The notes under the pieces are model-generated. The model was given only the letters and a program-made list of their open reading frames with translations. It was not told the DNA's origin and ran no database searches. The position numbers and the translations under genes were made by a program. From Desulfomonile tiedjei (GTDB lineage Bacteria > Desulfobacterota > Desulfomonilia > Desulfomonilales > Desulfomonilaceae), in NCBI GenBank assembly GCA_016218715.1, contig JACRDG010000106.1, positions 1 to 64,000 on the forward strand: 64,000 nucleotides of DNA. The letters run 5' to 3'. Shown in pieces: positions 1 to 64,000 of the stretch. Every line of letters begins with the position of its first letter. The first letter of the stretch is position 1.

Positions 1-126
1 TACCCGCCGCGGATTCCCCTCATGGGTCACCGTACGGCTCTCCACCACCTCCGCAACACCGGCACCCCGACGTACCCGCACCAAACCGACCGTCGATGCC
101 CCCAAACAGATCCCCAACGCTTCCAT
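1..126 (-). CDS. acyl-CoA dehydratase activase, N-terminal fragment (cut by window edge)
   Basis: Reading the minus strand from an ATG at 126 gives 42 open codons to the left edge. The product contains GICLGASTVGLV near its start and the motif THEGNPRRV at the end of the visible part. The first is the phosphate-1 loop of the BadF/BadG/BcrA/HgdC ATPase family, and the H-x-G-N-P segment is typical of the long activases of 2-hydroxyacyl-CoA or benzoyl-CoA type dehydratases. In that family the homodimer carries a 4Fe-4S cluster and uses ATP to push a low-potential electron into the dehydratase. The start is supported by GGAGAG eight bases upstream, and an in-frame TGA at 226-228 limits any extension. 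Cluster cysteines lie outside the window, so the exact subfamily is open. Confidence 0.75.
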   Translation of the reverse strand, partial: MEALGICLGASTVGLVRVRRGAGVAEVVESRTVTHEGNPRRV

Positions 127-283
127 CAATCGCTCTCCATAATCAAAATCCGAGATCATCAACCACGCCCAAAACTGCACTCTATACGGAACGCCATCGA
201 GCATGGCGTCATAAGCACAGCAACGTCAGCCTTGCTCTCTCAGGCAACGTCCAGATATGCTAGAACGTTTTGGCTGAAACATC

Positions 284-328
284 CTGAAGTTCTGCTGAGA
301 ATGTGGTTCGTTCTCAGCAGAACTTCAG
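284..328. repeat. perfect 18-bp inverted repeat (hairpin)
   Basis: Positions 284-301 and 311-328 are exact reverse complements, with arm CTGAAGTTCTGCTGAGAA and a nine-base loop. Neither side has a run of T, so it is not a standard terminator. It may be a protein-binding dyad, an RNA hairpin in the leader of the downstream gene, or a remnant of a small mobile element. Confidence 0.9.
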
Positions 329-524
329 TATAACCCCATCCCGACCACTCCTACAAGCCACTCAATTAGATGCCTCTCTCCTCCTGGCAAGTACTACTAA
401 CCTGAGAGCGTTCCTGCGGTCCTTGCCCCAAGCCAATTCGGAGAAAGAAGGAGCTTGCGGCAGTGTTTCGACGAAGGAGGCGCGGGATCGGCGAAAGGGC
501 TTGACAAGGGAAGGAGATCATTAT

Positions 525-545
525 ATGGTCCGCAACACCTGTTAA
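525..545 (+). other. six-codon leader reading frame with strong ribosome site
   Basis: AAGGAGATC at 511-519 is a near-ideal Shine-Dalgarno sequence placed six bases before an ATG at 525. That ATG opens only MVRNTC and then TAA. The barrel gene begins 11 bases later at 557 with a weaker site of its own. Either this is a translated leader that couples to the main gene, or a small sequence difference has displaced the start. Codon evidence cannot decide for so short a frame. Confidence 0.4.
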
Positions 546-556
546 ACCGGGATTTT

Positions 557-1864
557 ATGATGAATTATTCAAGTAATATCTTTAATAAAATCATAATCAT
601 TCTATATTGCTCAATCATATTTGCGGCTGCCGTATTCGTAAGCCCCGCCCCCGCTGCGTCTCTCCACATACCGGACCTTAGCTCCGATCTGCACTATGAA
701 CCGGGAAATCCTTTCGAGATGCCGCCAAATCGATGGAAACCCCTGGAGATCAAGTGGCCGGAGACGTACATCGAGCCCACGCTCAAATACGGCCTGAATC
801 TTGTGTTGCCCCCGACCATGCAAAAGGGGCTCCATGTCGGCGCAGGGTACAATCGTTGGGAAGGAGTCCCGACCCTCAGAGCGGACTACTTTCTCCCGAT
901 CAAAGGATGGAGCGACAAGAGCCTCTTCCTTGCTCCTCGATTCGATCTAGAGGCCAAGAACGAGCGTTTTTCGATGGGTGCGGGATTCCGGCATCTGGTC
1001 ACCGCGGAAACCATGGTCGGCTTCCACGCGTTCCACGACTGGGTAAGAACCCGGAGCAGCCACGATAGCTTCTTGCAAGAAACGGGGGTGGGATTCGAGC
1101 TGGCCGCGTTACCTGGGAACTATTCCGACCTCAACCTCACCGTCAACGCGTACTTTCCGTTCAACGAGAGAATCACGTTCACCGAACTCGGGGGGACGCG
1201 CGTGAAAGAAATCCTCCCCACCGGGGTAGATGCTCGCCTGAGCTTCTTGCTCCCTCCGCTGGTTGATTGGCTCGATTTGAGATTCGACGCATCGGTCCAT
1301 TCGTACCGAGGCGAGAAGACCGATCTGGACGGTTACAAGACAGGGCTGACCGTCAGCACCCGAGACGGGATGCTCAGCGCCACGCTGGAGCAGGAGAGCA
1401 GCAGCCCGAGGGGCGACGCCGTCCGCGTGCAGGGCTCATTGACCTTGACCTTTGACTGGAACGACCTTCTCGAGGGCAAGATGCCGTTCGCTCCCCCCTA
1501 CCCCGCGCTGAAGACCCGGTACAGCAGAGTAATCCGTGAATGCTTGTACGACCGCGTACAGCGGAAACACGATCTTCCCACGGATTGCAGTAAGAGCCGC
1601 ATGACCCTTCTGGCCAGGGTATCGGATCAATCGGTACTCTTTGCCGGAGGATTCCCGGATCTGCCGAACGCGAAGGTCACGGTGCAGGTGTCGCAAAGCC
1701 CGTGGCGTGACCGGATGGACGTGCAAACCGATGCCTCGGGCCGCTATGCAGGGAAACTTGGCCTCGCACCGGGCACGTACAAGTTCAGGGTGATCCACCA
1801 GCCCACGGGGAGAGTCTCGGACGTGAAGACGGTGGTTATCGAGTCCAGCAGCTCCGATCGATAA
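557..1864 (+). CDS. inverse-autotransporter-like outer-membrane beta-barrel protein
   Basis: The 435-residue product begins with a signal peptide of about 34 residues (hydrophobic core with ILYCSIIFAAAVFV, then APAA). Residues from about 60 to 330 are alternating amphipathic strands rich in Gly and aromatic residues. The stretch with LHVGAGYNRWEG and RADYFLPI resembles the beta-barrel of the intimin/invasin (inverse autotransporter) family. Residues from about 350 to the end form one small Ig-like or carboxypeptidase-regulatory-like domain (ASGRYAGKLGLAPGTYKF). The long repetitive passenger usual in that family is absent, so it may be a minimal version or a plain porin-like barrel. I chose ATG 557 because the signal peptide begins there, although a longer in-frame start exists at 455. 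The gene converges on icmF with a 45-base gap. Confidence 0.6.
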   Translation: MMNYSSNIFNKIIIILYCSIIFAAAVFVSPAPAASLHIPDLSSDLHYEPGNPFEMPPNRWKPLEIKWPETYIEPTLKYGLNLVLPPTMQKGLHVGAGYNRWEGVPTLRADYFLPIKGWSDKSLFLAPRFDLEAKNERFSMGAGFRHLVTAETMVGFHAFHDWVRTRSSHDSFLQETGVGFELAALPGNYSDLNLTVNAYFPFNERITFTELGGTRVKEILPTGVDARLSFLLPPLVDWLDLRFDASVHSYRGEKTDLDGYKTGLTVSTRDGMLSATLEQESSSPRGDAVRVQGSLTLTFDWNDLLEGKMPFAPPYPALKTRYSRVIRECLYDRVQRKHDLPTDCSKSRMTLLARVSDQSVLFAGGFPDLPNAKVTVQVSQSPWRDRMDVQTDASGRYAGKLGLAPGTYKFRVIHQPTGRVSDVKTVVIESSSSDR

Positions 1865-1909
1865 GTGCTGCCGCACCCGCTATTCGTTCAAAGGCCGACT
1901 CTTCATTCG

Positions 1910-4900
1910 TCACATATTGCGCCGATACTGCCCGCCTGCCCTGAAGAGGGTCTCGGTGATTTGACCGAGAGAACAGTACTTCACTGTTTCCATGAGTTCC
2001 GCAAAGATATTGCCGCCGGATACCGCCACTTCATAGAGCCGGTCGAGCGCGGCGGGAGACCTGTCGCGATTCCTAGCGTGAAATTCCTGGAGCCGTCGGA
2101 GCTGAGACTGCTTTTCCTCTTCCGTTGCACGGGCGAGTTCCACTCCGCAGCTCTCGGCGAGTTCCTCGGCCTTTGGATTGATGAAGGTGTTTACCCCGAT
2201 GATCGGGTATTCTCCCGATGACTTGAGCGATTCGTAGTGCAGGGACTCATCCTGGATCTTCGTACGCTGGTATCCGGTCTCCATAGCGCCCAGGACACCG
2301 CCTCGCTGTGAGAGTCGATCGAACTCCTGCAGCACTGCTTCTTCCACAAGGTCGGTGAGTTCGTCGATGATGAAGCTCCCCTGATTGATGTTGGCCACCT
2401 TGCTGATGCCCCACTCCTTGTTGATAATCAACTGGATCGCCAGAGCCCGACGCACTGACTCTTCGCTCGGAGTGGTGATCGCCTCGTCGTACGAGTTGGT
2501 GTGCAGGGAATTGCAGTTGTCGTAGATCGCGATGAGGGCCTGAAGTGTGGTCCGGATGTCGTTGAATTGAACGTCCTGGGCGTGCAGCGACCGGCCGCTG
2601 GTCTGGATGTGGTATTTGAGCTTCTGCGACCGCTCGTTCCCCTGAAACTTGTCCCGCATGGCAAGAGCCCATATGCGCCGAGCCACTCGTCCTATTACGC
2701 TGTACTCCGGTTCCAAACCATTGGAGAAGAAGAAGGAGAGGTTGGGCGCGAAATCGTCGATGTTCATCCCTCGGGACAGATAGTACTCCACGTACGTGAA
2801 ACCGTTGGCAAGCGTGAAAGCGAGTTGCGTGATGGGATTGGCCCCGGCCTCGGCGATGTGGTATCCCGAAATGGAAACTGAGTAGAAGTTCTTCACGTTG
2901 TTGGTGATGAAATACTGCTGAACATCACCCATCATTTTTAACGAGAAATCCGTAGAGAAGATGCAGGTATTCTGTCCTTGATCCTCCTTGAGGATATCCG
3001 CCTGCACCGTCCCGCGGACGTTGGACAGCACCTGCGCCTTGATGCGCTGGGCCTGCTCCGGAGTCGGCTCGCAGCCGTTCTCTGAGCGGAATTTATCGAG
3101 TTGCTGATCGATGGCCGCGTTGAAGAACATGGCCAACATCATCGGCGCGGGGCCATTGATCGTCATAGAGACCGACGTGTTGGGCGAGCAGAGATCGAAG
3201 TCCGCATACAACACCTTGACATCGTCAAGCGTGCAGACCGACACCCCCGACGTTCCCACCTTGCCGTATATATCCGGCCTTTCCTCCGGGTCCCTGCCGT
3301 AGAGCGTCACCGAGTCGAACGCGGTGGAAAGCCGCTTTGCAGGGTTCCCCTCGGAGAGGTACTTGAATCGTCGATTGGTCCGAAACGGGTCCCCCTCGCC
3401 AGCGAACATGCGCGTCGGATCCTCGTCTTGGCGTTTGAAAGGAAATACTCCGGCCGTGAAGGGGAATCTGCCGGGAATGTTTTCCCGGAAGAGCCACCTG
3501 AGGATCTGGCCCCGGTCCTCATATTTTGGGAGAACAACCCTCGGCAACAGGCTTCCGCTCAACGTTCGCACTTTCAAAGGGGTGCGGATCTCCCGATCGC
3601 GGACTTTGTACACGAACTCGTCAGCGGAGTACGCTGCTTTGATGTCTTCCCAGTGGCCGAGGAGACGGAGAGAACGCGGGTCCAGACACCGCTCCACAGC
3701 TTCCTGGAGGTGGCGCACCTTGCTCAGGGGTTCGGAATCCTCCGCAAGTCCTTCCTCTCTCAAGGCCCTGGCGGTCTCATCCAGATGCCAGATGCGCCTG
3801 ACGAGTCGTTCCTGCTCTTCAGCCCACTTGTGGTACGCGCGGATCGTGGCCGCAATCTCGGAAAGATAGCGGGAGCGATCCGGCGGAATGATGATCGTGC
3901 GCGTGGAAGGCTGCTTGTCCGGGCGCTTCTTGAGTTTGGTGCTCCAACTCGTCCCTGTCTTTTCCGCGATGGTCTCGATCACCCCGGCGTAGAGAGTGTT
4001 GACGCCGTCATCGTTGAATCGGGAAGCTATGGTCCCGTACACCGAGAAGTCTTCGAGGGGCTTATGAAATTCAGTGCTGTTTCGCTGGATCTGCTTGCGC
4101 ACGTCGTGCAACGCGTCTTCGGACCCTTTGCGATCGAATTTGTTCACCACCACGATATCCGCGAAATCGAGCATGTCAATCTTTTCAAGCTGGCTCTGTG
4201 AGCCAAAATCAGCGGTCATGACGTAAACCGGGATATCCACAAACGGGACAATCGCCGCGTCTCCCTGACCGATTCCTGCAGTCTCGACGATGATAAGATC
4301 GAAGCCCGCGGCCTTGAGCACGGAGACCGCCTCCTCCAGATGCACCGGCACCTCGTTGCCGAATTGTCTCGTAGCGAGCGACCGGCAATAGACCCTCCTG
4401 TCGTAGATGGAGTTCATTCTGATCCGGTCTCCGAGGAGGGCGCCTCCTGTCTTGCGCCGGCTTGGGTCCACGGAGATGATGCCGACGGTCTTGCCTGCCT
4501 GATCGTTGAGGAACCGCAACACCAACTCGTCGGTAAGGGACGACTTGCCCGCGCCACCGGTCCCGGTAATCCCCACCACCGGTATCTTCCGGGTTCCGAT
4601 CTTTTCTTTCAACACGGCCTGAACGGTCGGGAGGTCACCGTTACCCGATCCTTTGGCGACTTCGGCCGCGGTGATGGTCCTGGCGATGAGTTTCCAGTTG
4701 GAAGTGGTCAGGGCGGCTACATCCTCATCGAAGGTGCCATCTGAGGTGGGAAAATCAGCGGTCTGGATGAAATGATTTATCATGCCCTGGAGGCCCAACT
4801 TTCGGCCGTCTTCCGGGCTGTAGATCTTGGTCACGCCGTAGGTTTCCAGCTCGCGGATTTCGTCGGGCACGATCACCCCGCCGCCGCCACCGAAGATCTT

Positions 4901-5188
4901 GACGTGTCGCGCGTCGTGCTCTTTGAGCAGGTCCACGATGTACTTGAAGAATTCCATGTGGCCGCCCTGGTAGCAGCTCACCCCTATGGCCTGGGCATCC
5001 TCCTGGATTGCAGCGGTAACGATCTCCGTAACGGAGCGATTGTGCCCGAGGTGTATGACTTCCGCTCCGGAGGACTGGAGGATTCTTCTCATGATGTTGA
5101 TGGCCGCATCATGGCCGTCAAACAGGGATGCCGCGGTCACGACCCTGACATGATGCTTCGGTTTGTATGGTGAAAGTGGCGGATTCAT
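1910..5188 (-). CDS. icmF: fused isobutyryl-CoA mutase (IcmF)
   Basis: This 1092-residue protein has the three-part order of IcmF. An N-terminal B12-binding domain ([10 protein letters not shown], with His26 as the likely lower cobalt ligand) is followed by a MeaB-type G-protein chaperone with P-loop GTGGAGKSS around residues 208-217. The C-terminal TIM-barrel mutase has [14 protein letters not shown] and [12 protein letters not shown]. The family interconverts isobutyryl-CoA and n-butyryl-CoA with adenosylcobalamin, and some members act on related branched acyl-CoAs. The barrel entry [10 protein letters not shown] is the IcmF form rather than that of methylmalonyl-CoA mutase. The ATG at 5188 follows GGAGGAACAG. 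A separate B12-binding subunit gene lies upstream on the same strand, which suggests more than one mutase in this locus. Confidence 0.93.
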
Positions 5189-5499
5189 CTGTTCCTCCAG
5201 GGATTCACGTGCGACTTGGACGGGTTATCGCTCAAACGGTGACCTTCACCCACCGTCACCCTGCTCCCTGTCGCAAAGGAGAGAAGACGACGCGAACTCA
5301 CCGTATCCTATTCATTATGACACCAGACTTAGAATGGGGGCCTTAGTACGCCAGTTCAGAAGTCCGGTCGCGGATTCCAGGTTTCTTGGTGGGAGAGGAA
5401 TCTTGCCTGTCACTTCTTAATGGACCGGCAAGATGCCGGCCCCACTGAACGGCGAAGAACAGAGCCTCCAAGCAAGACCGTGTTCATGAAAACGAGTAC
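5189..5499. other. intergenic region with palindromic repeat copy
   Basis: This 311-base gap between icmF and the B12-binding subunit gene is noncoding by appearance. It contains a 63-bp palindromic repeat copy at 5388-5450. A stretch at about 5235-5283 loosely resembles the CCCTCTCC...GGGTGAGGG element seen at 7499 and 35504. The gap makes simple co-transcription of the two mutase genes uncertain. Confidence 0.6.
5388..5450 (-). repeat. REP-like palindromic element, family 1, copy 1
   Basis: The core CCGGCAAGATGCCGG (hairpin CCGGCA-aga-TGCCGG) is embedded in a 63-bp unit. The right-hand 32 bases (5419-5450) are the exact reverse complement of 20498-20529. The whole 63-bp unit aligns without gaps to 55783-55845, about 52 of 63 positions by eye. 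All copies are intergenic. Confidence 0.85.
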
Positions 5500-5910
5500 T
5501 TAGCCGGCCTTCTTTTTGTAAACTTCCCGGATGAAAGCGGCAGGCGCGTCGATGTCCGATCCACCGGGAAAGACCCCGGCCACGCCCATTTCCTTGAGGA
5601 CCGGGATATCTCTGCTCGGGATGACTCCTCCCACCAGGACAGTCATCTCCCCCGCGCCTCGTTCTCTCAAGAGATCCATGAGCTTGCGGCAAATGGGCAC
5701 GTGTGCCCCCGACATGATCGATAGCCCGATCACATCCACATCTTCTTGAATCGCTGCCTGTACGATCGATTCCACCGTTTGATGGAGCCCCGTGTAGATG
5801 ACCTCGAATCCCGCGTCTTTCAGGGCATGGGCGATGACCTTGGCCCCGCGGTCGTGGCCATCGAGTCCGGGCTTGGCCAGAAGGATTCTTGGCGTAGGTC
5901 CGGCAACCAC
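5500..5910 (-). CDS. B12-binding small subunit of methylmalonyl-CoA-type mutase
   Basis: The 136-residue product is a lone cobalamin-binding domain. It has the motif D-G-H-D-R-G (His19 as lower ligand), the serine region GLSIMSGAH and the glycine loop VGGVIPSRDI, in the order known from the C-terminal part of methylmalonyl-CoA mutase and from two-subunit mutases. It would pair with a catalytic subunit not present in this window, because IcmF nearby carries its own B12 domain. I place the start at GTG 5910, five bases after GGAGG; another GTG at 5916 sits directly against that site. Partner and substrate are unknown. Confidence 0.88.
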   Translation of the reverse strand: MVAGPTPRILLAKPGLDGHDRGAKVIAHALKDAGFEVIYTGLHQTVESIVQAAIQEDVDVIGLSIMSGAHVPICRKLMDLLRERGAGEMTVLVGGVIPSRDIPVLKEMGVAGVFPGGSDIDAPAAFIREVYKKKAG

Positions 5911-6308
5911 TTCCACCTCCAGCGTCTGGGTTGGGATAGGGCTGGTTCACTGGTACGAACTATGCTGAAGAGCATTGAGAATGCTCTCATCCGCAATGGC
6001 CCTTCAGCAGGAGTCGACCAAAAGACTCTTATCAGAACAATATCGTGCCTGCAGAACCGAGCCGCCCGATCCTGCAGCGTCAGTCGGATTTTCTATGGCA
6101 TCCAGTATAGAGCATTCTCGCGGCGGATTCAACAGTATTGAGAGCCGGCGTTGCCGTATTGGAGGACGGAAATTCAGCCATAGGAACGCCTGACCGAAAC
6201 CGACCCGGAATAATTTCTTGACACCGTGCCCGAAACTGTATATCGTATTGTATCTTAAGATGAAATGTAATTCATGTGGAGTGCCTGCCCGTTCAAAAGG
6301 GGTATGGA
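5911..6308. other. divergent intergenic region
   Basis: This roughly 400-base region separates the B12-binding subunit (minus) from an exported protein gene (plus). It carries a candidate promoter for the plus gene at 6218-6246. No conserved cobalamin riboswitch box was recognised by eye on the minus strand. Confidence 0.5.
6218..6246 (+). promoter_or_regulatory. candidate sigma-70 promoter
   Basis: TTGACA at 6218-6223 is an exact -35 box. With a 17-base spacer the -10 is TATCGT at 6241-6246 (four of six consensus bases). It lies about 60 bases before the start of the exported protein at 6309. Confidence 0.55.
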
Positions 6309-7442
6309 TTGCTGTCTAAGACCCACCTCACGCTGATCTTTCTCGCGCTCCTGCTCGCCCTGTTTCTACCGGGTTCGATCACCCTCGGTCCGTCATACGC
6401 CCAGGAAGAAGCCGCACCAGGGATTCCCGCACCCTTTTTTGATTGGTCCGATTTCCGCTCTGCCTTTGGGACTCGGGTGTTCCTCATGAAGCTCAACGCC
6501 GCAAGCTTCAACTTCCGCGATCTCCAGGGAACGAGCTTCGATGTGTCGGTGGTGAATCCTAATCCACCGCCGGCGCCTGCCACGGTCAACTTCGGCAACG
6601 CTGCTTTCAAGAACGATCCCGAGCCGGTCCCGCAATTCTGGGGTGAACTGTACATCGATCGTCTGGGCATCCGGGCTTATTACGAGGAACCGATGCTCCG
6701 GGCGCGAGCTGACATACCCATCATAAATGCCAGCGCGCCACCGCTGACCACCACCGCTGCGCCATCTACTCAGGCACGCATTATCGAACTGACGCTCAGT
6801 AGTTCCCGGATCGGTTTCGACCTGGACGTGATCCGCCGGCCGTACTTCAGGATCGGGCCTGACTTCGACGTCCATTTCTCCGGAATCAAGTACGAGGAAA
6901 AGTACACGCAAGGTATACCGGGGACCACAGTCCAGACGGTGTTGGGCCCAGCGACCTGGCAGTTTGTACAGCTCACTCCCGGTGGCCCTGGGATCCCTGT
7001 GTTACACAGCCAGATGGGCTTTAACTTTGCCGACTCCATCGTCTTCACGGGGCAAGCGCCAGTGACGATCGGGGTGCACGCCAAGGCTATTCCCGGCCGA
7101 ATCCGGGAAGTGCCGATCACGCTGCAAGCTCGAGTTCGCTTTCCGGTCCCCTTTCTCGACTACTTTACGAAGCTGGGCGATGTCAGGGTTGTCGACTACG
7201 AGTTTTCCGCTGGTTTGAGGCCGGTCGTCTGGGAGACGAGCTTCATCGGCCACAGCACGTTTTCGATGTCCATCGAGGCTGGGTTCCGGTCCATAAGTAT
7301 CGAGACGCCGATGACGATCGATATCGGTCGTCTGAGCGATGCCGGCCAGGCTTATGCCGGCTCAACCGACGGGTTGCTCAAAGACATCAATTTCCGAGGT
7401 CACTGGCAGGGGGCGTTTTTTCAGGTTGTCGGTTTCTTCTAG
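6309..7442 (+). CDS. exported outer-membrane-type protein of unknown function
   Basis: The 377-residue product has a clear signal peptide (core LTLIFLALLLALFL, cleavage likely after SYAQ). It is followed by alternating beta strands and a C-terminal phenylalanine pair, as in outer-membrane barrels. I recognise no named family. Repeated strand patterns such as GELYIDRLGIRAYYEE, FRIGPDFDVHFSGI and FSMSIEAGF suggest a barrel of about 12 or more strands. I chose TTG 6309 because AAAAGGGG sits seven bases before it and the signal peptide begins there; an in-frame ATG at 6276 would add 11 polar residues. Role unknown: porin-like, lipid transport or structural are all possible. Confidence 0.65.
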   Translation: MLSKTHLTLIFLALLLALFLPGSITLGPSYAQEEAAPGIPAPFFDWSDFRSAFGTRVFLMKLNAASFNFRDLQGTSFDVSVVNPNPPPAPATVNFGNAAFKNDPEPVPQFWGELYIDRLGIRAYYEEPMLRARADIPIINASAPPLTTTAAPSTQARIIELTLSSSRIGFDLDVIRRPYFRIGPDFDVHFSGIKYEEKYTQGIPGTTVQTVLGPATWQFVQLTPGGPGIPVLHSQMGFNFADSIVFTGQAPVTIGVHAKAIPGRIREVPITLQARVRFPVPFLDYFTKLGDVRVVDYEFSAGLRPVVWETSFIGHSTFSMSIEAGFRSISIETPMTIDIGRLSDAGQAYAGSTDGLLKDINFRGHWQGAFFQVVGFF

Positions 7443-7884
7443 CCTTTCGTCACCCCACCCGAGCTTATTCCTTCGCTATTTATCAGGAGATCTCCTGAAA
7501 CACCCTCACCCTAACCCTCTGCTAGACGGAGAGGGAGTTCTTCGTAAGCACCCGCGCCACCCACTTACGAATCCGGCGAGTTGCCCTGAAGGGGCAAACG
7601 GTGAGTTCCCGTGGTTTTGAACCCACGGGAACTAGAGGACCATGAACGGTTTCGGTCCCTGAAGAGGTCCACCGATGTCCAATTGGTCGGCCCTTTCAGG
7701 GTCGCCGCCGAACCATGATTTGACGCCTCGTTCCAGGGGTTGAAACCCGTGGCTATTCATGGTGCGCCCTGTCGGGCGCGATTCGCCCGGCTCGGGGCAC
7801 TCACTGAACCAAGCACAGCCCCTCTCCCTCGAATCCCTCATCGAGATTGCAGCCGGTTGGACCCATCCCGGTGAACCGTTCCCC
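7443..7884. other. repeat-rich intergenic region
   Basis: No convincing gene is present in this 442-base region. It contains three hairpin-forming elements: a CTCACCCT...GAGAGGG element at about 7499-7540, a perfect 11-bp dyad at 7604-7633, and GCGCCC-tgtc-GGGCGC at 7764-7779. The wording around 7735-7760 (GGGTTGAAACCCGTGG) is another dyad. The region looks like accumulated palindromic repeats downstream of two converging genes. Confidence 0.6.
7604..7633. repeat. perfect 11-bp inverted repeat
   Basis: Arms 7604-7614 (AGTTCCCGTGG) and 7623-7633 (CCACGGGAACT) are exact complements with an eight-base loop. There is no adjacent T run for a terminator on either strand. Confidence 0.8.
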
Positions 7885-9171
7885 CTACCCTTCTTCGGGC
7901 GGCTTTCCGTGAATCCTCATCCCCAACAGGAACCTCCGAAGCAGGTCGAGGGCTTGCATGGCCGCAAGGGTGCGGACCCATTCGCGGGTTCCCGGGAGGA
8001 GAAACCCTCTCGTGAGGGTCTCATCAGGTGTGGCAAGGCCAAGGAAAAAGGTCCCGACCGGCTTCTCGGGGGTGCCTCCGTCAGGCCCGGCTATTCCGGT
8101 CACTGCAACCGCCAGATCCGCGTGCGCGGCCCTTCGAGCGCCCTCGGCCATTTCCGCGGCGCATTGGTGAGAGACCGCACCGAGTCCCCGGATCGTATCC
8201 GGTGAGACGCCGAGCAAGTCGATCTTCATGTCGTTAGAGTAGCTCACCACAGACCCGAGAAATGTCTTCGAGCTGCCGGCGACGCGGGTGAGCATTTCGC
8301 CGATCATCCCACCAGTGATTGACTCCGCAAGCGCGAGGGTCATCTGCCGCGCTTCCAGGAGCTCCAACACGACCTGCTCCATGGACCGGCCGTCACGGGA
8401 GATGATGTTCTCGGGCAGGCGCTCCTTAAGCACCGCCTCCTTGGCTGCGAGCTTCTCTTCGGCCTCTTGAGGCGTCGCCGCGGCAACGTCTATTCTCAAC
8501 CTGATGATCGGAAATCGGGGCAGAAAAGCGAGGTGGTAGTCTTCCTCGTCGTGAGCGACGTCGCCGAGGATTTCTCCCAGCTTCGATTCCGAGAGACCGT
8601 ACACGCGGAGGGTCCGGTTGATGAAAACCTTGTCCGACGCGCCAAGGCGTTCCCGGATCGCAGGAATCCCGCGTTCGCGAAGCATTCTGACCAGCTCCCG
8701 CGGGACCCCAGGAAAGAAGAGCGCGATGCTGCCTTCCCGTTCGATCAGGAAACCCGGAGCGGTCCCGTAGTCGTTCGGAATCGGCACCGCGGTTTCCGGG
8801 AAGAATGCCTGCTTGGCGTTGGTCGGCGACATGGGGCGGCTCCACTGGAGGAAGCGCTCCTCGATCCGCGCCAACTGTTCGGGGTCGGATTTCAGCGGAA
8901 CCCCCAGGAAGGCGCCAACCGCCTCTGCCGTCTTATCGTCTTCGGTCGGGCCCAGACCACCCGAAACTATCACTACCCGAGCGCGGTCCAGCGCGATGCG
9001 TAAAGCATCCCCTATGAACCCGAGGTCATCGGGGACCGACGACATCCCTTTGACGAGAATCCCGGCCGAACGCAGTTCCCGGGATATGGTTTCGCGGTTC
9101 GTGTCCGTGATGACGCCATTGATGATCTCGTTTCCGATGGTAAGTATCCAAGCCTCCGGCAGATTGCCCAT
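7885..9171 (-). CDS. cinA: CinA-family protein (MoaB-like domain plus nicotinamide-nucleotide amidase-like domain)
   Basis: The 428-residue product has the two-domain CinA layout. Residues about 8-175 are a molybdopterin-binding-like (MoaB/Mog) domain with IGNEIINGVITDTN and SGGLGPTEDD. Residues about 260-415 are the PncC amidohydrolase-type domain with AESITGGMIGEMLT, GSVVSYSNDMK and VTGIAGPDGGTPEKPVGT. Family members salvage nicotinamide mononucleotide by deamidation or hydrolyse ADP-ribose-type pyrophosphates. The gene starts one base after the polA stop on the same strand, so the two are very probably co-transcribed and translationally coupled. Length is normal for the full-length form. 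Confidence 0.93.
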   Translation of the reverse strand: MGNLPEAWILTIGNEIINGVITDTNRETISRELRSAGILVKGMSSVPDDLGFIGDALRIALDRARVVIVSGGLGPTEDDKTAEAVGAFLGVPLKSDPEQLARIEERFLQWSRPMSPTNAKQAFFPETAVPIPNDYGTAPGFLIEREGSIALFFPGVPRELVRMLRERGIPAIRERLGASDKVFINRTLRVYGLSESKLGEILGDVAHDEEDYHLAFLPRFPIIRLRIDVAAATPQEAEEKLAAKEAVLKERLPENIISRDGRSMEQVVLELLEARQMTLALAESITGGMIGEMLTRVAGSSKTFLGSVVSYSNDMKIDLLGVSPDTIRGLGAVSHQCAAEMAEGARRAAHADLAVAVTGIAGPDGGTPEKPVGTFFLGLATPDETLTRGFLLPGTREWVRTLAAMQALDLLRRFLLGMRIHGKPPEEG

Positions 9172-9172
9172 G

Positions 9173-11836
9173 TCAGTGTGCCTCGCCCCAGTTCTTGCCC
9201 ATGGCCACTTCCACGACCAACGGCACGCTCAGGGGGTAAACCCCCTCCATCTCCTTCTTCAACAGGGCCCCAGCCGCCTGCGCGGCTTCATCCTTTACCT
9301 CGAGGATCAGTTCGTCATGAACCTGCAGAATCATCCTTCCCGGGATGCCCGCAGCCTTCAGCGCATGGTGGACCCGGATCATGGCCAGTTTCATGAGATC
9401 CGCCGCGGTCCCCTGAATGGGGGTGTTGATGGCCATGCGCCTTGCGGCCTGCTGCGCGATGCGGTTGGGACTATTCAGGTCAGGGAGGAAGCGCTTGCGT
9501 CCCAGTAACGTGGTGACGAAACCGTCCTTCGCTGCTTTCACCGGCAACTCGTCCATGAATCTCTTCACTCCGGAGTAGGTCCGATAGTACTCCTCGAGAT
9601 ACTGCTTGGCGAGCTTCATTCCCACGTTGAGCTGGCCTGCGAGGTTGTACGGTCCCATGCCGTAGATGATCCCGAAATTGATCACTTTGGCCCTGCGCCG
9701 CATGTCCGGGGTTACCTGCGCGGGAGAGCCGCCGAACATCCCCACCGCGGTGATCGCGTGGATGTCCTCTCCACGGGTAAACGCGTCGCTGAGGCGCTGG
9801 TCTCCGGAGATATGCGCGACGACCCGCAACTCGATTTGCGAGTAATCCGCGGCCACGAACGTGTAACCGTCTTCCGGCACGAACGCTGCCCGGATCTTGC
9901 GTCCTTCCAGCGTCCTCACGGGTATGTTCTGCAGGTTGGGGTCAGAGGAGGAGAGCCGCCCGGTCGCAGCCACCGCCTGATTGTACGACGTGTGGATCCG
10001 TCCGGTCGCCGGATGCACCAGCGAGGTGAGCGCGTCCACATAGGTTGACTTGAGCTTGAAGATCGATCGGTAGTCGAGGATCTTTCGCGGGAGCGGATGC
10101 TGCAGTGCCAGTTGTTCCAGCACATCCAGGGAGGTCGACAGCCCGGTTTTGGTCTTCTTTCCGGATTTCAAGCCGAGCCGTTCGAAGAGAATTTCGGACA
10201 GTTGCTTCGGCGAGTTGATGTTGAAACATTCACCGGCAAGCGCGTAGATCTCCGTTTCCGTTTTCGCCAGCGTAGCGCCGAATTCCTCGGAGAGCTTGTT
10301 GAGATACTCGGTGTCGATACGGACACCAGCGATCTCCATGTCTGCCAGGACCGGAATCAGCGGCAGCTCGACCTTTCTATACAGATCGTCCAATCCCTCC
10401 TTCTCGACCCGCGGGCAGAGGATCTCGGCGACTTTGAACGCCACGTCCGCATCTTCGCACGCGTATTCAGTGGCCTCAGAGATGTCTACCTCACTGAACA
10501 GGATCTGGGTCTTGCCCGTTCCGATAAGCTCCTTGATGTGGATGGTGCGGTGCTCCAGGAAGATCTCAGCCAAATCGTCCAGGGAATGTCCGCGTCTCGA
10601 GGGATCGAGCAGATAGGAAGCGAGCATGGTGTCGCATGCGATGCCTCGGATCTCCACTCCTTCTCGCTGGAAAACGATGAGATCGTACTTGATGTTCTGA
10701 CCGATCTTTTCGATGGATTCGTCTTCCAGGACCTGTCGGAGTGCTTCCAGCACATCCTTTTTCCCAAGCTGAGGGCCCTTCACGTGCCCCACGGGAATGT
10801 AGCATGCCTGTCCGTCCTCGCAGCAGAGCGATATCCCGACCAACTCCGCCCGAACCGGCTGCTCTGAGGTGGTCTCCGTGTCCACAGACAGTTTCCCGAC
10901 ATCCTTAATGCGTTTTACCCACTTCAGCAGTTCAGCCATGTCCGTGACGGCACGGTAACCCGAATAGTCGAGGCTTCGTTCGGCGGGAAGGTCAGACAGG
11001 AGCCTCTTGAATTCCATCTCTTTGAAGATCTCTCTCAGCTTGGCCGAATCGTAATCCGTCGGTGCCAGGTCCTCCAATCGTCTGTCGAGAGGGACTCGGT
11101 CATCGAGGCGCACCAATTCGCGGCTGAGAAAAGCCTGGTCTCTGTTGGCAGCGAGGTTCTCCTTCATCTTCTTCTGGGTTATCTGTTCCAGGCCTTCATA
11201 TACCCCTTCAAGGGAACCGAACTGGTCGATAAGCTTTGCGGCAGTCTTCTCACCCACGCCCGGCACCCCGGGAATGTTGTCAGAGGTGTCTCCCATCAAC
11301 GCGAGAAAGTCGAGTATTCTCTCCGGGGGCACACCAAACTTCTTCTTCACCCCCTCAGGATCGTAAACCGTGTCCCGTTGCGGGTCCCACATTACGACCC
11401 CTTCTCCGACGAGCTGGGTAAGATCCTTGTCCGCGGACACGACAATCACGGACCATCCATGTTCCCGAGCCTCGCGCGTGATGGTGGCAATGATGTCGTC
11501 AGCCTCGAAACCCTCAAGCCAGAGCGATGGGAGGCTGTACGCGTCCACGATCTTGTGGATCCACGGGATCTGCAGCCGCAAGTCATCGGGCATGGAAGGG
11601 CGGTTGGCTTTGTACGCCTCATACTTCTCATGCCGGAAGGTTGGACCCTTCGCGTCGAACACGACGGCAATGTGCTCCGGGCTCTTGTCCTTCAGAGTTT
11701 TTACGATCATGTTCGTGAAGCCGAAGACCGCTCCCGTCGGAAACCCTTTGGAATTGGAGAGCCCTCCCGTTGCATGGTACGCCCGGTGAATGTACGAGCT
11801 GCCGTCAATGAGGTAGATTTCCTGTTTCCTGGTCAT
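9173..11836 (-). CDS. polA: DNA polymerase I
   Basis: The 887-residue product carries all three PolI activities in order. The 5'-3' exonuclease domain (YLIDGSSYIHRAYH, FEADDIIATI) spans about 1-290. The 3'-5' exonuclease domain spans about 310-480 with its metal residues visible in VDTETTS, GQNIKYDL and YACEDADVAF. The polymerase domain has motif A VAADYSQIELR, motif B RRRAKVINFGIIYGM and motif C LQVHDELILEV. It fills gaps and removes RNA primers in replication and repair. The proofreading residues appear intact, unlike in some PolI proteins. The ATG at 11836 follows GCGAGG by seven bases. It is the first gene of a two-gene unit with cinA. Confidence 0.97.
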   Translation of the reverse strand: MTRKQEIYLIDGSSYIHRAYHATGGLSNSKGFPTGAVFGFTNMIVKTLKDKSPEHIAVVFDAKGPTFRHEKYEAYKANRPSMPDDLRLQIPWIHKIVDAYSLPSLWLEGFEADDIIATITREAREHGWSVIVVSADKDLTQLVGEGVVMWDPQRDTVYDPEGVKKKFGVPPERILDFLALMGDTSDNIPGVPGVGEKTAAKLIDQFGSLEGVYEGLEQITQKKMKENLAANRDQAFLSRELVRLDDRVPLDRRLEDLAPTDYDSAKLREIFKEMEFKRLLSDLPAERSLDYSGYRAVTDMAELLKWVKRIKDVGKLSVDTETTSEQPVRAELVGISLCCEDGQACYIPVGHVKGPQLGKKDVLEALRQVLEDESIEKIGQNIKYDLIVFQREGVEIRGIACDTMLASYLLDPSRRGHSLDDLAEIFLEHRTIHIKELIGTGKTQILFSEVDISEATEYACEDADVAFKVAEILCPRVEKEGLDDLYRKVELPLIPVLADMEIAGVRIDTEYLNKLSEEFGATLAKTETEIYALAGECFNINSPKQLSEILFERLGLKSGKKTKTGLSTSLDVLEQLALQHPLPRKILDYRSIFKLKSTYVDALTSLVHPATGRIHTSYNQAVAATGRLSSSDPNLQNIPVRTLEGRKIRAAFVPEDGYTFVAADYSQIELRVVAHISGDQRLSDAFTRGEDIHAITAVGMFGGSPAQVTPDMRRRAKVINFGIIYGMGPYNLAGQLNVGMKLAKQYLEEYYRTYSGVKRFMDELPVKAAKDGFVTTLLGRKRFLPDLNSPNRIAQQAARRMAINTPIQGTAADLMKLAMIRVHHALKAAGIPGRMILQVHDELILEVKDEAAQAAGALLKKEMEGVYPLSVPLVVEVAMGKNWGEAH

Positions 11837-11977
11837 GTTTGCCTCGCACAGGTTCGGTACCGCGGATTCTATCTGAAAACCGGCTAGTGTGGGGAGAAAC
11901 TTTTGCAGAGTGCGGGGCAGGCTGCCGCGGCGGAGCTGCTAACAGAGGGCCTGCTCATCTGGCGGGGATTTTTGGAA

Positions 11978-13210
11978 TCACTTGTGTGTGGGCCATGCCT
12001 TGATTTTTTCCAAATAGGCGTCCGGCAGACCCCAGAATGTGGCGGCTGTAAGAATCTGTTGCTTGTACTGGGCTGAAGGCCAGACATCCTTTCGGCCTCC
12101 TCCGCTGCGTCCGGCCACGTAGATCCAAGCCTGGACGGACTTTCTGTCTCTCAAGGTATGAACCTCCACTTTCCGATCCTGTCGGTGATATCCCGAGGAA
12201 CTAGCCGCTCTCCGATCGAGCGCCTTGAGAATCTCCGCGTCCGCTTTGAGGAGCACTCCCCACACCGAGCTGCCCGTACGAGGCACCAAATTCACGATGC
12301 CGCCGCCTCTTGACTCGGAATAGAAGTTCCAGAGGAAGTCGTATCCATCGAGCCTGGCAGCGGTCCCCTCCAATCCGGGGTCCGAGCGCAGGCCTGTCCC
12401 TTTCAACAAGGTGCGCAGGACGCTGTAATTCATGTCTGCCCCGTACAGGAAGATGGGCGTGGTGTTGTCGGAGGAGCTGGGAGTGGCAGTCGCGGTGGGC
12501 TGGGTCGGTTTCTTGTCCGGCACTGGGGTGGTCTGATGAGTCCGTGCTGCCAGCGTCTCACCCCCTCGTCTCTGCGCCGCAGGCGTCGAAACCGGGGGTT
12601 TCCTGGAGGGTTCTTCAACCACCGGCTGTTTTGATTCCGCACCTGCAGCAAGATGCACTTCCTTGGTCGGTTTGATGGACCTGCAGGACATCCCCGGTTC
12701 CGCGGATGCGAGATCGTCCGCGAGTTTGCGTTTACCGACCTTTTTCACAACGAGGAACTGCTCCAGTTTGTCGCGTGGTTGGCCCCAGACGTACTGCTTC
12801 AGGTCCAAAGCGGCACCGGCATCTTCGTACAGGGTAATCCACCATTCATCCGCCTTCTTGTCATAACAGATCTTGACCCCGACCGTCTTGGGAGTCTTGG
12901 CGACCAATTCCCTGGCCATACGTTCTATAGCTTGGTCCTCGGTCTCATTGGACGCGGAGTTTTCATCGTTATGGGAGGTTTCGCCGGTCTTGGTGGATGT
13001 GGCGGGCTCGGAAGCTTTGGAAGTCTTCTTCTTGCCATCCTGTCCGGCCTGTTCCCCCTGCGCTTTTGCGCTCTTTCCGGGCGGCTGATCGACAGCCCTG
13101 GCAGCTTCCTTGGTCAAGGCTACGCAACCGCACCAGCACAGTACCGAGAGGATTACTGTCCCCAGAATCACGCCGTCTCTTAACGATTCCTTTGCCGTAT
13201 TGCCCCGCAT
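11978..13210 (-). CDS. membrane-anchored protein with degenerate gamma-glutamylcyclotransferase-like domain
   Basis: The 410-residue product starts with a hydrophobic segment (GVILGTVILSVLCWCGC) that could be a signal anchor or atypical lipoprotein signal. A low-complexity charged linker follows, then a small domain (about 95-180, with YDKKADEWWITLYED) and a second Pro/Thr/Gln-rich linker. The last 160 residues resemble the gamma-glutamylcyclotransferase/AIG2 fold: IFLYGADMNYSVLR, a glycine-rich stretch (SRGGGIVNLVPRTGSSVWGV) and LKALDRRAASSSGYHRQ. In active enzymes the LD-x-x-E-G motif supplies the catalytic Glu, and here that place reads LDRRAA. Catalysis is therefore doubtful. I chose ATG 13210 by the GAGAG site and the position of the hydrophobic segment; a GTG at 13294 would add 28 polar residues. 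Confidence 0.55.
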   Translation of the reverse strand: MRGNTAKESLRDGVILGTVILSVLCWCGCVALTKEAARAVDQPPGKSAKAQGEQAGQDGKKKTSKASEPATSTKTGETSHNDENSASNETEDQAIERMARELVAKTPKTVGVKICYDKKADEWWITLYEDAGAALDLKQYVWGQPRDKLEQFLVVKKVGKRKLADDLASAEPGMSCRSIKPTKEVHLAAGAESKQPVVEEPSRKPPVSTPAAQRRGGETLAARTHQTTPVPDKKPTQPTATATPSSSDNTTPIFLYGADMNYSVLRTLLKGTGLRSDPGLEGTAARLDGYDFLWNFYSESRGGGIVNLVPRTGSSVWGVLLKADAEILKALDRRAASSSGYHRQDRKVEVHTLRDRKSVQAWIYVAGRSGGGRKDVWPSAQYKQQILTAATFWGLPDAYLEKIKAWPTHK

Positions 13211-13420
13211 CTGGCTCTCGACCTGTGCAGTAGTGTCCTGCCGGGATGGTTCTCCGTCCGTGCAATCTGAGGAGCCGTCGATCGCTCGGCTCACATGGGT
13301 GATGCCAGAACTATCAGAAAATGTAAAGAGAACAAATCCCTATACGTTGAGATTCATAAGTTGGTTCGTTGTCTTCCGCCGTGCGACGGTGAAGGAGGCG
13401 GGGGAGCTGGGGGAGTGTTC

Positions 13421-13451
13421 GGGAGACTCGCCAAACCAAGGGGAGTCTCCC
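13421..13451. repeat. inverted repeat downstream of rnfB
   Basis: GGGAGACT at 13421-13428 and AGTCTCCC at 13444-13451 are exact complements, located about 45 bases past the rnfB stop. Minus-strand RNA would fold here, but no T run follows, so I call it only a possible 3' stabiliser or weak terminator. Confidence 0.5.
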
Positions 13452-13494
13452 CAAAAGAAAACTCGCGGTGACCAGTGCGGGGCCTGGACAGATC

Positions 13495-14421
13495 CTATTT
13501 CTCTGCTGCCCCTGCCTGCAGTTCTTCCTCGGCCTTTTTGGCGGCCGCTGCAGCCTTCTTGGCAGCCTGATCCGCCTTGATCTCCTCGACAGCTTTCGCC
13601 TGTCGTTCCGAGTCAAGGTAGCGGAAGATCAACTGCCGGCTGCACGCCCAAACACAGGCTTTGGCCATGTCTTCATCGAATTTCTCATAGTCGATCTCGA
13701 TGCGGTCTTTGACCATGTTGACCACGTCTTTGGCTTTCCGCGTGCAAGCCCCGCAGTGGACGCAGCCGGCCTTGCACACACTCGACACCGCCTTGCCCGA
13801 GTCGCGGGTGCTGCACGGCACGTAACAGATTGCATCCTTGGGAAGAAGCTGCAAGACCTGCTTCGGACAGGTGGTGATGCACACGCCGCATCCGGTGCAC
13901 TTCTCAGGATCGATCACCGGCATGTTGTCCTTCATGCCTATCGCGTCGAACGGGCAAGCAGCCTCGCAGTCGCCAAAACCTATGCACGCGAAGTTGCACT
14001 CGTACGGGCCTCCAAATGCGATGGACGCAGCCTGGCACGTATCGAACCCTATGTAGTCGTGCTTCTTCTGGACGTCGCCTTCGTTGCGGGAGCACCGGAG
14101 CCGGGAGATCACCGAACTGGCCGCACCCGCGGCCTTGCCTGTGATGGCGGCCACTTGATCGGCCACCGCCTGTTTTCCAGGGGCACACTTGCTCGACGGC
14201 ACGGTAGGATCGCAGACAACCGCTTCCGCATACGATTCGCAGCCCGCGAATCCGCACGCGCCGCAGTTAGCACCGGGCAGACACGCCCGTACCGCCGATA
14301 TCTTGGGATCCACCTGTACCGCGAACCGCTTTGCCGCCCAAGCCAGGGCCAATCCGCAGGCCACTCCGAAGGTGAGGAAGAACGCTATTCCTATAGATGC
14401 CGTGACCCAAACATTTTCCAT
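13495..14421 (-). CDS. rnfB: Rnf complex iron-sulfur subunit RnfB
   Basis: The 308-residue product has one N-terminal transmembrane helix (IGIAFFLTFGVACGLALAWA). It is followed by the RnfB-specific cluster motif (NCGACGFAGC), a paired ferredoxin domain (CEAACPFDAIGM, CTGCGVCITTCP) and a further cysteine group (CKAGCVHCGACTRK). RnfB takes electrons from reduced ferredoxin on the cytoplasmic face and passes them into the Rnf complex. ATG 14421 follows GAGGTG with good spacing; an upstream in-frame start has no support. It is the last gene of the rnfCDGEAB order, the usual arrangement when RnfB is large and multi-cluster. A 118-base gap separates it from rnfA. Confidence 0.95.
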   Translation of the reverse strand: MENVWVTASIGIAFFLTFGVACGLALAWAAKRFAVQVDPKISAVRACLPGANCGACGFAGCESYAEAVVCDPTVPSSKCAPGKQAVADQVAAITGKAAGAASSVISRLRCSRNEGDVQKKHDYIGFDTCQAASIAFGGPYECNFACIGFGDCEAACPFDAIGMKDNMPVIDPEKCTGCGVCITTCPKQVLQLLPKDAICYVPCSTRDSGKAVSSVCKAGCVHCGACTRKAKDVVNMVKDRIEIDYEKFDEDMAKACVWACSRQLIFRYLDSERQAKAVEEIKADQAAKKAAAAAKKAEEELQAGAAEK

Positions 14422-14539
14422 TCGTGTAACACCTCGATAATAACCGCCGCTTTCGCCGCGGCTCCCGTTTTTCGTGTGACAGTAGTCCTGCGATCCGCCC
14501 AAGGGAGGACGCCGTCTTTACCTGTCCAACCTCCACCGG

Positions 14540-15493
14540 TTAGAAAATGGCAAGACCGGAAAAACCCAGAAAAGCCAGGGCAAAGAGGCCGGTCACAATA
14601 AACGCGATGGGGAGGCCCTGATACATCCGGGGTACCCGGCACACTTCAAGCCGCTCCCGAACGCAGGCCATGAGAAACAACGCAATTGCGAAACCTACGC
14701 CCGCGCCAAGAGCGAAAATCAGGCTCTCCAGAGATCCGTGGTCCTTGAGAGCATTGTCCAAGGGGACCGCCAGAATGATACAGTTCGTCGTGATCAGTAC
14801 GAGGTACACGCCGAGCCGCTTGAACAGATACGGGTTCACCTTCCGGAGCATCGTGTCCACAGCCTGAACGAAGATGGCCACGATGCCGATGAAGACGATG
14901 ACCTTCAAGAAGCCAAGATGGTAGGGCACAAGCACGAAGGCATTGAGCGCCCAGCACATGATCGCGCTCAGTACCATGACCACCGTGAACGTCATTCCCA
15001 TGCCGATGGCAGTCTCTTTTTTCTGGGACACACCAAAAAATATGCACAATCCGAGGTACTTTGTAAAGACGTAGTTGCTGATCAGCGCGGCCCCGATCAG
15101 CAGCGAAAACAAGATCTGCACCTCGCTCTTCTTGACCATGAAACTCCGGGAACCGATCACCTTCCCCTCGGAAACGATGTCCTTGGCCTCCACGATGTAT
15201 TCCGCGGCCTTGTTGAGCGTGTCCTTGAACCGGAGAGTCGCGGTCACCTTCCGGGGATCGAGGGATACCGATACAACCGCCATCTTGATGTCGGGATCGG
15301 GTTTCTCATAGACAGAGTAATTGGCCGGGTTCGTGGCCCAACTCTCATCGACAGGAATCCCGAAGGATATTTCGATCTCCTTGTCCTTCTTGAACGACCC
15401 AGTCCCCGGCGTACTCGCCAGGGCCGGTCCCAGGACAAAGAGCAGCAGGACAAAGGCCGCCGCCGCAGCCATCCAGAATCTGTGTATTCTCAT
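14540..15493 (-). CDS. rnfA: RnfA with an extra N-terminal secreted Ig-like domain
   Basis: RnfA is normally about 190 residues with six membrane helices. Here residues from about 127 to 317 match that (VQILFSLLIGAALISNYVFTK, then IFFGVSQKKETAIGMG, ending GFSGLAIF). Before it are a signal-like segment (FVLLLFVLGPALA) and about 100 residues resembling an SbsA/Big_5 Ig-like domain (IEISFGIPVDESWATNPANY, KVTATLRFKDTL). The frame is continuous, and ATG 15493 overlaps the rnfE stop region and follows GGAGG. Topology predicts the extra domain in the periplasm. RnfA and RnfE form the membrane core that binds a shared iron-sulfur centre. I cannot tell whether the extension is lineage-typical. Confidence 0.9.
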   Translation of the reverse strand: MRIHRFWMAAAAAFVLLLFVLGPALASTPGTGSFKKDKEIEISFGIPVDESWATNPANYSVYEKPDPDIKMAVVSVSLDPRKVTATLRFKDTLNKAAEYIVEAKDIVSEGKVIGSRSFMVKKSEVQILFSLLIGAALISNYVFTKYLGLCIFFGVSQKKETAIGMGMTFTVVMVLSAIMCWALNAFVLVPYHLGFLKVIVFIGIVAIFVQAVDTMLRKVNPYLFKRLGVYLVLITTNCIILAVPLDNALKDHGSLESLIFALGAGVGFAIALFLMACVRERLEVCRVPRMYQGLPIAFIVTGLFALAFLGFSGLAIF

Positions 15494-15494
15494 T

Positions 15495-16115
15495 TTAGTG
15501 GGCTCCTCCGGATTTGGGGATCTTGCCCGTGATCTTAAACTCCAAATAGTTGAACGTGGCCATGATGAAGCCGATAACGAAAAAACCGCCGGTCGGCAGA
15601 ATCATGATCAGCAGCGGCTCGAACCCAAGGACGTCGAAGCCGTAGAGCTTTCCTGCTCCGAACAACTCACGGATTGCGCCGGTAATCACCAGACCGAACG
15701 TGAAGCCTATCCCCATGCCCAACCCGTCATAGAAGGACGGCACAAACGGCTCCTTCGAGGCGAAAAGTTCCAGACGGGATATGATGATCGCGAAGACCAC
15801 GATGAGCTTCACGAAAAGGGCCACCTGCTTGTACGCCTCAGGCGACACCACCGGCAGGATCATGTCGATCACACTGACCCACGTCGCAATTATCAGCACG
15901 TAAGCCGGAATCCTGATCCGCGGGTGAATGAACGACCGGAAGATCGCTACCGTACAGCTCGAGAACACCTGAACGAACACCACCGCGATACCCAGGAGAA
16001 GACCGTTCTTCACCGACGTGGTCACGGCCACCGCCGGACAAAGACTCAAGGCCAGACGGAAGATCGGGTTCTCCGGGAGGAATCCGTTCCAGAGAAGTTG
16101 CAAATTCCTGTTCAC
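15495..16115 (-). CDS. rnfE: Rnf complex membrane subunit RnfE
   Basis: The 206-residue product has six predicted membrane helices, with WNGFLPENPIFRLALSLCPA near the start and the RnfE hallmarks VTTSVKNGLLLG and YDGLGMGIGFTFGL. RnfE pairs with RnfA in opposite topology to form the ion-translocating membrane core. GTG 16115 is six bases after GGAGG and is preferred over TTG 16121, which touches that site. The gene sits between rnfG (12-base gap) and rnfA (one base between stop and ATG), so translation is tightly coupled. Confidence 0.95.
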   Translation of the reverse strand: MNRNLQLLWNGFLPENPIFRLALSLCPAVAVTTSVKNGLLLGIAVVFVQVFSSCTVAIFRSFIHPRIRIPAYVLIIATWVSVIDMILPVVSPEAYKQVALFVKLIVVFAIIISRLELFASKEPFVPSFYDGLGMGIGFTFGLVITGAIRELFGAGKLYGFDVLGFEPLLIMILPTGGFFVIGFIMATFNYLEFKITGKIPKSGGAH

Positions 16116-16127
16116 ACTCAACCTCCG

Positions 16128-17033
16128 CTAAAAGGCAGCCGCGACGTTTTCCTGTTTCAACGCCGCATCCAGAATACCGAGCCGATAAACGAACTTCCTC
16201 ACGGTTTCTTGGACACCCGTGGTGAGGGCTCGGCTCGAGATGGTAGCACCGGTGATCGCGTAGATATCGTCTTTCACGTGCTTCGCCCTGATCTCGCTGA
16301 TCTTCTCCGGACTCAAGCGGTCCTTCTTGGCCACCGCGGGATCGAGGGCCGGCAGGTAATCGCCGGGCAACGGTTCCTTGACCACCTTGAGTTCCTTCAA
16401 CAGGTCGAGAGTCTTGCCGACGAACTGGTTTTTGAAGAAGTCGTCCTTGATCTTATCTCCGAGGCCCGGATCTTCTTCCGACTCTGTGATGGCAACGCCG
16501 GTAACCACAAATTCCGGGTTTAGAGAGACCATGAGCCTGACGAAGTTCTTGAACCCCTGGGTCACGCCGGGAACGACATACCCGAGTCGTTTTCCCCCAC
16601 GGTCTGCGACGTAGAGCGTCTCTGCGTAGGTGGCTTCGGTTCCTTTCGGGAGAGCCTGCTTCAAGACGGCGTCCGTGCCTGACTTGTCCGCGAGCTGTGC
16701 AGCCTCTGCCTGGATCGGAATCGTTTTCACGGCCTTGCCTGACAGGTCGACCTCCACGAGGCCAAACCCTTTTTCCTTCAAAGGCACGACGTACCCGAGG
16801 AGCACTTTTCCGTCAGTTTCCTTTACGACGTACCGGTGAATCTTGTAGATCTTGAGATCGGCCGGAATATTGCCCGCGCCAAACCCCAGAAGATCCTGAA
16901 CCGTTTCTTGCTTGATTCTCTCTTCGCTTGCCTTCCGTGCGTGCTCGGTCTTGGCGAAGACCGCACCGAGCAGCAAGGCAGCTGCTACGCACACGCCGGT
17001 CAAGCTGGCGGTAATCTTTAAGATTTCTTTCAT
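16128..17033 (-). CDS. rnfG: Rnf complex flavoprotein subunit RnfG
   Basis: The 301-residue product has a single N-terminal membrane helix (ITASLTGVCVAAALLLGAVFA) and a periplasmic FMN-binding domain. Near its C terminus is DIYAITGATISSRALT, in which the second Thr of TGAT is the expected site for covalent FMN through a phosphoester bond. It is longer than the roughly 200 residues of many RnfG proteins; the extra material is spread before the FMN motif. ATG 17033 follows GAGGG. It lies in the middle of the rnf operon and passes electrons between the membrane subunits. Confidence 0.94.
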   Translation of the reverse strand: MKEILKITASLTGVCVAAALLLGAVFAKTEHARKASEERIKQETVQDLLGFGAGNIPADLKIYKIHRYVVKETDGKVLLGYVVPLKEKGFGLVEVDLSGKAVKTIPIQAEAAQLADKSGTDAVLKQALPKGTEATYAETLYVADRGGKRLGYVVPGVTQGFKNFVRLMVSLNPEFVVTGVAITESEEDPGLGDKIKDDFFKNQFVGKTLDLLKELKVVKEPLPGDYLPALDPAVAKKDRLSPEKISEIRAKHVKDDIYAITGATISSRALTTGVQETVRKFVYRLGILDAALKQENVAAAF

Positions 17034-17060
17034 AGAACCCTCTTCAGCAGTACGCGAACG

Positions 17061-18077
17061 CTATTTGACAGCCGCTACCGGCGCGGGTTTGGGAGGTGCA
17101 AACCTCTTGGGTTTGAACCACTCGTCCAATGCCGGTGTGAGGCAATTCATCAACAGGATGGCGTAACACACCCCTTCGGGGTAGCCGCCCTTGAGACGAA
17201 TGAGAACGGTCAGGAGACCGACGCCCATGCCGAAAACGATTTGGCCGCTCTTCAGCGTGGGAGAGGTCACGTAATCCGTGCACATGTAAAAGGCCCCCAG
17301 CATGAGCCCGCCCGAGAGGACGTGCACCAGGGGATTTCCGGTGAACCACGTCTCTCCGCCGAAGATCCAGCTCAGGACCGCAACCGTGGCTATCGTCGAG
17401 ACCGGGATGTGCCACGTGATGATGCCTCTGATCATCAAGAACACGCCGCCCGCGAGCAACAGGAGCGACGACGTCTCCCCGATACAGCCGGGCCTTAGAC
17501 CGATCGCAAAGTTCTTGTAGATGACCGACAGGTCCCCGAACTTCTCCAGCAACGCGGCTAGCCCGTAATGTCTCAGCACATACAGCGGGGTCGCAGTCGA
17601 GACCGCGTCCACGCCGCCGCCGAGGTACACACCCAACGGCGATTGGGACCAATCGATCGGCGGTATCCACGCCGCGGTCATGTACACGGGAAAGGAGGCC
17701 GTGAGCAAGGCCCGCCCCACCAGAGCAGGGTTCCAGACATTGAACCCGAGGCCGCCCATGAGTTCCTTGTTGATGAAGATCGCAGCCACCGCTCCGATCA
17801 GGGGCAGCCAGTACGGCACACCCGGCGGGATCACGAAGGCCATGAGTATTCCCGTCAAGACCGCACTCCCGTCCGTGACCGACACGGGTCTCCCGAGAGC
17901 TTTCTGAGAGATCGCTTCCACGACTACACAGGAGATCACGCTGACCAGTGTGATGATCAGACTCCTGAAACCGAAAACATAGATGGACAAGAGCAGCACT
18001 GGCATCAACGTGGCAATCACCGTCCACATGATTCCGGCGGTCGTCCTCCCCAACCGTATATGGGGTGACACGGACAC
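17061..18077 (-). CDS. rnfD: Rnf complex membrane flavoprotein subunit RnfD
   Basis: The 338-residue product has about nine or ten membrane helices and conserved RnfD segments: SPHIR at the start, TDGSAVLTGILMAFVIPPG, and VWNPALVGRALL. The segment VSTATPLYVL is the expected covalent FMN attachment region (Thr in S/T-x-A-T). RnfD forms the main membrane channel path with RnfG. The start is uncertain: GTG 18077 and GTG 18071 are the only candidates before an in-frame stop, and neither has a strong ribosome site. A 194-base gap with no gene separates it from rnfC, which is wide for this operon. Confidence 0.92.
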   Translation of the reverse strand: MSVSPHIRLGRTTAGIMWTVIATLMPVLLLSIYVFGFRSLIITLVSVISCVVVEAISQKALGRPVSVTDGSAVLTGILMAFVIPPGVPYWLPLIGAVAAIFINKELMGGLGFNVWNPALVGRALLTASFPVYMTAAWIPPIDWSQSPLGVYLGGGVDAVSTATPLYVLRHYGLAALLEKFGDLSVIYKNFAIGLRPGCIGETSSLLLLAGGVFLMIRGIITWHIPVSTIATVAVLSWIFGGETWFTGNPLVHVLSGGLMLGAFYMCTDYVTSPTLKSGQIVFGMGVGLLTVLIRLKGGYPEGVCYAILLMNCLTPALDEWFKPKRFAPPKPAPVAAVK

Positions 18078-18271
18078 TGTCCATTGCTGTTCCGGATTTG
18101 GACTTCTTCGATCTAGCGTTTCGATTGTCCCATCCTCCCCTGAACTGTATTTTCAGGTATCGGGCATGCTCGTCGGCATCCTCGCCGGACCGACGCCCGG
18201 ACAAGGAGCGCACGCGCCGATTCCACGCCGCCCTACCCTTCATGCGGAGCGGAACCGGAAGGCGGCGAGCC

Positions 18272-19597
18272 TCACCCGTGTTTCTTGACCTGTATCTTAG
18301 CCAATCTGGCGAACTGAACCAGCGGGCGCTTCGCGGGGCAGACGTAGGCGCAACACCCGCATTCGAAGCACTCGAACACGCCGAATTTCTCGGTTTGATG
18401 ACCTTTCCCCGCTTCCACGTAAATCGCCACTTCTTTGGGTTGCAGCCCCATGGGGCAGGCTTCCAGGCACCATCCGCAGTGAATGCACGGACCGTACGTG
18501 CCGGTGTCTGTCTCACTACTTGACAGGAAGAGCACTCCAGAAGACGTCTTGGTTATCGGCACGTCCAGGTTGGAAACGGCAAATCCCATCATTGGGCCAC
18601 CGGAGACGATCTTCGTCAGATCGTTCGTGGTTCCGCCGAGGTACGCCGCGACATCGCTCAACACCGTGCCGACCTTAACCTTCAAGTTGGCAGGACGCTT
18701 GATCGCGCGACCGGAGAACGTGGCCACCTTCTCGTACAGGGGCTTGTTCAGCGTGGCAGCCTCGAAGATCGCCAGGGTCGTCGATATGTTCTGCACGATG
18801 ACCCCTACGTCGAAGGGGAGCCCACCGCCGGGGACCGACCGTTGGGTCAGCGAGTAAATGAGCTGCTTCTCAGATCCCTGCGGATACTTCACCGTCATCC
18901 CTTGCACCGCGACCGTGAACTCGTCCTGCCCGGAAGCTTCCTTCGCTGCCTTGGTCATAGCGTTGATCGCGTCGGCCTTGTTCAGCTCGATGCCGATGAC
19001 TGCCTTCTTGATGCCAAGGATCTTCAGGAGGACCTTCGTTCCTTCCACCACCTTTTGCGGATGCTCCAGCATGATCCGGTGGTCGGTGGTGAGGTACGGT
19101 TCGCACTCCGCGCCGTTCAGAACCAGAGTATCCACTTTTGCGGACGGAGGCGGAGAGAGCTTCACGTGGGTCGGGAAACCGGCGCCGCCCAGCCCGACGA
19201 TCCCGGCGTCCTTGACTTTGGCCAGGAGTTGCTCCGCAGTCGTCTTCCGCCAGTCCTGGGGTTCGTAGACTCGCGGCGGTGCCGAGGGGTCCCGGTCGAT
19301 GACAATCGCATCGCACCGGACCATGGTCGGATGCGGCCGCGATTCGATGGTCTTCACGACGCCGGTGACGCTGCTGTGAATGGTCGCGCCGAGGGCCTTT
19401 TCGACCGTTGCTATGACGTCCCCTTCCTGAACCTCCTGTTTCTTCTTCACCACGGGCTTTGCCGGGGCTCCGAAATGCATCGACACGGGGATCACCACCT
19501 GCTGGGGCGGCGGCATCTCCTCGATCGCGAGATGTTCAGTGAGTTCCTTGTGTTCTGCGGGATGAACCCCGCCTCTGGGAAAAGTAGCTCCTGCCAT
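18272..19597 (-). CDS. rnfC: Rnf complex NADH-binding subunit RnfC
   Basis: The 441-residue product has an N-terminal RnfC-type barrel (FPRGGVHPAEHKELTE, then a lipoyl-like segment). Next comes the NAD/FMN-binding domain with GIVGLGGAGFPTHVKL and LVLNGAECEPYLTTDHR. Two 4Fe-4S motifs follow (CIHCGWCLEACPMG and CFECGCCAYVCPAKRP). RnfC is the cytoplasmic subunit that reduces NAD+ with electrons from ferredoxin delivered through the complex. ATG 19597 follows GAGGAAAC. It is the first gene of the operon, about 380 bases downstream of a strong promoter. Confidence 0.96.
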   Translation of the reverse strand: MAGATFPRGGVHPAEHKELTEHLAIEEMPPPQQVVIPVSMHFGAPAKPVVKKKQEVQEGDVIATVEKALGATIHSSVTGVVKTIESRPHPTMVRCDAIVIDRDPSAPPRVYEPQDWRKTTAEQLLAKVKDAGIVGLGGAGFPTHVKLSPPPSAKVDTLVLNGAECEPYLTTDHRIMLEHPQKVVEGTKVLLKILGIKKAVIGIELNKADAINAMTKAAKEASGQDEFTVAVQGMTVKYPQGSEKQLIYSLTQRSVPGGGLPFDVGVIVQNISTTLAIFEAATLNKPLYEKVATFSGRAIKRPANLKVKVGTVLSDVAAYLGGTTNDLTKIVSGGPMMGFAVSNLDVPITKTSSGVLFLSSSETDTGTYGPCIHCGWCLEACPMGLQPKEVAIYVEAGKGHQTEKFGVFECFECGCCAYVCPAKRPLVQFARLAKIQVKKHG

Positions 19598-20150
19598 GTT
19601 TCCTCTTCGTCGGATTCGCTCCCGGAGCCTTATCGGTTCCGGACGCGCAAATTTTTCGTCACGCTCCCCCGGGGAAGCACGCCTTGCATCTGGCCGATTG
19701 CGTGAATGGGATCTTCAGGGAAAAGGCCTCCACCGGGGAAGACGTCCTCGCAAAAAAGGCCACCCCCGAGCCCTTTCTCGTGAATCCCGTGCTCTTGCGG
19801 CATAAGCTCGTGAGGGAATGGCGGTTCAACCGGACGCGGCGCCCAGGTTACCCGAGGAGGGAGATCCGTCTTGGCGGCTTTTTCCGGTATCTTCGAGACG
19901 ATCGGTCAAACGGATTCAGCCGACGCTCCGCCCGAATCAGAGGCCGCACACCCTTGTGCTCAATGCCCAGTAATTCAGCGAAAAAGAATAATATTCGACG
20001 AACCCGCTGTCAAGAAAATCTTCCCGTTCCCCGCGGAATCGAGTAGAAAGAGAATCATCTTTGGTGTAATTGCGCCGGGGCCTGAATGCCGACCCCGTTT
20101 GTTGTAATTGCCAATACATTGATCGCGAGATCGTCACCGGGAGTCGAACT
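19598..20150. other. intergenic region holding the rnf leader
   Basis: This 553-base region contains the minus-strand rnf promoter at 19985-20013. About 380 bases lie between its predicted transcription start and rnfC. No convincing gene was found. The leader has a GGCCTTTTTTGCG stretch (minus strand, about 19754-19766) that could belong to an attenuator, but I did not find a perfect stem for it. Confidence 0.5.
19985..20013 (-). promoter_or_regulatory. sigma-70-type promoter of the rnf operon
   Basis: On the minus strand TTGACA (20008-20013) and TATTCT (19985-19990) are separated by exactly 17 bases. The -35 is a perfect match and the -10 has four of six bases. No other good pair lies closer to rnfC, so a transcript starting near 19977 would have an unusually long 5' leader. 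Confidence 0.7.
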
Positions 20151-20438
20151 ATGCCGCAAGATTTTCAGAAGGCTATCATGCAGCGGATGGAGCAGCCGGG
20201 CTGGGTGACCACCCGCGGGATCCTGCGCGATCCGACCGGGCAAGCCGATCCGGACGACTACGTCGCTGTGGAAGAGACCATGAAGGAGCTTGCCGGTCTG
20301 GGACAGATCGTCCTCTGGCGACTGATCGTCCTGGACGATGGTGTGGAAATGCTCGCCGCGGCCCGGCCGGGGCTCGAACTGGACAAGGACCTTGAACAGC
20401 GAGGCGCATGGGCTAAAGCCGAGAGATATGAGCCGTAA
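20151..20438 (+). CDS. small hypothetical protein, possibly winged-helix
   Basis: The 95-residue soluble product (MPQDFQKAIMQRMEQ...) has a helix-turn-helix-like rhythm. FQKAIMQRMEQPGWVTTRGI is followed by a second helix (YVAVEETMKELAGLGQI) and a short beta pair (VLWRLIVLDDGVEMLAA), which would suit a winged-helix fold. No family was recognised. ATG 20151 is supported by GGGAG seven bases upstream; the frame is also open from 20070 without a site. It stands alone between the rnf promoter and the phospholipase-D-like gene, so any regulatory role is guesswork. Confidence 0.5.
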   Translation: MPQDFQKAIMQRMEQPGWVTTRGILRDPTGQADPDDYVAVEETMKELAGLGQIVLWRLIVLDDGVEMLAAARPGLELDKDLEQRGAWAKAERYEP

Positions 20439-20497
20439 CGCCCTACGTACTCGGTTTCCCAAAGACGGTGTCTCCCTTGCGGTCCCCACTCTTGGCA

Positions 20498-20529
20498 GTT
20501 CAGTGGGGCCGGCATCTTGCCGGTCCATT
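20498..20529 (+). repeat. REP-like palindromic element, family 1, copy 2
   Basis: These 32 bases are the exact reverse complement of 5419-5450, including the hairpin core CCGGCATCTTGCCGG. The copy lies in the 257-base gap between the small hypothetical gene and the phospholipase-D-like gene. Confidence 0.88.
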
Positions 20530-20621
20530 ATGAAATGACAGTCGCGCGAGGCGCGGGGCTGTCCCACCATGCTCCCCGGCATGCGCAACCGAACTTGCAA
20601 AAACGAGTGGTAAACGAGTTC

Positions 20622-20660
20622 CGTAGGATGCGGTTACCAACAGGAACTGCATCGTTCGAG
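20622..20660 (+). repeat. palindromic element, family 2, degenerate copy
   Basis: CGTAGGATGCGGTTACC followed by GGAACTGCATCGTTCG matches, with scattered differences, the reverse complement of 37584-37630. The element has internal dyad symmetry of the type TGCGGTT...AACYGCA. Confidence 0.6.
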
Positions 20661-20695
20661 GTTGACATCCAACGTCAGCCGAGAGATCGACCGGT

Positions 20696-21217
20696 ATGAC
20701 CCCCCTATTCGATCGCGACATCTACGAGCGGTTCACGCGGACCCATCTGGTTCAGGCCCGCCGATTCGTCTGGATCGCCACCGCGAACATCAAAGCGACC
20801 GGGCTCATGAATCAGGGGAGGTTCATGTCGTTCGTGGACCTCATGGCCGTGATGGTCAACCGAGGAGTGTCATTTCGGATCATCCATGCCGAGCTTCCCT
20901 CCGCTCCGTTCCGCTCACGGTACGAGCAGTTGGACACCAAAGGGCAATTGAGCGCGGGCGTCGAGTTCCTCCACTGCATCCGCATGCACGCCAAGATCTT
21001 CATCGTGGACGGCATTGTGGCCCTCGTGGGGAGCCCCAACCTCACCGGAGCCGGGATCGGAGCAAAAGGGGACACCAAGAGGAACTTCGAAACCGCGTTC
21101 CTCTTCGAAGGACCCACCGAAACCGAACCTTTCCTCGAATACTTCGACAACCTCTGGATGGGTACCCCCTGCCCCCAATGCGGCCGCCGGGACCTCTGCC
21201 CCGCACCTGCGGGGTGA
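20696..21217 (+). CDS. phospholipase-D-like protein with a single HKD motif
   Basis: The 173-residue product has one PLD catalytic motif: HAKIFIVDGIVALVGSPNLT, where His, Lys and Asp are in the H-x-K-x4-D spacing and are followed by the usual G-S-x-N. Full enzymes need two such motifs, so this would act as a homodimer like the Nuc-type nucleases. The protein ends with CPQCGRRDLC, a possible small zinc-binding knuckle. No signal peptide is present, so a cytoplasmic nuclease or phosphodiesterase is more likely than a secreted lipase. The stop codon lies in a CCCCGC-acct-GCGGGG hairpin. The methyltransferase gene converges on it. Confidence 0.75.
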   Translation: MTPLFDRDIYERFTRTHLVQARRFVWIATANIKATGLMNQGRFMSFVDLMAVMVNRGVSFRIIHAELPSAPFRSRYEQLDTKGQLSAGVEFLHCIRMHAKIFIVDGIVALVGSPNLTGAGIGAKGDTKRNFETAFLFEGPTETEPFLEYFDNLWMGTPCPQCGRRDLCPAPAG

Positions 21218-21337
21218 AGAAGAGTAGGGAAAGAAGGGAGAGAGGAAGCGCTTTGTCGGAGACCTTTTCTTGTGTAAGAGAGGGTTTCCTGCAACCTTCC
21301 CAAAGAACGCGCACGATGGGCATGTGCGGTCACCGCC

Positions 21338-22141
21338 CTAACCGACTGGCCGCTTTCTACCAACTACCAGAACATCAGAGGCAACTGCGGGGAATCGGCC
21401 CGTGACAGCCTGCGTCGCGTGGTGATACCACGGAAAATCCTCGAGGCGGTTCATGAGGCGAATCCGGTTCCGGAAGATGCGGAAGCCGCGGACGTCCAGG
21501 ATGTCGAAGTGTGCGGCGTTAATCTCGTCGACGAGGGATTGCAGGGAATAGTACGTCACGCGGCAGGCTCTGCGGGCGTGTTTCCATTCGGTCTGCGTGT
21601 CGAAGGATACGGAATCGCTCTCCTGGTGGATTCTGCGGATCCACTGCTTCAATCGTGCGAACGTGGCCGGGACCCACGAGATCGGGTTGTGAATAAACAC
21701 CATGCCGTCGGGACGGAGCGCGCGGTGGAAGTCCGCGAGGAGTTCCCGGTGGTTCGGAAGGTACATGAGAACTTCGCTGCAGAGAATCGTGTCGAAGCTT
21801 GCGTCGCGAAACGGGAGCCCATCGAGCAGGTTCACCTGAAAGAGCCCTTCGTAGACCCCTCTGGCCTCGGCCTGGCGCAACTCGTGCTCCCACAAATCCA
21901 GCCCGAACCATCGCCACGACGGTGATGCGCCGCAAAAGAGGCCGATATGACCCGGCCCGCACCCCACGTCGAGGATGCGTCGCGGCTGCGTGCCGTCATT
22001 TCCCGCCTGAAGCAAAACGTCCTTGATGTAGGGAAAATGTGCGTACTTGAGGCGGGTTCTGAATTTGTTCAGCAGTGCTTGCATGCCCTCATCGGGCTCC
22101 CGATCGGTCTGACTACTTCTTTGAGAGCGAATCGCGATCAC
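21338..22141 (-). CDS. class I SAM-dependent methyltransferase
   Basis: The 267-residue product has the motif I loop ILDVGCGPGHIGLF, an acidic residue ending strand 2 (WFGLDLWEHE), the segment NLLDGLPFRDASFDTILCSEVLMYL and HRALRPDGMVFIHNP. This is the Methyltransf_11 pattern, and the substrate cannot be read from sequence. The GTG start at 22141 overlaps the TGA of the upstream gene (GTGA) directly after AAGGA, so translation is coupled to it. An internal ATG at 22084 is an alternative. The C-terminal third is arginine-rich and not recognised. Confidence 0.8.
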   Translation of the reverse strand: MIAIRSQRSSQTDREPDEGMQALLNKFRTRLKYAHFPYIKDVLLQAGNDGTQPRRILDVGCGPGHIGLFCGASPSWRWFGLDLWEHELRQAEARGVYEGLFQVNLLDGLPFRDASFDTILCSEVLMYLPNHRELLADFHRALRPDGMVFIHNPISWVPATFARLKQWIRRIHQESDSVSFDTQTEWKHARRACRVTYYSLQSLVDEINAAHFDILDVRGFRIFRNRIRLMNRLEDFPWYHHATQAVTGRFPAVASDVLVVGRKRPVG

Positions 22142-22551
22142 TCCTTGGTCCGAAACTGGAGCAGGAAGGGGACCGCAGGTCGGTTTTCCGTGTCCCGGAA
22201 ACTATCGTATTTGGCCGAATTGATCCAGATCCGGTACTGCTTTCCTGGCTGCAGCTCGACGGGGAGCACGCAGGTCCTCTTGTCATCGAGGAATCGCACT
22301 TTTCCGGCCACCTTCGGAAAGGTGTCCTTGGACTCCATGACCCACGACCACATGGTGTCGGTCATCATGTCTTTGTTGAAAGTGACCTGAATCTCCGGGA
22401 GTGCCGGGTCGACGGCTGTGTCGCCGGTCGCCGGAACGGTCTTTACCACCACCGGCCGCGCGGTCCCGCTCTCATTCGGCGCGGGGTTCTGAGCGACAGC
22501 GACGGCGGTCACCAGAATCCCGATTACCAACAGTATCACAAGCTTTTGCAT
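22138..22551 (-). CDS. secreted Ig-like (SbsA/Big_5 type) protein
   Basis: The 137-residue product has a signal peptide (KLVILLVIGILVTAVAVAQ) and one Ig-like domain. The domain pattern is VKTVPATGDTAVDPALPEI, then VTFNKDMMTDTMWSW, and LQPGKQYRIWINSAKYDSF, which is the SbsA Ig-like motif of bacterial surface proteins. This domain type also resembles the extension on RnfA in this window. I chose ATG 22551 because the signal peptide begins there. It overlaps the methyltransferase gene by four bases; a functional link is not evident. Confidence 0.7.
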   Translation of the reverse strand: MQKLVILLVIGILVTAVAVAQNPAPNESGTARPVVVKTVPATGDTAVDPALPEIQVTFNKDMMTDTMWSWVMESKDTFPKVAGKVRFLDDKRTCVLPVELQPGKQYRIWINSAKYDSFRDTENRPAVPFLLQFRTKE

Positions 22552-22625
22552 GAACCCATCCGCCCTCGGACTGACCCTGGGCGGGCCCGTCCATTTCGTC
22601 ATTTCCAGGAGGTTGCAATACTGGC

Positions 22626-22964
22626 TCAGTACAATACGAGATGAACCACAAACGAAACGACGCTCACCACGAGCGACCCGAGCAGAGCGGATCCGAACGA
22701 GTCCACTTGGAAGTCGTCCATCACTTGAGCGACCAGCCAGAACATGAAAGCGTTGATCACGAACAAGAGGAGTCCCAGGGTAATCCAGATGAACGGGAAA
22801 AGAAGGAACGTGATAATCGGTTTCACCAGAACGTTGAGCACCCCGAGAATCGCAGCGGCTATGACAGCGGACTTGACGTTTGCCACTCTCACACCGGGAA
22901 CAATGTAAGCGGCAGCGAGGATGGCCAGAGTCACAATAGCCCAGCTCAGGAGAATACCCAGCAT
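22626..22964 (-). CDS. small membrane protein of the phage-holin superfamily IV / DUF360 type
   Basis: The 112-residue product has four hydrophobic helices (LLSWAIVTLAILAAAYIVPGV; AVIAAAILGVLNVLVKPII; TLGLLLFVINAFMFWLVA; LLGSLVVSVVSFVVHLVLY) and the conserved N-V-L-V-K-P between helices 2 and 3. It is a widespread chromosomal family despite the holin label. ATG 22964 has GAGGTAG upstream. No phage genes surround it, so a lysis role is unlikely. Confidence 0.8.
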   Translation of the reverse strand: MLGILLSWAIVTLAILAAAYIVPGVRVANVKSAVIAAAILGVLNVLVKPIITFLLFPFIWITLGLLLFVINAFMFWLVAQVMDDFQVDSFGSALLGSLVVSVVSFVVHLVLY

Positions 22965-23228
22965 AGTACTACCTCTTAGTTCCGGAACGTTTCGTCCTGA
23001 TTGTTCGGCTGCGCTGAACCTGCATTGGCAGCTCGGGATCGTCCGAGACCGCGTTTGCATACGGGACGGAGCTTGCCGCCGAGTACCGGCAGAGCACTCA
23101 AGCTACCCAGCGGCGTCAAGAAAAGTCGTCGTTGACTCCCCGAGAGCACTCATGTAACATAGCGATCTGCTTCAATCCCGCAACAGTCCAGGCTTACAGC
23201 CCGCCATGCGCCTTTGAGGAATTCCGAG

Positions 23229-24989
23229 ATGGACAATCCAGATGACGCACGCGAGGGGATGATACGCGAATTGGCGGAATTGCGCAAACGGGTTTCCGAG
23301 TTGGAGGCGGTTGCAGCGGCGCAACAGCTTCCGAAAGAGACCCGCGAGGAGCGTTTCAAGGATCTGGTGGAGAATTGCGCGGATTGGCTCTGGGAAATCG
23401 ATGCGCGAGGCCGCTTCACGTACTCCAGCCCGAAGATCAAGGCCTTGCTTGGATACGAGCCGGAAGAGATCATAGGAAAAAGGCCGCGGGATCTCATGCC
23501 CCCTGTCGAAGGCAGTCGTCTGGCGCCCGGGTTCGAGAGACTCGCAAGGGCCGGCAAACCCTTTGAACGGCTCGAGAACGTGCACCTCCACAAAGACGGG
23601 CGGTGGATAATCCTCGAAACCTGCGGCGTGCCGATCCTTGACGAATCCGGTCATTGCCAGGGATACCGAGGCGTGGGCCGGGATATTACCCGCCGGAAAC
23701 ATGAAGAGGCCGTACTGCAAAGAGGTTTGCAGGGCTTTGACCGGCTTCTCAAGGCCAAACATGCCGAGCTGGAAAAGATCAACCTCGATCTGATGCAGGA
23801 AATCAGTCTCAGGGCAAAAGCCGAAGAAGCGGCGTCTGAAGCGGAGACACGGTTGGGGAGTGTCCTGGACGCTGCGACGAATCTTTCGGTCATTGCCACG
23901 GATCCGTTCGGCACCATCACCGTCTTCAATAGGGGAGCAGAGCGGATGCTCGGCTTTGCATCCGACGAGGTGGTCGGAAAGGAGACCCCTCTTCTCGTGC
24001 ACATTCCCTCCGAACTCGCTGATCTCGCCGCAGAGATGACGCGAAAGGCCGGCCGTAAGGTCCGCCCGATCGATTCGCTCAGGATGCTTGCCGAGTCGGA
24101 TGCGAGGGATACGATGGCCTGGACTTATGTTCGGAAGGACGGAACGCAAGTTCCGGTAGACGTAACCTTCGCCCCCATCCGAGATCGCCTGGGAGAAATA
24201 ACCGGTTTCATGGAGTTGGCCCGAGACGTCACCGAGCGGAAATTCGTCGAGGCGGAATTGATCGCCGTTCGTGAAGGGGCCGAGAAAGCCAACCGGGCCA
24301 AGAACGAGTTCCTCGCTGTTATGAGCCACGAGATTCGTACTCCTATCCATGGAGTGATCGGCATGACCGAACTCGTGCTGGACACAGATCTTACCCAACA
24401 ACAGCGCGAGTGCCTCGCTCTCGTGAAATCTTCCGCTCATTCACTGCTTTCCGTGGTCAACGATATTCTGGCTTTCTCCAAAATCGAGTCGGGAAAGCTC
24501 GAACTCGATCACACTGAATGGGATCTTCGGGCACGCCTCGTGGAAACGCTGAGCCCGTTGGAGATCCGGGCGCGTGAGAAGGGCATCGAGCTGCTCTTGC
24601 AGGTGGCCTCAGATGTCCCTGATCTTGTGGTTGGTGACTCGGGCCGATTACACCAGGTAATCAGCAACCTTGTAGGTAATGCCATAAAGTTCACCAATAC
24701 AGGAGAGGTCTCGGTCAGCATCGAACTCGAATCGGCCGCCCTGGAGACCACGGTGTTGCACTTCGCCATACAGGACACCGGCATCGGTATCCCTCCGGAC
24801 AAGCGCCGCGCCATCTTCGACCCGTTTACCCAGGCCGACGCATCGACCACGCGGATTTTTGGCGGCACTGGCCTGGGACTCGCGATTTCACGACGGCTGG
24901 TGGAGATGATGGGCGGGCACATCTGGGTGGAGAGCGATTTGGGCAAGGGGAGCTGCTTCCACTTCACCGCGACTTTCCGGGTGAATTGA
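23229..24989 (+). CDS. PAS-PAS sensor histidine kinase (soluble)
   Basis: The 586-residue product has no membrane helix. Two PAS/PAC units occupy about 43-155 ([16 protein letters not shown]...RFTYSSP) and 205-335 ([16 protein letters not shown]). A coiled-coil joins them, and another leads to the HisKA domain with the phosphoacceptor His367 in [17 protein letters not shown]. The ATPase domain has the N box [12 protein letters not shown]1 [11 protein letters not shown] and G2 [10 protein letters not shown]. It should autophosphorylate in response to a cytoplasmic signal sensed by PAS. No receiver is attached; the nearest intact receiver is the single-domain regulator at 31990. ATG 23229 follows GAGGAATTCCGAG, while a TTG at 23214 is less likely. 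Confidence 0.93.
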
Positions 24990-25299
24990 AATCCATCATT
25001 CGCTTCTGAAAGGTAAATCCTGCAGCAAAGTCGGCGGGGTCCAACCGTCCAACGGGGAAGGTGGCATCGGCGGCTCCAAGCCGGGCGAAGCAGTACAGTA
25101 CTGGGAGCCGGCCGCGTAACGCAATGTTTTCCGACAACGTGCTACGATGCTGGTCGATTTGCAGCATTGTGCTAAAGGGCAACCAGGCCAACACCTTAGT
25201 CTGTCAGACTCTCTAAGAGGCGCTGTTTGTCCTTACAACACCGCCGATTACACCTGAGCAGCACGATCGAGGATGATTTTGGGGTTATTCGACACGCTC
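24990..25299. other. convergent intergenic region
   Basis: This 310-base region lies between the kinase and the converging cyclase gene. I saw no gene, clear terminator or known repeat in it. Confidence 0.5.
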
Positions 25300-27483
25300 C
25301 TAGTCTCGCTGCAGACCCTCCCGAGAAATCACCGCGGCTCGAAACATCTTATACACCTCGGGTGGAATAGACGTGCAGCGAACTACGGCTTCGCAGTAAT
25401 CACCCGCCTGGGACACAGCGGTCACCTTGCCGAAAATCGTTCCTCCTCCGGGCTTGGACGCGGTATCTGTCGCCGAGATCCTCACGTCCTCCCATTGGCG
25501 TATCCGGTCCGCCACCACGAGGCGTATCGATGTAGGGGAAAAGTGGGTCACCCATGCCTGGATACCGGTACCTGCAACAATCTTCTGGTCCAGAAGATAA
25601 ACTGCCACCTCGATCCTTTCCTTGAGAGGCTGTGGCGTATCATCTCGCCGGGGCAAATCCACCGCAAACGATCCGCCTATGCCGCTGACGTCGTACAGCG
25701 ACACTTTGCCGGGTACTCCCTTCATCTCGACTTCGATCACGTTCCTGACCGAGACGAGGTCTGCGATGCGCTGGTACGTGGCATGGCTTATGAGGACCTG
25801 GCCGCCCACAGTGAATGATTCGACCCGGCCCGTAAAGTTGACCTGGGAACCCACTGCACCGTACTTCGATCTTCTCTCCGAGCCGATATTTCCCACCACG
25901 ACATCTCCGGTGTTGACAGCCACGCCCATTTCCAGGTGCGGAAAGCCATCCCGCTCGTTGAGGGCGTTAATCTCATCCATTGCGGCTTGCATCTTCAGCG
26001 CACACGCGACGGCCCGAGCCGGGTGATCTTCCAGCGTTTCCGGCGCGCCGAAGAACGCGAGGATTCCGTCGCCAATGATCTCGTCGATTTGGCCCCGGTG
26101 GTCGAGCAATATTTCCAGCATCTTGCCGAGATAACGATTTAGGAACGCAATTACGGACTCAGGAGGCATCTGCGCGGTAAGAGCGGTGAACCCTCGCAGG
26201 TCGGACATCAGCATCGAGATCTCGCGGGATTCTCCTCCCAGCCGCAAGCCGTCTTTCGATTCCAAGAGACGGTTCACAACCTCCCTGGTGAGATAACGGC
26301 CGAAGGTGTCACGAATGAATTCCCGGTCCTTGAGCCCCTCGGTCATGTGCATGAAGGACTCAGCGAGGCGCCCGACTTCGTCGCGCCGTCGGATGTCGGA
26401 AAGATCGAGGTCCAGGTCCCCCTGTGCCACTTTTTCAGCAGCGTCGGCCATGCGGCGGAGCGGACGAGCGATGGACCTGGCAACCATCAGGCTCACGAGA
26501 AGGAGCATCAGCACGCCGGCAAAGGCCACCATCACCGTTATCTGATGGAGCCTGGCGACTTCGGAGAAGAGTTCACTCTGAGGAAAGACCGCAGCCAATG
26601 CCCACCGAGTCGACGGGATACGGGCAAAGGCGAAAAAGGAATCTGCACCGGTGATGAGGGAGCGCGCCTCTACAAAACCAGATTGTCTGCGAATCATGGT
26701 ACGACCGATCGTGCGCCACCGAGGCTCATTATATTGCTCTGCCAGGCTGAAGATCGATTCCCGAGTGATAAACTCCTTCCGCGGGTGGGTTATAAACGTT
26801 CCCGTGTCGGAGATGATGAAACAGTAGCCCGATTTGCCTACTCGTATCGACGACACCAGTTTGGTCAGCCATTCGAGCGAGACATCCGCTGTGATGACAC
26901 CTCTGACTTGCCTTCGTGCCCCCTTGTCCGAGCGAGCAAAGAAAGGAACCGAGAATGTCGTCATCAGGATGTTCCCGCCCCCTTCATCAAAGTACGGGTG
27001 GCTCCACACAGGGGTCTTCTTGACCTTAGGTATGTGGTACCAATCGAGCTGGGGGTAGTTGTAGGCCGGCGGGGCCAACTGCGTCAATCTCACCCCTTCT
27101 TGCGTCTTGCAGATATACGGACAGAAGAACTCGACCGAGGGTTTGAATGCATAGGGCTCGAAGGCGACCGCACAGCCGAAAACCTCCGGGTTTTGTTCCA
27201 CCAGAGAGCCGATCAGCCCGACAAGAGACTCCTCATCGAGATCCGTGGTCTCGAGAACGCACGACAGACCTTCAGGGATCTTTGCGACGGCCCGAAACTC
27301 CTGCTCGATGCGACGGGCTACGGCAAGAGCCAGGTTGCTGGCACTTTCTTCCGCTTCACCACGAATAATCGTCCGGGAATAGGTGTAACTGTAGGAAAGC
27401 ACGAGGGCAAATACCAGCAGCGTTCCCCCTAACACCAGAAGGGCTATCTTGACGGCGATGCTCGCGCGAAATATCGTACTCAT
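25300..27483 (-). CDS. Cache-HAMP class III nucleotide cyclase with PilZ-like tail
   Basis: The 727-residue product has a membrane helix near the start (VKIALLVLGGTLLVFALVL), a large periplasmic double-Cache-like sensor (about 35-325; GKSGYCFIISDTGTFITHP) and a second helix (TVMVAFAGVLMLLLVSLMV). A HAMP domain and a class III cyclase domain (about 415-605) follow. The metal aspartates are Asp428 (MSDLRGFTA) and Asp472 (IIGDGILAFFG), and the N-x3-R pair is in VNFTGRVES. The purine-selecting positions read Glu468 and Gly542 instead of Lys and Asp, so the substrate is not safely ATP. The last 110 residues resemble a PilZ domain (THFSPTSIRL). ATG 27483 has AGGGA upstream. Confidence 0.9.
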   Translation of the reverse strand: MSTIFRASIAVKIALLVLGGTLLVFALVLSYSYTYSRTIIRGEAEESASNLALAVARRIEQEFRAVAKIPEGLSCVLETTDLDEESLVGLIGSLVEQNPEVFGCAVAFEPYAFKPSVEFFCPYICKTQEGVRLTQLAPPAYNYPQLDWYHIPKVKKTPVWSHPYFDEGGGNILMTTFSVPFFARSDKGARRQVRGVITADVSLEWLTKLVSSIRVGKSGYCFIISDTGTFITHPRKEFITRESIFSLAEQYNEPRWRTIGRTMIRRQSGFVEARSLITGADSFFAFARIPSTRWALAAVFPQSELFSEVARLHQITVMVAFAGVLMLLLVSLMVARSIARPLRRMADAAEKVAQGDLDLDLSDIRRRDEVGRLAESFMHMTEGLKDREFIRDTFGRYLTREVVNRLLESKDGLRLGGESREISMLMSDLRGFTALTAQMPPESVIAFLNRYLGKMLEILLDHRGQIDEIIGDGILAFFGAPETLEDHPARAVACALKMQAAMDEINALNERDGFPHLEMGVAVNTGDVVVGNIGSERRSKYGAVGSQVNFTGRVESFTVGGQVLISHATYQRIADLVSVRNVIEVEMKGVPGKVSLYDVSGIGGSFAVDLPRRDDTPQPLKERIEVAVYLLDQKIVAGTGIQAWVTHFSPTSIRLVVADRIRQWEDVRISATDTASKPGGGTIFGKVTAVSQAGDYCEAVVRCTSIPPEVYKMFRAAVISREGLQRD

Positions 27484-28009
27484 TACGAGTCCCTGGGCTT
27501 GACCGGAGTGCATTGTGCATGGGTATCGTTCCCAATAACGCTCGGCCTAACCCGAAAGGAGAAGAAGCAGATCGGGCTGCAGGCAACCGACGGCGTCGGT
27601 CTCCTCACGCCTCCGTGAGACGCACGGCAGGTCGCCAGGGGACGCGGAGCCCTCGGCGGAGCGGCACCATCGTTTGATATTCCCTGCAGCCGCCCGCGCA
27701 CTGACCTGCAGCAATCGGAATACCGTGTCCCCGCTCTCCAGCTCGGCGGGAGCTCACGGCTCACGCAGGAACGATCGTACAGGCCGTCAGGTTCGTTGTC
27801 AACTCGCATCGTCCCGAACTACGCAACTCCAGCTACCGAGAGCGATGCCAGCCGAACTTCACGAAGAAACGAAAGGAGCTGACCTTGTGACAAAACTTTG
27901 TTGTGAGATCTTCCTCAACCTCGACCGAATGTGATACGAATTGACCGTGCAGGGTGCACCGTGATAACGAAAGCAGCACGAGCGGCTCATCTGACGGGAG
28001 GGGGATTCA
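27484..28009. other. divergent intergenic region
   Basis: This 526-base region between the cyclase and an exported-protein gene has no supported gene. A candidate promoter with an internal dyad for the plus-strand gene lies at 27941-27968. Confidence 0.5.
27941..27968 (+). promoter_or_regulatory. candidate promoter with an internal dyad
   Basis: TTGACC (27941-27946) and GATAAC (27963-27968) are 16 bases apart, about 40 bases before the ATG at 28010. The spacer contains GTGCA-ggg-TGCAC (27947-27959), a perfect dyad placed where a repressor would block RNA polymerase. Confidence 0.5.
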
Positions 28010-28630
28010 ATGAACAGATCTGTGGTTGTCGCGATGACGGCGCTCATTCTCTTTACCTTCGGGCTTGTTGCACACAGCGAGATCACCGTCGAGAGTCCCC
28101 TCGGGGAAGTGGTCGTCTCATGCAGCGTTGCGGACTTGCGGGACTATGGCGGTGAAGGGAACCGGGACGGCCTGTACGTCACCAGGAAATATGGTTTCGT
28201 GATCTCCTACCCGAGCGGCTCAGGCTGGGAGCTGATCGACTCGCCCAAGATACCGGAGATGCACTATGAAGTTCCCGTGTTTATTCTCAGCACCCAGGTG
28301 ATAGATGGGTTCAGGGCGCACATCAGTGTATTCGTGGCGCGCCTACAGGACGACATGCCGATAAGCGCCTATATGGACACCTCCATGCTGTACCTCAAGA
28401 ACAGCGGACGCACGATCGTGGCTTCCAGGACCGATGATGCCACCTCAAGCGGGTACATTGAATCCATCGGCAGCGAGCAAGGCAAAGAGATCTCCACGAT
28501 TCAGCGCCTGGGGATTCGGAATAGGACGGCGTACATAGTTACGGCCAATATGCTCCCTGGGGACGCGACCTCTGCGAAGACGAAGAAGGACTTGGGTGAC
28601 ATACTCAACTCGTTCAAATTCCTCCGATGA
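28010..28630 (+). CDS. exported hypothetical protein
   Basis: The 206-residue product has a signal peptide (SVVVAMTALILFTFGLVAHS) and a mixed alpha/beta secreted domain. The segment KYGFVISYPSGSGWELIDSP followed by a long strand-helix pattern ending KDLGDILNSFKFLR resembles PsbP/lipoprotein-type domains that bind small ligands or stabilise complexes, but I cannot assign a family. The ribosome site GGGAGGGGG precedes ATG 28010. A promoter candidate with a dyad lies directly upstream. It may be linked to the adjacent signalling genes, but nothing in the sequence proves it. Confidence 0.65.
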   Translation: MNRSVVVAMTALILFTFGLVAHSEITVESPLGEVVVSCSVADLRDYGGEGNRDGLYVTRKYGFVISYPSGSGWELIDSPKIPEMHYEVPVFILSTQVIDGFRAHISVFVARLQDDMPISAYMDTSMLYLKNSGRTIVASRTDDATSSGYIESIGSEQGKEISTIQRLGIRNRTAYIVTANMLPGDATSAKTKKDLGDILNSFKFLR

Positions 28631-28723
28631 CCTGCCGTCACGCCCCTGACCGGACCGCGATGGAGTGACTCATGCATGGGTCCCGGCACCTTGGGTCCGC
28701 TCCTTCGTAGTGCGGGTACTACT

Positions 28724-28752
28724 TTGACATGCTCAGGTACTTCGTGTACCCT
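28724..28752 (+). promoter_or_regulatory. weak candidate promoter
   Basis: TTGACA at 28724-28729 is followed after 17 bases by TACCCT (28747-28752). The -35 is perfect but the -10 matches only three bases. A GGTAC-ttcgt-GTACC dyad overlaps the spacer. It would serve the kinase-receiver gene at 28838. Confidence 0.35.
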
Positions 28753-28837
28753 GGTGTGCGGACGTGGTTCCGTCGTCCCATCCATCACATTCCCAGTCAC
28801 CGCAGCGTAATAGCCGGCACCGTCGAGAGCGAAGCCC

Positions 28838-30592
28838 ATGAGGGACAATGACAAATCCAAGGAAGAACTCCTCAACGAACTCAAAGAGTTGCGCAAGCGC
28901 GTCACAGATCGCACTCGGTCCGAAAGACGCTACAAACATGCGGACGGGACCGCGCGGGAGTTGTTGGAGACTTCTGTGGACATGTTCGTGGCCATGCCCT
29001 GCGGCCTCTTCGTATACCAGTATCAGCCGCCCAACGAGCTCTTTCTCCTCAACGGCAACCCCGAAGCCAAACGTCTCACCGGCATAGGTGTGGAAGAGTG
29101 GCGAGGGGAGGAATTCGACGAAATGTGGCCCAATGCCCGGAGCCACGGTCTTACTGCCGCTTTCCTGAAGACCATGGAGACCGGCCAACGCTTCGAGACG
29201 GACGACGGAATCTTCAGAACCGGTGCGATGGAGCGTGTGTTCAGGATTCAAGCCTTTCGTATGCCCGTGGACCGGTTGGGCGTGACGTTCGAACCGGTGC
29301 CGGCAGCGCGCAGCGCGAAGATCCTCGGCTTCAGGGCCGGCAGGCAGGGAGGATCTCTGCAAGAGGACCGGGGCCGTGAGTATCAGGACACAGTCGACGA
29401 ACTGCAAGACGAGCTCGCACGGCGGAAGTCCGCAGAAGAACTGCTCATTCAAGCAGACCGATCCGCCACTCTCGGCGACTGCGCAATGACTTTGGCCCCC
29501 AAGCTAGCTCGATTGCTTCGGACGATCGCTGAGGAGGGTGAGACGGCTCTGTCGGCCGTTCGATCCAACCAACCCCAGGAAGCTCAGCGATTGCTCCAGC
29601 AGCTGACGGACAAAGCCCGAGAGGCAGACCAGGTGCTGGCGCCCATCCCCAAGCTCGCCGCCTCCCTTGCCGCCGACCACGCCTTCTCCGGTACAGTCTT
29701 TGACCTCACCCGTGCCGCGATGCAGGGCCTCGAATTGGCCGACTTCTGGTGGGACACCAGGCCTTGGAAAGATAGGGTGACGGTCGCGCTCGAGGTGGAT
29801 CTCACTCCTGGGTGCCACGTCGAGGGAGAAGAAGGTGAAATAGTCGAGTTGGTATTCCACCTGGTCAAGAACGCTATTGAGGCGATCTCCCGGCGCGGCA
29901 CCGTCAAGGTTAAGACCGCGGTGGTTTCGGAGCAGGTCGTGCTCGAGGTAACTGACGACGGCATGGCCATCCCCAAGGAGCATGTACGGGTGATGTTCTC
30001 GCCCCTGTGGACTACCAAGGGAGCAGGCCGGAGAGGCATGGGATTGGCTCGGGTGTCAACCGTGGTCCGTCATCACGGAGGAGGAATTTCAGTCGAGAGC
30101 AAAGCAGGGAAAGGAACCTCCGTCACCGTCAAGTTTCCGTTGGCCGAGGACATCCTGGAAGTAGATACGACCGAAGTGTTCGTGGATGCCGTCGCTCCAC
30201 TTCGAATCCTCATTGTTGACGACAAGATTTCCACGGCACGACTCCTTGAACGAGGCTTGTCAAAATTCGGTCATCGGGTCCATTCCGGGTCTTCCAGTGA
30301 GCAGGCAATGGAAATTCTCCAACGGGAAGAGTTGGATCTGGTGATCTGCAACCTCACCATGCCCGAGTCGGAAGGATGGGAGTTGGCCACGCGGCTTCAA
30401 GAGCGATCGCGGGAAAAGAGCATTGCCAGGACGCCCTTTCTCCTGCTCGTGGAAGAGGGAAGAAAGAACAAGACGTCTGAGGAGTTGGCTGAATACGGGG
30501 TGGATCGAGTCGTACCGAAACCCATCAATATTGCCGAATTGATAGCAATCGTGCGAGGGTTTGTCCGGACAGTCCCGACGGGGATGCCTTGA
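28838..30592 (+). CDS. kinase-receiver hybrid lacking both phosphorylation residues
   Basis: The 584-residue protein begins with a coiled-coil and a PAS-like domain (about 40-165), then a second coiled-coil and a dimerisation helix. The usual A-H-E-(I/L)-x-N phosphoacceptor motif reads TLAPKLARLL, with Pro221 in place of His. The ATPase domain keeps an N box (LVKNAIEAI), a G1-like DDGMAIP and a G2-like GRRGMGLA. The C-terminal receiver (about 450-575) keeps the acidic pair VDD and the Lys in VVPKPIN. Its phosphoacceptor Asp is Asn505 (VICNLTMPES). It is therefore likely a pseudokinase/pseudoreceiver that binds ATP or partners. It lies between an exported protein gene and an ankyrin gene on the same strand. 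Confidence 0.85.
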   Translation: MRDNDKSKEELLNELKELRKRVTDRTRSERRYKHADGTARELLETSVDMFVAMPCGLFVYQYQPPNELFLLNGNPEAKRLTGIGVEEWRGEEFDEMWPNARSHGLTAAFLKTMETGQRFETDDGIFRTGAMERVFRIQAFRMPVDRLGVTFEPVPAARSAKILGFRAGRQGGSLQEDRGREYQDTVDELQDELARRKSAEELLIQADRSATLGDCAMTLAPKLARLLRTIAEEGETALSAVRSNQPQEAQRLLQQLTDKAREADQVLAPIPKLAASLAADHAFSGTVFDLTRAAMQGLELADFWWDTRPWKDRVTVALEVDLTPGCHVEGEEGEIVELVFHLVKNAIEAISRRGTVKVKTAVVSEQVVLEVTDDGMAIPKEHVRVMFSPLWTTKGAGRRGMGLARVSTVVRHHGGGISVESKAGKGTSVTVKFPLAEDILEVDTTEVFVDAVAPLRILIVDDKISTARLLERGLSKFGHRVHSGSSSEQAMEILQREELDLVICNLTMPESEGWELATRLQERSREKSIARTPFLLLVEEGRKNKTSEELAEYGVDRVVPKPINIAELIAIVRGFVRTVPTGMP

Positions 30593-30794
30593 CCGACTCC
30601 GGGCAGGAAAAGAGTTGCAGTGGAAGGTTCTTACAGGAAGGACGATCGCTCCTGCGGGAGTAGGACCGGATCGAGACGCTGCCCCGCGTGCGAGCGCGAT
30701 AGCGTGGGCCTTGGACGAAGAGAGACAGCCGGTCAGCTCTTGAAAGCATTCTGTGAAAGGCTTGGGGCGATCCGCGGTACGGTTTGGCGCAACC

Positions 30795-31901
30795 ATGGTA
30801 CATGAACTCATACGTGCGGTTCAGGATGGAGATACCGAAAGGGTGGACCAACTTCTGAACGAGGGGCACGATGTCAACGGGTGGGACGACGCCTTTCGAG
30901 GTACCCCTCTCATCTACGCGGCACTTCACGGATCCGTGCAAATGGTGAAGTGGCTGGCGCAGAGAGGCGCGGACGTCCACGCAGCGAACAGGCGCGGCAG
31001 GACTGCGCTTATCAAAGCGGCCTCACAAGGGCACTCCCGGGTGGTCGAGGTCCTTCTCGAAGCCGGTGCGGCCCTCGAAGCGCGCGACACCTTCGGCCGA
31101 AACGCGTTAATGGAAGCCTCGCGCGGCGGTCATACGGAAACGGTGCTGACGCTCCTTGAGAGAGGCGCTGACATCGAGGCCTGCGACAAGATGGCCAGGA
31201 CCTCTCTCATGCTCGCAGCCGGTGAAGGTTTCCTGGAATTGGTGCGGACCCACCTGGAAGAAGGTTCAGACGTCAACCGGTCTGACAAGGTCGGCTGGAC
31301 CGCTCTTCATCGGGCTGTCTTCGAGGGTCACCGTGAGGTGGCAGAGCTGCTTCTCACATGGGGAGCTAACATCGATGCGCCGGACGCAGCAGGTCGTACC
31401 TCGTTACTGGTGGCAGCACGTATCAGGGACCCGGAAATGGTAGCGATGCTGCTGAAGAGAGGTGCAGATCGCGAAAAGAAAGACAACTCCGGCTGCACGC
31501 CCCTTTTTGTCGCGGCCCTGATGGACGATGCTGCGACGGCAAAACTGCTCCTGGACGCGGGCGCGGAGATCGACTCACGGGACAATACCGCGCGAACGCC
31601 CCTTATGGTCACCTGTTTCAGAGGGTGCCTGGATGCGCTTCGTCTTCTCTGCGGGGCCGGAGCGGACTTGTACGCAGAGACCGGTGAGGGTTATTCCGCG
31701 ATGCTCAGCGCCTGTGTCGCAGGGAAGCCTGATGCCGTGGATCTGCTTCTCGACAGTGGATTCGACGTCAATACAACAAATTCAAGAGGCTATACCGCGT
31801 GCATGGTGGCTTCACTGGCAGGCCACAAGGAAGTGGTAAACCTTCTACTCAGCCGTGGGGCTTTCTTGCCCACCACCGGCATGGACCGCCCGGAGACCTG
31901 A
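30795..31901 (+). CDS. ankyrin repeat protein
   Basis: The 368-residue product is almost entirely ankyrin repeats. A capping repeat (VHELIRAVQDGDTERVDQLL) is followed by about ten 33-residue units such as GRTALIKAASQGHSRVVEVL and GWTALHRAVFEGHREVAELL. There is no signal peptide or membrane helix, so it should be a cytoplasmic protein-binding scaffold. The start is uncertain: ATG 30795 begins the repeat cap but has a poor ribosome site, and a GTG at 30753 would add 14 residues. It lies 202 bases after the pseudokinase gene on the same strand and may act with it, which is inference. Confidence 0.9.
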   Translation: MVHELIRAVQDGDTERVDQLLNEGHDVNGWDDAFRGTPLIYAALHGSVQMVKWLAQRGADVHAANRRGRTALIKAASQGHSRVVEVLLEAGAALEARDTFGRNALMEASRGGHTETVLTLLERGADIEACDKMARTSLMLAAGEGFLELVRTHLEEGSDVNRSDKVGWTALHRAVFEGHREVAELLLTWGANIDAPDAAGRTSLLVAARIRDPEMVAMLLKRGADREKKDNSGCTPLFVAALMDDAATAKLLLDAGAEIDSRDNTARTPLMVTCFRGCLDALRLLCGAGADLYAETGEGYSAMLSACVAGKPDAVDLLLDSGFDVNTTNSRGYTACMVASLAGHKEVVNLLLSRGAFLPTTGMDRPET

Positions 31902-31989
31902 TGCCAGCTCGCAGTTCAAAATAATCTGGGGTGAATTTCTTGCACAGACAAGTTCCCACCAGAGTTACACTTTGGATTGAGACCTGGTT

Positions 31990-32421
31990 TCATCCTTCCT
32001 GGGGGCCGTTCGAGCCCTGGAACCTCTCGTTTTCCTCTCGGCACGACTTCTTCTTGTATGCGTCTTGAATCTTGTACAGCAAATCGTCGATGTCCGCGGG
32101 TTTCATCAAATAATCGAACGCGCCCAGCTCCATCCCTTCCATGGCCACTTCCATGTCCGCGTGACCGGTGAGCATGATGACTTCAGAGCAAGGCCGAATC
32201 TTCTTGATCGCTTTCAGGGTCTCTATGCCGTCCATATCGGGCATCTTGACATCGAGTACCACGACGTCAATGGGCTGCTGGGTAACCGTTTGAATGGCTT
32301 CTCTTCCTCCGGAAGCGGCAATCACGTCCAGTTTACGCTTCCTGAGCCTCTTGACCAGGGTTTCAAGAAAATCCTTTTCGTCGTCCACCAGGAGCACGCG
32401 GAGAGCGTCCACTTTCTTCAC
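31990..32421 (-). CDS. single-domain response regulator (CheY-like)
   Basis: The 143-residue product is one receiver domain: acidic pair in LLVDDEKDF, phosphoacceptor Asp in VVVLDVKMPDMDG, the Thr of IMLTGHAD and the Lys of LMKPADIDDLL. A short basic tail (YKKKSCREENERFQGS) follows. With no output domain it must work by phosphotransfer or protein contact. It faces the PEP-synthase-like gene across 369 bases, and the histidine kinase at 23229 is the nearest intact donor candidate. GTG 32421 has AAGG five bases upstream. Confidence 0.92.
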   Translation of the reverse strand: MKKVDALRVLLVDDEKDFLETLVKRLRKRKLDVIAASGGREAIQTVTQQPIDVVVLDVKMPDMDGIETLKAIKKIRPCSEVIMLTGHADMEVAMEGMELGAFDYLMKPADIDDLLYKIQDAYKKKSCREENERFQGSNGPQEG

Positions 32422-32790
32422 CTCTGCCTTCAGGTCTGCGTCAACTTGCCATCCAGCTCTTGCAACCCGCGCTATCTGGTCGGCGCATCGGCAGTTCCGG
32501 ACTCAGACCCTGTTCGTGCAGCCTCGACCGAACCATAGCGGGTGCGCATCATCGCCGCCAGCGATCGTGCATTCGGCTGGGAGTATACCGTCGTTTCATT
32601 CCGGTGGCAAGTGTGACCTGTTTTCCGGCTCCGGAGAGACGAACCGGGGAGCCCATGTTTATCGAGAGAAGAAAACATTTCGCGGCAATTCACCCAATGC
32701 TATACTGGGGCCCACCCAAGATGGGATCATGCTTAATTCGCTTCAGCATAAGAGCGAATCGGTTGGAATCAATCGCAAGAGAGCGAAACA
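32422..32790. other. divergent intergenic region
   Basis: This 369-base region separates the response regulator (minus) from the PEP-synthase-like gene (plus). It includes an extended -10 promoter at 32698-32706 and an ATTCGCT...AGCGAAT dyad at about 32737-32760 in the predicted leader. No gene was found. Confidence 0.5.
32698..32706 (+). promoter_or_regulatory. extended -10 promoter for the PEP-synthase-like gene
   Basis: TGCTATACT at 32698-32706 combines an extended -10 TGn with TATACT (five of six). The -35 region (TTTCGC) is poor, as is usual for extended -10 promoters. Start of transcription would be about 80 bases before ATG 32791. Confidence 0.5.
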
Positions 32791-35418
32791 ATGCGAAGAC
32801 TCGCTCAGCTCGTTCGGAAATACCTCTTAAGAGAAGGCAGAGGCCCGACGTTCTCGCCCGAGGCGATTCAGGAACTTCGTGCCCAATTCTCCAATCGTTA
32901 TCATAACTTCAAATTGCTTATCACCGCCAACAATAAGGCGCTCGAGATCATGACCGACCTCGAGAAAACCCTCGCCGGCAATCAGCCTTTCGGGATCTCG
33001 TTCATCCGGTCCCACTGCACGGCCATCAGCGTGAATGTCTTCAGGATGATAAAACATCTTGATGAGTTAGCCCCAGGAAAGTATACGCTGCTTCTGGACC
33101 GCTTCAAGATCGTTCAGGGTCGCATCAATGAAGCTCTCGTGCGGAAAGGACCTTCCGAAGAAGGTCCGCTGGTGGTGCCATTAAGGCAGGTCACCATCGA
33201 CATGGCGGATCAGGTCGGCGCGAAAATGGCCAATCTTGCGGAGATCAAGAATAAGCTCGGCCTGTCCGTGCCGCCGGGTTTTGTCGTGACAGCCCGGGCC
33301 TATCAGCACTTCATGCAACACGAGGAACTGAAAGCCGAGATCAAGCGCCGCATTCAGGCCACCGATGTGGAAAACATAAGCGATCTCTACCGCCTCAGTT
33401 CAGACATTCAGCGCCTGATGATAGGGGCTCCCGTTCCCGAAGAGGTCGAAAAAGCCCTCTTCGATGCCTATCACGAAATAGAACAGGAAGCGGGAGCTGG
33501 TGTCAAAGTGTCCGCACGGAGCAGTGCCCTGGGAGAGGACGCGGCAGGGATGTCCTTTGCCGGCCAGTTTCGATCCATCTTGAATGTCGGCGAAGAGAGC
33601 CTCATTCAGGCGTTCAAGGAAGTGGCATCGAGCAAGTACGGCCTCCCCGCGGTCACGTACCGCCTCAACCGCGGGATACCCGACGAAGACGTGTCCGTCT
33701 GCGTTGGCTACATGGCCATGATCGACGCGAAGGCCGGCGGCGTGATGTACTCCAGCAACCCGCTCAATATGCGCGACCGCTCCGTCATGATCAACGCGGT
33801 GTGGGGCCTGCCGAAAGCTGTCGTGGACGGGAGCGTGGACCCTGACGTCTTTGTGGTCTCCCGGACTGACCCGCGGACGATTCTCGAGAAATCGATCAGG
33901 GTCAAGCCTCAGCAGTACATCTGCTTTCCGGATGAAGGCGTCTGCCGCATGGAACTCACCGGTGACCGGAGCACCGATCAGTCCATCAGTGACGATGAAG
34001 CCCTTGCATTGGCTTCTCACGCGGAGAAACTCGAAGCACATTACGGCGTTCCGCAGGATATCGAGTGGGCCATCACCGCGGACGGGTCGATCTTCATCCT
34101 TCAGTGCCGTCCGCTGAAGCAGTTCGAGTTCGTCGAGACCGCTTCTCCCGGGCATTCCCCTCGCGAAGTGGACGCTCCGGTTCTGCGGACCGGCGGGGTG
34201 ACTGCGTCCTCCGGAGTGGGGAGCGGCCCGGTGTTTGTCGTGCGGAGCGATGTGGATAAGTTGAGGTTTCCCCAAGGAGCAGTGCTGGTGGCCTCACAGC
34301 CCCTCCCCTCGTGGGCGCCGATCCTGGGACGCGCGGCCGCTGTGGTAACCGAGGTCGGGGGCGTGACCGGCCATCTCGCGAATGTCGCCCGCGAGTTTGG
34401 TGTTCCCGCCCTGTTTGGCCTGCCCGACGTGACCCAAACCCTCAAGCCGGGTGAAGTGATCACGGTCGACGCGTACGGCAGGACCATCTATCAAGGCCGT
34501 GTGGAATCGCTACTGGCGGTGTCCGAGGAAAAACCGGCCCTGATGAAAGGGAGCCCGGTGTACGAGATTCTCGAACGAGCTGCCGGACACATTGTGCCGC
34601 TGAATCTGCTCGACCCCGACTCTCCGGAGTTCCATCCAAAAAACTGCGAGACGCTCCACGACATCACGCGGTTTGTCCACGAGAAGTCAGTCCAGGAGAT
34701 GTTCAACTTCGGCAAGGAGCACAATTTCTCAGAGCGTTCCAGCAAGCAGTTGTTTTACAACGTGCCCATGCAGTGGTGGATCATCAATCTGGACGACGGC
34801 TTCAAGGGTGAGGCCGCAGATCGATTCGTCCGTCTCGACAATATCGCGTGCATCCCGATGCTCGCCATCTGGGAAGGAGCTGTCGCAGTCCCGTGGGAAG
34901 GACCTCCCGCGGTGGATGCCAAGGGTCTCATGACGGTGCTGCTTGAGGCCACCACGAATACTGCGCTCGACCCGACCATGGCGTCACCGTACGCGGCCCG
35001 CAACTATTTCATGATCTCAAAGAACTTCTGCAGCCTGTCTTCCCGCTTCGGATTCCATTTCTCCACAGTGGAAGCCCTGGTGGGCGAGCGTGCCCTGGAG
35101 AACTACATCAGTTTTTCCTTCAAAGGAGGCGCGGCTGACGTTATACGCCGTGTGCGCCGTGCCGCGTTTGTACGGGAGTTCCTCGAACGATTCGGGTTCC
35201 GCGTCCAGATCAAGGAAGACAGCGTCCTCGCCCGCATCGAAGGGCGTGACGAGGAGTATATGAAGGCCAGGCTCAGAATCCTCGGATACCTGATCATGCA
35301 CACGCGGCAGCTCGACATGGTGATGAACAACGAAGCGGAAATCATGCGGTACAGGGCGAAATTCCTCAAAGAGATCAACGAGATCCTCGCTTCCGGCGCT
35401 GAGGCCCCGAAAGCCTGA
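32791..35418 (+). CDS. PEP-synthase-like phosphotransferase without the usual C-terminal barrel
   Basis: The 875-residue protein has an unusual helical N-terminal region (1-125). An ATP-grasp pyruvate-phosphate-dikinase-type domain follows (about 130-455), with KMANLAEIKNKLGLSVPPGF, VSARSSALGEDAAGMSFAGQ and DIEWAITADGSIFILQCRP. A swivelling phosphohistidine domain comes next (about 465-575) with TEVGGVTGHLANVAREFGVP, in which His is the phosphocarrier. The TIM-barrel that binds PEP or pyruvate in PpsA/PpdK is not seen. Instead there is a roughly 290-residue domain (SPYAARNYFMISKNF, RGTAHT-free helical end) that I cannot name. Acceptor substrate is unknown, with rifampin-phosphotransferase-like enzymes as a precedent for changed acceptors. 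ATG 32791 follows GAGAGCGAAACA. Confidence 0.8.
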   Translation: MRRLAQLVRKYLLREGRGPTFSPEAIQELRAQFSNRYHNFKLLITANNKALEIMTDLEKTLAGNQPFGISFIRSHCTAISVNVFRMIKHLDELAPGKYTLLLDRFKIVQGRINEALVRKGPSEEGPLVVPLRQVTIDMADQVGAKMANLAEIKNKLGLSVPPGFVVTARAYQHFMQHEELKAEIKRRIQATDVENISDLYRLSSDIQRLMIGAPVPEEVEKALFDAYHEIEQEAGAGVKVSARSSALGEDAAGMSFAGQFRSILNVGEESLIQAFKEVASSKYGLPAVTYRLNRGIPDEDVSVCVGYMAMIDAKAGGVMYSSNPLNMRDRSVMINAVWGLPKAVVDGSVDPDVFVVSRTDPRTILEKSIRVKPQQYICFPDEGVCRMELTGDRSTDQSISDDEALALASHAEKLEAHYGVPQDIEWAITADGSIFILQCRPLKQFEFVETASPGHSPREVDAPVLRTGGVTASSGVGSGPVFVVRSDVDKLRFPQGAVLVASQPLPSWAPILGRAAAVVTEVGGVTGHLANVAREFGVPALFGLPDVTQTLKPGEVITVDAYGRTIYQGRVESLLAVSEEKPALMKGSPVYEILERAAGHIVPLNLLDPDSPEFHPKNCETLHDITRFVHEKSVQEMFNFGKEHNFSERSSKQLFYNVPMQWWIINLDDGFKGEAADRFVRLDNIACIPMLAIWEGAVAVPWEGPPAVDAKGLMTVLLEATTNTALDPTMASPYAARNYFMISKNFCSLSSRFGFHFSTVEALVGERALENYISFSFKGGAADVIRRVRRAAFVREFLERFGFRVQIKEDSVLARIEGRDEEYMKARLRILGYLIMHTRQLDMVMNNEAEIMRYRAKFLKEINEILASGAEAPKA

Positions 35419-35474
35419 TACGTGGTCGAGCGTCCCTCACGCTCGGCAACGCATCTACACCCCTGAGACAGCCA

Positions 35475-35498
35475 CAGTGGGGCCGGCATCTTGCCGGT
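35475..35498 (+). repeat. REP-like palindromic element, family 1, copy 3 (partial)
   Basis: CAGTGGGGCCGGCATCTTGC plus CGGT equals the central 24 bases of the 20498-20529 copy. Flanks diverge, so this is a trimmed copy. It lies after the PEP-synthase-like gene. Confidence 0.8.
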
Positions 35499-35503
35499 GA
35501 TTT

Positions 35504-35537
35504 CCCTCTCCCTTTGGGAGAGGGTTGGGTGAGGGTT
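35504..35537. repeat. CCCTCTCCC/GGGAGAGGG hairpin element
   Basis: CCCTCTCCC (35504-35512), a TTT loop and GGGAGAGGG (35516-35524) form a perfect stem, followed by TTGGGTGAGGGTTC. A related sequence in opposite orientation is at 7499-7540. It follows directly on the family 1 repeat, suggesting a mosaic of intergenic repeats. Confidence 0.65.
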
Positions 35538-35681
35538 CTACAACCCAGTTTGGACCGATTCGTGCTGCGATTTCTCGTACGGCCCGAATTTGAGACACTT
35601 CGTCAAGCTCAGGTCAGGGGAACAAAGGTCTTCTCTGGTGGACAGAATGGGTAGGACGTAAGCGGCTGAAGGAGAAGCTTG

Positions 35682-36068
35682 ATGGAAACCGCAAGGACCT
35701 TAGCCAGGATTATTGGGCCGATCCAGGTTATCGCTGCGATAGGCCTTGTTCTCAACCGGGAAACCGGTCAACGCCTGATTGAAGAGTTCAGCAAGAGTGC
35801 CTCTCTCTGCTATTTGGGAGGGTTCATGGCGCTCCTGCTGGGTCTCGTGATACTGGAATTTCATCATACCTGGGAGGCCCGCTGGCCGGTAATTATTACA
35901 CTTATGGGTTGGCTTTCCGTTGTAAAGGGCGTGGCTCTCGTAGCCTTCCCAGGAGCGACCGTGAGTCTCTGGCATCCATTGTTGGGGACCACTACCCCCT
36001 TGCTCGTCGCCGCGGCAATACATCTCGTTGTCGGTGCCTTCTTGACCGTTAAGGGATACTGGGGTTAG
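35682..36068 (+). CDS. small integral membrane protein
   Basis: The 128-residue product has four hydrophobic helices (ARIIGPIQVIAAIGLVL; SLCYLGGFMALLLGLVIL; WPVIITLMGWLSVVKGVAL; LLVAAAIHLVVGAFLTVKGY). No family was recognised beyond a general small membrane protein pattern. ATG 35682 follows AAGGAGAAGCTTG. Its function is unknown. Confidence 0.65.
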   Translation: METARTLARIIGPIQVIAAIGLVLNRETGQRLIEEFSKSASLCYLGGFMALLLGLVILEFHHTWEARWPVIITLMGWLSVVKGVALVAFPGATVSLWHPLLGTTTPLLVAAAIHLVVGAFLTVKGYWG

Positions 36069-36205
36069 CCCCGACGTCGACCTCAAAGTACGTCCGTGTC
36101 CGCCGAGCGGCTGATTGGCCGCATTCCACCTTCCATGATGCAGTACCCAGTGGTATATATCTGGGGACTTGGCGTGATGAAAATCCCGGGAGCGTACGAG
36201 CCGCC

Positions 36206-36252
36206 GAATGACGGGAGCGGTGCGGTCTGCAGGCGGTCGCCGCGACCTACGC
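36206..36252 (+). repeat. palindromic element, family 2, copy A
   Basis: GAATGACGGGAGCGGTGCGG and the following CGGTCGCCGCGACCTACGC match 37584-37630 at most positions, with a one-base length difference. It lies just before the DUF2284 gene. Confidence 0.75.
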
Positions 36253-36284
36253 GTGCTTCTCGGGTAAGGAAAGGAAGAAGTCTT

Positions 36285-36872
36285 ATGCAGCGCTCACCAT
36301 CAGATCGTTCCAGCGAAGGCCGGATCCTCTCGGCCGACGGCGATCTGGAGAAATATTGTTCCTTGGCCGTCGAAGCCGGGGCGACCCATGCCAGACAGAT
36401 TCATCCGAGCAGCGTCGTCACCGCGCCGTGGGTCCGGTTGAAATGCCAGTTTGGGTGTCCCGGTTACGGCAGAGGCCATTGTTGTCCGCCCCATACCCCG
36501 ACAGCCGATCAGACCAGGGCAATTCTCGATTGCTATCACAGGGCGATTCTGTTCCACGTCGAACTTCCAGGCGTGGCGGGCAAAGAAAAGGATTATCAGA
36601 AGTACTTGGACACGCTTGTCGACCTGGAAGGCGAGCTGTTCAAGGATCAATACTACAGGGCTTTTCTATTCGTGGCCGGACCGTGCAGACAGTGCAAGAA
36701 ATGCGGGGCTGTCGAGGGGAAGCCTTGCGCCTCTCCGTGGAAAGCCAGACCTTCCATGGAAGGCTGCGGGATTGATGTCTATCAGACTGCCCGAAACAAT
36801 GGTTTTTCCATCCAGACCCTTCGCGAACGGACCGACACGGGAAACAGGTACTGTTTGATGGTGGTTGATTAG
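36285..36872 (+). CDS. DUF2284 cysteine-rich metal-binding protein
   Basis: The 195-residue product has the cysteine pattern of DUF2284. CQFGCPGYGRGHCCPPHTP lies near residue 50, then GPCRQCKKC with nearby Cys and KARPSMEGCGIDVYQTA. Such proteins are predicted to bind a metal or iron-sulfur cluster and are common in anaerobes, without an assigned function. ATG 36285 follows AAGGAAAGGAAG. It is followed 75 bases later by a membrane protein gene on the same strand. Confidence 0.85.
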   Translation: MQRSPSDRSSEGRILSADGDLEKYCSLAVEAGATHARQIHPSSVVTAPWVRLKCQFGCPGYGRGHCCPPHTPTADQTRAILDCYHRAILFHVELPGVAGKEKDYQKYLDTLVDLEGELFKDQYYRAFLFVAGPCRQCKKCGAVEGKPCASPWKARPSMEGCGIDVYQTARNNGFSIQTLRERTDTGNRYCLMVVD

Positions 36873-36947
36873 GGTTGCCGGAAAGCAGGGGCGGTTTCTG
36901 ATGGTCCCGCATTCAGGGAGGGCTCGGGTCGTTTGCGGAAGGAAACC

Positions 36948-37517
36948 ATGGACACACTCAAACTGTTGTTGGCTTTTGCGCCTTGGATAGCCTTCTGGAT
37001 CATCTCCGCCGGTCATTCGATGGTGTGTCTCCAGATCGGAATCTGCGTGGCGGCAGCGCTGGTGATCGTCATGGGGATCACGAAGCTTCACCGGGGACTC
37101 CTCATGTGGGCAGGCGTCGTCTTCTTTGCTTTTGCTCTGGTGACCGTGGTCTTGCTCAAGAACCTGTGGATCATCCAACACCTCGGCATTCTGGCGAGCG
37201 GCACGCTGTTCATGGCTACCCTGCTTTCCATTGCGATCGGGCAGCCTTTCACGGAAAGCTATGCCCGTGACCACGTGCCGAAGGAGTTGTGGGATTCCCC
37301 ACCGTTCATTCGGAGCTGCTACACCGTGACGGGTGTCTGGGGACTGATCTTCCTGGCCAACACTCTTGTCAATGTGGCCAAGCCGTATCACCCGGACCTC
37401 GGAGAGTGGTTCTTTCGCGGGGTGGAGTTCTGTATTCTGGTCTCGGGTGTTGTGTTTACCACGGTCTATTCCAATCTCATGAGGAAGAAACGGGCATCCG
37501 CAGCGCGGAGCGTGTAG
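36948..37517 (+). CDS. integral membrane protein of unknown function
   Basis: The 189-residue product has five hydrophobic helices (LLLAFAPWIAFWIISAG; VCLQIGICVAAALVIVMGI; LLMWAGVVFFAFALVTVVLL; LASGTLFMATLLSIAIG; and the C-terminal FCILVSGVVFTTVYS), plus the soluble insert QPFTESYARDHVPKELWDSP. The pattern resembles uncharacterised membrane proteins near redox genes, but I cannot name a family. ATG 36948 follows AAGGAAACC. It may be co-transcribed with the DUF2284 gene. Confidence 0.7.
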   Translation: MDTLKLLLAFAPWIAFWIISAGHSMVCLQIGICVAAALVIVMGITKLHRGLLMWAGVVFFAFALVTVVLLKNLWIIQHLGILASGTLFMATLLSIAIGQPFTESYARDHVPKELWDSPPFIRSCYTVTGVWGLIFLANTLVNVAKPYHPDLGEWFFRGVEFCILVSGVVFTTVYSNLMRKKRASAARSV

Positions 37518-37550
37518 GATGTGGTCAACGAAGTGAACCGCATCACTCAC
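37513..37550 (+). repeat. palindromic element, family 2, degenerate copy
   Basis: GTAGGATGTGGTCAACGAAG and then TGAACCGCATCACTCAC follow the consensus GTAGGRTGCGGT...AACCGCAYC of family 2. It overlaps the stop of the membrane protein gene. Confidence 0.5.
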
Positions 37551-37583
37551 CTCGTTGAAGATCCTGAGAACATAAAGGCCGGA

Positions 37584-37630
37584 GAATGACGCGAGCGGTG
37601 CGGTTCCCAACGGTCGCCGCACCCTACGCT
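37584..37630 (+). repeat. palindromic element, family 2, copy B
   Basis: Closest relative of 36206-36252; the reverse strand reads GCGTAGGGTGCGGCGACCGT and continues GGGAACCGCACCGCTCG. The dyad GTGCGG...CCGCAC is the conserved feature. Confidence 0.75.
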
Positions 37631-37721
37631 GGCTGTTGCTGCCACCGTAGGTTTGTTCGCACTGCCCTTCGCAGGTTACCGAGTTGGCCGAACAGGAGAT
37701 TGAATATGAAGCGGCAATTCG

Positions 37722-38450
37722 TTAACCAGCAAATTTTTCGTTTGCTATGACATCGCTGAAAGTGACGTGCACGGCGGGTGGATCATCCTTGTAGTGAGTG
37801 AACAAATGAAACGATTGTTGTACTCTATATTCGCAATCAAACACGTCTTTGCAGCTAATTTCAAGTACACCTTCTACACGCGTAATCTTCTTGTCGGTAT
37901 CTTTCGTAATAAAGGTTGGTAAACAATTAATGGCGGCCTTGCCACCTGCCCGTATATTTGACGGTATGGCTGGCCACGAATTTAAACGTCGGTCATAGAG
38001 TGGCTCTGCTCTCTTCTTGTGGCCTATGTCGAAATGCTCTGAACCGATCCAGACTTCATGAGGAACCCATGTGACATCCGTGCCCAGCGCAGAGCCGCCA
38101 CCGTGATTCAGCAACTGCCCGTAACCAAAGCTCGTATCTCTCGACTTGTGACCAGGAGGATCGCATAGCACTATGGATTCCGCATCCTCAGGAAGATTTG
38201 CGAAGACTTCCTTCAGGCATTCCGGGTCATAACCAATTACATGATGGCCGATCTCTTCAAATCTTATCGGCAACCTCCAGCCACCTGTCTCAAAGGCCAA
38301 ATGAGGTCTTGCTCTGAGCCTTCGATCGAACTGAACCTCTCTGAGGGCCTTTGTGGATAGCCAGACGGAGACAACTATTCCCACAAAGGTGATAAGGGCT
38401 GTAGCGATCCGAGCAAGATTGGCCCACTGCTCTAGGCTTAACGTAGGCAT
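37722..38450 (-). CDS. membrane-anchored hypothetical protein
   Basis: The 242-residue product has one N-terminal helix (LARIATALITFVGIVVSVWL) followed by a soluble domain (ARPHLAFETGGWRLPIRF ... VHVTFSDVIANEKFAG) rich in beta strands. No family was recognised. ATG 38450 has an excellent site, AGGAGGAGG. Base composition is clearly more AT-rich than the neighbours, a sign of recent acquisition. It stands alone, with no partner gene in an operon. Confidence 0.6.
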   Translation of the reverse strand: MPTLSLEQWANLARIATALITFVGIVVSVWLSTKALREVQFDRRLRARPHLAFETGGWRLPIRFEEIGHHVIGYDPECLKEVFANLPEDAESIVLCDPPGHKSRDTSFGYGQLLNHGGGSALGTDVTWVPHEVWIGSEHFDIGHKKRAEPLYDRRLNSWPAIPSNIRAGGKAAINCLPTFITKDTDKKITRVEGVLEISCKDVFDCEYRVQQSFHLFTHYKDDPPAVHVTFSDVIANEKFAG

Positions 38451-38859
38451 ACGGTCCTCCTCCTGGTGACCTATATCAGCCGCAGTCATGCAATCGAAGC
38501 GCAGCCTTAAGGTCGTGGAGAGGCCCTGGTCATGTGCCAGCCGCTCCAATTCTATCGTGCTGCCGGATGGGCTTGCCCCAATGTGCCGGCAACTAAGCTA
38601 TCACTATCCTGTTGGAAAGAAAGAGGGATCTACACCGTGTGTACCGTAGCTCACCTGACCCGGATTCGTCAACCGTTTTCCGCATCCGCGTGCCGCACCG
38701 CACAACACCTCGTTGACGAGCTATTGCCTCGGATAACTGAATGCGTGCGGGCAAACTATCGCTCTCGCTATTCATAGGATTTAGAGCCCGTTGGATCGCA
38801 TGTCAAACACGGCGTGGGAAGGCCCCGAATTTGTCCGCCCTATGTCAGCCGTTCTTGTA
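38451..38859. other. intergenic region
   Basis: This 409-base region between the hypothetical gene and livF contains nothing I can support as a gene or regulatory site. It is also downstream of livF, but no terminator hairpin with a T run was seen. Confidence 0.4.
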
Positions 38860-39663
38860 CTACGTCAGCCACCGTTTCCGGCGTTTGTAGTGTTTGACGT
38901 CGCGGTAGCTCTTCTTCGCGCCCATCTCGGTGAGGCCGAGATAGAATTCTTTTATGTCCGCGTTTTCTCTGAGTTTGTCGACATCGTCGTCGAGCACGAT
39001 CCGCCCGTTTTCCATCACGTACCCGTGATCCGCGATGCTGAGCGCCATGCGCGCGTTCTGTTCGACGAGGAGGATCGTGACCTTCTGCTCTCTGTTGATC
39101 TTCTTGATGATATCGAAGATCTCGCCGACGAGCATGGGGCTGAGTCCCATGGACGGTTCGTCCAGCAGCATCAATTTCGGCCGAGCCATGAGCCCGCGGC
39201 CGATGACGAGCATCTGCTGCTCGCCGCCGCTGATGTACCCGGCAAGGAAGTTCCGCCGCTGGGTCAGCCGCGGAAAGTAGTGGTACACGCTTTCCAGGTC
39301 GGACTTGATCTGTTTCCTGCTCCTGATCGTGTGGGCTCCCACGATGAGGTTCTCTTCGACGGTCAGGTCCTCGAATGCCTGACGCCCTTCCATCACCTGG
39401 AAGATCCCCCTCCGCACGATCTTCTCCGGGTCGATCCGGTCGATGCGCTCACCCATGAAGGAGATGGACCCGTCGGTGACCTCGCCATTCTCCGTCTTGA
39501 GCAGCCCTGAAATCGCCTTGAGCGTCGTGCTCTTGCCCGCGCCGTTGTTCCCCAGGATCGTGACGATCTGTCCGTCGTCCACCTTGAGGGACATCCCTTT
39601 CAGCACCAGGATCACCTGATGGTAGATCACTTCGATGTTATTGACTTCGAGCATGGTGCCCAT
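38860..39663 (-). CDS. livF: branched-chain-type ABC transporter ATPase LivF
   Basis: The 267-residue product has Walker A GNNGAGKST, signature SGGEQQMLVIGR, Walker B LMLLDEPSMGL and the switch His region (VEQNARMALSIADH). These are LivF-specific features. The tail SYRDVKHYKRRKRW extends beyond ordinary LivF and is, from memory, common in versions located beside acyl-CoA ligases. It energises the importer with LivG. The gene is last in the run; livG ends seven bases upstream. Confidence 0.93.
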   Translation of the reverse strand: MGTMLEVNNIEVIYHQVILVLKGMSLKVDDGQIVTILGNNGAGKSTTLKAISGLLKTENGEVTDGSISFMGERIDRIDPEKIVRRGIFQVMEGRQAFEDLTVEENLIVGAHTIRSRKQIKSDLESVYHYFPRLTQRRNFLAGYISGGEQQMLVIGRGLMARPKLMLLDEPSMGLSPMLVGEIFDIIKKINREQKVTILLVEQNARMALSIADHGYVMENGRIVLDDDVDKLRENADIKEFYLGLTEMGAKKSYRDVKHYKRRKRWLT

Positions 39664-39669
39664 AAGTAT

Positions 39670-40497
39670 CTATGCTCCCAACCGAGAATACGTGAGGTCC
39701 TGCTCGCCGAGGTAGGCCTTGATCACCAGCTCGTTGTGGCGGATCTGTTCAGGCGGCCCTTCCGCGATCTTGACTCCGAAGTCGAGCACGCAGACCCGAT
39801 CCGAGATGTCCATGACAACCCCCATGTCGTGCTCGATCAGGATGATGGTCACGCCCCATTCGTCGTGCACGTCGAGGATGAATCGGGTGATATCCTCGGT
39901 CTCTTCGAGGTTCATGCCGGTGACCGGCTCGTCCAGGAGGAGGAGCTTCGGCTTCATCGCGAGCGCGCGGGCAAGCTCCACGCGTTTCTGCAAGCCGTAC
40001 GGCAGGGTCCCGACCTTTTTCTTGCGAATATGCTCGATCTCCAGCAGGTCGATGATCTTCTCTTCGATTTCTTTGCGTAATCCCAGTTCGGTCTGCCTCG
40101 CCTTGCCGAAGTAGAAACCCGCGGAGAGGAGCCCGGTGTCCAGGTGCACGTGGCGGCCGAGCTTGATGTTGTCCAGGACAGTCATTCCGCGGAACAGCTC
40201 GACGTTCTGAAACGTCCGGGCGATCCCCAGCTTTGGGATGTCGAACGGCTTCAGGCGGGACATTTCTTGCCCCTGGAAATAGATCTGCCCCTTGGCCGGA
40301 TGATAGAACCGGTTGATGCAGTTCAGGAGGCACGTCTTCCCGGCTCCGTTCGGGCCGATGATCGCGAAGATTTCCCCCTCGCGGACACCTGTTGAGACTT
40401 CGGTGAGAACATTTACCCCGCCGAACCTGAGGAAAAGATTGCGTACCTCAAGCAGGAATTCCGAGTTGGATGGCTGCTCTGCGACCGGGTTTGTCAT
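39670..40497 (-). CDS. livG: branched-chain-type ABC transporter ATPase LivG
   Basis: The 275-residue product has Walker A GPNGAGKTC, LivG-specific ARTFQNVELFRGMTVLDNI, signature LPYGLQKRVELARA, Walker B LLLLDEPVTGMN and EHDMGVVMDISDRV. ATG 40497 lies 14 bases after the ligase stop, with GAGG upstream. A much longer open frame through 41577 exists in the same phase but overlaps the ligase in another frame, so I discard it. It is the second ATPase of the importer. Confidence 0.94.
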   Translation of the reverse strand: MTNPVAEQPSNSEFLLEVRNLFLRFGGVNVLTEVSTGVREGEIFAIIGPNGAGKTCLLNCINRFYHPAKGQIYFQGQEMSRLKPFDIPKLGIARTFQNVELFRGMTVLDNIKLGRHVHLDTGLLSAGFYFGKARQTELGLRKEIEEKIIDLLEIEHIRKKKVGTLPYGLQKRVELARALAMKPKLLLLDEPVTGMNLEETEDITRFILDVHDEWGVTIILIEHDMGVVMDISDRVCVLDFGVKIAEGPPEQIRHNELVIKAYLGEQDLTYSRLGA

Positions 40498-40511
40498 CGT
40501 GGGAAGTACCT

Positions 40512-42407
40512 CTATTCCTCGGGGACCGTCTTGATCTGGACTTGTGTCTGCATGCGAAAACCGGTCCCGTCCCGGTATTTGATGTCGGTCAGCACGTCCA
40601 GCTTTTCCTGGGGGCCGTACAAACCTTCCACGAGCTGGGCGTACCGCTCTTCCACGAACGAGCGCCTCACCTTGCGCGTGCGGGTCATCTCGTCGTCGTC
40701 GGCATCCAGCTCTTTGTGGAGCATGACGAATTTCTTCACTCGCGCGGACTTGGGGAGCGATCGGTTCGCCACGGCGATTTCCCGGGCGATGAGGTCGTAC
40801 ACCTCGTCCTTCTGCGAGAGGTCCGTGTACGTGGTGTAGGTCATCTTGCGCGTTTCCGCCCACTTGCCCACATTGGCCATGTCCATGTTGATCATGGCCG
40901 CGACGTACGGCCGACTCTTCCCGACCACCACCGCTTCGGAGACGAACATGCTGAATTTCAGCTTGTTCTCGATGAGCTGCGGCGAGAATTTCGTGCCGTC
41001 GGACAGCTCCATGACGTCCTTCATGCGGTCGATCATGATCAGGTGGCCGTCCTCGTCGATGAGCCCCTGGTCGCCCGTGCGGAGCCAACCGTCCACGAAA
41101 ACTTTCTTCGTGGCTTCTTCGTTCTTGTAGTACCCGGCAAAGACCACCGGGCCGCGGGTGAGGATCTCGCCGGTGTCCGAGATCTTGATCTCCGTCTCCG
41201 GGATGGGCCTTCCCACCGTGCTGAGCTTGATGTCGCCGTTGCGGTGTCCGACGCAGATACCGGCCGTCTCGGTCTGGCCGTAGACCTGCTTGATGTTCAC
41301 CCCCAGCGCCTGGAAGAGGTTGAAGATTTCCGGTCCCAGCGCAGCTCCGCCTGTGTAGACATTCCGCAGGTTCCCCATCCCGAAGTAGTTCCGCAGCGAG
41401 CGGAAGAGCGCAAAATAACAGAGCCATTCCAGGAGGTTCAGCGCGGCGCCGCGTTTGTTCGCGAGCCGGTATGCCGCGATCCTGTACCCGAGCGGCATGA
41501 ACATCTTGTAAACGAGCCGCTTGATCCACACCGCGTCCTGAATCTTCACCTGGATGTCCGAGCAGATCTTCTCCCAATACCGCGGAGGTGCGAACAGGAT
41601 TTCCGGACCGATCTCGCGGATGTTCTCGGGAACGGTTTCAACCTTCTCGGGGAAGTTCACGGTGAAGGCCTTGAACAGGTTCCAGGAGACCGCGGTCATC
41701 TGCTCGCCGACCCACGGAAGCGGTAAGAACGAAACATGATTGTACTCGGGAAATGCGGGATCGACCTTGTCCTGGTTTTCCGCCATTTTCAACATGTTGC
41801 GGTGCGTGAGCATCGCTCCCTTGGGGAGGCCCGTGGTCCCCGAGGTGTAAGCCAGGATGGCGACGGTCTCTTCGGTCAGTGAATCGAGATACTGCTGAAA
41901 GAGCCCCGGTTCCTTCGCCGCGAGTTCGCGACCCATCTCCTGGACCTTCTGGAGCGGAATGAAGATGGGATCGTCGTAGTAACGCATCCCCTTGAGGTCG
42001 TCGACGATGACGCGCTGCACCTTGGGGCAGTCGTCTTTGATCTCGAGGAATTTGTCGGCCTGTTCCTGATCCTCCACCATGAGGAACCCTGCATCCGAGT
42101 GATCGATGATGTACTTCACCTGGTCGATCACGCTGTCGGGGAATATGCCGACCGAAGCTCCGCCGATGGACTGGATGGCCAGCTCGCAGTAAAGCCACTC
42201 CGGGCGGTTGTCGCCAAGGATAGCCAGCTTGTCGCCGGGTTTGCAGCCAAGAACCGTCAGTCCCAGCGCGAGGTCGCGCACTTGCTCGAGATACTGCTGC
42301 CAGTTCACGGACTGCCAGATCCCGAACTCCTTCTCTCTGAGCGCGACTTTGCCGGAACCGAATTTTCGAGCGTTTTCCACCAGCAGGTGGGGCAAGGTGG
42401 TGGCCAT
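40512..42407 (-). CDS. AMP-forming acyl-CoA ligase
   Basis: The 631-residue product is an adenylate-forming ligase of the long-chain acyl-CoA synthetase group. It has the P-loop-like motif YTSGTTGLPKG at about 187-197, VYGQTETAGICVGHRNGD and the catalytic-loop region GWLRTGDQGLIDEDGHL. The substrate-lysine end is divergent. It forms acyl-CoA from a carboxylic acid, ATP and CoA. Its place inside a Liv-type importer run suggests it traps the imported acid, perhaps an aromatic, cyclic or branched one. ATG 42407 follows GGAGCG; in-frame ATG codons further upstream give a basic low-quality extension. Confidence 0.9.
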   Translation of the reverse strand: MATTLPHLLVENARKFGSGKVALREKEFGIWQSVNWQQYLEQVRDLALGLTVLGCKPGDKLAILGDNRPEWLYCELAIQSIGGASVGIFPDSVIDQVKYIIDHSDAGFLMVEDQEQADKFLEIKDDCPKVQRVIVDDLKGMRYYDDPIFIPLQKVQEMGRELAAKEPGLFQQYLDSLTEETVAILAYTSGTTGLPKGAMLTHRNMLKMAENQDKVDPAFPEYNHVSFLPLPWVGEQMTAVSWNLFKAFTVNFPEKVETVPENIREIGPEILFAPPRYWEKICSDIQVKIQDAVWIKRLVYKMFMPLGYRIAAYRLANKRGAALNLLEWLCYFALFRSLRNYFGMGNLRNVYTGGAALGPEIFNLFQALGVNIKQVYGQTETAGICVGHRNGDIKLSTVGRPIPETEIKISDTGEILTRGPVVFAGYYKNEEATKKVFVDGWLRTGDQGLIDEDGHLIMIDRMKDVMELSDGTKFSPQLIENKLKFSMFVSEAVVVGKSRPYVAAMINMDMANVGKWAETRKMTYTTYTDLSQKDEVYDLIAREIAVANRSLPKSARVKKFVMLHKELDADDDEMTRTRKVRRSFVEERYAQLVEGLYGPQEKLDVLTDIKYRDGTGFRMQTQVQIKTVPEE

Positions 42408-42530
42408 TCCGTTGAGCGCTCCACATTTCGAGTGATCAGACGCGCCGCGGCGTGGCGGTCGTCTGCGAAGACCAGGCATCATCATAGGGTCCCGGGACCC
42501 CGCTCGCAGCAGGGTCCCGGAGTTCAAAAA

Positions 42531-43709
42531 TTACTCGAGCGACATCCAGTCGGAAGCAGGCTCGAATATCTTCTTCTGGACATTGGCCTTCCAGATCCTC
42601 GCTACCGGGAATTTGTTGCTTTTCCACGTGAGAGGAGCTGTCAGACCGCCAGTCCCAAAATCCTTGATCGATTGCAGAGCTTTCACCAGGCCGTCACCGG
42701 TCAGTTCACCGGCCTTGTCGGCTCTCTTGAGGCACTCGACAAAAAGCAGTCCGGTCACAAAACCCTGCATGTAGCTGTTCGGCCTACTCTTAACATCCGG
42801 GTAATTCTTAGCGGTGTAATCCCTGATCTTCTTGATCATGGGGATGTCCTGCATCTCCCAGTCGTTGTAGGGGTTCACTCCCATGTACCCTTCAGCGAGG
42901 GGCCCGAGCTTGTCCAGCAGCATCGTGGTGGTCCCCCAGAAGGTGCCCATGAACGTGCACTTGAGACCGAAATCCCGGCACTGCTTGATGACCGTCGCGA
43001 CAGGATCCATGACGAATCCCTGGAAGATAACGAAATCAGGCTGTTTCCGCTTCAGGTCCAGTACCTGAGACGTGACGTCCACCGCGCCGACCGCCGCGAC
43101 TTCTTCAGCCACGAGATCGAGGTTGAGCTTCTTGCACATTTCGCGTCCGAAAGGAACCGGGTCCTTTCCGAACTCCGTATCGCTGTAGAAGAACGCCACC
43201 TTGGCACCGGGCTTCTCTTTAGCGATGTACTTGAGCAGAATACCGAACATATCCGAGTATGTGGGACCCGGCACGAACATGTACGGGTTCTCCTTGGGGT
43301 CCGCCAGCTCGCTGGAGAAGGAAGTCGAGGAGTACAGCACCTTGTACCGGCTCTTGATCTCCGGCGACACGGCTTTTCCGAGCCCGGTGCTCTCACCGTA
43401 CATGATCAACGGGTTGTCGCGAGACATGATCCTCTTGAACGCGGCAATGGCCACGGGATCATTGTACTGGCCGTCCTCCATGATGTACTCGATCTTCTTG
43501 CCGTTGATGCCTCCTTCGTCGTTGGCTATCATCAATGCGTCCTTGAGCCCCGCGTTGATGTTCACCCCGGCAAAGGCGAAGCGCCCCGTTATGGGCTGTA
43601 CCGCGCCTATCTTGATCACGTCGGCCGCCTGAGCGGAGCTTTCCATGAGACCCGCGATCAGTGCCAGTGACAGGAACAGAATGACCGATACGAGAGTGCC
43701 GCGTTTCAT
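42531..43709 (-). CDS. branched-chain-type ABC transporter substrate-binding protein
   Basis: The 392-residue product has a signal peptide (LVSVILFLSLALIAGLMESSAQA) and a two-lobe periplasmic binding fold of the Leu/Ile/Val type (IKIGAVQPITGRFAFAGVNI). Family members near acyl-CoA ligases often bind aromatic acids or other organic acids rather than amino acids, and the bound ligand here is unknown. ATG 43709 follows AAGGAGGAG. It lies between livM and the ligase, with a 123-base gap to the latter. Confidence 0.92.
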   Translation of the reverse strand: MKRGTLVSVILFLSLALIAGLMESSAQAADVIKIGAVQPITGRFAFAGVNINAGLKDALMIANDEGGINGKKIEYIMEDGQYNDPVAIAAFKRIMSRDNPLIMYGESTGLGKAVSPEIKSRYKVLYSSTSFSSELADPKENPYMFVPGPTYSDMFGILLKYIAKEKPGAKVAFFYSDTEFGKDPVPFGREMCKKLNLDLVAEEVAAVGAVDVTSQVLDLKRKQPDFVIFQGFVMDPVATVIKQCRDFGLKCTFMGTFWGTTTMLLDKLGPLAEGYMGVNPYNDWEMQDIPMIKKIRDYTAKNYPDVKSRPNSYMQGFVTGLLFVECLKRADKAGELTGDGLVKALQSIKDFGTGGLTAPLTWKSNKFPVARIWKANVQKKIFEPASDWMSLE

Positions 43710-44077
43710 AAGTTTCTCCTCCTTGTTGGGAAGCAGGACGCTGTGCCGAGGTAGCCCGTGCCGGCCCTGCTTTCGCTGACTGGTTGCACGTAATCGATGC
43801 CTAAGGGACAGGTCCGACCGATCGCTCGAAGGAAGTGACGTCGTCCGGCCCTTCAACTCTCTCGGGTACTCCAGGTCAACAGGAGCCCGCCGCGTAACCT
43901 CACGGATTGGTGCCATGGAGGCATGTCAGCGCACAAGTATAGAGTCCCGCGTTGCTCGGCAGGCTCCTGTGAGGCTGACATACTAAACTCTTCAGGTGTC
44001 GGTTTCGAAGAATTCCTGTCGCAATCGACACCATCGTGCTTCGATCCATAGAAAGCATTGCGTTACGCAACGGCCCC
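43710..44077. other. intergenic region within the transporter run
   Basis: This 368-base gap lies between livM and the binding-protein gene on the minus strand. It contains TTGCG-tta-CGCAA at 44058-44070, just after the livM stop. A gap of this size could hold a separate promoter, since binding proteins are usually made in excess, but no strong boxes were seen. Confidence 0.4.
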
Positions 44078-45121
44078 TTAGTACGAAAAAGGCCATAGGC
44101 TGAAAAAGTTCTTGGTACGTTGCCATAGTTCGGCCAACCCGTGCGGCTCGAAGATGAGAAACAAGACGATCAAGGCCCCAAAGATCACCTCCTTCATCGG
44201 CATGAACAACTGCTCGAGGCCGGGAAAAAGACTCTTGGACGCGCTGCTGAGCACGTTGAGCGTCTCGGGCACCAGTATCATGAATATCGCCCCGAAAATG
44301 GAACCGAGAATGCTTCCGAGCCCGCCGACGATGACCATCGCCAGATACTCGATGGAGAGCAGGAAGGGGAAATGCTCGGGAGTGACCACCTTCATAAAGC
44401 CTACCCAGAGCCCTCCGGCTATCCCCGCGTAGAATGAGCTGAGCGCGAATGCGACCAGCTTGTACCGGAACAGATTGATCCCCATCATTTCCGCGGCGAG
44501 GTCTCTGTCTCGGATCGCGACGAACGCCCTCCCCCACTTCGTCCGCAGGACATTGCGGGCAAAGCCGACGGCAATCACCGCCAGCACGAGGGTCACGTAG
44601 TAGTAGCTCTTTTCCGTATCGAATGCGAAACCGCCCAGAGTTGGGGGTGGCACGTTTATGCCCCGGATGCCGTGGGTCATGGACTCCCAGTGGACGAAGA
44701 CCCAATTGAGGATGAACTGCGCTGCCAACGTGGCGATACAGAGGTAGAGCCCCTTGACCCTCAACGACGGTATCCCGACCAGGATCCCCACCAGAGCGGC
44801 TACCAAAGCGGCAATGGGCAACGCGAACCAGAACGGAATCCCGACTCGAGTCGTCAAGATCGCGGTTGCATACCCACCTATCCCCATGAACGCGGCATGC
44901 CCGAGAGATATCTGGCCGGTGCAGCCGGTCAGCAAATTGAGGCCGACCGCACCGATCACTGCGAAGCCGATGAGGTTGGCGATGTACAACACGTATTCGT
45001 TGGCGACGAGAGGGAGGCAGATCAGGAAGAGAAGGAGCACCGCCAGCCAGAACTTTACAAATAGTGTCTGAAAGATCTTCTCGTCATCGAGGTAAGCCTC
45101 TTTGAAGTCTCCGCAGCGCAT
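44078..45121 (-). CDS. livM: branched-chain-type ABC transporter permease LivM
   Basis: The 347-residue product has about nine or ten membrane helices. It has the LivM signatures GLNLLTGCTGQISLGHAAFMG and VVIVGGLGSILGSIFGAI-like segment (AMVIVGGLGSILGSIFGAI). It forms the membrane channel with LivH. ATG 45121 follows GGGAG. The protein ends with a cytoplasmic tail (WQRTKNFFSLWPFSY). Confidence 0.94.
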   Translation of the reverse strand: MRCGDFKEAYLDDEKIFQTLFVKFWLAVLLLFLICLPLVANEYVLYIANLIGFAVIGAVGLNLLTGCTGQISLGHAAFMGIGGYATAILTTRVGIPFWFALPIAALVAALVGILVGIPSLRVKGLYLCIATLAAQFILNWVFVHWESMTHGIRGINVPPPTLGGFAFDTEKSYYYVTLVLAVIAVGFARNVLRTKWGRAFVAIRDRDLAAEMMGINLFRYKLVAFALSSFYAGIAGGLWVGFMKVVTPEHFPFLLSIEYLAMVIVGGLGSILGSIFGAIFMILVPETLNVLSSASKSLFPGLEQLFMPMKEVIFGALIVLFLIFEPHGLAELWQRTKNFFSLWPFSY

Positions 45122-45362
45122 GATACTCCCTTCGCCCTGCAGCCTGCTCAGCGTTCCGTATCAGCCCATCGTGATTTCAACCAGTTGCCTTTCGCTGCGA
45201 ACGGATACAGCTATCCTTGAGACGTCGTGCGCGGGGCCGATGGGAAACCCCTGACTCTATCCGTCTCTTCTTTCTCAGCTTCTCGAGAGCGATTCAGCGA
45301 TGGAGCGGTGATCGATCCGCGACGGTTGGCGGACAGAGTGCCAGCCAGCCGTAGGCCTACCG

Positions 45363-46247
45363 TTATACCCGCTCGATTATCGGCTTCCCGAATATCCCGT
45401 AGGGTCGGATCATAATGATGACCACGAGGACGATGAACGGAACAACCTCTTTCGTTCCACCGCCCAGATAGGGGTCGAGAAATACGCCGGCCAGGTTTTC
45501 CAGAATCCCGATGATGAATCCACCCACGATGGCCCCGATTATGCTGTCCAGCCCCCCGAGAATGATGACGGACAAGACCTTGAGGCCGATGGTTCCCAGG
45601 TGAATGCTGATCCCGCTAATATTGCCGATGATGATGCCGCCCATGGCCGCGGTAATGGCCGCAAAGCTCCATGAGAGCGCAAAGACGCTCTTCACGCTGA
45701 TCCCCATTGAGAGAGCCGCCTGTTGGTTGCTGGCCGTGGCCCGCATAGCCAGTCCGGTTCGGGTATAGCGGAAGATGCAGGTAAAGATGGCAGTGCAGAC
45801 CGCAGCAAACGCGAATCCCCAGAGAAGCCCCGACGGCACGATGGCGAACCCCAAGTCGAGCGGTTCCGGCGGGAAGATGGGCGGGAACGCCCGGTACTCC
45901 GGAGACCAGATCATGTAGGTCAACCCTCTCAGGATGCTCGCGAGGCCTATGGTTACCATGATGACCGAGATGATCGGTTCCCCTATGAGGGGCCGGAGGA
46001 TGACACGCTCGAGGACCACCCCCAGAAGGGCGGCAAAGCCGATGGTTGCCAGAAGTGATACCGGGAAGGGGGCGCCGGCAGCCGTCATCACCGTAAAGCA
46101 GACAAATGCGCCCAATGTCATGAATTCGCCCGTGGCCAAATTGAGAATGCTCGTTGCCTTGTAGATCAGAACGAACCCGAGGGCTATGAGACCGTAGACC
46201 CCTCCGGCGGCGATACCGCTTACGATGATCTGAGGAATGATGTCCAT
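45363..46247 (-). CDS. livH: branched-chain-type ABC transporter permease LivH
   Basis: The 294-residue product has eight or so membrane helices. It has the LivH signatures ISGIAAGGVYGLIALGFVL, ATGEFMTLGAFVCF and VIILGGLDSIIGAIVGGFI, the permease loop for ATPase contact. It is the partner of LivM. ATG 46247 follows GAGGACG. A 241-base gap separates it from livM. Confidence 0.94.
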   Translation of the reverse strand: MDIIPQIIVSGIAAGGVYGLIALGFVLIYKATSILNLATGEFMTLGAFVCFTVMTAAGAPFPVSLLATIGFAALLGVVLERVILRPLIGEPIISVIMVTIGLASILRGLTYMIWSPEYRAFPPIFPPEPLDLGFAIVPSGLLWGFAFAAVCTAIFTCIFRYTRTGLAMRATASNQQAALSMGISVKSVFALSWSFAAITAAMGGIIIGNISGISIHLGTIGLKVLSVIILGGLDSIIGAIVGGFIIGILENLAGVFLDPYLGGGTKEVVPFIVLVVIIMIRPYGIFGKPIIERV

Positions 46248-46504
46248 CGTCCTCTATCCAATCCTACGGTGAACGTGGTGGTCAGGAGTCCTGTCGACCG
46301 TACAAGGGAACCCGGGAACCCATAGAATATGACATGGTTCGGAGATGATGGCGGAGCCTACTTTCGACCTACCGATTGCGCTTTCCGGCTGTAGAATACG
46401 AGAACCGGGGCCGGGATGCAACCAAAATCGTACCTTGACGATACCGATTCGCTTACGACTGGGTAGAGCAACGGCCATCTTGGTGGAGCCTCGTCTTTCC
46501 AAGT

Positions 46505-47290
46505 TCACTCGTTGCCAAAGACGGGCTTGCGCCGCTCCACAAATGCCGTCAAGCCTTCTTTGGCGTCGGGATGCGCGGCACAAGCTCGCAGTGCGGCCCT
46601 TTCCAGTTCGAGATGCGTCTCGAAGGAGTGATCGAAGGCATCCGTCAGGAGCCTCTTGGCATTGCCGAAGGAGTGCAGTGACCTTTTCGCCAGGTCCGCC
46701 GCCATCGTCACAGCTTCTTCCAGTGCGTGTCCGTCGGGGACCACTTTGGTAACGAGACCCCATTGCAGGGCCTGTTGCGCAGAGATCGCTTCATCGAACG
46801 CGGCGATCTCCAGGGCTCGTGACAACCCCACCAGTCGAGGCAGCGTGAAGGTCCCGCCTCCATCGATGGACAAACCGTTGGAAGTGTACGCTTGCCTCAA
46901 GACCGCGGATTCGGCCATCACGCGGAAATCGCAGGCAAGGGCCAAGGAAAAACCTCCCCCGGCAGCAACTCCGTTAATCGCGGCTATGACGGGTTTCCTC
47001 ATGCGACGGATTTCGACGATGGCCTGATGGTATCGTGCAGCCAGGTTGTGAAACGCCGCTGCGTAGCCTTGAGGCCAGCTGGTGGCCCACTTCAGGTCGC
47101 CACCCGCGCTGAAGGCCTTTCCGGCTCCGGAAATGACAATCCCTCTCACCCGGTCGTCGACTGCCAGGTTGATAAGATAGTCCGCGAACATGGAAATGGT
47201 TTCCAGGTCAAATGCGTTGAAGGCTTTCGGCCGATCGAGCGTGACAACGGTGACTTCGCCGCGCTCGGTCACTTTTATCGGATTCTCCAT
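46505..47290 (-). CDS. crotonase-family enoyl-CoA hydratase/isomerase
   Basis: The 261-residue product has the crotonase fold with the oxyanion-hole segments GAGKAFSAGGDLK and AINGVAAGGGFSLALACDF. In aligned rat enoyl-CoA hydratase the first catalytic Glu is in P-E-I/L, but here the segment reads RQAYTSNGLSIDGGGT, so it lacks that Glu. The second Glu region (LEIAAFDEAI) may be kept. The Asp in IDGGGT is found in isomerase and dehalogenase-type crotonases. The reaction is therefore uncertain: isomerase, hydrolase or other. ATG 47290 follows GAGGAGG. It precedes livH on the same strand by 257 bases. Confidence 0.85.
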   Translation of the reverse strand: MENPIKVTERGEVTVVTLDRPKAFNAFDLETISMFADYLINLAVDDRVRGIVISGAGKAFSAGGDLKWATSWPQGYAAAFHNLAARYHQAIVEIRRMRKPVIAAINGVAAGGGFSLALACDFRVMAESAVLRQAYTSNGLSIDGGGTFTLPRLVGLSRALEIAAFDEAISAQQALQWGLVTKVVPDGHALEEAVTMAADLAKRSLHSFGNAKRLLTDAFDHSFETHLELERAALRACAAHPDAKEGLTAFVERRKPVFGNE

Positions 47291-47418
47291 CGCACACACC
47301 TCCTCATGGTTTGGGGACGGGAAGGGACCCGCAATGCAGGAGCAAGTCCGCGCCCATATCGCGATCGTCCTGTCCGCGGAATGTGCCTGGCGGACCCGGC
47401 CCTCAGAAGCGGGAGCCA

Positions 47419-49659
47419 TCACCGTATCCGGTCCAGAATCTGTTTGAACGCGGTGTTGTCACGAACGGTCGCGAACACCGGGTCCCGGGCGAGCATGTCC
47501 GCGTTTGCATACCCGCGTTGAACCGCCATGTCGAGGTACCGCAAAGCGTCGGCGGGTTTCCTCTCGAGAGCGTACATCCCCGCGAGGTTGTACAGTTGCT
47601 TCGCGTCACCGGGCTCAGCCTCCACGGCCCGAAGCGTCCAGGGAATAGCCTCGGATACCTTGCCTGCCATGGCGAGAGACAAACCGTACGGCCCGAAGAG
47701 GACGCTCGATTCGGGATGAGCCTTGAGCCCCGCGCTCAGGACGTCGAGGGCCTCGTTCACCTTGCCCGCTTCCAGGAGAAGGACTGCGAGGTTGGCGAAG
47801 GCGTCGGGGATGCTCTTGTCTTCATAAACCAGCTTCCGATAGCACTCGAGGGCTTCATCCTTGAGACCCGCTTGCCCGTAGGCCACGGCCAGGCAGAAGA
47901 TCATCTGGGGATCGTCGCCGGAGAGCTTGACGGCCTTGCGATATTCCTCAACCGCTTTGCGGTGCTTCCCTTCTTCCAGAAGGAAGCTCCCCATCATTTT
48001 GTGAATTTCCGGGTTGTCGTCCAGGGGCGCAGCGACACGCTCCAGAGCCGCACGGGCCTCTTCTTTTCTGCCTGCCCATTTCAGGGTCTTGGCCAGGTTG
48101 AGGTCCCTGATAAGGAAGAACCGCTTGTCCAGGCTTGCCATTCCTCGGGTGTACAGCTTGGTGCGGTCCTGGGAAGTCAAGGTCCCGGACGGCTTTACCA
48201 GAGAATGCTCTATCATTTGGTCCAGGATCAGCTCCGCGACGACCTGATGCATCGCAATGGTTGGGTGAACGTGGTCGAGGAAGCTCTCGTTTCCCGGAAT
48301 CCCGGAACGATCTCCCGTCTCGGACACCTTCCGATCGAGGATTTCTCGGAACGGTACGAGCATCGCTCGCTCTTCATGGGCGATCTTGACGATCTCCGCA
48401 TTGATCGGAGAGATGCATCGCAACGGGCAGACATCGAGATCCTTCGCCTTGACAAACTGCTCCCGGGCCTCGGCCTTGCGGCCCAGTCCGAGAAGCGCCT
48501 TGCCTTTCCAGTAATAGCACGCAGCATACAGCGGATCTTGTTGGATGCACTGGTCGAGAGTGTCCAAGGCTCCCGTCCAGTCCCCTTTCCCCACTAACCG
48601 GACCGCGGCTTGCAGTCGTTCATCCAGCCGGGATTTCTCCGCCGCGGACATCTCGGTCCCATGCTCGGACTTGAACGGAGAGAAGTCCCTGAGGTTCGAT
48701 GGAGGGTCGACCACGATCACAGGAACCCCCGCATCCCGGCACAGTCTGATCGTGGCCCGCAAGTTGTGGGCGAAATGAGTCACGACCCCGCGGGAGAACT
48801 CCTCATCTCGGTGATAGAGATCCAGCCCTGCGCTGTGGTCGAGCACAGCAGAAACCTCTTCATCCATTACCGATCTGGGTGGTCCGCCCCTGTTTCCCCG
48901 TGGCTTGCCGCCGGTGGAAACGTCAAGAGGCGCTGACTCAGGACTCTTGGCGACATAAAGAAGCAGTGGCTCCATGAGCCGTTTCAAGCCCTGGTAGGTA
49001 TTCGACTCCTCCAGAAGAGACCGAACCGTGACCAGAGTTTGCCCCTGTTCGAAAAGGCCCCGGTAGGTCCTTCTTTCGAGGAACTCGTTGTGCCCCATGT
49101 AAATGACCATCAGGTCAGGATGGTACTGAAGGCATTCCTGGACGACGCGGACGATACGGTAGGACGCATAGGATATGCCGCCGGCATTGATCACCTCGAA
49201 CTTCTTTTCCGGAGACGATGCCTGGAGCAGGTCCTGCAGCCAGCGGGGAAAGGCCGTCCGGCCGTCGAAGGGATGACCGTAGGTCGTCGATTCTCCGAAA
49301 CAGAATACGCGCGTGGTGTTTGCCGGTTTCTCCACCGCGAACGATGCTTCGTTGAAGAAACGAAGTTTCGCAGCCGCGGTCGAGGCAACTCCGCTCGTCA
49401 CCGCGTAGAGAGGTTTGGTGCCAGCGAAGCCGACGAACGGGTCGTCCGCAGGGTCACGTGCCGGTACGCCGGCGACACGCAGGATAACCTCGACCAGGGC
49501 AAAGAAGATCGCGCAGACGACGAGACCCAGGAGTATGTCTTTGAACACGGAACGCCTCTTCGCGCTGGCAGGCGCGTCACGGACACGCTCAGGCTTCCGT
49601 TTTCGCTTCGGTTCGGCCTTGTTCGCTGAAGCACGGGGGGCTTTTGGCGTTTTGGTCAT
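47419..49659 (-). CDS. membrane-anchored SGNH hydrolase with TPR repeats
   Basis: The 746-residue protein has a basic Lys/Arg-rich N terminus, one membrane helix (DILLGLVVCAIFFALVEVIL, about 41-60) and an SGNH/GDSL-type domain. Ser124 is in FCFGESTTYG, Gly and Asn blocks are in INAGGISYASYR and YMGHNEF, and Asp-x-x-His is in FLDHVHPT. The last 330 residues contain TPR-type repeats (YYWKGKALLGLGRKAEAR, CLAVAYGQAGLKDEALECYR). The likely role is an esterase or O-acyl hydrolase on an envelope polymer, on the periplasmic side. The start lacks a clear ribosome site. Confidence 0.8.
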   Translation of the reverse strand: MTKTPKAPRASANKAEPKRKRKPERVRDAPASAKRRSVFKDILLGLVVCAIFFALVEVILRVAGVPARDPADDPFVGFAGTKPLYAVTSGVASTAAAKLRFFNEASFAVEKPANTTRVFCFGESTTYGHPFDGRTAFPRWLQDLLQASSPEKKFEVINAGGISYASYRIVRVVQECLQYHPDLMVIYMGHNEFLERRTYRGLFEQGQTLVTVRSLLEESNTYQGLKRLMEPLLLYVAKSPESAPLDVSTGGKPRGNRGGPPRSVMDEEVSAVLDHSAGLDLYHRDEEFSRGVVTHFAHNLRATIRLCRDAGVPVIVVDPPSNLRDFSPFKSEHGTEMSAAEKSRLDERLQAAVRLVGKGDWTGALDTLDQCIQQDPLYAACYYWKGKALLGLGRKAEAREQFVKAKDLDVCPLRCISPINAEIVKIAHEERAMLVPFREILDRKVSETGDRSGIPGNESFLDHVHPTIAMHQVVAELILDQMIEHSLVKPSGTLTSQDRTKLYTRGMASLDKRFFLIRDLNLAKTLKWAGRKEEARAALERVAAPLDDNPEIHKMMGSFLLEEGKHRKAVEEYRKAVKLSGDDPQMIFCLAVAYGQAGLKDEALECYRKLVYEDKSIPDAFANLAVLLLEAGKVNEALDVLSAGLKAHPESSVLFGPYGLSLAMAGKVSEAIPWTLRAVEAEPGDAKQLYNLAGMYALERKPADALRYLDMAVQRGYANADMLARDPVFATVRDNTAFKQILDRIR

Positions 49660-50027
49660 GGCGGTGAATATAGAATCAAGCGACGGGAAATTCCAGAGCC
49701 TCGTTCCGTCTCTTCCCTCCCCGGCCGCTGCCGGAAGCTCAACCTAGCGGAATAACTGCGCAACAAACCAAGAGTATTCCCGGGGCTCCACATCGTCACC
49801 GGCGAAGGCCGGGGTCCAGGAGATGTCGAATTCTATGAAGAGCGAGACTGAATTCCGGCCACTGCCGGAATGACGGCGAAAGGTGTCCTCTTTCTTGCCG
49901 TCCACGTGGAGCACTCAACTGCTTCCGCGTAAACGAATGAATACAGACGATTGTTCTTTATTGTTGAACTGATGGCGAAAAGAGGTTATGCTAAGGACGA
50001 GGCGAGTTGTCAATAAGGAGACGCTAT
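49660..50027. other. divergent intergenic region
   Basis: This 368-base gap contains the dyad ATTCCGG-ccactg-CCGGAAT (49852-49871) and, near its right end, a good promoter for the small secreted protein (49964-49992). No gene was found. Confidence 0.5.
49964..49992 (+). promoter_or_regulatory. promoter of the small secreted Pro/Tyr-rich protein
   Basis: TTGAAC (49964-49969), a 17-base spacer and TATGCT (49987-49992). Both boxes are close to consensus. Transcription would begin about 30 bases before ATG 50028. Confidence 0.65.
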
Positions 50028-50363
50028 ATGCGAACAAGTTCCGCACTCATCGTCCTGATACTGATCCTGCTCACGGTCTTTGCAGGTCGAGCCGTTGCCG
50101 AAGACCCGATCAGGTGGTCCGCGCCGATGAGCGCGTATCCGCACCCATGGACTCCGAGCCAGCCTCCTCCAGCCTATTACAACCAGTACGGCAATCATTA
50201 CCCATACCCAAGCGCGTGGCCGGGGTACGGTCCCGCGGCGTATCCAGCGTACGGCAACCCCAGCCAGACCTGGACTCAGCAGAATCCCCAGACTCCGCCG
50301 ACCAATCCAAATCCCCAGCCCCCACGGAACAACTTCTCCGGAAATCCGTACGTGTACCCGTGA
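50028..50363 (+). CDS. small secreted Pro/Tyr-rich protein
   Basis: The 111-residue product has a signal peptide (SALIVLILILLTVFAGRAVA) followed by a low-complexity chain rich in Pro, Tyr, Asn and Gly (PSQPPPAYYNQYGNHYPYP). Composition suggests a disordered envelope or matrix protein. ATG 50028 follows AAGGAGACGCTAT. No family is known to me. It faces proS across 60 bases. Confidence 0.7.
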   Translation: MRTSSALIVLILILLTVFAGRAVAEDPIRWSAPMSAYPHPWTPSQPPPAYYNQYGNHYPYPSAWPGYGPAAYPAYGNPSQTWTQQNPQTPPTNPNPQPPRNNFSGNPYVYP

Positions 50364-50423
50364 TCCGCTCGAAACCATGGCTCGCTGACCAACCTTTTGC
50401 CTCGCACTGCCGAACGGATCAGC

Positions 50424-52139
50424 CTACTCCGCAGACCATGCTTCCAGCCGATCTTTCACCGCCGGGACCGCGGCGGAGATGTCCACCAGTTCGACCTTCT
50501 TGGTCTTGCGGTTTCTCAGCTCCACCTTGCCTTGAGCCATCGCCTTCTTGCCGATGGTGATCCTGAACGGGATGCCGATGAGGTCCGCGTCCTTGAACTT
50601 GACACCGGGGCGCTCGTCCCGGTCATCCAAGAGCGTTTCGATACCGTTGGCCCACAATTCAGCGTACACATGCTCCGCGGCCTCTTCGATCTCGGTATCT
50701 TTGGCCCCCACCGGGGTAACGATCACGGTAAACGGAGCGATGGGAGGCGGGAAGATGATGCCATCCTCATCGTGATTCTGTTCTATAGCCGCGGCCACGG
50801 TCCTGCTGATCCCGATGCCGTAGCATCCCATGACCATTGGCTTTTCGGCCCCTTCCGCGTCCAAGAACCGTGCGTTCATGGCTTCGGAATACTTCTCGCC
50901 CAGCTTGAATAGGTGCCCGACCTCTATGCCCCTGAAGAGCTGGAGTTTTCCTCCGCAACGCGGACAAGGGTCTCCTCCCATGGCGCACCGGAAATCGCCG
51001 GTCCGATCGACGTGAAAATCGCGGCCCGGATTCACATCCACCAGGTGGGCGTCCTTCTCGTTGGCCCCCGCCACGGCACAGCCTATGGACCGGATCGCGT
51101 GGTCGGCGAGTAGATCGACGTTCTTCAAGCCGACTGGCCCTGAGAATCCCAGCGGACCGCCGGTGACCTCCTCGATGGTGCGAGAATCCGCAAAATCCAG
51201 ATCCATCACATTGAGGTGGTTCTTGACCTTTACCAGATTCAGTTCGTGGTCGCCGCGAATCAGCACGGCCACCGGACCCCGCTCACTCCGGAGGATGAGC
51301 GTCTTGATCAGGTGCTCGGGCTTCACGTTCAGGAACTTGGAGACGTCCTCGATGGTGCTCGCTCCGGGCGTGTCCACCCTTCGCATCGGACCGCACGTTT
51401 CCGACGGGACCGGGGCAGGCACTCCCATCTCGGCCTTTTCCATGTTAGCCGCATAGTCACAGAACGTGCACGCGACAACGGTATCCTCGCCGGTGTCCGC
51501 CAGGACCATGAATTCGTGGGAGAAACTGCCGCCAATAGGGCCGGAATCAGCCTCCACAGCACGGAATCTGAGGCCGCACCGGGCAAAGACGTTCTTGTAC
51601 GCCTGCCACATGAGGCTGTACGAGACATCGGCCGCCTTATCGCTCACATCGAAGGAGTACCCGTCCTTCATCATGAACTCGCGCCCTCGCATCAGGCCGA
51701 ACCGCGGCCGTATTTCATCCCTGAATTTGGTCTGTATCTGATAGAGGTTCAGCGGAAGGTGCCGATAGGAACGAACGTCCCGGCGAACCAAATCGGTGAT
51801 TACTTCCTCGTGAGTCGGGCCTAGGCAATAATCTCTATCGTGCCTGTCTTTGAAACGGAGCAATTCTTTCCCGTACACTTCCCATCGGCCCGATTCGACC
51901 CAAAGCTCCCCCGGCTGCACCATGGGCAGAAAGACTTCCTGAGCGCCGGCGAGGTCCATCTCTTCCCGCACGATCTGCTCCACTTTTCTGAGCGCGCGAT
52001 ATCCGAGCGGCAGGTAAGAATAGATCCCTGCCGTGAGCTTTCTGATCATGCCCGCTCTCATCATGAGTTTGTGGCTGATCACTTCAGCGTCTGCGGGGTC
52101 TTCTTTGAGCGTTGGAACGAAAAACCTGGACATCTTCAT
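50424..52139 (-). CDS. proS: prolyl-tRNA synthetase
   Basis: The 571-residue product is a bacterial-type ProRS. It has class II motif 1 ([20 protein letters not shown]), motif 2 around [23 protein letters not shown], an inserted editing domain (about 220-395) and motif 3 with [19 protein letters not shown]-terminal anticodon-binding domain is present. Length matches the family. ATG 52139 is preferred over GTG 52151 because GAGGTG lies nine bases upstream. It attaches proline to tRNA-Pro. Confidence 0.96.
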
Positions 52140-52507
52140 GAATCGGTTCACCTCAACGGTTGGGAATCGTTGACCAAGTCACGGCTGAGTGACTTCACGG
52201 CCGCCTCGACGGTTCGATCGGGCCTGTCGGCTCGCGGGCCCGAACGCGGGGCAAGGATCGTCTCGCCGCGTCAGTCCCCTCTCGTTCGAGGCAGACCGAT
52301 CATACCCCAACTGACCGAACTGTGCACACTCTTTTGGATCGCGCAAAGCCTGCACGGGTTCCGTTCGGTGACCGGGAGAGGTTCTGCACGCCGGACGCAG
52401 CCCCGGAGCAGAGGTCAACAAACAAATAGCTTTAACTTATTAACTCAATCTGGTATAATAACTCAGTTATTTATCATAACTAATCCTGGGCACCGAAGGG
52501 ATTCTTC
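52140..52507. other. divergent intergenic region
   Basis: This 368-base region has a GC-rich part near proS and a short AT-rich part (52425-52490) with a promoter and hairpin for the plus-strand gene. Confidence 0.5.
52431..52459 (+). promoter_or_regulatory. extended -10 promoter with adjacent dyad
   Basis: TATAAT (52454-52459) is a perfect -10 with an extended TGG before it; the -35 TTTAAC (52431-52436) is weak at 17-base spacing. Just downstream AGTTAT-ttatc-ATAACT forms a six-base-pair dyad near the expected start of transcription. It lies about 50 bases before ATG 52508. Confidence 0.6.
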
Positions 52508-53479
52508 ATGAGACGGGCCCCTCTTGCGATTCGTTGCTGCCTGTTCGTCTTCTTTCCGCTATTCTGGTCGCTCGCAGTCGCCTATGGCAATCAGGAAGAC
52601 CCCAGGGGCCACTTCGGCTTTGGGGCGGGACCGGCTTCCATTAAGGGGGGCAGCGGAGCCGATCCTCAGATCGACCTGGCCTCTCTCGGACTCGGCGCGG
52701 GGGTGGGTTGTCACGCTCTCGTCTCTCTTCTCTCTCGGATGCCGAGTGCCGAATTCCGTATAACCGGGGAATACCTGGGGTTCATCTTTTCCGGCGATGC
52801 GTCGTACAGCGGAGCCGAGTGGACCAGTGCAGCGTCTTTGCCTCCGCCACCTCAGTTCTATTATGGCATGGTGCACGGCGACCCATTGGACGCGTCCCTC
52901 GCGATGAATCTTGCAGTTGTTTCGGCCGATTGGCTGTTCGGGTTCGGGGAGATTTCGGGCCGCGGAACGTTGACGGCAGGTCCGCGGCTGGAGTGGTTGG
53001 GGTACTACGACGAGTTCATCATCAATAACCATGGCGGCACTCCGTTCGCTGCGGGGAACATCACGCTCCCGTGCGAGTTCAAGACATCAAGAGCGTTCAG
53101 CATGTTGGGAATGGGCCTCGCCGGGTCCCTGGACATCGGACCGTTTTCTGGCGGTCGCCTGGCCCAAATGGCTCCCCGCTTAGCGTTCTCGGGAGTCTTG
53201 GGCGCGGGCAACGGCATGAGATTTGGATCGGCGGAAGGCTTCGTCGAATTGCTGCTAGGGGGAGTTCCGCTTCCGGGGTTTGCCGCGGGAGTGCGTTCCT
53301 TCGCGTCCGGGCTGGCCGTGCAAGCCGGATACTTGTACATCAGCCTCGTCGAGACCCGTGATGAAGGGGCCTTTCCAGGGACAGGAGCCCCCGCTCCTGG
53401 GTTTCCAGGACCACCCCAAACGAAGAGAGCCCAGTATCAGATTTCCTATCCTGAGATCAGGCTGAGTCTGGCATTCTGA
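52508..53479 (+). CDS. exported outer-membrane-type protein
   Basis: The 323-residue product has a signal peptide (CCLFVFFPLFWSLAVAYG) and a Gly-rich, strand-rich body ending in the C-terminal motif IRLSLAF. This suits an outer-membrane beta-barrel. No named family was recognised. The promoter is strong and AT-rich, with a dyad close by, so expression may be controlled. It converges with the lipid-kinase gene; the terminator of the latter overlaps its last codons. Confidence 0.65.
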   Translation: MRRAPLAIRCCLFVFFPLFWSLAVAYGNQEDPRGHFGFGAGPASIKGGSGADPQIDLASLGLGAGVGCHALVSLLSRMPSAEFRITGEYLGFIFSGDASYSGAEWTSAASLPPPPQFYYGMVHGDPLDASLAMNLAVVSADWLFGFGEISGRGTLTAGPRLEWLGYYDEFIINNHGGTPFAAGNITLPCEFKTSRAFSMLGMGLAGSLDIGPFSGGRLAQMAPRLAFSGVLGAGNGMRFGSAEGFVELLLGGVPLPGFAAGVRSFASGLAVQAGYLYISLVETRDEGAFPGTGAPAPGFPGPPQTKRAQYQISYPEIRLSLAF

Positions 53480-53510
53480 AAAAGTACTCTCCCCGCGAAT
53501 GTCCGGGGAG
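53479..53510 (-). terminator. rho-independent terminator of the lipid-kinase gene
   Basis: On the minus strand CTCCCCG and CGGGGAG (53504-53510 and 53489-53495) pair across an eight-base loop. They are followed by AGTACTTTTT, whose T run is the complement of 53479-53483. The hairpin starts immediately after the stop codon at 53511. Confidence 0.75.
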
Positions 53511-54392
53511 TCACGGCCAATCTGCGGGAGCGATTACCGGCACCGCAGCGGGAACCAGTTCGATATCCAGCGGTGTGGTGCCGAAATAGTCCCCATCAAG
53601 CTCCACCGGGGTAGGTTGAGCCCCATCTATCCGGATATGCCTTCCGGACAGGCGGGTGACGTCCCGCAGCCTGGAAGCCAGGCCCAGAAATCCAGCAGCG
53701 CAATACCTCAATGGAGCGAATCGCGCGTGGCTGTGGAAGACGCACACCTCGAAACGACCGGAATCGAGCCGGGCCTCCTCGGAAAACACGAAGCATCCCC
53801 CCCAATGCCGCACATTGAGAACGATGACATTCGTACCGGTGACCGGTTCACCATCGTCGACTCTGACGGTCAGTTCCAGGGGTCGGTGTCGATAGAGCAC
53901 CCTGCAGAACGGTCCCACGTAATCCCCATATCCGTAGGCCTTGCCCCTGGTTTCTTCGATCTCCTTGGTTACCAGCCCATCCACACCGGCACCCGCCACC
54001 AGAATGAACCGGTGACGGCCCACCAAGCCCATGTCGATCCGTCGGACAATCCCATGATCGAGGAGGCGAGCCAATTCCTTGATGCTTCTCGGTAAGCCAA
54101 GATCTTCAGCCATCATGTTGGCAGTCCCCGTCGGGAGGTGAAGGATCGGAATTTGGGAAGGGTCTGGGAGAGCGTTGAGAACCTGGTGGATGCTTCCATC
54201 GCCGCCGGCAACCACGATCCTGTCAAAACCAGAGTCGACCTGAGACGCGCGCATCCCCATATCTTCCGGCATTGCGGACACGAAGGTTTCGGCCCGGTGC
54301 CCCCTCCGTTCCACTTCGCGGGCGAATTCCCGGATGATCTTTTCCGAACTACCCCTGCCGGCCAAAGGGTTGCCGATGATCAGTACGTCCAT
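53511..54392 (-). CDS. diacylglycerol-kinase-family lipid kinase
   Basis: The 293-residue product has the DAGK catalytic motif VAGGDGSIHQVLNAL, an N-terminal nucleotide-binding part (IIGNPLAGRGSSEKI) and LPTGTANMMAEDLGLP. A C-terminal beta domain ends DGDYFGTTPLDIELVPA. This is the YegS/DagK/BmrU-like family, which phosphorylates lipids such as diacylglycerol with ATP; the substrate cannot be read here. ATG 54392 follows GGAGACGC. In-frame ATG codons upstream give no homology-like sequence. Confidence 0.88.
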   Translation of the reverse strand: MDVLIIGNPLAGRGSSEKIIREFAREVERRGHRAETFVSAMPEDMGMRASQVDSGFDRIVVAGGDGSIHQVLNALPDPSQIPILHLPTGTANMMAEDLGLPRSIKELARLLDHGIVRRIDMGLVGRHRFILVAGAGVDGLVTKEIEETRGKAYGYGDYVGPFCRVLYRHRPLELTVRVDDGEPVTGTNVIVLNVRHWGGCFVFSEEARLDSGRFEVCVFHSHARFAPLRYCAAGFLGLASRLRDVTRLSGRHIRIDGAQPTPVELDGDYFGTTPLDIELVPAAVPVIAPADWP

Positions 54393-55274
54393 GAGGTGCG
54401 TCTCCGGCACAGTGACCGAACTTCCGTTGCAGCAGCTCACTCCTGGCCGTGAGACGTTGCGTTGTGCAGTCCTCGCGGGCCGTCGGCTGCTGCCGCTCAG
54501 GATGTGAAGCCCCGACGGATTCTCCGTGCAGGTATGAATACTTGTACCACACCGGACTCGATCGACCAAGCAAGAAGCTTCCCTCAAGGAATCCTTAGGT
54601 CCTGGGTTGCTGGCGGGAACGCAAAACGCCTTGGTCACGGGGCATTCTCGTGCAGTGAGCCGGGCAGCGCGAAGCAAGGCCCAGGCTCCTCGATCGACAT
54701 GCTTCGCGAGTGGATTTCATGCTTTCCCCCTCTTTAGCGACTCACTCTCGCAGAGCAGAATCGTTGTAGCGATGAGCGCGCTTTGCCGCGACTTGTACTG
54801 TATCCGACTGTTGCACCGGGAAAAAACTTCGCACGTACGCGAAAAAATTTCCCGGAAAACGGTGAAATCCATCAACCCAGTGTCGGTAGAGAAATACAAA
54901 CATTGCTAAATAGTTTCATTTTATCAGGCACTAATGCTATTTGGCATGGGCATTGCTTGCAATTGTATGCTATAGGGCTGACACGGAAGGCTAATACCCT
55001 CTTAGCATGCAGCCAAGGGATAGGGATTCCGTTCAGACGAGCCTGAGGATATCATTGAGGGGCTGTCTGATGTGACTTGCCGACCAGGTACCGTGGTCTG
55101 GAATCTGCGGAATACGTCACCGCGGAAGGCTCAGACCTACTTCAGGTGCATTTTCCCTTGGCGAATCGTTGGAGATCCAACTCTTACATGACATGAAAGT
55201 AACCGTCCACCGGCACAGATGCAGTCCGTCGAAATACTGACGGAGGACGATTACACAAAAAGGAGGGTGCTGCT
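54393..55274. other. long intergenic region
   Basis: This 882-base region has no gene I can support. Its composition is mixed, with an AT-rich stretch at 54830-55010. The last bases carry the ribosome site of the 55275 gene. I saw no repeat copy of either family and no tRNA cloverleaf. Confidence 0.45.
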
Positions 55275-55559
55275 ATGGCCAGCCGGATACTGGACGATTT
55301 GATTCGGACTGCCTGGGATGTGATTGACAGCGATTTCGACCCAAGAGCCATCTACCGGTGGAGAAAACAAGCCATTGAATTTCTTGACGATCACCTGGGA
55401 CCAAACCATTACTATACGCAATGTTTCAGGCAAAATATTGAAGAAACAGAACAGAAGAATCTGCTCACCGCGAGCGGCATTTTGCATGCCGTAAAGGAAG
55501 AAATGTCCCAGACTCGATCGCTTGGCGATGGCATATCGCAGTGGTCTGCCATGCAATAA
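55275..55559 (+). CDS. small hypothetical protein
   Basis: The 94-residue soluble, mostly helical product contains SDFDPRAIYRWRKQAIEFLD and QNIEETEQKNLLTASGILHA. It has no membrane segment. The strong ribosome site AAAGGAGGG precedes ATG 55275, which supports it as real. No family was recognised and no operon partner is present. Confidence 0.6.
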   Translation: MASRILDDLIRTAWDVIDSDFDPRAIYRWRKQAIEFLDDHLGPNHYYTQCFRQNIEETEQKNLLTASGILHAVKEEMSQTRSLGDGISQWSAMQ

Positions 55560-56013
55560 CTCTGGTGGAGCGCATTGAACATTCTCAGCCGGCTGAGTAA
55601 CCCGCCGTGGTCAAGGCGCTCCACTATCCTAACGTCCCAAAGCCTGTTGGTACGGCACCGCGGCTCGAGTGTGACGACGGTTAATGTCACCGGCGAACCT
55701 AATTACGCCATTTCGTAACTGCCGTCGCGGATTCCCGCGGAACGCGGTTTGTGCCAAGCACCGCGGCCTCTCTGGCTGTATTGGTGGGACAGGCGTCCCG
55801 CCTATCATTTCCTCAGGGACCGGCAAGATGCCGGCCTCACTGAACACCCTAGGGCAGCGACCCCGAGGGAGACACCGTATTTGCCAAGAAATGTGCCACG
55901 AAATCCATTTCCGACGAACCTCTCCTAACATTACCCTCCTAACACAAATCGGTATAGAATGATCCCACGCTCTGCGGACACTCCTCACGGAAGAGAAGGA
56001 AGAAACGGCAGCA
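55560..56013. other. intergenic region with palindromic repeat copy
   Basis: This 454-base region contains the family 1 repeat copy 4 (55783-55845) and a preceding GC-rich, hairpin-prone stretch (55720-55775). No gene was found. Confidence 0.5.
55783..55845 (-). repeat. REP-like palindromic element, family 1, copy 4
   Basis: This 63-bp unit aligns without gaps to 5388-5450. The first half has the hairpin GGGACAGGCGTCCC and the second the core CCGGCAAGATGCCGG. The last 28 bases differ at one position from the core of copies 1 and 2. Confidence 0.82.
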
Positions 56014-57156
56014 ATGCGGTGGAGATTCCTCGACAGTCTTTTGCGACCTCAGCCTGGCCGCAGTGCGCCGTCCACGGCTCCCACAGCGAGGCGCTGGCGG
56101 CTCATGCAGGTGGAGTCGGCCATCACGTGCAACCTCAGGTGCATCATGTGCCCGTGGACGGAAGTGAGGCGCTCTGTCAAGAACAAAGGCTTCATGCCTG
56201 AGACGGTGTGGCGGGCGATCGCGTCTCACCTGCCAGAGGTCGCTTCCGTCGATTTCAGCGGAGGCGGCGAGCCACTGCTCCAGCCCAGGCTCGTCGAGTG
56301 GCTTGCCGAGGCGAAATTGCACCGTTGCGAGACGGGCCTCCTGACCAATGGACTTCTCCTGACGCGGGAGACCGCGAAAGAATTGATCACCACCGGAATC
56401 GACTGGATCTGCGTCTCCCTGGACGGCGCTACTGCTGAGGTGTACGAGAGTATTCGGCTCGGGTCGAACTTCGACCGGGTATGCGACAACCTCGCCCGCG
56501 TTGTGGAGCTTCGCCGGGATCGCGTTCCTCTGCTCATGATCAACGTTGTTCTGATGCCCATGAACGTGGATCAAGTGGAAGACATGGTGCGCCTGGCTGC
56601 CCGATTGGGGGTGGATCAGGTGAACTTCAAGCAGTGCGACGTGATCCGCGGGGAACTGGGGAAAGGACTGGGCCTCTTCGCACGCAAAGAGTCCAAAGAG
56701 CTGCGCGGATGGCAGAAGCGGCTCGCACGAGCCCACCGTCTGGCGAAGAAACTCAACGTGCAGACCACCGCCTTCTCCTTCATTCCGACCGAGCAGCCTG
56801 TCTGCGCTCAGGACCCACGCGATTCGCTCTTTGTGGGGTACGACGGGACAGTAGCGCCGTGCATCAACCTTGCCATGGGCGGCTCCACGACCTTCCTGGG
56901 CAACGAGGTGACCATGCCTTCGGTGCATTACGGCCGCGTCCCGGATGAGGATCTCCTTTCGCTCTGGGAGTCCGTCTCATGCCGGTTCTATCGAGAGCGC
57001 TTCCAGCAACGGGTCGAGAAGTATAACGGATCGTTCCTGGGAAGCCTGGCACGAGCCTCCTGGACCAGCCCGGACCGCCTGAAGGAAGCCGCGGTCAAAG
57101 CCATGCCCGACGCACCGGACGGGTGCAAAGTCTGCCATTATCTCTACGATGTCTAG
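56014..57156 (+). CDS. radical SAM protein with SPASM-like C terminus
   Basis: The 380-residue product has the radical SAM cluster motif C-N-L-R-C-I-M-C (C-x3-C-x2-C) near residue 42, the GGE-like motif SGGGEPLLQPR, and SLDGATAEVYESIR. Two or more extra cysteine groups lie late in the protein (QPVCAQDPRDSLFVGYDGT, PCINLAMGG and CKVCHYLYDV), as in SPASM/Twitch enzymes with auxiliary clusters. The chemistry is unknown: peptide, sugar or cofactor modification are possible. No small substrate peptide was found next to it. The start at 56014 has no strong site. Confidence 0.85.
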   Translation: MRWRFLDSLLRPQPGRSAPSTAPTARRWRLMQVESAITCNLRCIMCPWTEVRRSVKNKGFMPETVWRAIASHLPEVASVDFSGGGEPLLQPRLVEWLAEAKLHRCETGLLTNGLLLTRETAKELITTGIDWICVSLDGATAEVYESIRLGSNFDRVCDNLARVVELRRDRVPLLMINVVLMPMNVDQVEDMVRLAARLGVDQVNFKQCDVIRGELGKGLGLFARKESKELRGWQKRLARAHRLAKKLNVQTTAFSFIPTEQPVCAQDPRDSLFVGYDGTVAPCINLAMGGSTTFLGNEVTMPSVHYGRVPDEDLLSLWESVSCRFYRERFQQRVEKYNGSFLGSLARASWTSPDRLKEAAVKAMPDAPDGCKVCHYLYDV

Positions 57157-57562
57157 ATAGTCCGGTATTGATGTGGCACCGTGCCCTTTGACCCAACAAT
57201 CGCGCCCAAGAAATGGCACGAAGACGGGGCCGATTCTTGTGAAGAACGCATTTCGGTAGCTGACTCTCATTGGTGGCTTCCCGTGCAAGATAGTACTTGA
57301 CTCAGCCGATGGCGCTCAAGTACTGTCAAGCACGCGCCGTCTAGTTCACGTGGGGATGTTGACACAGTTGTTTGGTCTTAGAACTGCGGTGCAGCATTTT
57401 TGAGGCACTGCCGGGGTCACGGCAGTTCTTTAGCGACGACTTGTTGATCTCTCAAGACCACCAGGAGAGGAGGCCTTCCTCGCCGTGCTGCGGTCATGCC
57501 TCTTGACAGCTGAACAACAGAAGTCAGAACATCTTACATTCGACTTACCAGGAGAAAATCAT
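57157..57562. other. intergenic region with two dyads before the accessory cassette
   Basis: This 406-base region holds a perfect 9-bp dyad AGTACTTGA...TCAAGTACT (57292-57300 and 57316-57324) and an 8-bp dyad AGAACTGC...GCAGTTCT (57380-57387 and 57422-57429). They precede the three-gene cassette. Either could be an operator or a structured RNA leader. Confidence 0.55.
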
Positions 57563-57898
57563 ATGGAACCAGTAACACTCGCCACGGTGACGGCAGGACT
57601 GACTGTTCTCGGCACTGAATGTGCTAAAGGAGTTGCGTCCCAGGCAGGAAAGGAAATCTGGTCGAAGGTCAAAGGCCTTTTCGGGTGGCGACAAGAGCCC
57701 AACCTTTCGGAACTACCTCACAACGTCGCCACTAGGCTTCAGAGCGATGAGGCGCTCGTGGGCCAGATAATCAGGTTGCTCCAAGATGTCAACCAGGATG
57801 ACGCTTCGTTGCAGATGATCGGCTCGCTTGTGAGCAACCTGGCAGCTGAGAAAGTGGTGGTCGTGGCAGGTAACGTGGAAGGCGGCATCAACTTCTGA
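57563..57898 (+). CDS. small helical protein with beta-prone Gly/Asn-rich tail (cassette gene 1)
   Basis: The 111-residue product begins with a hydrophobic amphipathic helix (VTLATVTAGLTVLGTECAKG), then helices around residues 30-90, and ends in AEKVVVVAGNVEGGINF. The short hydrophobic strand followed by G-N-x-x-G-G-x-N resembles the tail motifs of effector-associated proteins in bacterial NLR and amyloid-signalling systems. This is a resemblance by memory and not proof. ATG 57563 follows AGGAGAAAATCAT. The next gene starts 15 bases after its stop, so the two probably work together. Confidence 0.55.
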   Translation: MEPVTLATVTAGLTVLGTECAKGVASQAGKEIWSKVKGLFGWRQEPNLSELPHNVATRLQSDEALVGQIIRLLQDVNQDDASLQMIGSLVSNLAAEKVVVVAGNVEGGINF

Positions 57899-57913
57899 CA
57901 GGGGGAGTAAATA

Positions 57914-58432
57914 ATGGCTCATGACCCTAAAAATCCGTTCATCGAATCAGTCCATGCGGACAAAGCTGTGATCGCTCAGGTGGCCAACTTCTACCAATCG
58001 ACAAACTGGGTTCCCAAGGAAAGCGAGATCGCGGCAGAGATCGTGACGGAGCTTGAAAATCGTCGAGTGCTGTACAATGACTACGAACTAGAGATTCCCG
58101 CACATGTGGTTCAGTCGGTTCTTGACATGCGGGATTTCTTTCACAACAAACTTCTTGTTACCCGAAAAGAAGGAGCACTGGCAAGTCATCTTAGAGTTAT
58201 GCGAGCCGCCTGCAGGAAATTCCTCAATACGGCCGGGGACGGCCCAGGTCGCGTCATTATAGATACTAGCTTTGATCGAGGGCCCTCGAGTTGGACGTTT
58301 TTTACAGCACTGGGGGAGCTCCGATCCGCAATCGGCGTAAGTCTGAGTCTCTTGCTGGCGGCCTATGATCTCACTGTCGAGCCCGAATTGGCACGAATTC
58401 TCCCCGCTGATCCGGTGGGCGATCGACTGTAA
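57914..58432 (+). CDS. helical protein of unknown function (cassette gene 2)
   Basis: The 172-residue soluble product contains ELENRRVLYNDYELEIPAHV and HLRVMRAACRKFL. This pattern, from memory, recurs in uncharacterised helical proteins (DUF6650-like). There is no signal peptide or membrane helix. It follows cassette gene 1 by 15 bases with the site GGGGGAG, supporting co-translation. No catalytic motif is visible. The likely setting is a defence or stress cassette, but the sequence does not show it. Confidence 0.55.
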   Translation: MAHDPKNPFIESVHADKAVIAQVANFYQSTNWVPKESEIAAEIVTELENRRVLYNDYELEIPAHVVQSVLDMRDFFHNKLLVTRKEGALASHLRVMRAACRKFLNTAGDGPGRVIIDTSFDRGPSSWTFFTALGELRSAIGVSLSLLLAAYDLTVEPELARILPADPVGDRL

Positions 58433-58648
58433 GCATCGGGTGCCGCCGGTGAACTTGATCCGGCCACATTGTGCGGCGTGTGTCAGACTACCTGGTCTCT
58501 TTCTTGGTCCCTACTATCAGGTAGGCCAGACCTGATCGACCGAAACGCGGGAAGCCGAGTGCGACGCCATGGCCGGGCAGGAACGTACGAGCGTCTCGCT
58601 GGGCCGTCATCTGCTCACCCAGTTCCCACAGCCGTTGGAGGTGCCGGA

Positions 58649-59188
58649 ATGACCTCGTCAGATTGGTGGCACGTTGCCGCCGTGCTGTTATCACCTTTGA
58701 TCGCTGTTCAGGTCTCCGTTTGGCTGCAAAATCGCCGAGAAAGGCGCCAGCAGAAAGTCAGCATCTTCAAGACCCTTATGTCCACGAGGGCCTCCGCCTT
58801 GTCGCCAGAGCATGTTTCCGCCCTGAACCTGATTGACATCGAGTTTTACGGTAAGGGCAAGAAATCGCAGGGCGTCCGCACGGCTTGGAAGGCTTATTTG
58901 GATCATCTAAACACCGGTGCATCACCAGAGGTCTGGAATGAGAAACAACAGGACCTGCTCGTCGAACTCCTCTACCAGATGGCAGTGGCCCTAGGCTACG
59001 AATTCGATAAAACGGATATCAAGCGAGCTTCGTACTTCCCGTCGGGTTACGGCGAGATGCAGTTAGACAACTTCAAAATTCGGAAGGGTCTGGTCGGTCT
59101 TGTTGAGGGCAAGTCCGCACTGCAGGTTGCAGCGGCCCTTCCCGAGCCACCGGCTTCGTCGACCGTCGAGACCCAAGATGGGTCGTGA
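58649..59188 (+). CDS. DUF6680-like membrane-anchored protein (cassette gene 3)
   Basis: The 179-residue product has one N-terminal helix (WHVAAVLLSPLIAVQVSVWL). It is followed by a basic helix (NRRERRQQKVSIFKTLMSTR) and conserved segments ALNLIDIEFYGKGKK and VRTAWKAYLDHLNTG. This pattern matches, from memory, DUF6680, a family of single-pass membrane proteins of unknown role. ATG 58649 follows GGAGGTGCC. It lies 216 bases after cassette gene 2. A membrane-facing effector or partner role would be plausible. Confidence 0.6.
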   Translation: MTSSDWWHVAAVLLSPLIAVQVSVWLQNRRERRQQKVSIFKTLMSTRASALSPEHVSALNLIDIEFYGKGKKSQGVRTAWKAYLDHLNTGASPEVWNEKQQDLLVELLYQMAVALGYEFDKTDIKRASYFPSGYGEMQLDNFKIRKGLVGLVEGKSALQVAAALPEPPASSTVETQDGS

Positions 59189-59224
59189 GCGACGCGAGGC
59201 CGGATCTCTGAGGCAGCCCTCGCT

Positions 59225-59776
59225 TCAGTTCAGATAAATCCCAGCCAGTTTATCCAGAAGTTTATGGAATTCCTCGTGTTTGCCGACGCCGATCTGTTCC
59301 GTCTCCAGCTTCTCGAACGCGTCGAAGAGATCACTCTGAGCGTCAGTGCCCAGCTTTATGTCCGCGATCTCGAAGAGGATCGAATTCTCCTTCTGTATAT
59401 GATCCCTCAGCAATTCGATATACTTGCGAGCGTGCGAAGCGAACGCCGTGCCCGCGGATGGGTCGGTTCCGTACCGATCCAGCGCATCTGCCATGCCGCG
59501 TATGTGGCCGCGGCCCGCGTCGTGCTCCACAAGCATCTGTCCGATGGGCCCGCCATCCCGGGGAACGCCGACCTGTTCCAGAGCCGGGAAGAGCATGTGC
59601 TCCTCCTTGCCGTGATGGCATCGGTCGACGAACACCCGGAAGAATTCCATCATGTTTGCGAGATGGTCCGCATCCACCGCGTCCCCGGACTCCAGGCGGC
59701 GACTCACCGCTTCCAGCACGCGGAGCATCACTTCGATGCCTTCATGCTCGGCCTTCAACTGATTTGTAGCTTTCAT
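59225..59776 (-). CDS. hemerythrin-domain protein
   Basis: The 183-residue product is a four-helix hemerythrin-like protein. Its likely di-iron ligands are in LKAEHEGIE, RCHHGKEEHMLFPALE, MLVEHDAGRGHIRGM and LRDHIQKENSILFE. Such proteins bind oxygen or sense iron and nitric oxide in anaerobes. ATG 59776 follows AAAGGAGGG. It lies near rubredoxin on the same strand, a pairing often seen in oxidative-stress protection. Confidence 0.9.
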   Translation of the reverse strand: MKATNQLKAEHEGIEVMLRVLEAVSRRLESGDAVDADHLANMMEFFRVFVDRCHHGKEEHMLFPALEQVGVPRDGGPIGQMLVEHDAGRGHIRGMADALDRYGTDPSAGTAFASHARKYIELLRDHIQKENSILFEIADIKLGTDAQSDLFDAFEKLETEQIGVGKHEEFHKLLDKLAGIYLN

Positions 59777-59882
59777 GGTCCCTCCTTTTGCTCGAAAACC
59801 GATCTCAGCGGCTGTCAGGTACGACCGTGAGACCCGTTGCGGGGTTCCCTCCCCTGCTGATGGTTGTCGAGCCAAGAGACCA

Positions 59883-60041
59883 TCATTCCTTGGCAAAGAC
59901 TTCCTTCCCCATCCCGCAGAGCGGACAGACCCAACCGTCCGGCAGTGCCTCAAAGGAAGTCCCTGCGGGGATTCCGTTTTCCGGATCGCCCACCTCAGGA
60001 TCGTACACGTAACCACACACGTCGCACACGTACCTCTGCAT
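59883..60041 (-). CDS. rubredoxin
   Basis: The 52-residue product has the two C-x2-C knuckles [18 protein letters not shown] and [13 protein letters not shown] that bind one Fe. Rubredoxin carries electrons, often to oxygen- or superoxide-detoxifying enzymes. Its length is exactly that expected. ATG 60041 follows GAAAGGAAGGGG. It lies upstream of the hemerythrin gene with a 106-base gap and is probably co-transcribed. Confidence 0.96.
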
Positions 60042-60147
60042 ATTCCCCTTCCTTTCCTGTTCGTTCGTTGGTCCTTCGTGTCGGCTCGTCGAAACGGCGG
60101 CAGCGCGGCGCCCGAAATCACCGGGCACTGAGGAGTTGCCCCGCCTG

Positions 60148-60897
60148 TTAATCGGATCGGGGCAAGAATCGGCTCTTGTATTCCTCGAGGACAAATCGCA
60201 GATGTGCGCTCATCGCGGCCTCGGCCGAATCCGGATCGCGATTCTGGATCGCCTTGAAGACGGCCAGATGATGGTGGAAAATCGTCTCCTGATCTTCTCG
60301 CGTGAGAAAGACCTGTTCGCGATAGAGCGTGATGGAATAGATGACGAGGTTGTAGATGCTCTGCATCATGTGGAGAAAAATCGTATTATGTGACGCGGCC
60401 ACTACCTCCGTATGGAATTTGACGTCGACTTCGGCCCGTATCCGCCCCTTCTCCAAGTCGTGTTCCATCTCTTCGAGATAGCCGTGAATGCGCGCCAACT
60501 CCTCTTCCGTACGATTGCGCGCAGCCTGCCGCGCGGCCCACGACTCCATGACCCCCCGCACTTCGGTCAGCTCGACCACCTTCTCCTTGTCCTCGGCCAG
60601 CAGGATTTCCATCGGCGTCTGGAGCTCTTGTTCGGTGAGGCTCCTCACAACGGTCCCACCGCCGTGGACCGATTCGAGAAGTCCGAGGAGTTCCAGTTGC
60701 TGGATGGCTTCGCGCACTGAAGGACGGCTTACGCCCATCTGTTCGGCCAGGTCGCGTTCCGGAGGGAGCCGGTCTCCGACTCTGAACCTGCCGCTGGTGA
60801 TTGCCTTCTTCAGCTGAGCGGCGATCTTCTCTGCTACCCGCTCCATTTTGATAGGGCGAAAGTCTGTCCGCGAGGCTTCGTCGAGTTTCGGTGTCAT
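60148..60897 (-). CDS. FadR-subfamily GntR transcriptional regulator
   Basis: The 249-residue product has an N-terminal winged helix of the GntR type ([39 protein letters not shown]) and an all-helical FCD ligand domain. The FCD domain has three conserved His-type metal positions ([24 protein letters not shown]). Such regulators respond to organic acids like lactate, glycolate or pyruvate. The gene is divergent from glcD, with matching operators in the shared region. Start ATG 60897 has a weak ribosome site. A TTGACA...TATTCA pair on the minus strand (60928-60933 and 60904-60909) could be its promoter. Confidence 0.9.
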
Positions 60898-60960
60898 GGG
60901 TACTGAATAACCTGAGAGGGGGAGAACTGTCAAGAGATTCTTACCATCAGATCTTTTTAC

Positions 60961-60995
60961 TTGACAAGTGGTCTGACCATGCTAGGGTATTACCA
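60961..60995 (+). promoter_or_regulatory. glcD promoter with two FadR/GntR operators
   Basis: TTGACA (60961-60966) is a perfect -35. TGGTCTGACCA (60969-60979) and GGGTATTACCA (60985-60995) both match the TGGTnnnACCA form bound by FadR-subfamily regulators such as PdhR, LldR and GlcC. The first is in the spacer, the second spans the -10 region (TAGGGT at 60983-60988). The centres are 16 bases apart. Confidence 0.75.
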
Positions 60996-61016
60996 TCCCC
61001 TTCAGAAGGACGTCCC

Positions 61017-62405
61017 GTGACAAGCTCCCTCGCCCGGAAACTCGAAGAACTGGTCGGCAGGGGTAAAGTCTTCTCTTCAGACTCGGAACTCCTCTGCTAC
61101 TCCTACGATGCCACCCCCCTCGTATCACACAGGCCCGAAGCAGTGGTCCGGGTGACCTCGGAGCAGGATATCGCGGCGGTCCTGGAACTTGCCGCGCAGG
61201 AGGGTCTGCCGGTAACGCCCCGCGGGAGCGGGACCGGGTTGAGCGGCGGGTCCGTTCCGGTCAAAGGGGGGATTGTGCTCCTTACCACCGCGATGAATCG
61301 CATCATCGAAATCGACGCAGACGACCTGTCGGTCACGGTGGAACCGGGAGTTATTACTGCCGATCTTCACGCCGCGGTCGAGGAATTGGGGCTGTTCTAT
61401 CCCCCTGACCCCGGGAGCATGAAGATCTCCACTATCGGGGGGAACGTGGCAGAGAACGCCGGGGGCCTGCGCGGTCTGAAGTACGGCATTACCGGAGATT
61501 ACCTCCTCAGCCTTGACCTGTTTCTCATTGACGGTTCCAAGGTCCATTACGGCACCAAGTGCGTAAAGGACGTCGCAGGTTACAATCTGACCAAGTTCCT
61601 CGCGGGCTCCGAAGGGACTATCGGCTTCTTTTCAAAGATAGTCCTCAAGCTCATACCCAAGCCTCGGACCAAGAAGACGTTTCTCGCGCTCTATGACGAC
61701 ATTCTCGATGCCGCACGTACGGTATCCGCACTCATTGCTCGGAGGATCATCCCCTCGACTCTGGAATTAATGGACTCTGTGACCATCAACTGCGTGGAGG
61801 ACCACGTGCACATAGGACTCCCACGCGACGTCGCGGCGCTCCTCCTCATCGAGACCGACGGCCACCCGGAAGTGGTAAAGGAAGAGGCAGCCGGGATCGA
61901 AGCAGCGTGCACCGCGAGCCGTGTGAGGACCCTGCGGATAGCCAAGGACGCGAAGGAATCGGAGGAGCTGTTTACCGCGCGCCGGAACGCGCTCACTTCG
62001 CTCGCGCGGGTCAAACCGACCACCATTCTCGAAGACGTCACGGTCCCGCGCCCCAGGATTCCCGAGATGATGGAGACCATCAGAGAGGCAGCGGCGAAGT
62101 TCTCGCTGAGGATTGGGACGTTCGGCCACGCGGGCGACGGAAACCTCCATCCAACGTGCCTGACCGACGAGCGGGACCGGGACGAGATCCATCGGGTCGA
62201 ACAGGCCTACGACATGATCTTTCAAAGGGCCATCAGCCTCGGCGGCACCATCTCGGGCGAGCACGGGACGGGCATAACCAAATCAAAGTACCTTCCACAA
62301 CTGGTAGGTCCCAAGGCGATCGAGGTCATGAAGAGGATCAAAGCCGCGTTCGACCCTGAAGGCCGTCTCAATCCGGGCAAGATATTCCCCGAACCTATGG
62401 AATAA
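61017..62405 (+). CDS. glcD: FAD-binding 2-hydroxy-acid oxidase subunit (GlcD-like)
   Basis: The 462-residue product is an FAD-linked oxidase of the GlcD/D-lactate dehydrogenase type. It has the PP-loop region (PRGSGTGLSGGSVPV), DPGSMKISTIGGNVAENAGG and the C-terminal cap with FGHAGDGNLHPTC and GEHGTGITKSKYLP. It oxidises glycolate, D-lactate or a similar acid and passes electrons to the Fe-S partner. GTG 61017 follows AAGGA and is preferred over an ATG at 60891 that lies upstream of the promoter. The next gene starts five bases after its stop. Confidence 0.93.
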   Translation: MTSSLARKLEELVGRGKVFSSDSELLCYSYDATPLVSHRPEAVVRVTSEQDIAAVLELAAQEGLPVTPRGSGTGLSGGSVPVKGGIVLLTTAMNRIIEIDADDLSVTVEPGVITADLHAAVEELGLFYPPDPGSMKISTIGGNVAENAGGLRGLKYGITGDYLLSLDLFLIDGSKVHYGTKCVKDVAGYNLTKFLAGSEGTIGFFSKIVLKLIPKPRTKKTFLALYDDILDAARTVSALIARRIIPSTLELMDSVTINCVEDHVHIGLPRDVAALLLIETDGHPEVVKEEAAGIEAACTASRVRTLRIAKDAKESEELFTARRNALTSLARVKPTTILEDVTVPRPRIPEMMETIREAAAKFSLRIGTFGHAGDGNLHPTCLTDERDRDEIHRVEQAYDMIFQRAISLGGTISGEHGTGITKSKYLPQLVGPKAIEVMKRIKAAFDPEGRLNPGKIFPEPME

Positions 62406-62410
62406 ATTCA

Positions 62411-63733
62411 ATGGCCACGTCCCTGAACGCAGACGAAATCGCAGGTGCCCTCGCCACGCTGGATATTCACGACTACGGCGATGTTCTCCAGTGCATGCGC
62501 TGCGGCTCGTGCCTCCCACACTGTCCGACCTATCGGACCGACGGCATAGAAACCCAGTCCCCCCGCGGTCGGGTGGCGATGATCAAGGCGGTCATTGACC
62601 GGCGGTTGCAGGCTTCGGAAGAATTTGTGGAGCACATGTATCACTGCCTGGATTGCCGCAACTGTCAGACGGTATGCCCAGCGGGGGTCAAGGTCGGAGA
62701 ATTGGTGCTGGAGGCTCGGCACCGGATCGAAGAGCATACGCCGCAACCGCTTCTCAAGAGATTCATGCTCGGGTCGGCCATTCGCGATCAGAAACGCCTC
62801 TCGCGCTATCTCACGCCTCTGCGCGCGTATCAGCTCACCGGGCTCCAGAAGGTAGTTCGACGGTCTCACATCCTCAAATGGATTTCCTCGGACCTCGAGT
62901 TCATGGAAGCCCTGCTTCCCACGTTGCCTTCCAGGCCGCTGGCCGAAACAATCCCTGACGTCATTCCCGCGGTGGGCAAGGAGAAGGGCCGCATCGGGTT
63001 CTTTCTGGGCTGTGCCATGAACCTCGTTTTCGCGGAGGTGAGCCGCGACACCATCGCTGTCCTGACCCGGTCCGGGTACACGGTGGTCGTTCCGAAAGGC
63101 CAGCAATGCTGTGGCACGCCCAACATCGCGGAAGGCGAGCGAAAGGTGTACCGGGAAATGGCCGAGCACAACGTAGCGCTGTTCGAAGACCGGGACGTCG
63201 ACGCGATCGTCTGCGATTGCGCGGCATGCGGGATGGAACTCAAGGCGTATCGAGAGACCCTCGCTCCCGTGCATCGGGTAGCGCACAGGGCCGAGGCGTT
63301 TTCGGCGAAGATCAGGGATGTCTCCGAGTTCCTCGTCGCCGCGCTTGGTCCTGAGATAACGTTCGGTACCATCGCCGAAAAGGTATGTTTTCACGATCCT
63401 TGCCACTTGCGCCACGGCCAGAAGCTGGTGACCCCGCAACGAGAGCTGTTGCGCCGCATTCCCGGCGTTGTCTTCAGCGACATCCCGGATGAAGGACAGT
63501 GCTGCGGGTCCGCTGGAATCTACAACATCACCCACCGCGGACGCGCGATGAGAATTCTTGAGGCAAAAGTCGAGGCCATCGACAAGACGGCCGCGGATCG
63601 GGTGGTGACCTCTAATCCGGGCTGTTTCTTGCAACTCGACTACGCAAGGAAGCATTGGAACAGGGAATGGTCCTTGTCTCACATATCGCAATTACTTCGA
63701 AGTTCATTAGAGCGGGGGGAGACAATGCAGTAG
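62411..63733 (+). CDS. glcF: Fe-S and CCG-domain subunit (GlcF-like)
   Basis: The 440-residue product has two 4Fe-4S motifs (CMRCGSCLPHCPTYR, CLDCRNCQTVCPAG) and two CCG domains (GQQCCGTPN, EGQCCGSAG). The CCG domains carry the cysteine-rich cofactor or heme-type cluster of the heterodisulfide-reductase family. It transfers electrons from GlcD to the quinone or an electron-transfer chain. The operon glcD-glcF is under the FadR-type promoter upstream. No GlcE-like third subunit is in the window. Confidence 0.93.
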   Translation: MATSLNADEIAGALATLDIHDYGDVLQCMRCGSCLPHCPTYRTDGIETQSPRGRVAMIKAVIDRRLQASEEFVEHMYHCLDCRNCQTVCPAGVKVGELVLEARHRIEEHTPQPLLKRFMLGSAIRDQKRLSRYLTPLRAYQLTGLQKVVRRSHILKWISSDLEFMEALLPTLPSRPLAETIPDVIPAVGKEKGRIGFFLGCAMNLVFAEVSRDTIAVLTRSGYTVVVPKGQQCCGTPNIAEGERKVYREMAEHNVALFEDRDVDAIVCDCAACGMELKAYRETLAPVHRVAHRAEAFSAKIRDVSEFLVAALGPEITFGTIAEKVCFHDPCHLRHGQKLVTPQRELLRRIPGVVFSDIPDEGQCCGSAGIYNITHRGRAMRILEAKVEAIDKTAADRVVTSNPGCFLQLDYARKHWNREWSLSHISQLLRSSLERGETMQ

Positions 63734-63888
63734 TCGGGCGTTGGCCCCATACTACAGTGTTCACCGAAAGCGTCGAGAAAATAGCCGGGTCCGAGGAGGA
63801 GAGGAGGTGATTCCCCCGGAAGGCGATTCGGCGGAGCAAAGTGATCCAACATTTCAACATTCCAACACATCCAACGGAGGACGATAGC

Positions 63889-64000
63889 ATGAAGAGAACA
63901 GCACTGGCCTTGCTCGCACTGGTAACGGCTCTCGTATTCTGGGGCGTCACGGCAACGACCTCATTTGCCCAGGAAAAGAAGCCGGAAAAGAAGATCGAGA
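63889..64000 (+). CDS. N-terminal fragment of an exported protein (cut by window edge)
   Basis: The 37 visible residues include a typical signal peptide (LALLALVTALVFWGVTATTS, probable cleavage after SFAQ) followed by EKKPEKKIE. The gene starts at ATG 63889 after ACGGAGG. It may encode a periplasmic binding protein, possibly for the acid used by GlcDF, but the mature part is not visible, so this is a guess. Confidence 0.7.
   Translation, partial: MKRTALALLALVTALVFWGVTATTSFAQEKKPEKKIE

Follow-up and report, generated by a model that had tools for sequence, protein, structure and literature searches.

On balance, we favour the view that the rnf operon in the window (the whole stretch of 64,000 nucleotides that was analysed) encodes a distinct, divergent subtype of Rnf. 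In this subtype, an Ig-like domain fused to RnfA would act as a docking platform or guide for an enlarged RnfG, and the intramembrane cluster would be held by three cysteines together with another ligand. The loss of a cluster cysteine from RnfE is a more important feature than the fusion of the Ig domain, on which the earlier note had concentrated, and was missed there.

RnfA/NqrE and RnfE/NqrD each contribute two cysteines that coordinate the intramembrane [2Fe-2S] cluster of Rnf and Nqr (PMC9588780, PMC11889175). The four cysteines of RnfA/E are described as invariant (PMC9588780), and mutants of the cluster cysteines in A. woodii do not grow and have lost activity (PMC11889175). The fourth of these residues, the second of RnfE (VNC motif), has given way to Phe-Ala in each of the 31 fused systems compared, while it is kept in 35/35 unfused Rnf and Nqr systems; E. 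coli RsxE also retains it. The alignment is free of gaps and has conserved flanks: RnfE of the fused systems reads LIV(V/A)FAII where the unfused proteins have Asn-Cys. The other three cluster cysteines are invariant in the same 31 systems, which argues for continued constraint on the RnfA/E site. Of the four cysteines that mark an Rnf, the fused system thus has three. Because the second RnfE cluster cysteine is missing, we file it as an Rnf variant and not as an ordinary member of the family.

The residue comparison revealed no new invariant cysteine in RnfA or RnfE of the fused systems. The FSSC motif of RnfE was considered as the source of a replacement cysteine and rejected, as it is not conserved in five of the loci (L003, L047, L048, L051 and L053). 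A second RnfE that supplies the missing ligand is excluded in two near-closed genomes (G005 and G301), where the fused system is the sole Rnf/Nqr A-E pair.

With one of four ligands absent throughout, the site could hold a different centre, either a mononuclear iron or a [3Fe-4S] cluster, with changed electron transfer; this would be compatible with any role of the Ig domain. NqrE-Cys26 and NqrD-Cys112 of V. cholerae are ligands of one and the same iron (PMC9325719), so that one iron in the fused systems would keep a single cysteine. The invariance of the three remaining cysteines speaks against such a centre, however, and the fourth ligand could equally well be something other than cysteine. 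We regard the exchange of the centre as rather unlikely. In the arrangement that we favour, three cysteines and another ligand hold the cluster, for example solvent or Ser26 of RnfE. This residue (a Gly-to-Ser change two positions before the kept cysteine) separates the two groups, as does Gln51. Ligation by three cysteines would shift the potential and the gating of the cluster. The site may thus work unlike the known cluster, the AE1 cysteine mutants of A. woodii being inactive (PMC11889175).

The operon is otherwise complete. The genes rnfC, D, G, E, A and B lie consecutively on the minus strand from 19597 to 13495, and all six subunits are present (Table 1). These are the same subunits, of the same Pfam families, as in the canonical Rnf of A. 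woodii, C. tetanomorphum and A. vinelandii (rnfCDGEAB or rnfABCDGE), and the gene order is that of A. woodii. As in canonical Rnf, RnfB and RnfC retain their [4Fe-4S] cysteines, and the covalent flavin motifs are intact in RnfG (TGATISS) and RnfD (STATPL). The NAD-side motifs of RnfC are retained as well. The differences from canonical Rnf are the signal and Ig domain of RnfA, an Asp for Glu substitution in the same protein, the missing RnfE cysteine and the longer RnfG. Na+-NQR has a homologous membrane pair, NqrD and NqrE, with the same inverted topology as the fused RnfA and RnfE. It differs in that it keeps the four cysteines, has NqrF and NqrA in place of the RnfB and RnfC chemistry, and has no Ig domain; the operon described here contains RnfB and RnfC and no NqrF in place of RnfB. 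The fused Rnf would act as a ferredoxin:NAD oxidoreductase that drives Na+ or H+ transport.

Table 1 Features of the fused rnf operon (positions in the window).
Feature	Position	Strand	Basis and remarks
rnfC	18272..19597	-	Pfam; NADH/FMN domain and two [4Fe-4S] motifs retained
rnfD (NQR2_RnfD_RnfE family)	17061..18077	-	Pfam 7.5e-110; flavin-site motif retained
rnfG, enlarged, 301 aa	16128..17033	-	Pfam, alignment
rnfE	15495..16121	-	C28 (16038-16040) present; Phe110-Ala111 (15789-15794) at the second Cys site
Shine-Dalgarno-like GGAGGAG	15503..15509	-	Direct reading; nine bases upstream of the fused rnfA ATG
RnfA signal peptide, residues 1-27	15413..15493	-	Sequence and hydropathy; predicted cleavage after ALA
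RnfA Ig-like (SbsC/SbsA-type) periplasmic domain, residues 28-122	15128..15412	-	AF2, Foldseek, homologue conservation; invariant PDI motif
RnfA membrane core, residues 123-317	14540..15127	-	Pfam/NCBIfam and residue comparison
RnfA cluster cysteines C150, C238	15044-15046, 14780-14782	-	Residue comparison
RnfA D213	14855-14857	-	At the presumed NqrE-E95 position; residue comparison
rnfB	13495..14427	-	Pfam; iron-sulfur cysteines retained; start taken near 14427, longest ORF from 14502

The Asp for Glu substitution in RnfA lies at D213, which we take to be the position of NqrE-E95 in V. cholerae numbering and treat as a lead. The residue is Asp in 32/32 fused and Glu in 44/44 unfused proteins. 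In NQR, the cytoplasmic side is closed through a salt bridge formed by NqrE-E95 (PMC10643135; PMC7414866).

A gene for ApbE occurs once in this genome, away from the operon, and adjoins rnfB in 12 fused operons outside the family. Upstream of rnfC, genes for a 122-aa protein (20070-20438, plus strand) and a short PLD-like protein (20696-21217, plus strand) have look-alikes upstream of rnfC in another locus (L035), which suggests a neighbourhood conserved in the family. A 438-aa ORF follows downstream of rnfB (11978-13294, minus strand). In locus L051, a gene that by eye looks nitroreductase-like (8796-9368, plus strand) separates the fused rnfA from rnfB, and the operon is followed by complex I genes.

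The fused rnfA is read from an ATG at 15493 to a stop codon at 14540-14542 on the minus strand, as 317 codons without interruption. The core of the protein matches Pfam Rnf-Nqr (2e-50) and TIGR01943 (7e-61, over residues 128-314). TIGR01943 is still the best-matching model, with a score of 205.9 bits that misses its curated cut-off of 229.3. The RnfA chains in solved structures have 190-191 residues and align only from residue 128, so about 125 N-terminal residues are extra in the fused protein. Residues 1-27 resemble a Sec signal, with MRIHR followed by a hydrophobic stretch at 8-26 (mean hydropathy 2.39) and GPALA-ST.

The extension is probably translated from the first ATG, as supported by several features of the gene. 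Close to the canonical RnfA start there is a single internal ATG, Met119, which relatives do not conserve, and a Shine-Dalgarno-like site precedes the first ATG. An ATG with a purine-rich site is found at the corresponding place in 17/17 loci of the family that were inspected. Between close relatives, dN/dS is about 0.08-0.26 for the extension and 0.01-0.10 for the core; these values indicate that the Ig domain is under purifying selection. An internal start or an unexpressed extension, which the earlier note had named as the outcome that would overturn its reading, is therefore rejected on the Shine-Dalgarno site, the unconserved Met119 and the low dN/dS of the extension. Its claim that RnfA, a signal-like segment and an SbsA-type Ig fold share one frame is borne out by the uninterrupted ORF, the Pfam and NCBIfam matches of the core and the predicted fold.

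When residues 28-122 are predicted alone with AF2, they form an all-beta, Ig-like sandwich with a mean pLDDT of 90.3. The best Foldseek matches are the Ig domains of the S-layer protein SbsC (4uic, TM-score 0.83, E 9e-7; 4uj6, E 4e-7). By sequence, the match to Pfam Big_5 stays below threshold (E 0.11; 13.6 bits against a gathering cut-off of 23.6). From the predicted model, the extra domain is an Ig fold of the SbsC/SbsA type (Big_5 type). The domain is conserved in an alignment of 25 homologues, where its PDI motif is invariant. The Ig domains of the S-layer proteins SbsC and Sap share this fold. RnfA differs from them in that a single domain, about 25% identical, is placed on a membrane electron-transfer subunit with no S-layer context. 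In its membrane part, the AF2 model of full-length RnfA is of low quality (mean pLDDT 63.8).

In the structure of A. woodii Rnf, L22, which stands at the end of RnfA TM1a, is extracellular (PMC11889175), and the N terminus of RnfA is therefore expected outside. Relatives retain a signal at the start of the fused protein, and independent evidence for export comes from seven of them (L044-L046, L054, L055, L057 and L058), in which the signal ends in a lipobox (LFLTGC, LLLGC, VFSGC, LLAGC or LIGGC). The type of signal switches while the domain that follows it stays, which argues that the Ig domain is exported. Both observations agree with the periplasmic location proposed in the earlier note. Only a few residues separate the end of the Ig domain from TM1. 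Judging by the A. woodii structure (PMC11889175), this should place the domain at the entrance of the RnfA/E cavity, the docking site of RnfG.

It is conceivable that the extension only aids the insertion or stability of RnfA, as a signal peptide with an inert spacer that secures the N-out topology. Ordinary RnfA adopts this orientation with no signal, so the addition of one could assist insertion; the Ig domain also evolves faster than the RnfA core. Yet a domain of about 95 residues with an invariant PDI motif, and with the low dN/dS given above across orders, is more than a spacer, and the extension goes together with the changes in RnfE and RnfG. We consider this function unlikely and favour a role of the Ig domain in guiding RnfG.

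RnfG is about 300 residues long in the fused systems (301 here). It contains an extra periplasmic segment after the TM helix (approximately residues 43-148) and an insert that precedes the TGAT flavinylation motif, while the aligned RnfG of canonical operons is without these additions. The extra segment was examined as a possible duplicate of the flavin-binding domain and rejected, as hhalign gave only an 11-column match with a probability of 9. In addition, the Thr of the ETPGLG motif is changed to Asp (D187 here) in 22/22 fused systems, while 13/13 unfused proteins have Thr. In NqrC, the ETPGLG region reportedly lines the flavin ring (PMC12174285), and the RnfG residue would correspond to it. 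RnfG of locus L044 (4269-5183, plus strand) reads TASTISS in place of TGATISS, and the protein may be poorly or not flavinylated in this lineage.

A docking function of the Ig domain could also be directed at an external periplasmic redox partner, such as a cytochrome, hydrogenase or dehydrogenase, through which Rnf would exchange electrons with the periplasm. The domain faces the periplasm, its invariant PDI motif resembles a contact surface, and in many sulfate reducers Rnf is connected to a decahaem cytochrome (PMC4841214). However, in the neighbourhoods inspected, neither a cytochrome gene nor that of another partner consistently accompanies the fused operons, and the retained NAD-side motifs of RnfC do not fit the idea well. 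Moreover, the enlargement of RnfG points to a partner inside the complex. This makes an external partner quite improbable. Because RnfG is enlarged in exactly these systems and no partner gene is consistently linked, RnfG is the more likely partner of the Ig domain on the present sequence comparison.

The fusion was sought in relatives, as the earlier note had suggested, and recurs in 18/18 genomes of the family (Desulfomonilaceae) examined as well as in several further lineages of the phylum, other orders among them. It is present in 13 of 395 sampled genomes of the phylum, 8 of which lie outside the family, and fused RnfA loci also occur under the names Desulfobacterales and Desulfovibrionaceae. 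A profile of the domain found no match other than RnfA in the 395 phylum genomes. In a GTDB-wide scan with short peptides, all matches were named as this phylum or as former Deltaproteobacteria. An assembly or frame artefact that joins rnfA to an unrelated upstream domain has nothing in its favour beyond the rarity of the fusion. It can be dismissed with near certainty, since the fusion recurs in many independent assemblies, some of them near-closed.

In the studied Desulfomonilaceae genome, no Rnf complex other than the fused one was found. Some genomes (G141, G264 and G304) contain a canonical Rnf alongside the fused one. Three genomes of the family (G002, G007 and G008) have a second RnfA/NqrE-like gene, 32-35% identical and without the extension.

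The cores of the fused RnfA proteins form one clade (SH-aLRT 100), whose stem measures 1.9 substitutions per site. As the co-occurring changes all fall on this one long branch, they represent one evolutionary event and not a repeated correlation. The co-occurrence supports a common remodelling, in which the order of cause and effect is not derivable from a single branch.

The changes in the catalytic sites that are specific to the subtype appear to fall on one step, the transfer from the RnfA/E cluster to the RnfG flavin at the periplasmic face. In the proposed mechanism, RnfA would be exported N-terminus first by its signal peptide, which is of the signal peptidase I type here and of the lipoprotein type in some relatives. 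The Ig domain would then be left on the outer end of TM helix 1, beside the cavity in which the electron passes from the RnfA/E cluster to RnfG. There it could dock or guide the larger RnfG head and tune its swing between RnfA/E and RnfD. We suggest more tentatively that the whole represents a re-engineered Rnf, with a three-cysteine RnfA/E centre that has an open position or a non-cysteine ligand on one iron, an Ig domain in cis and an enlarged RnfG, and with electron transfer and ion coupling unlike those of any known Rnf or Nqr.

In the literature searched, largely outside the subscription journals, we found no description of such an RnfA fusion, and from its sequence the system looks like a previously undescribed variant of Rnf. 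A clade that lacks one of the "invariant" cluster cysteines and has outer domains on both proteins flanking the same electron step constitutes a natural experiment. It bears on the coupling of electron and ion transfer in Rnf, and on the question of which iron-sulfur ligands are really needed. In this group of sulfate-reducer-like bacteria, a well-known energy-conserving machine has apparently been remodelled.
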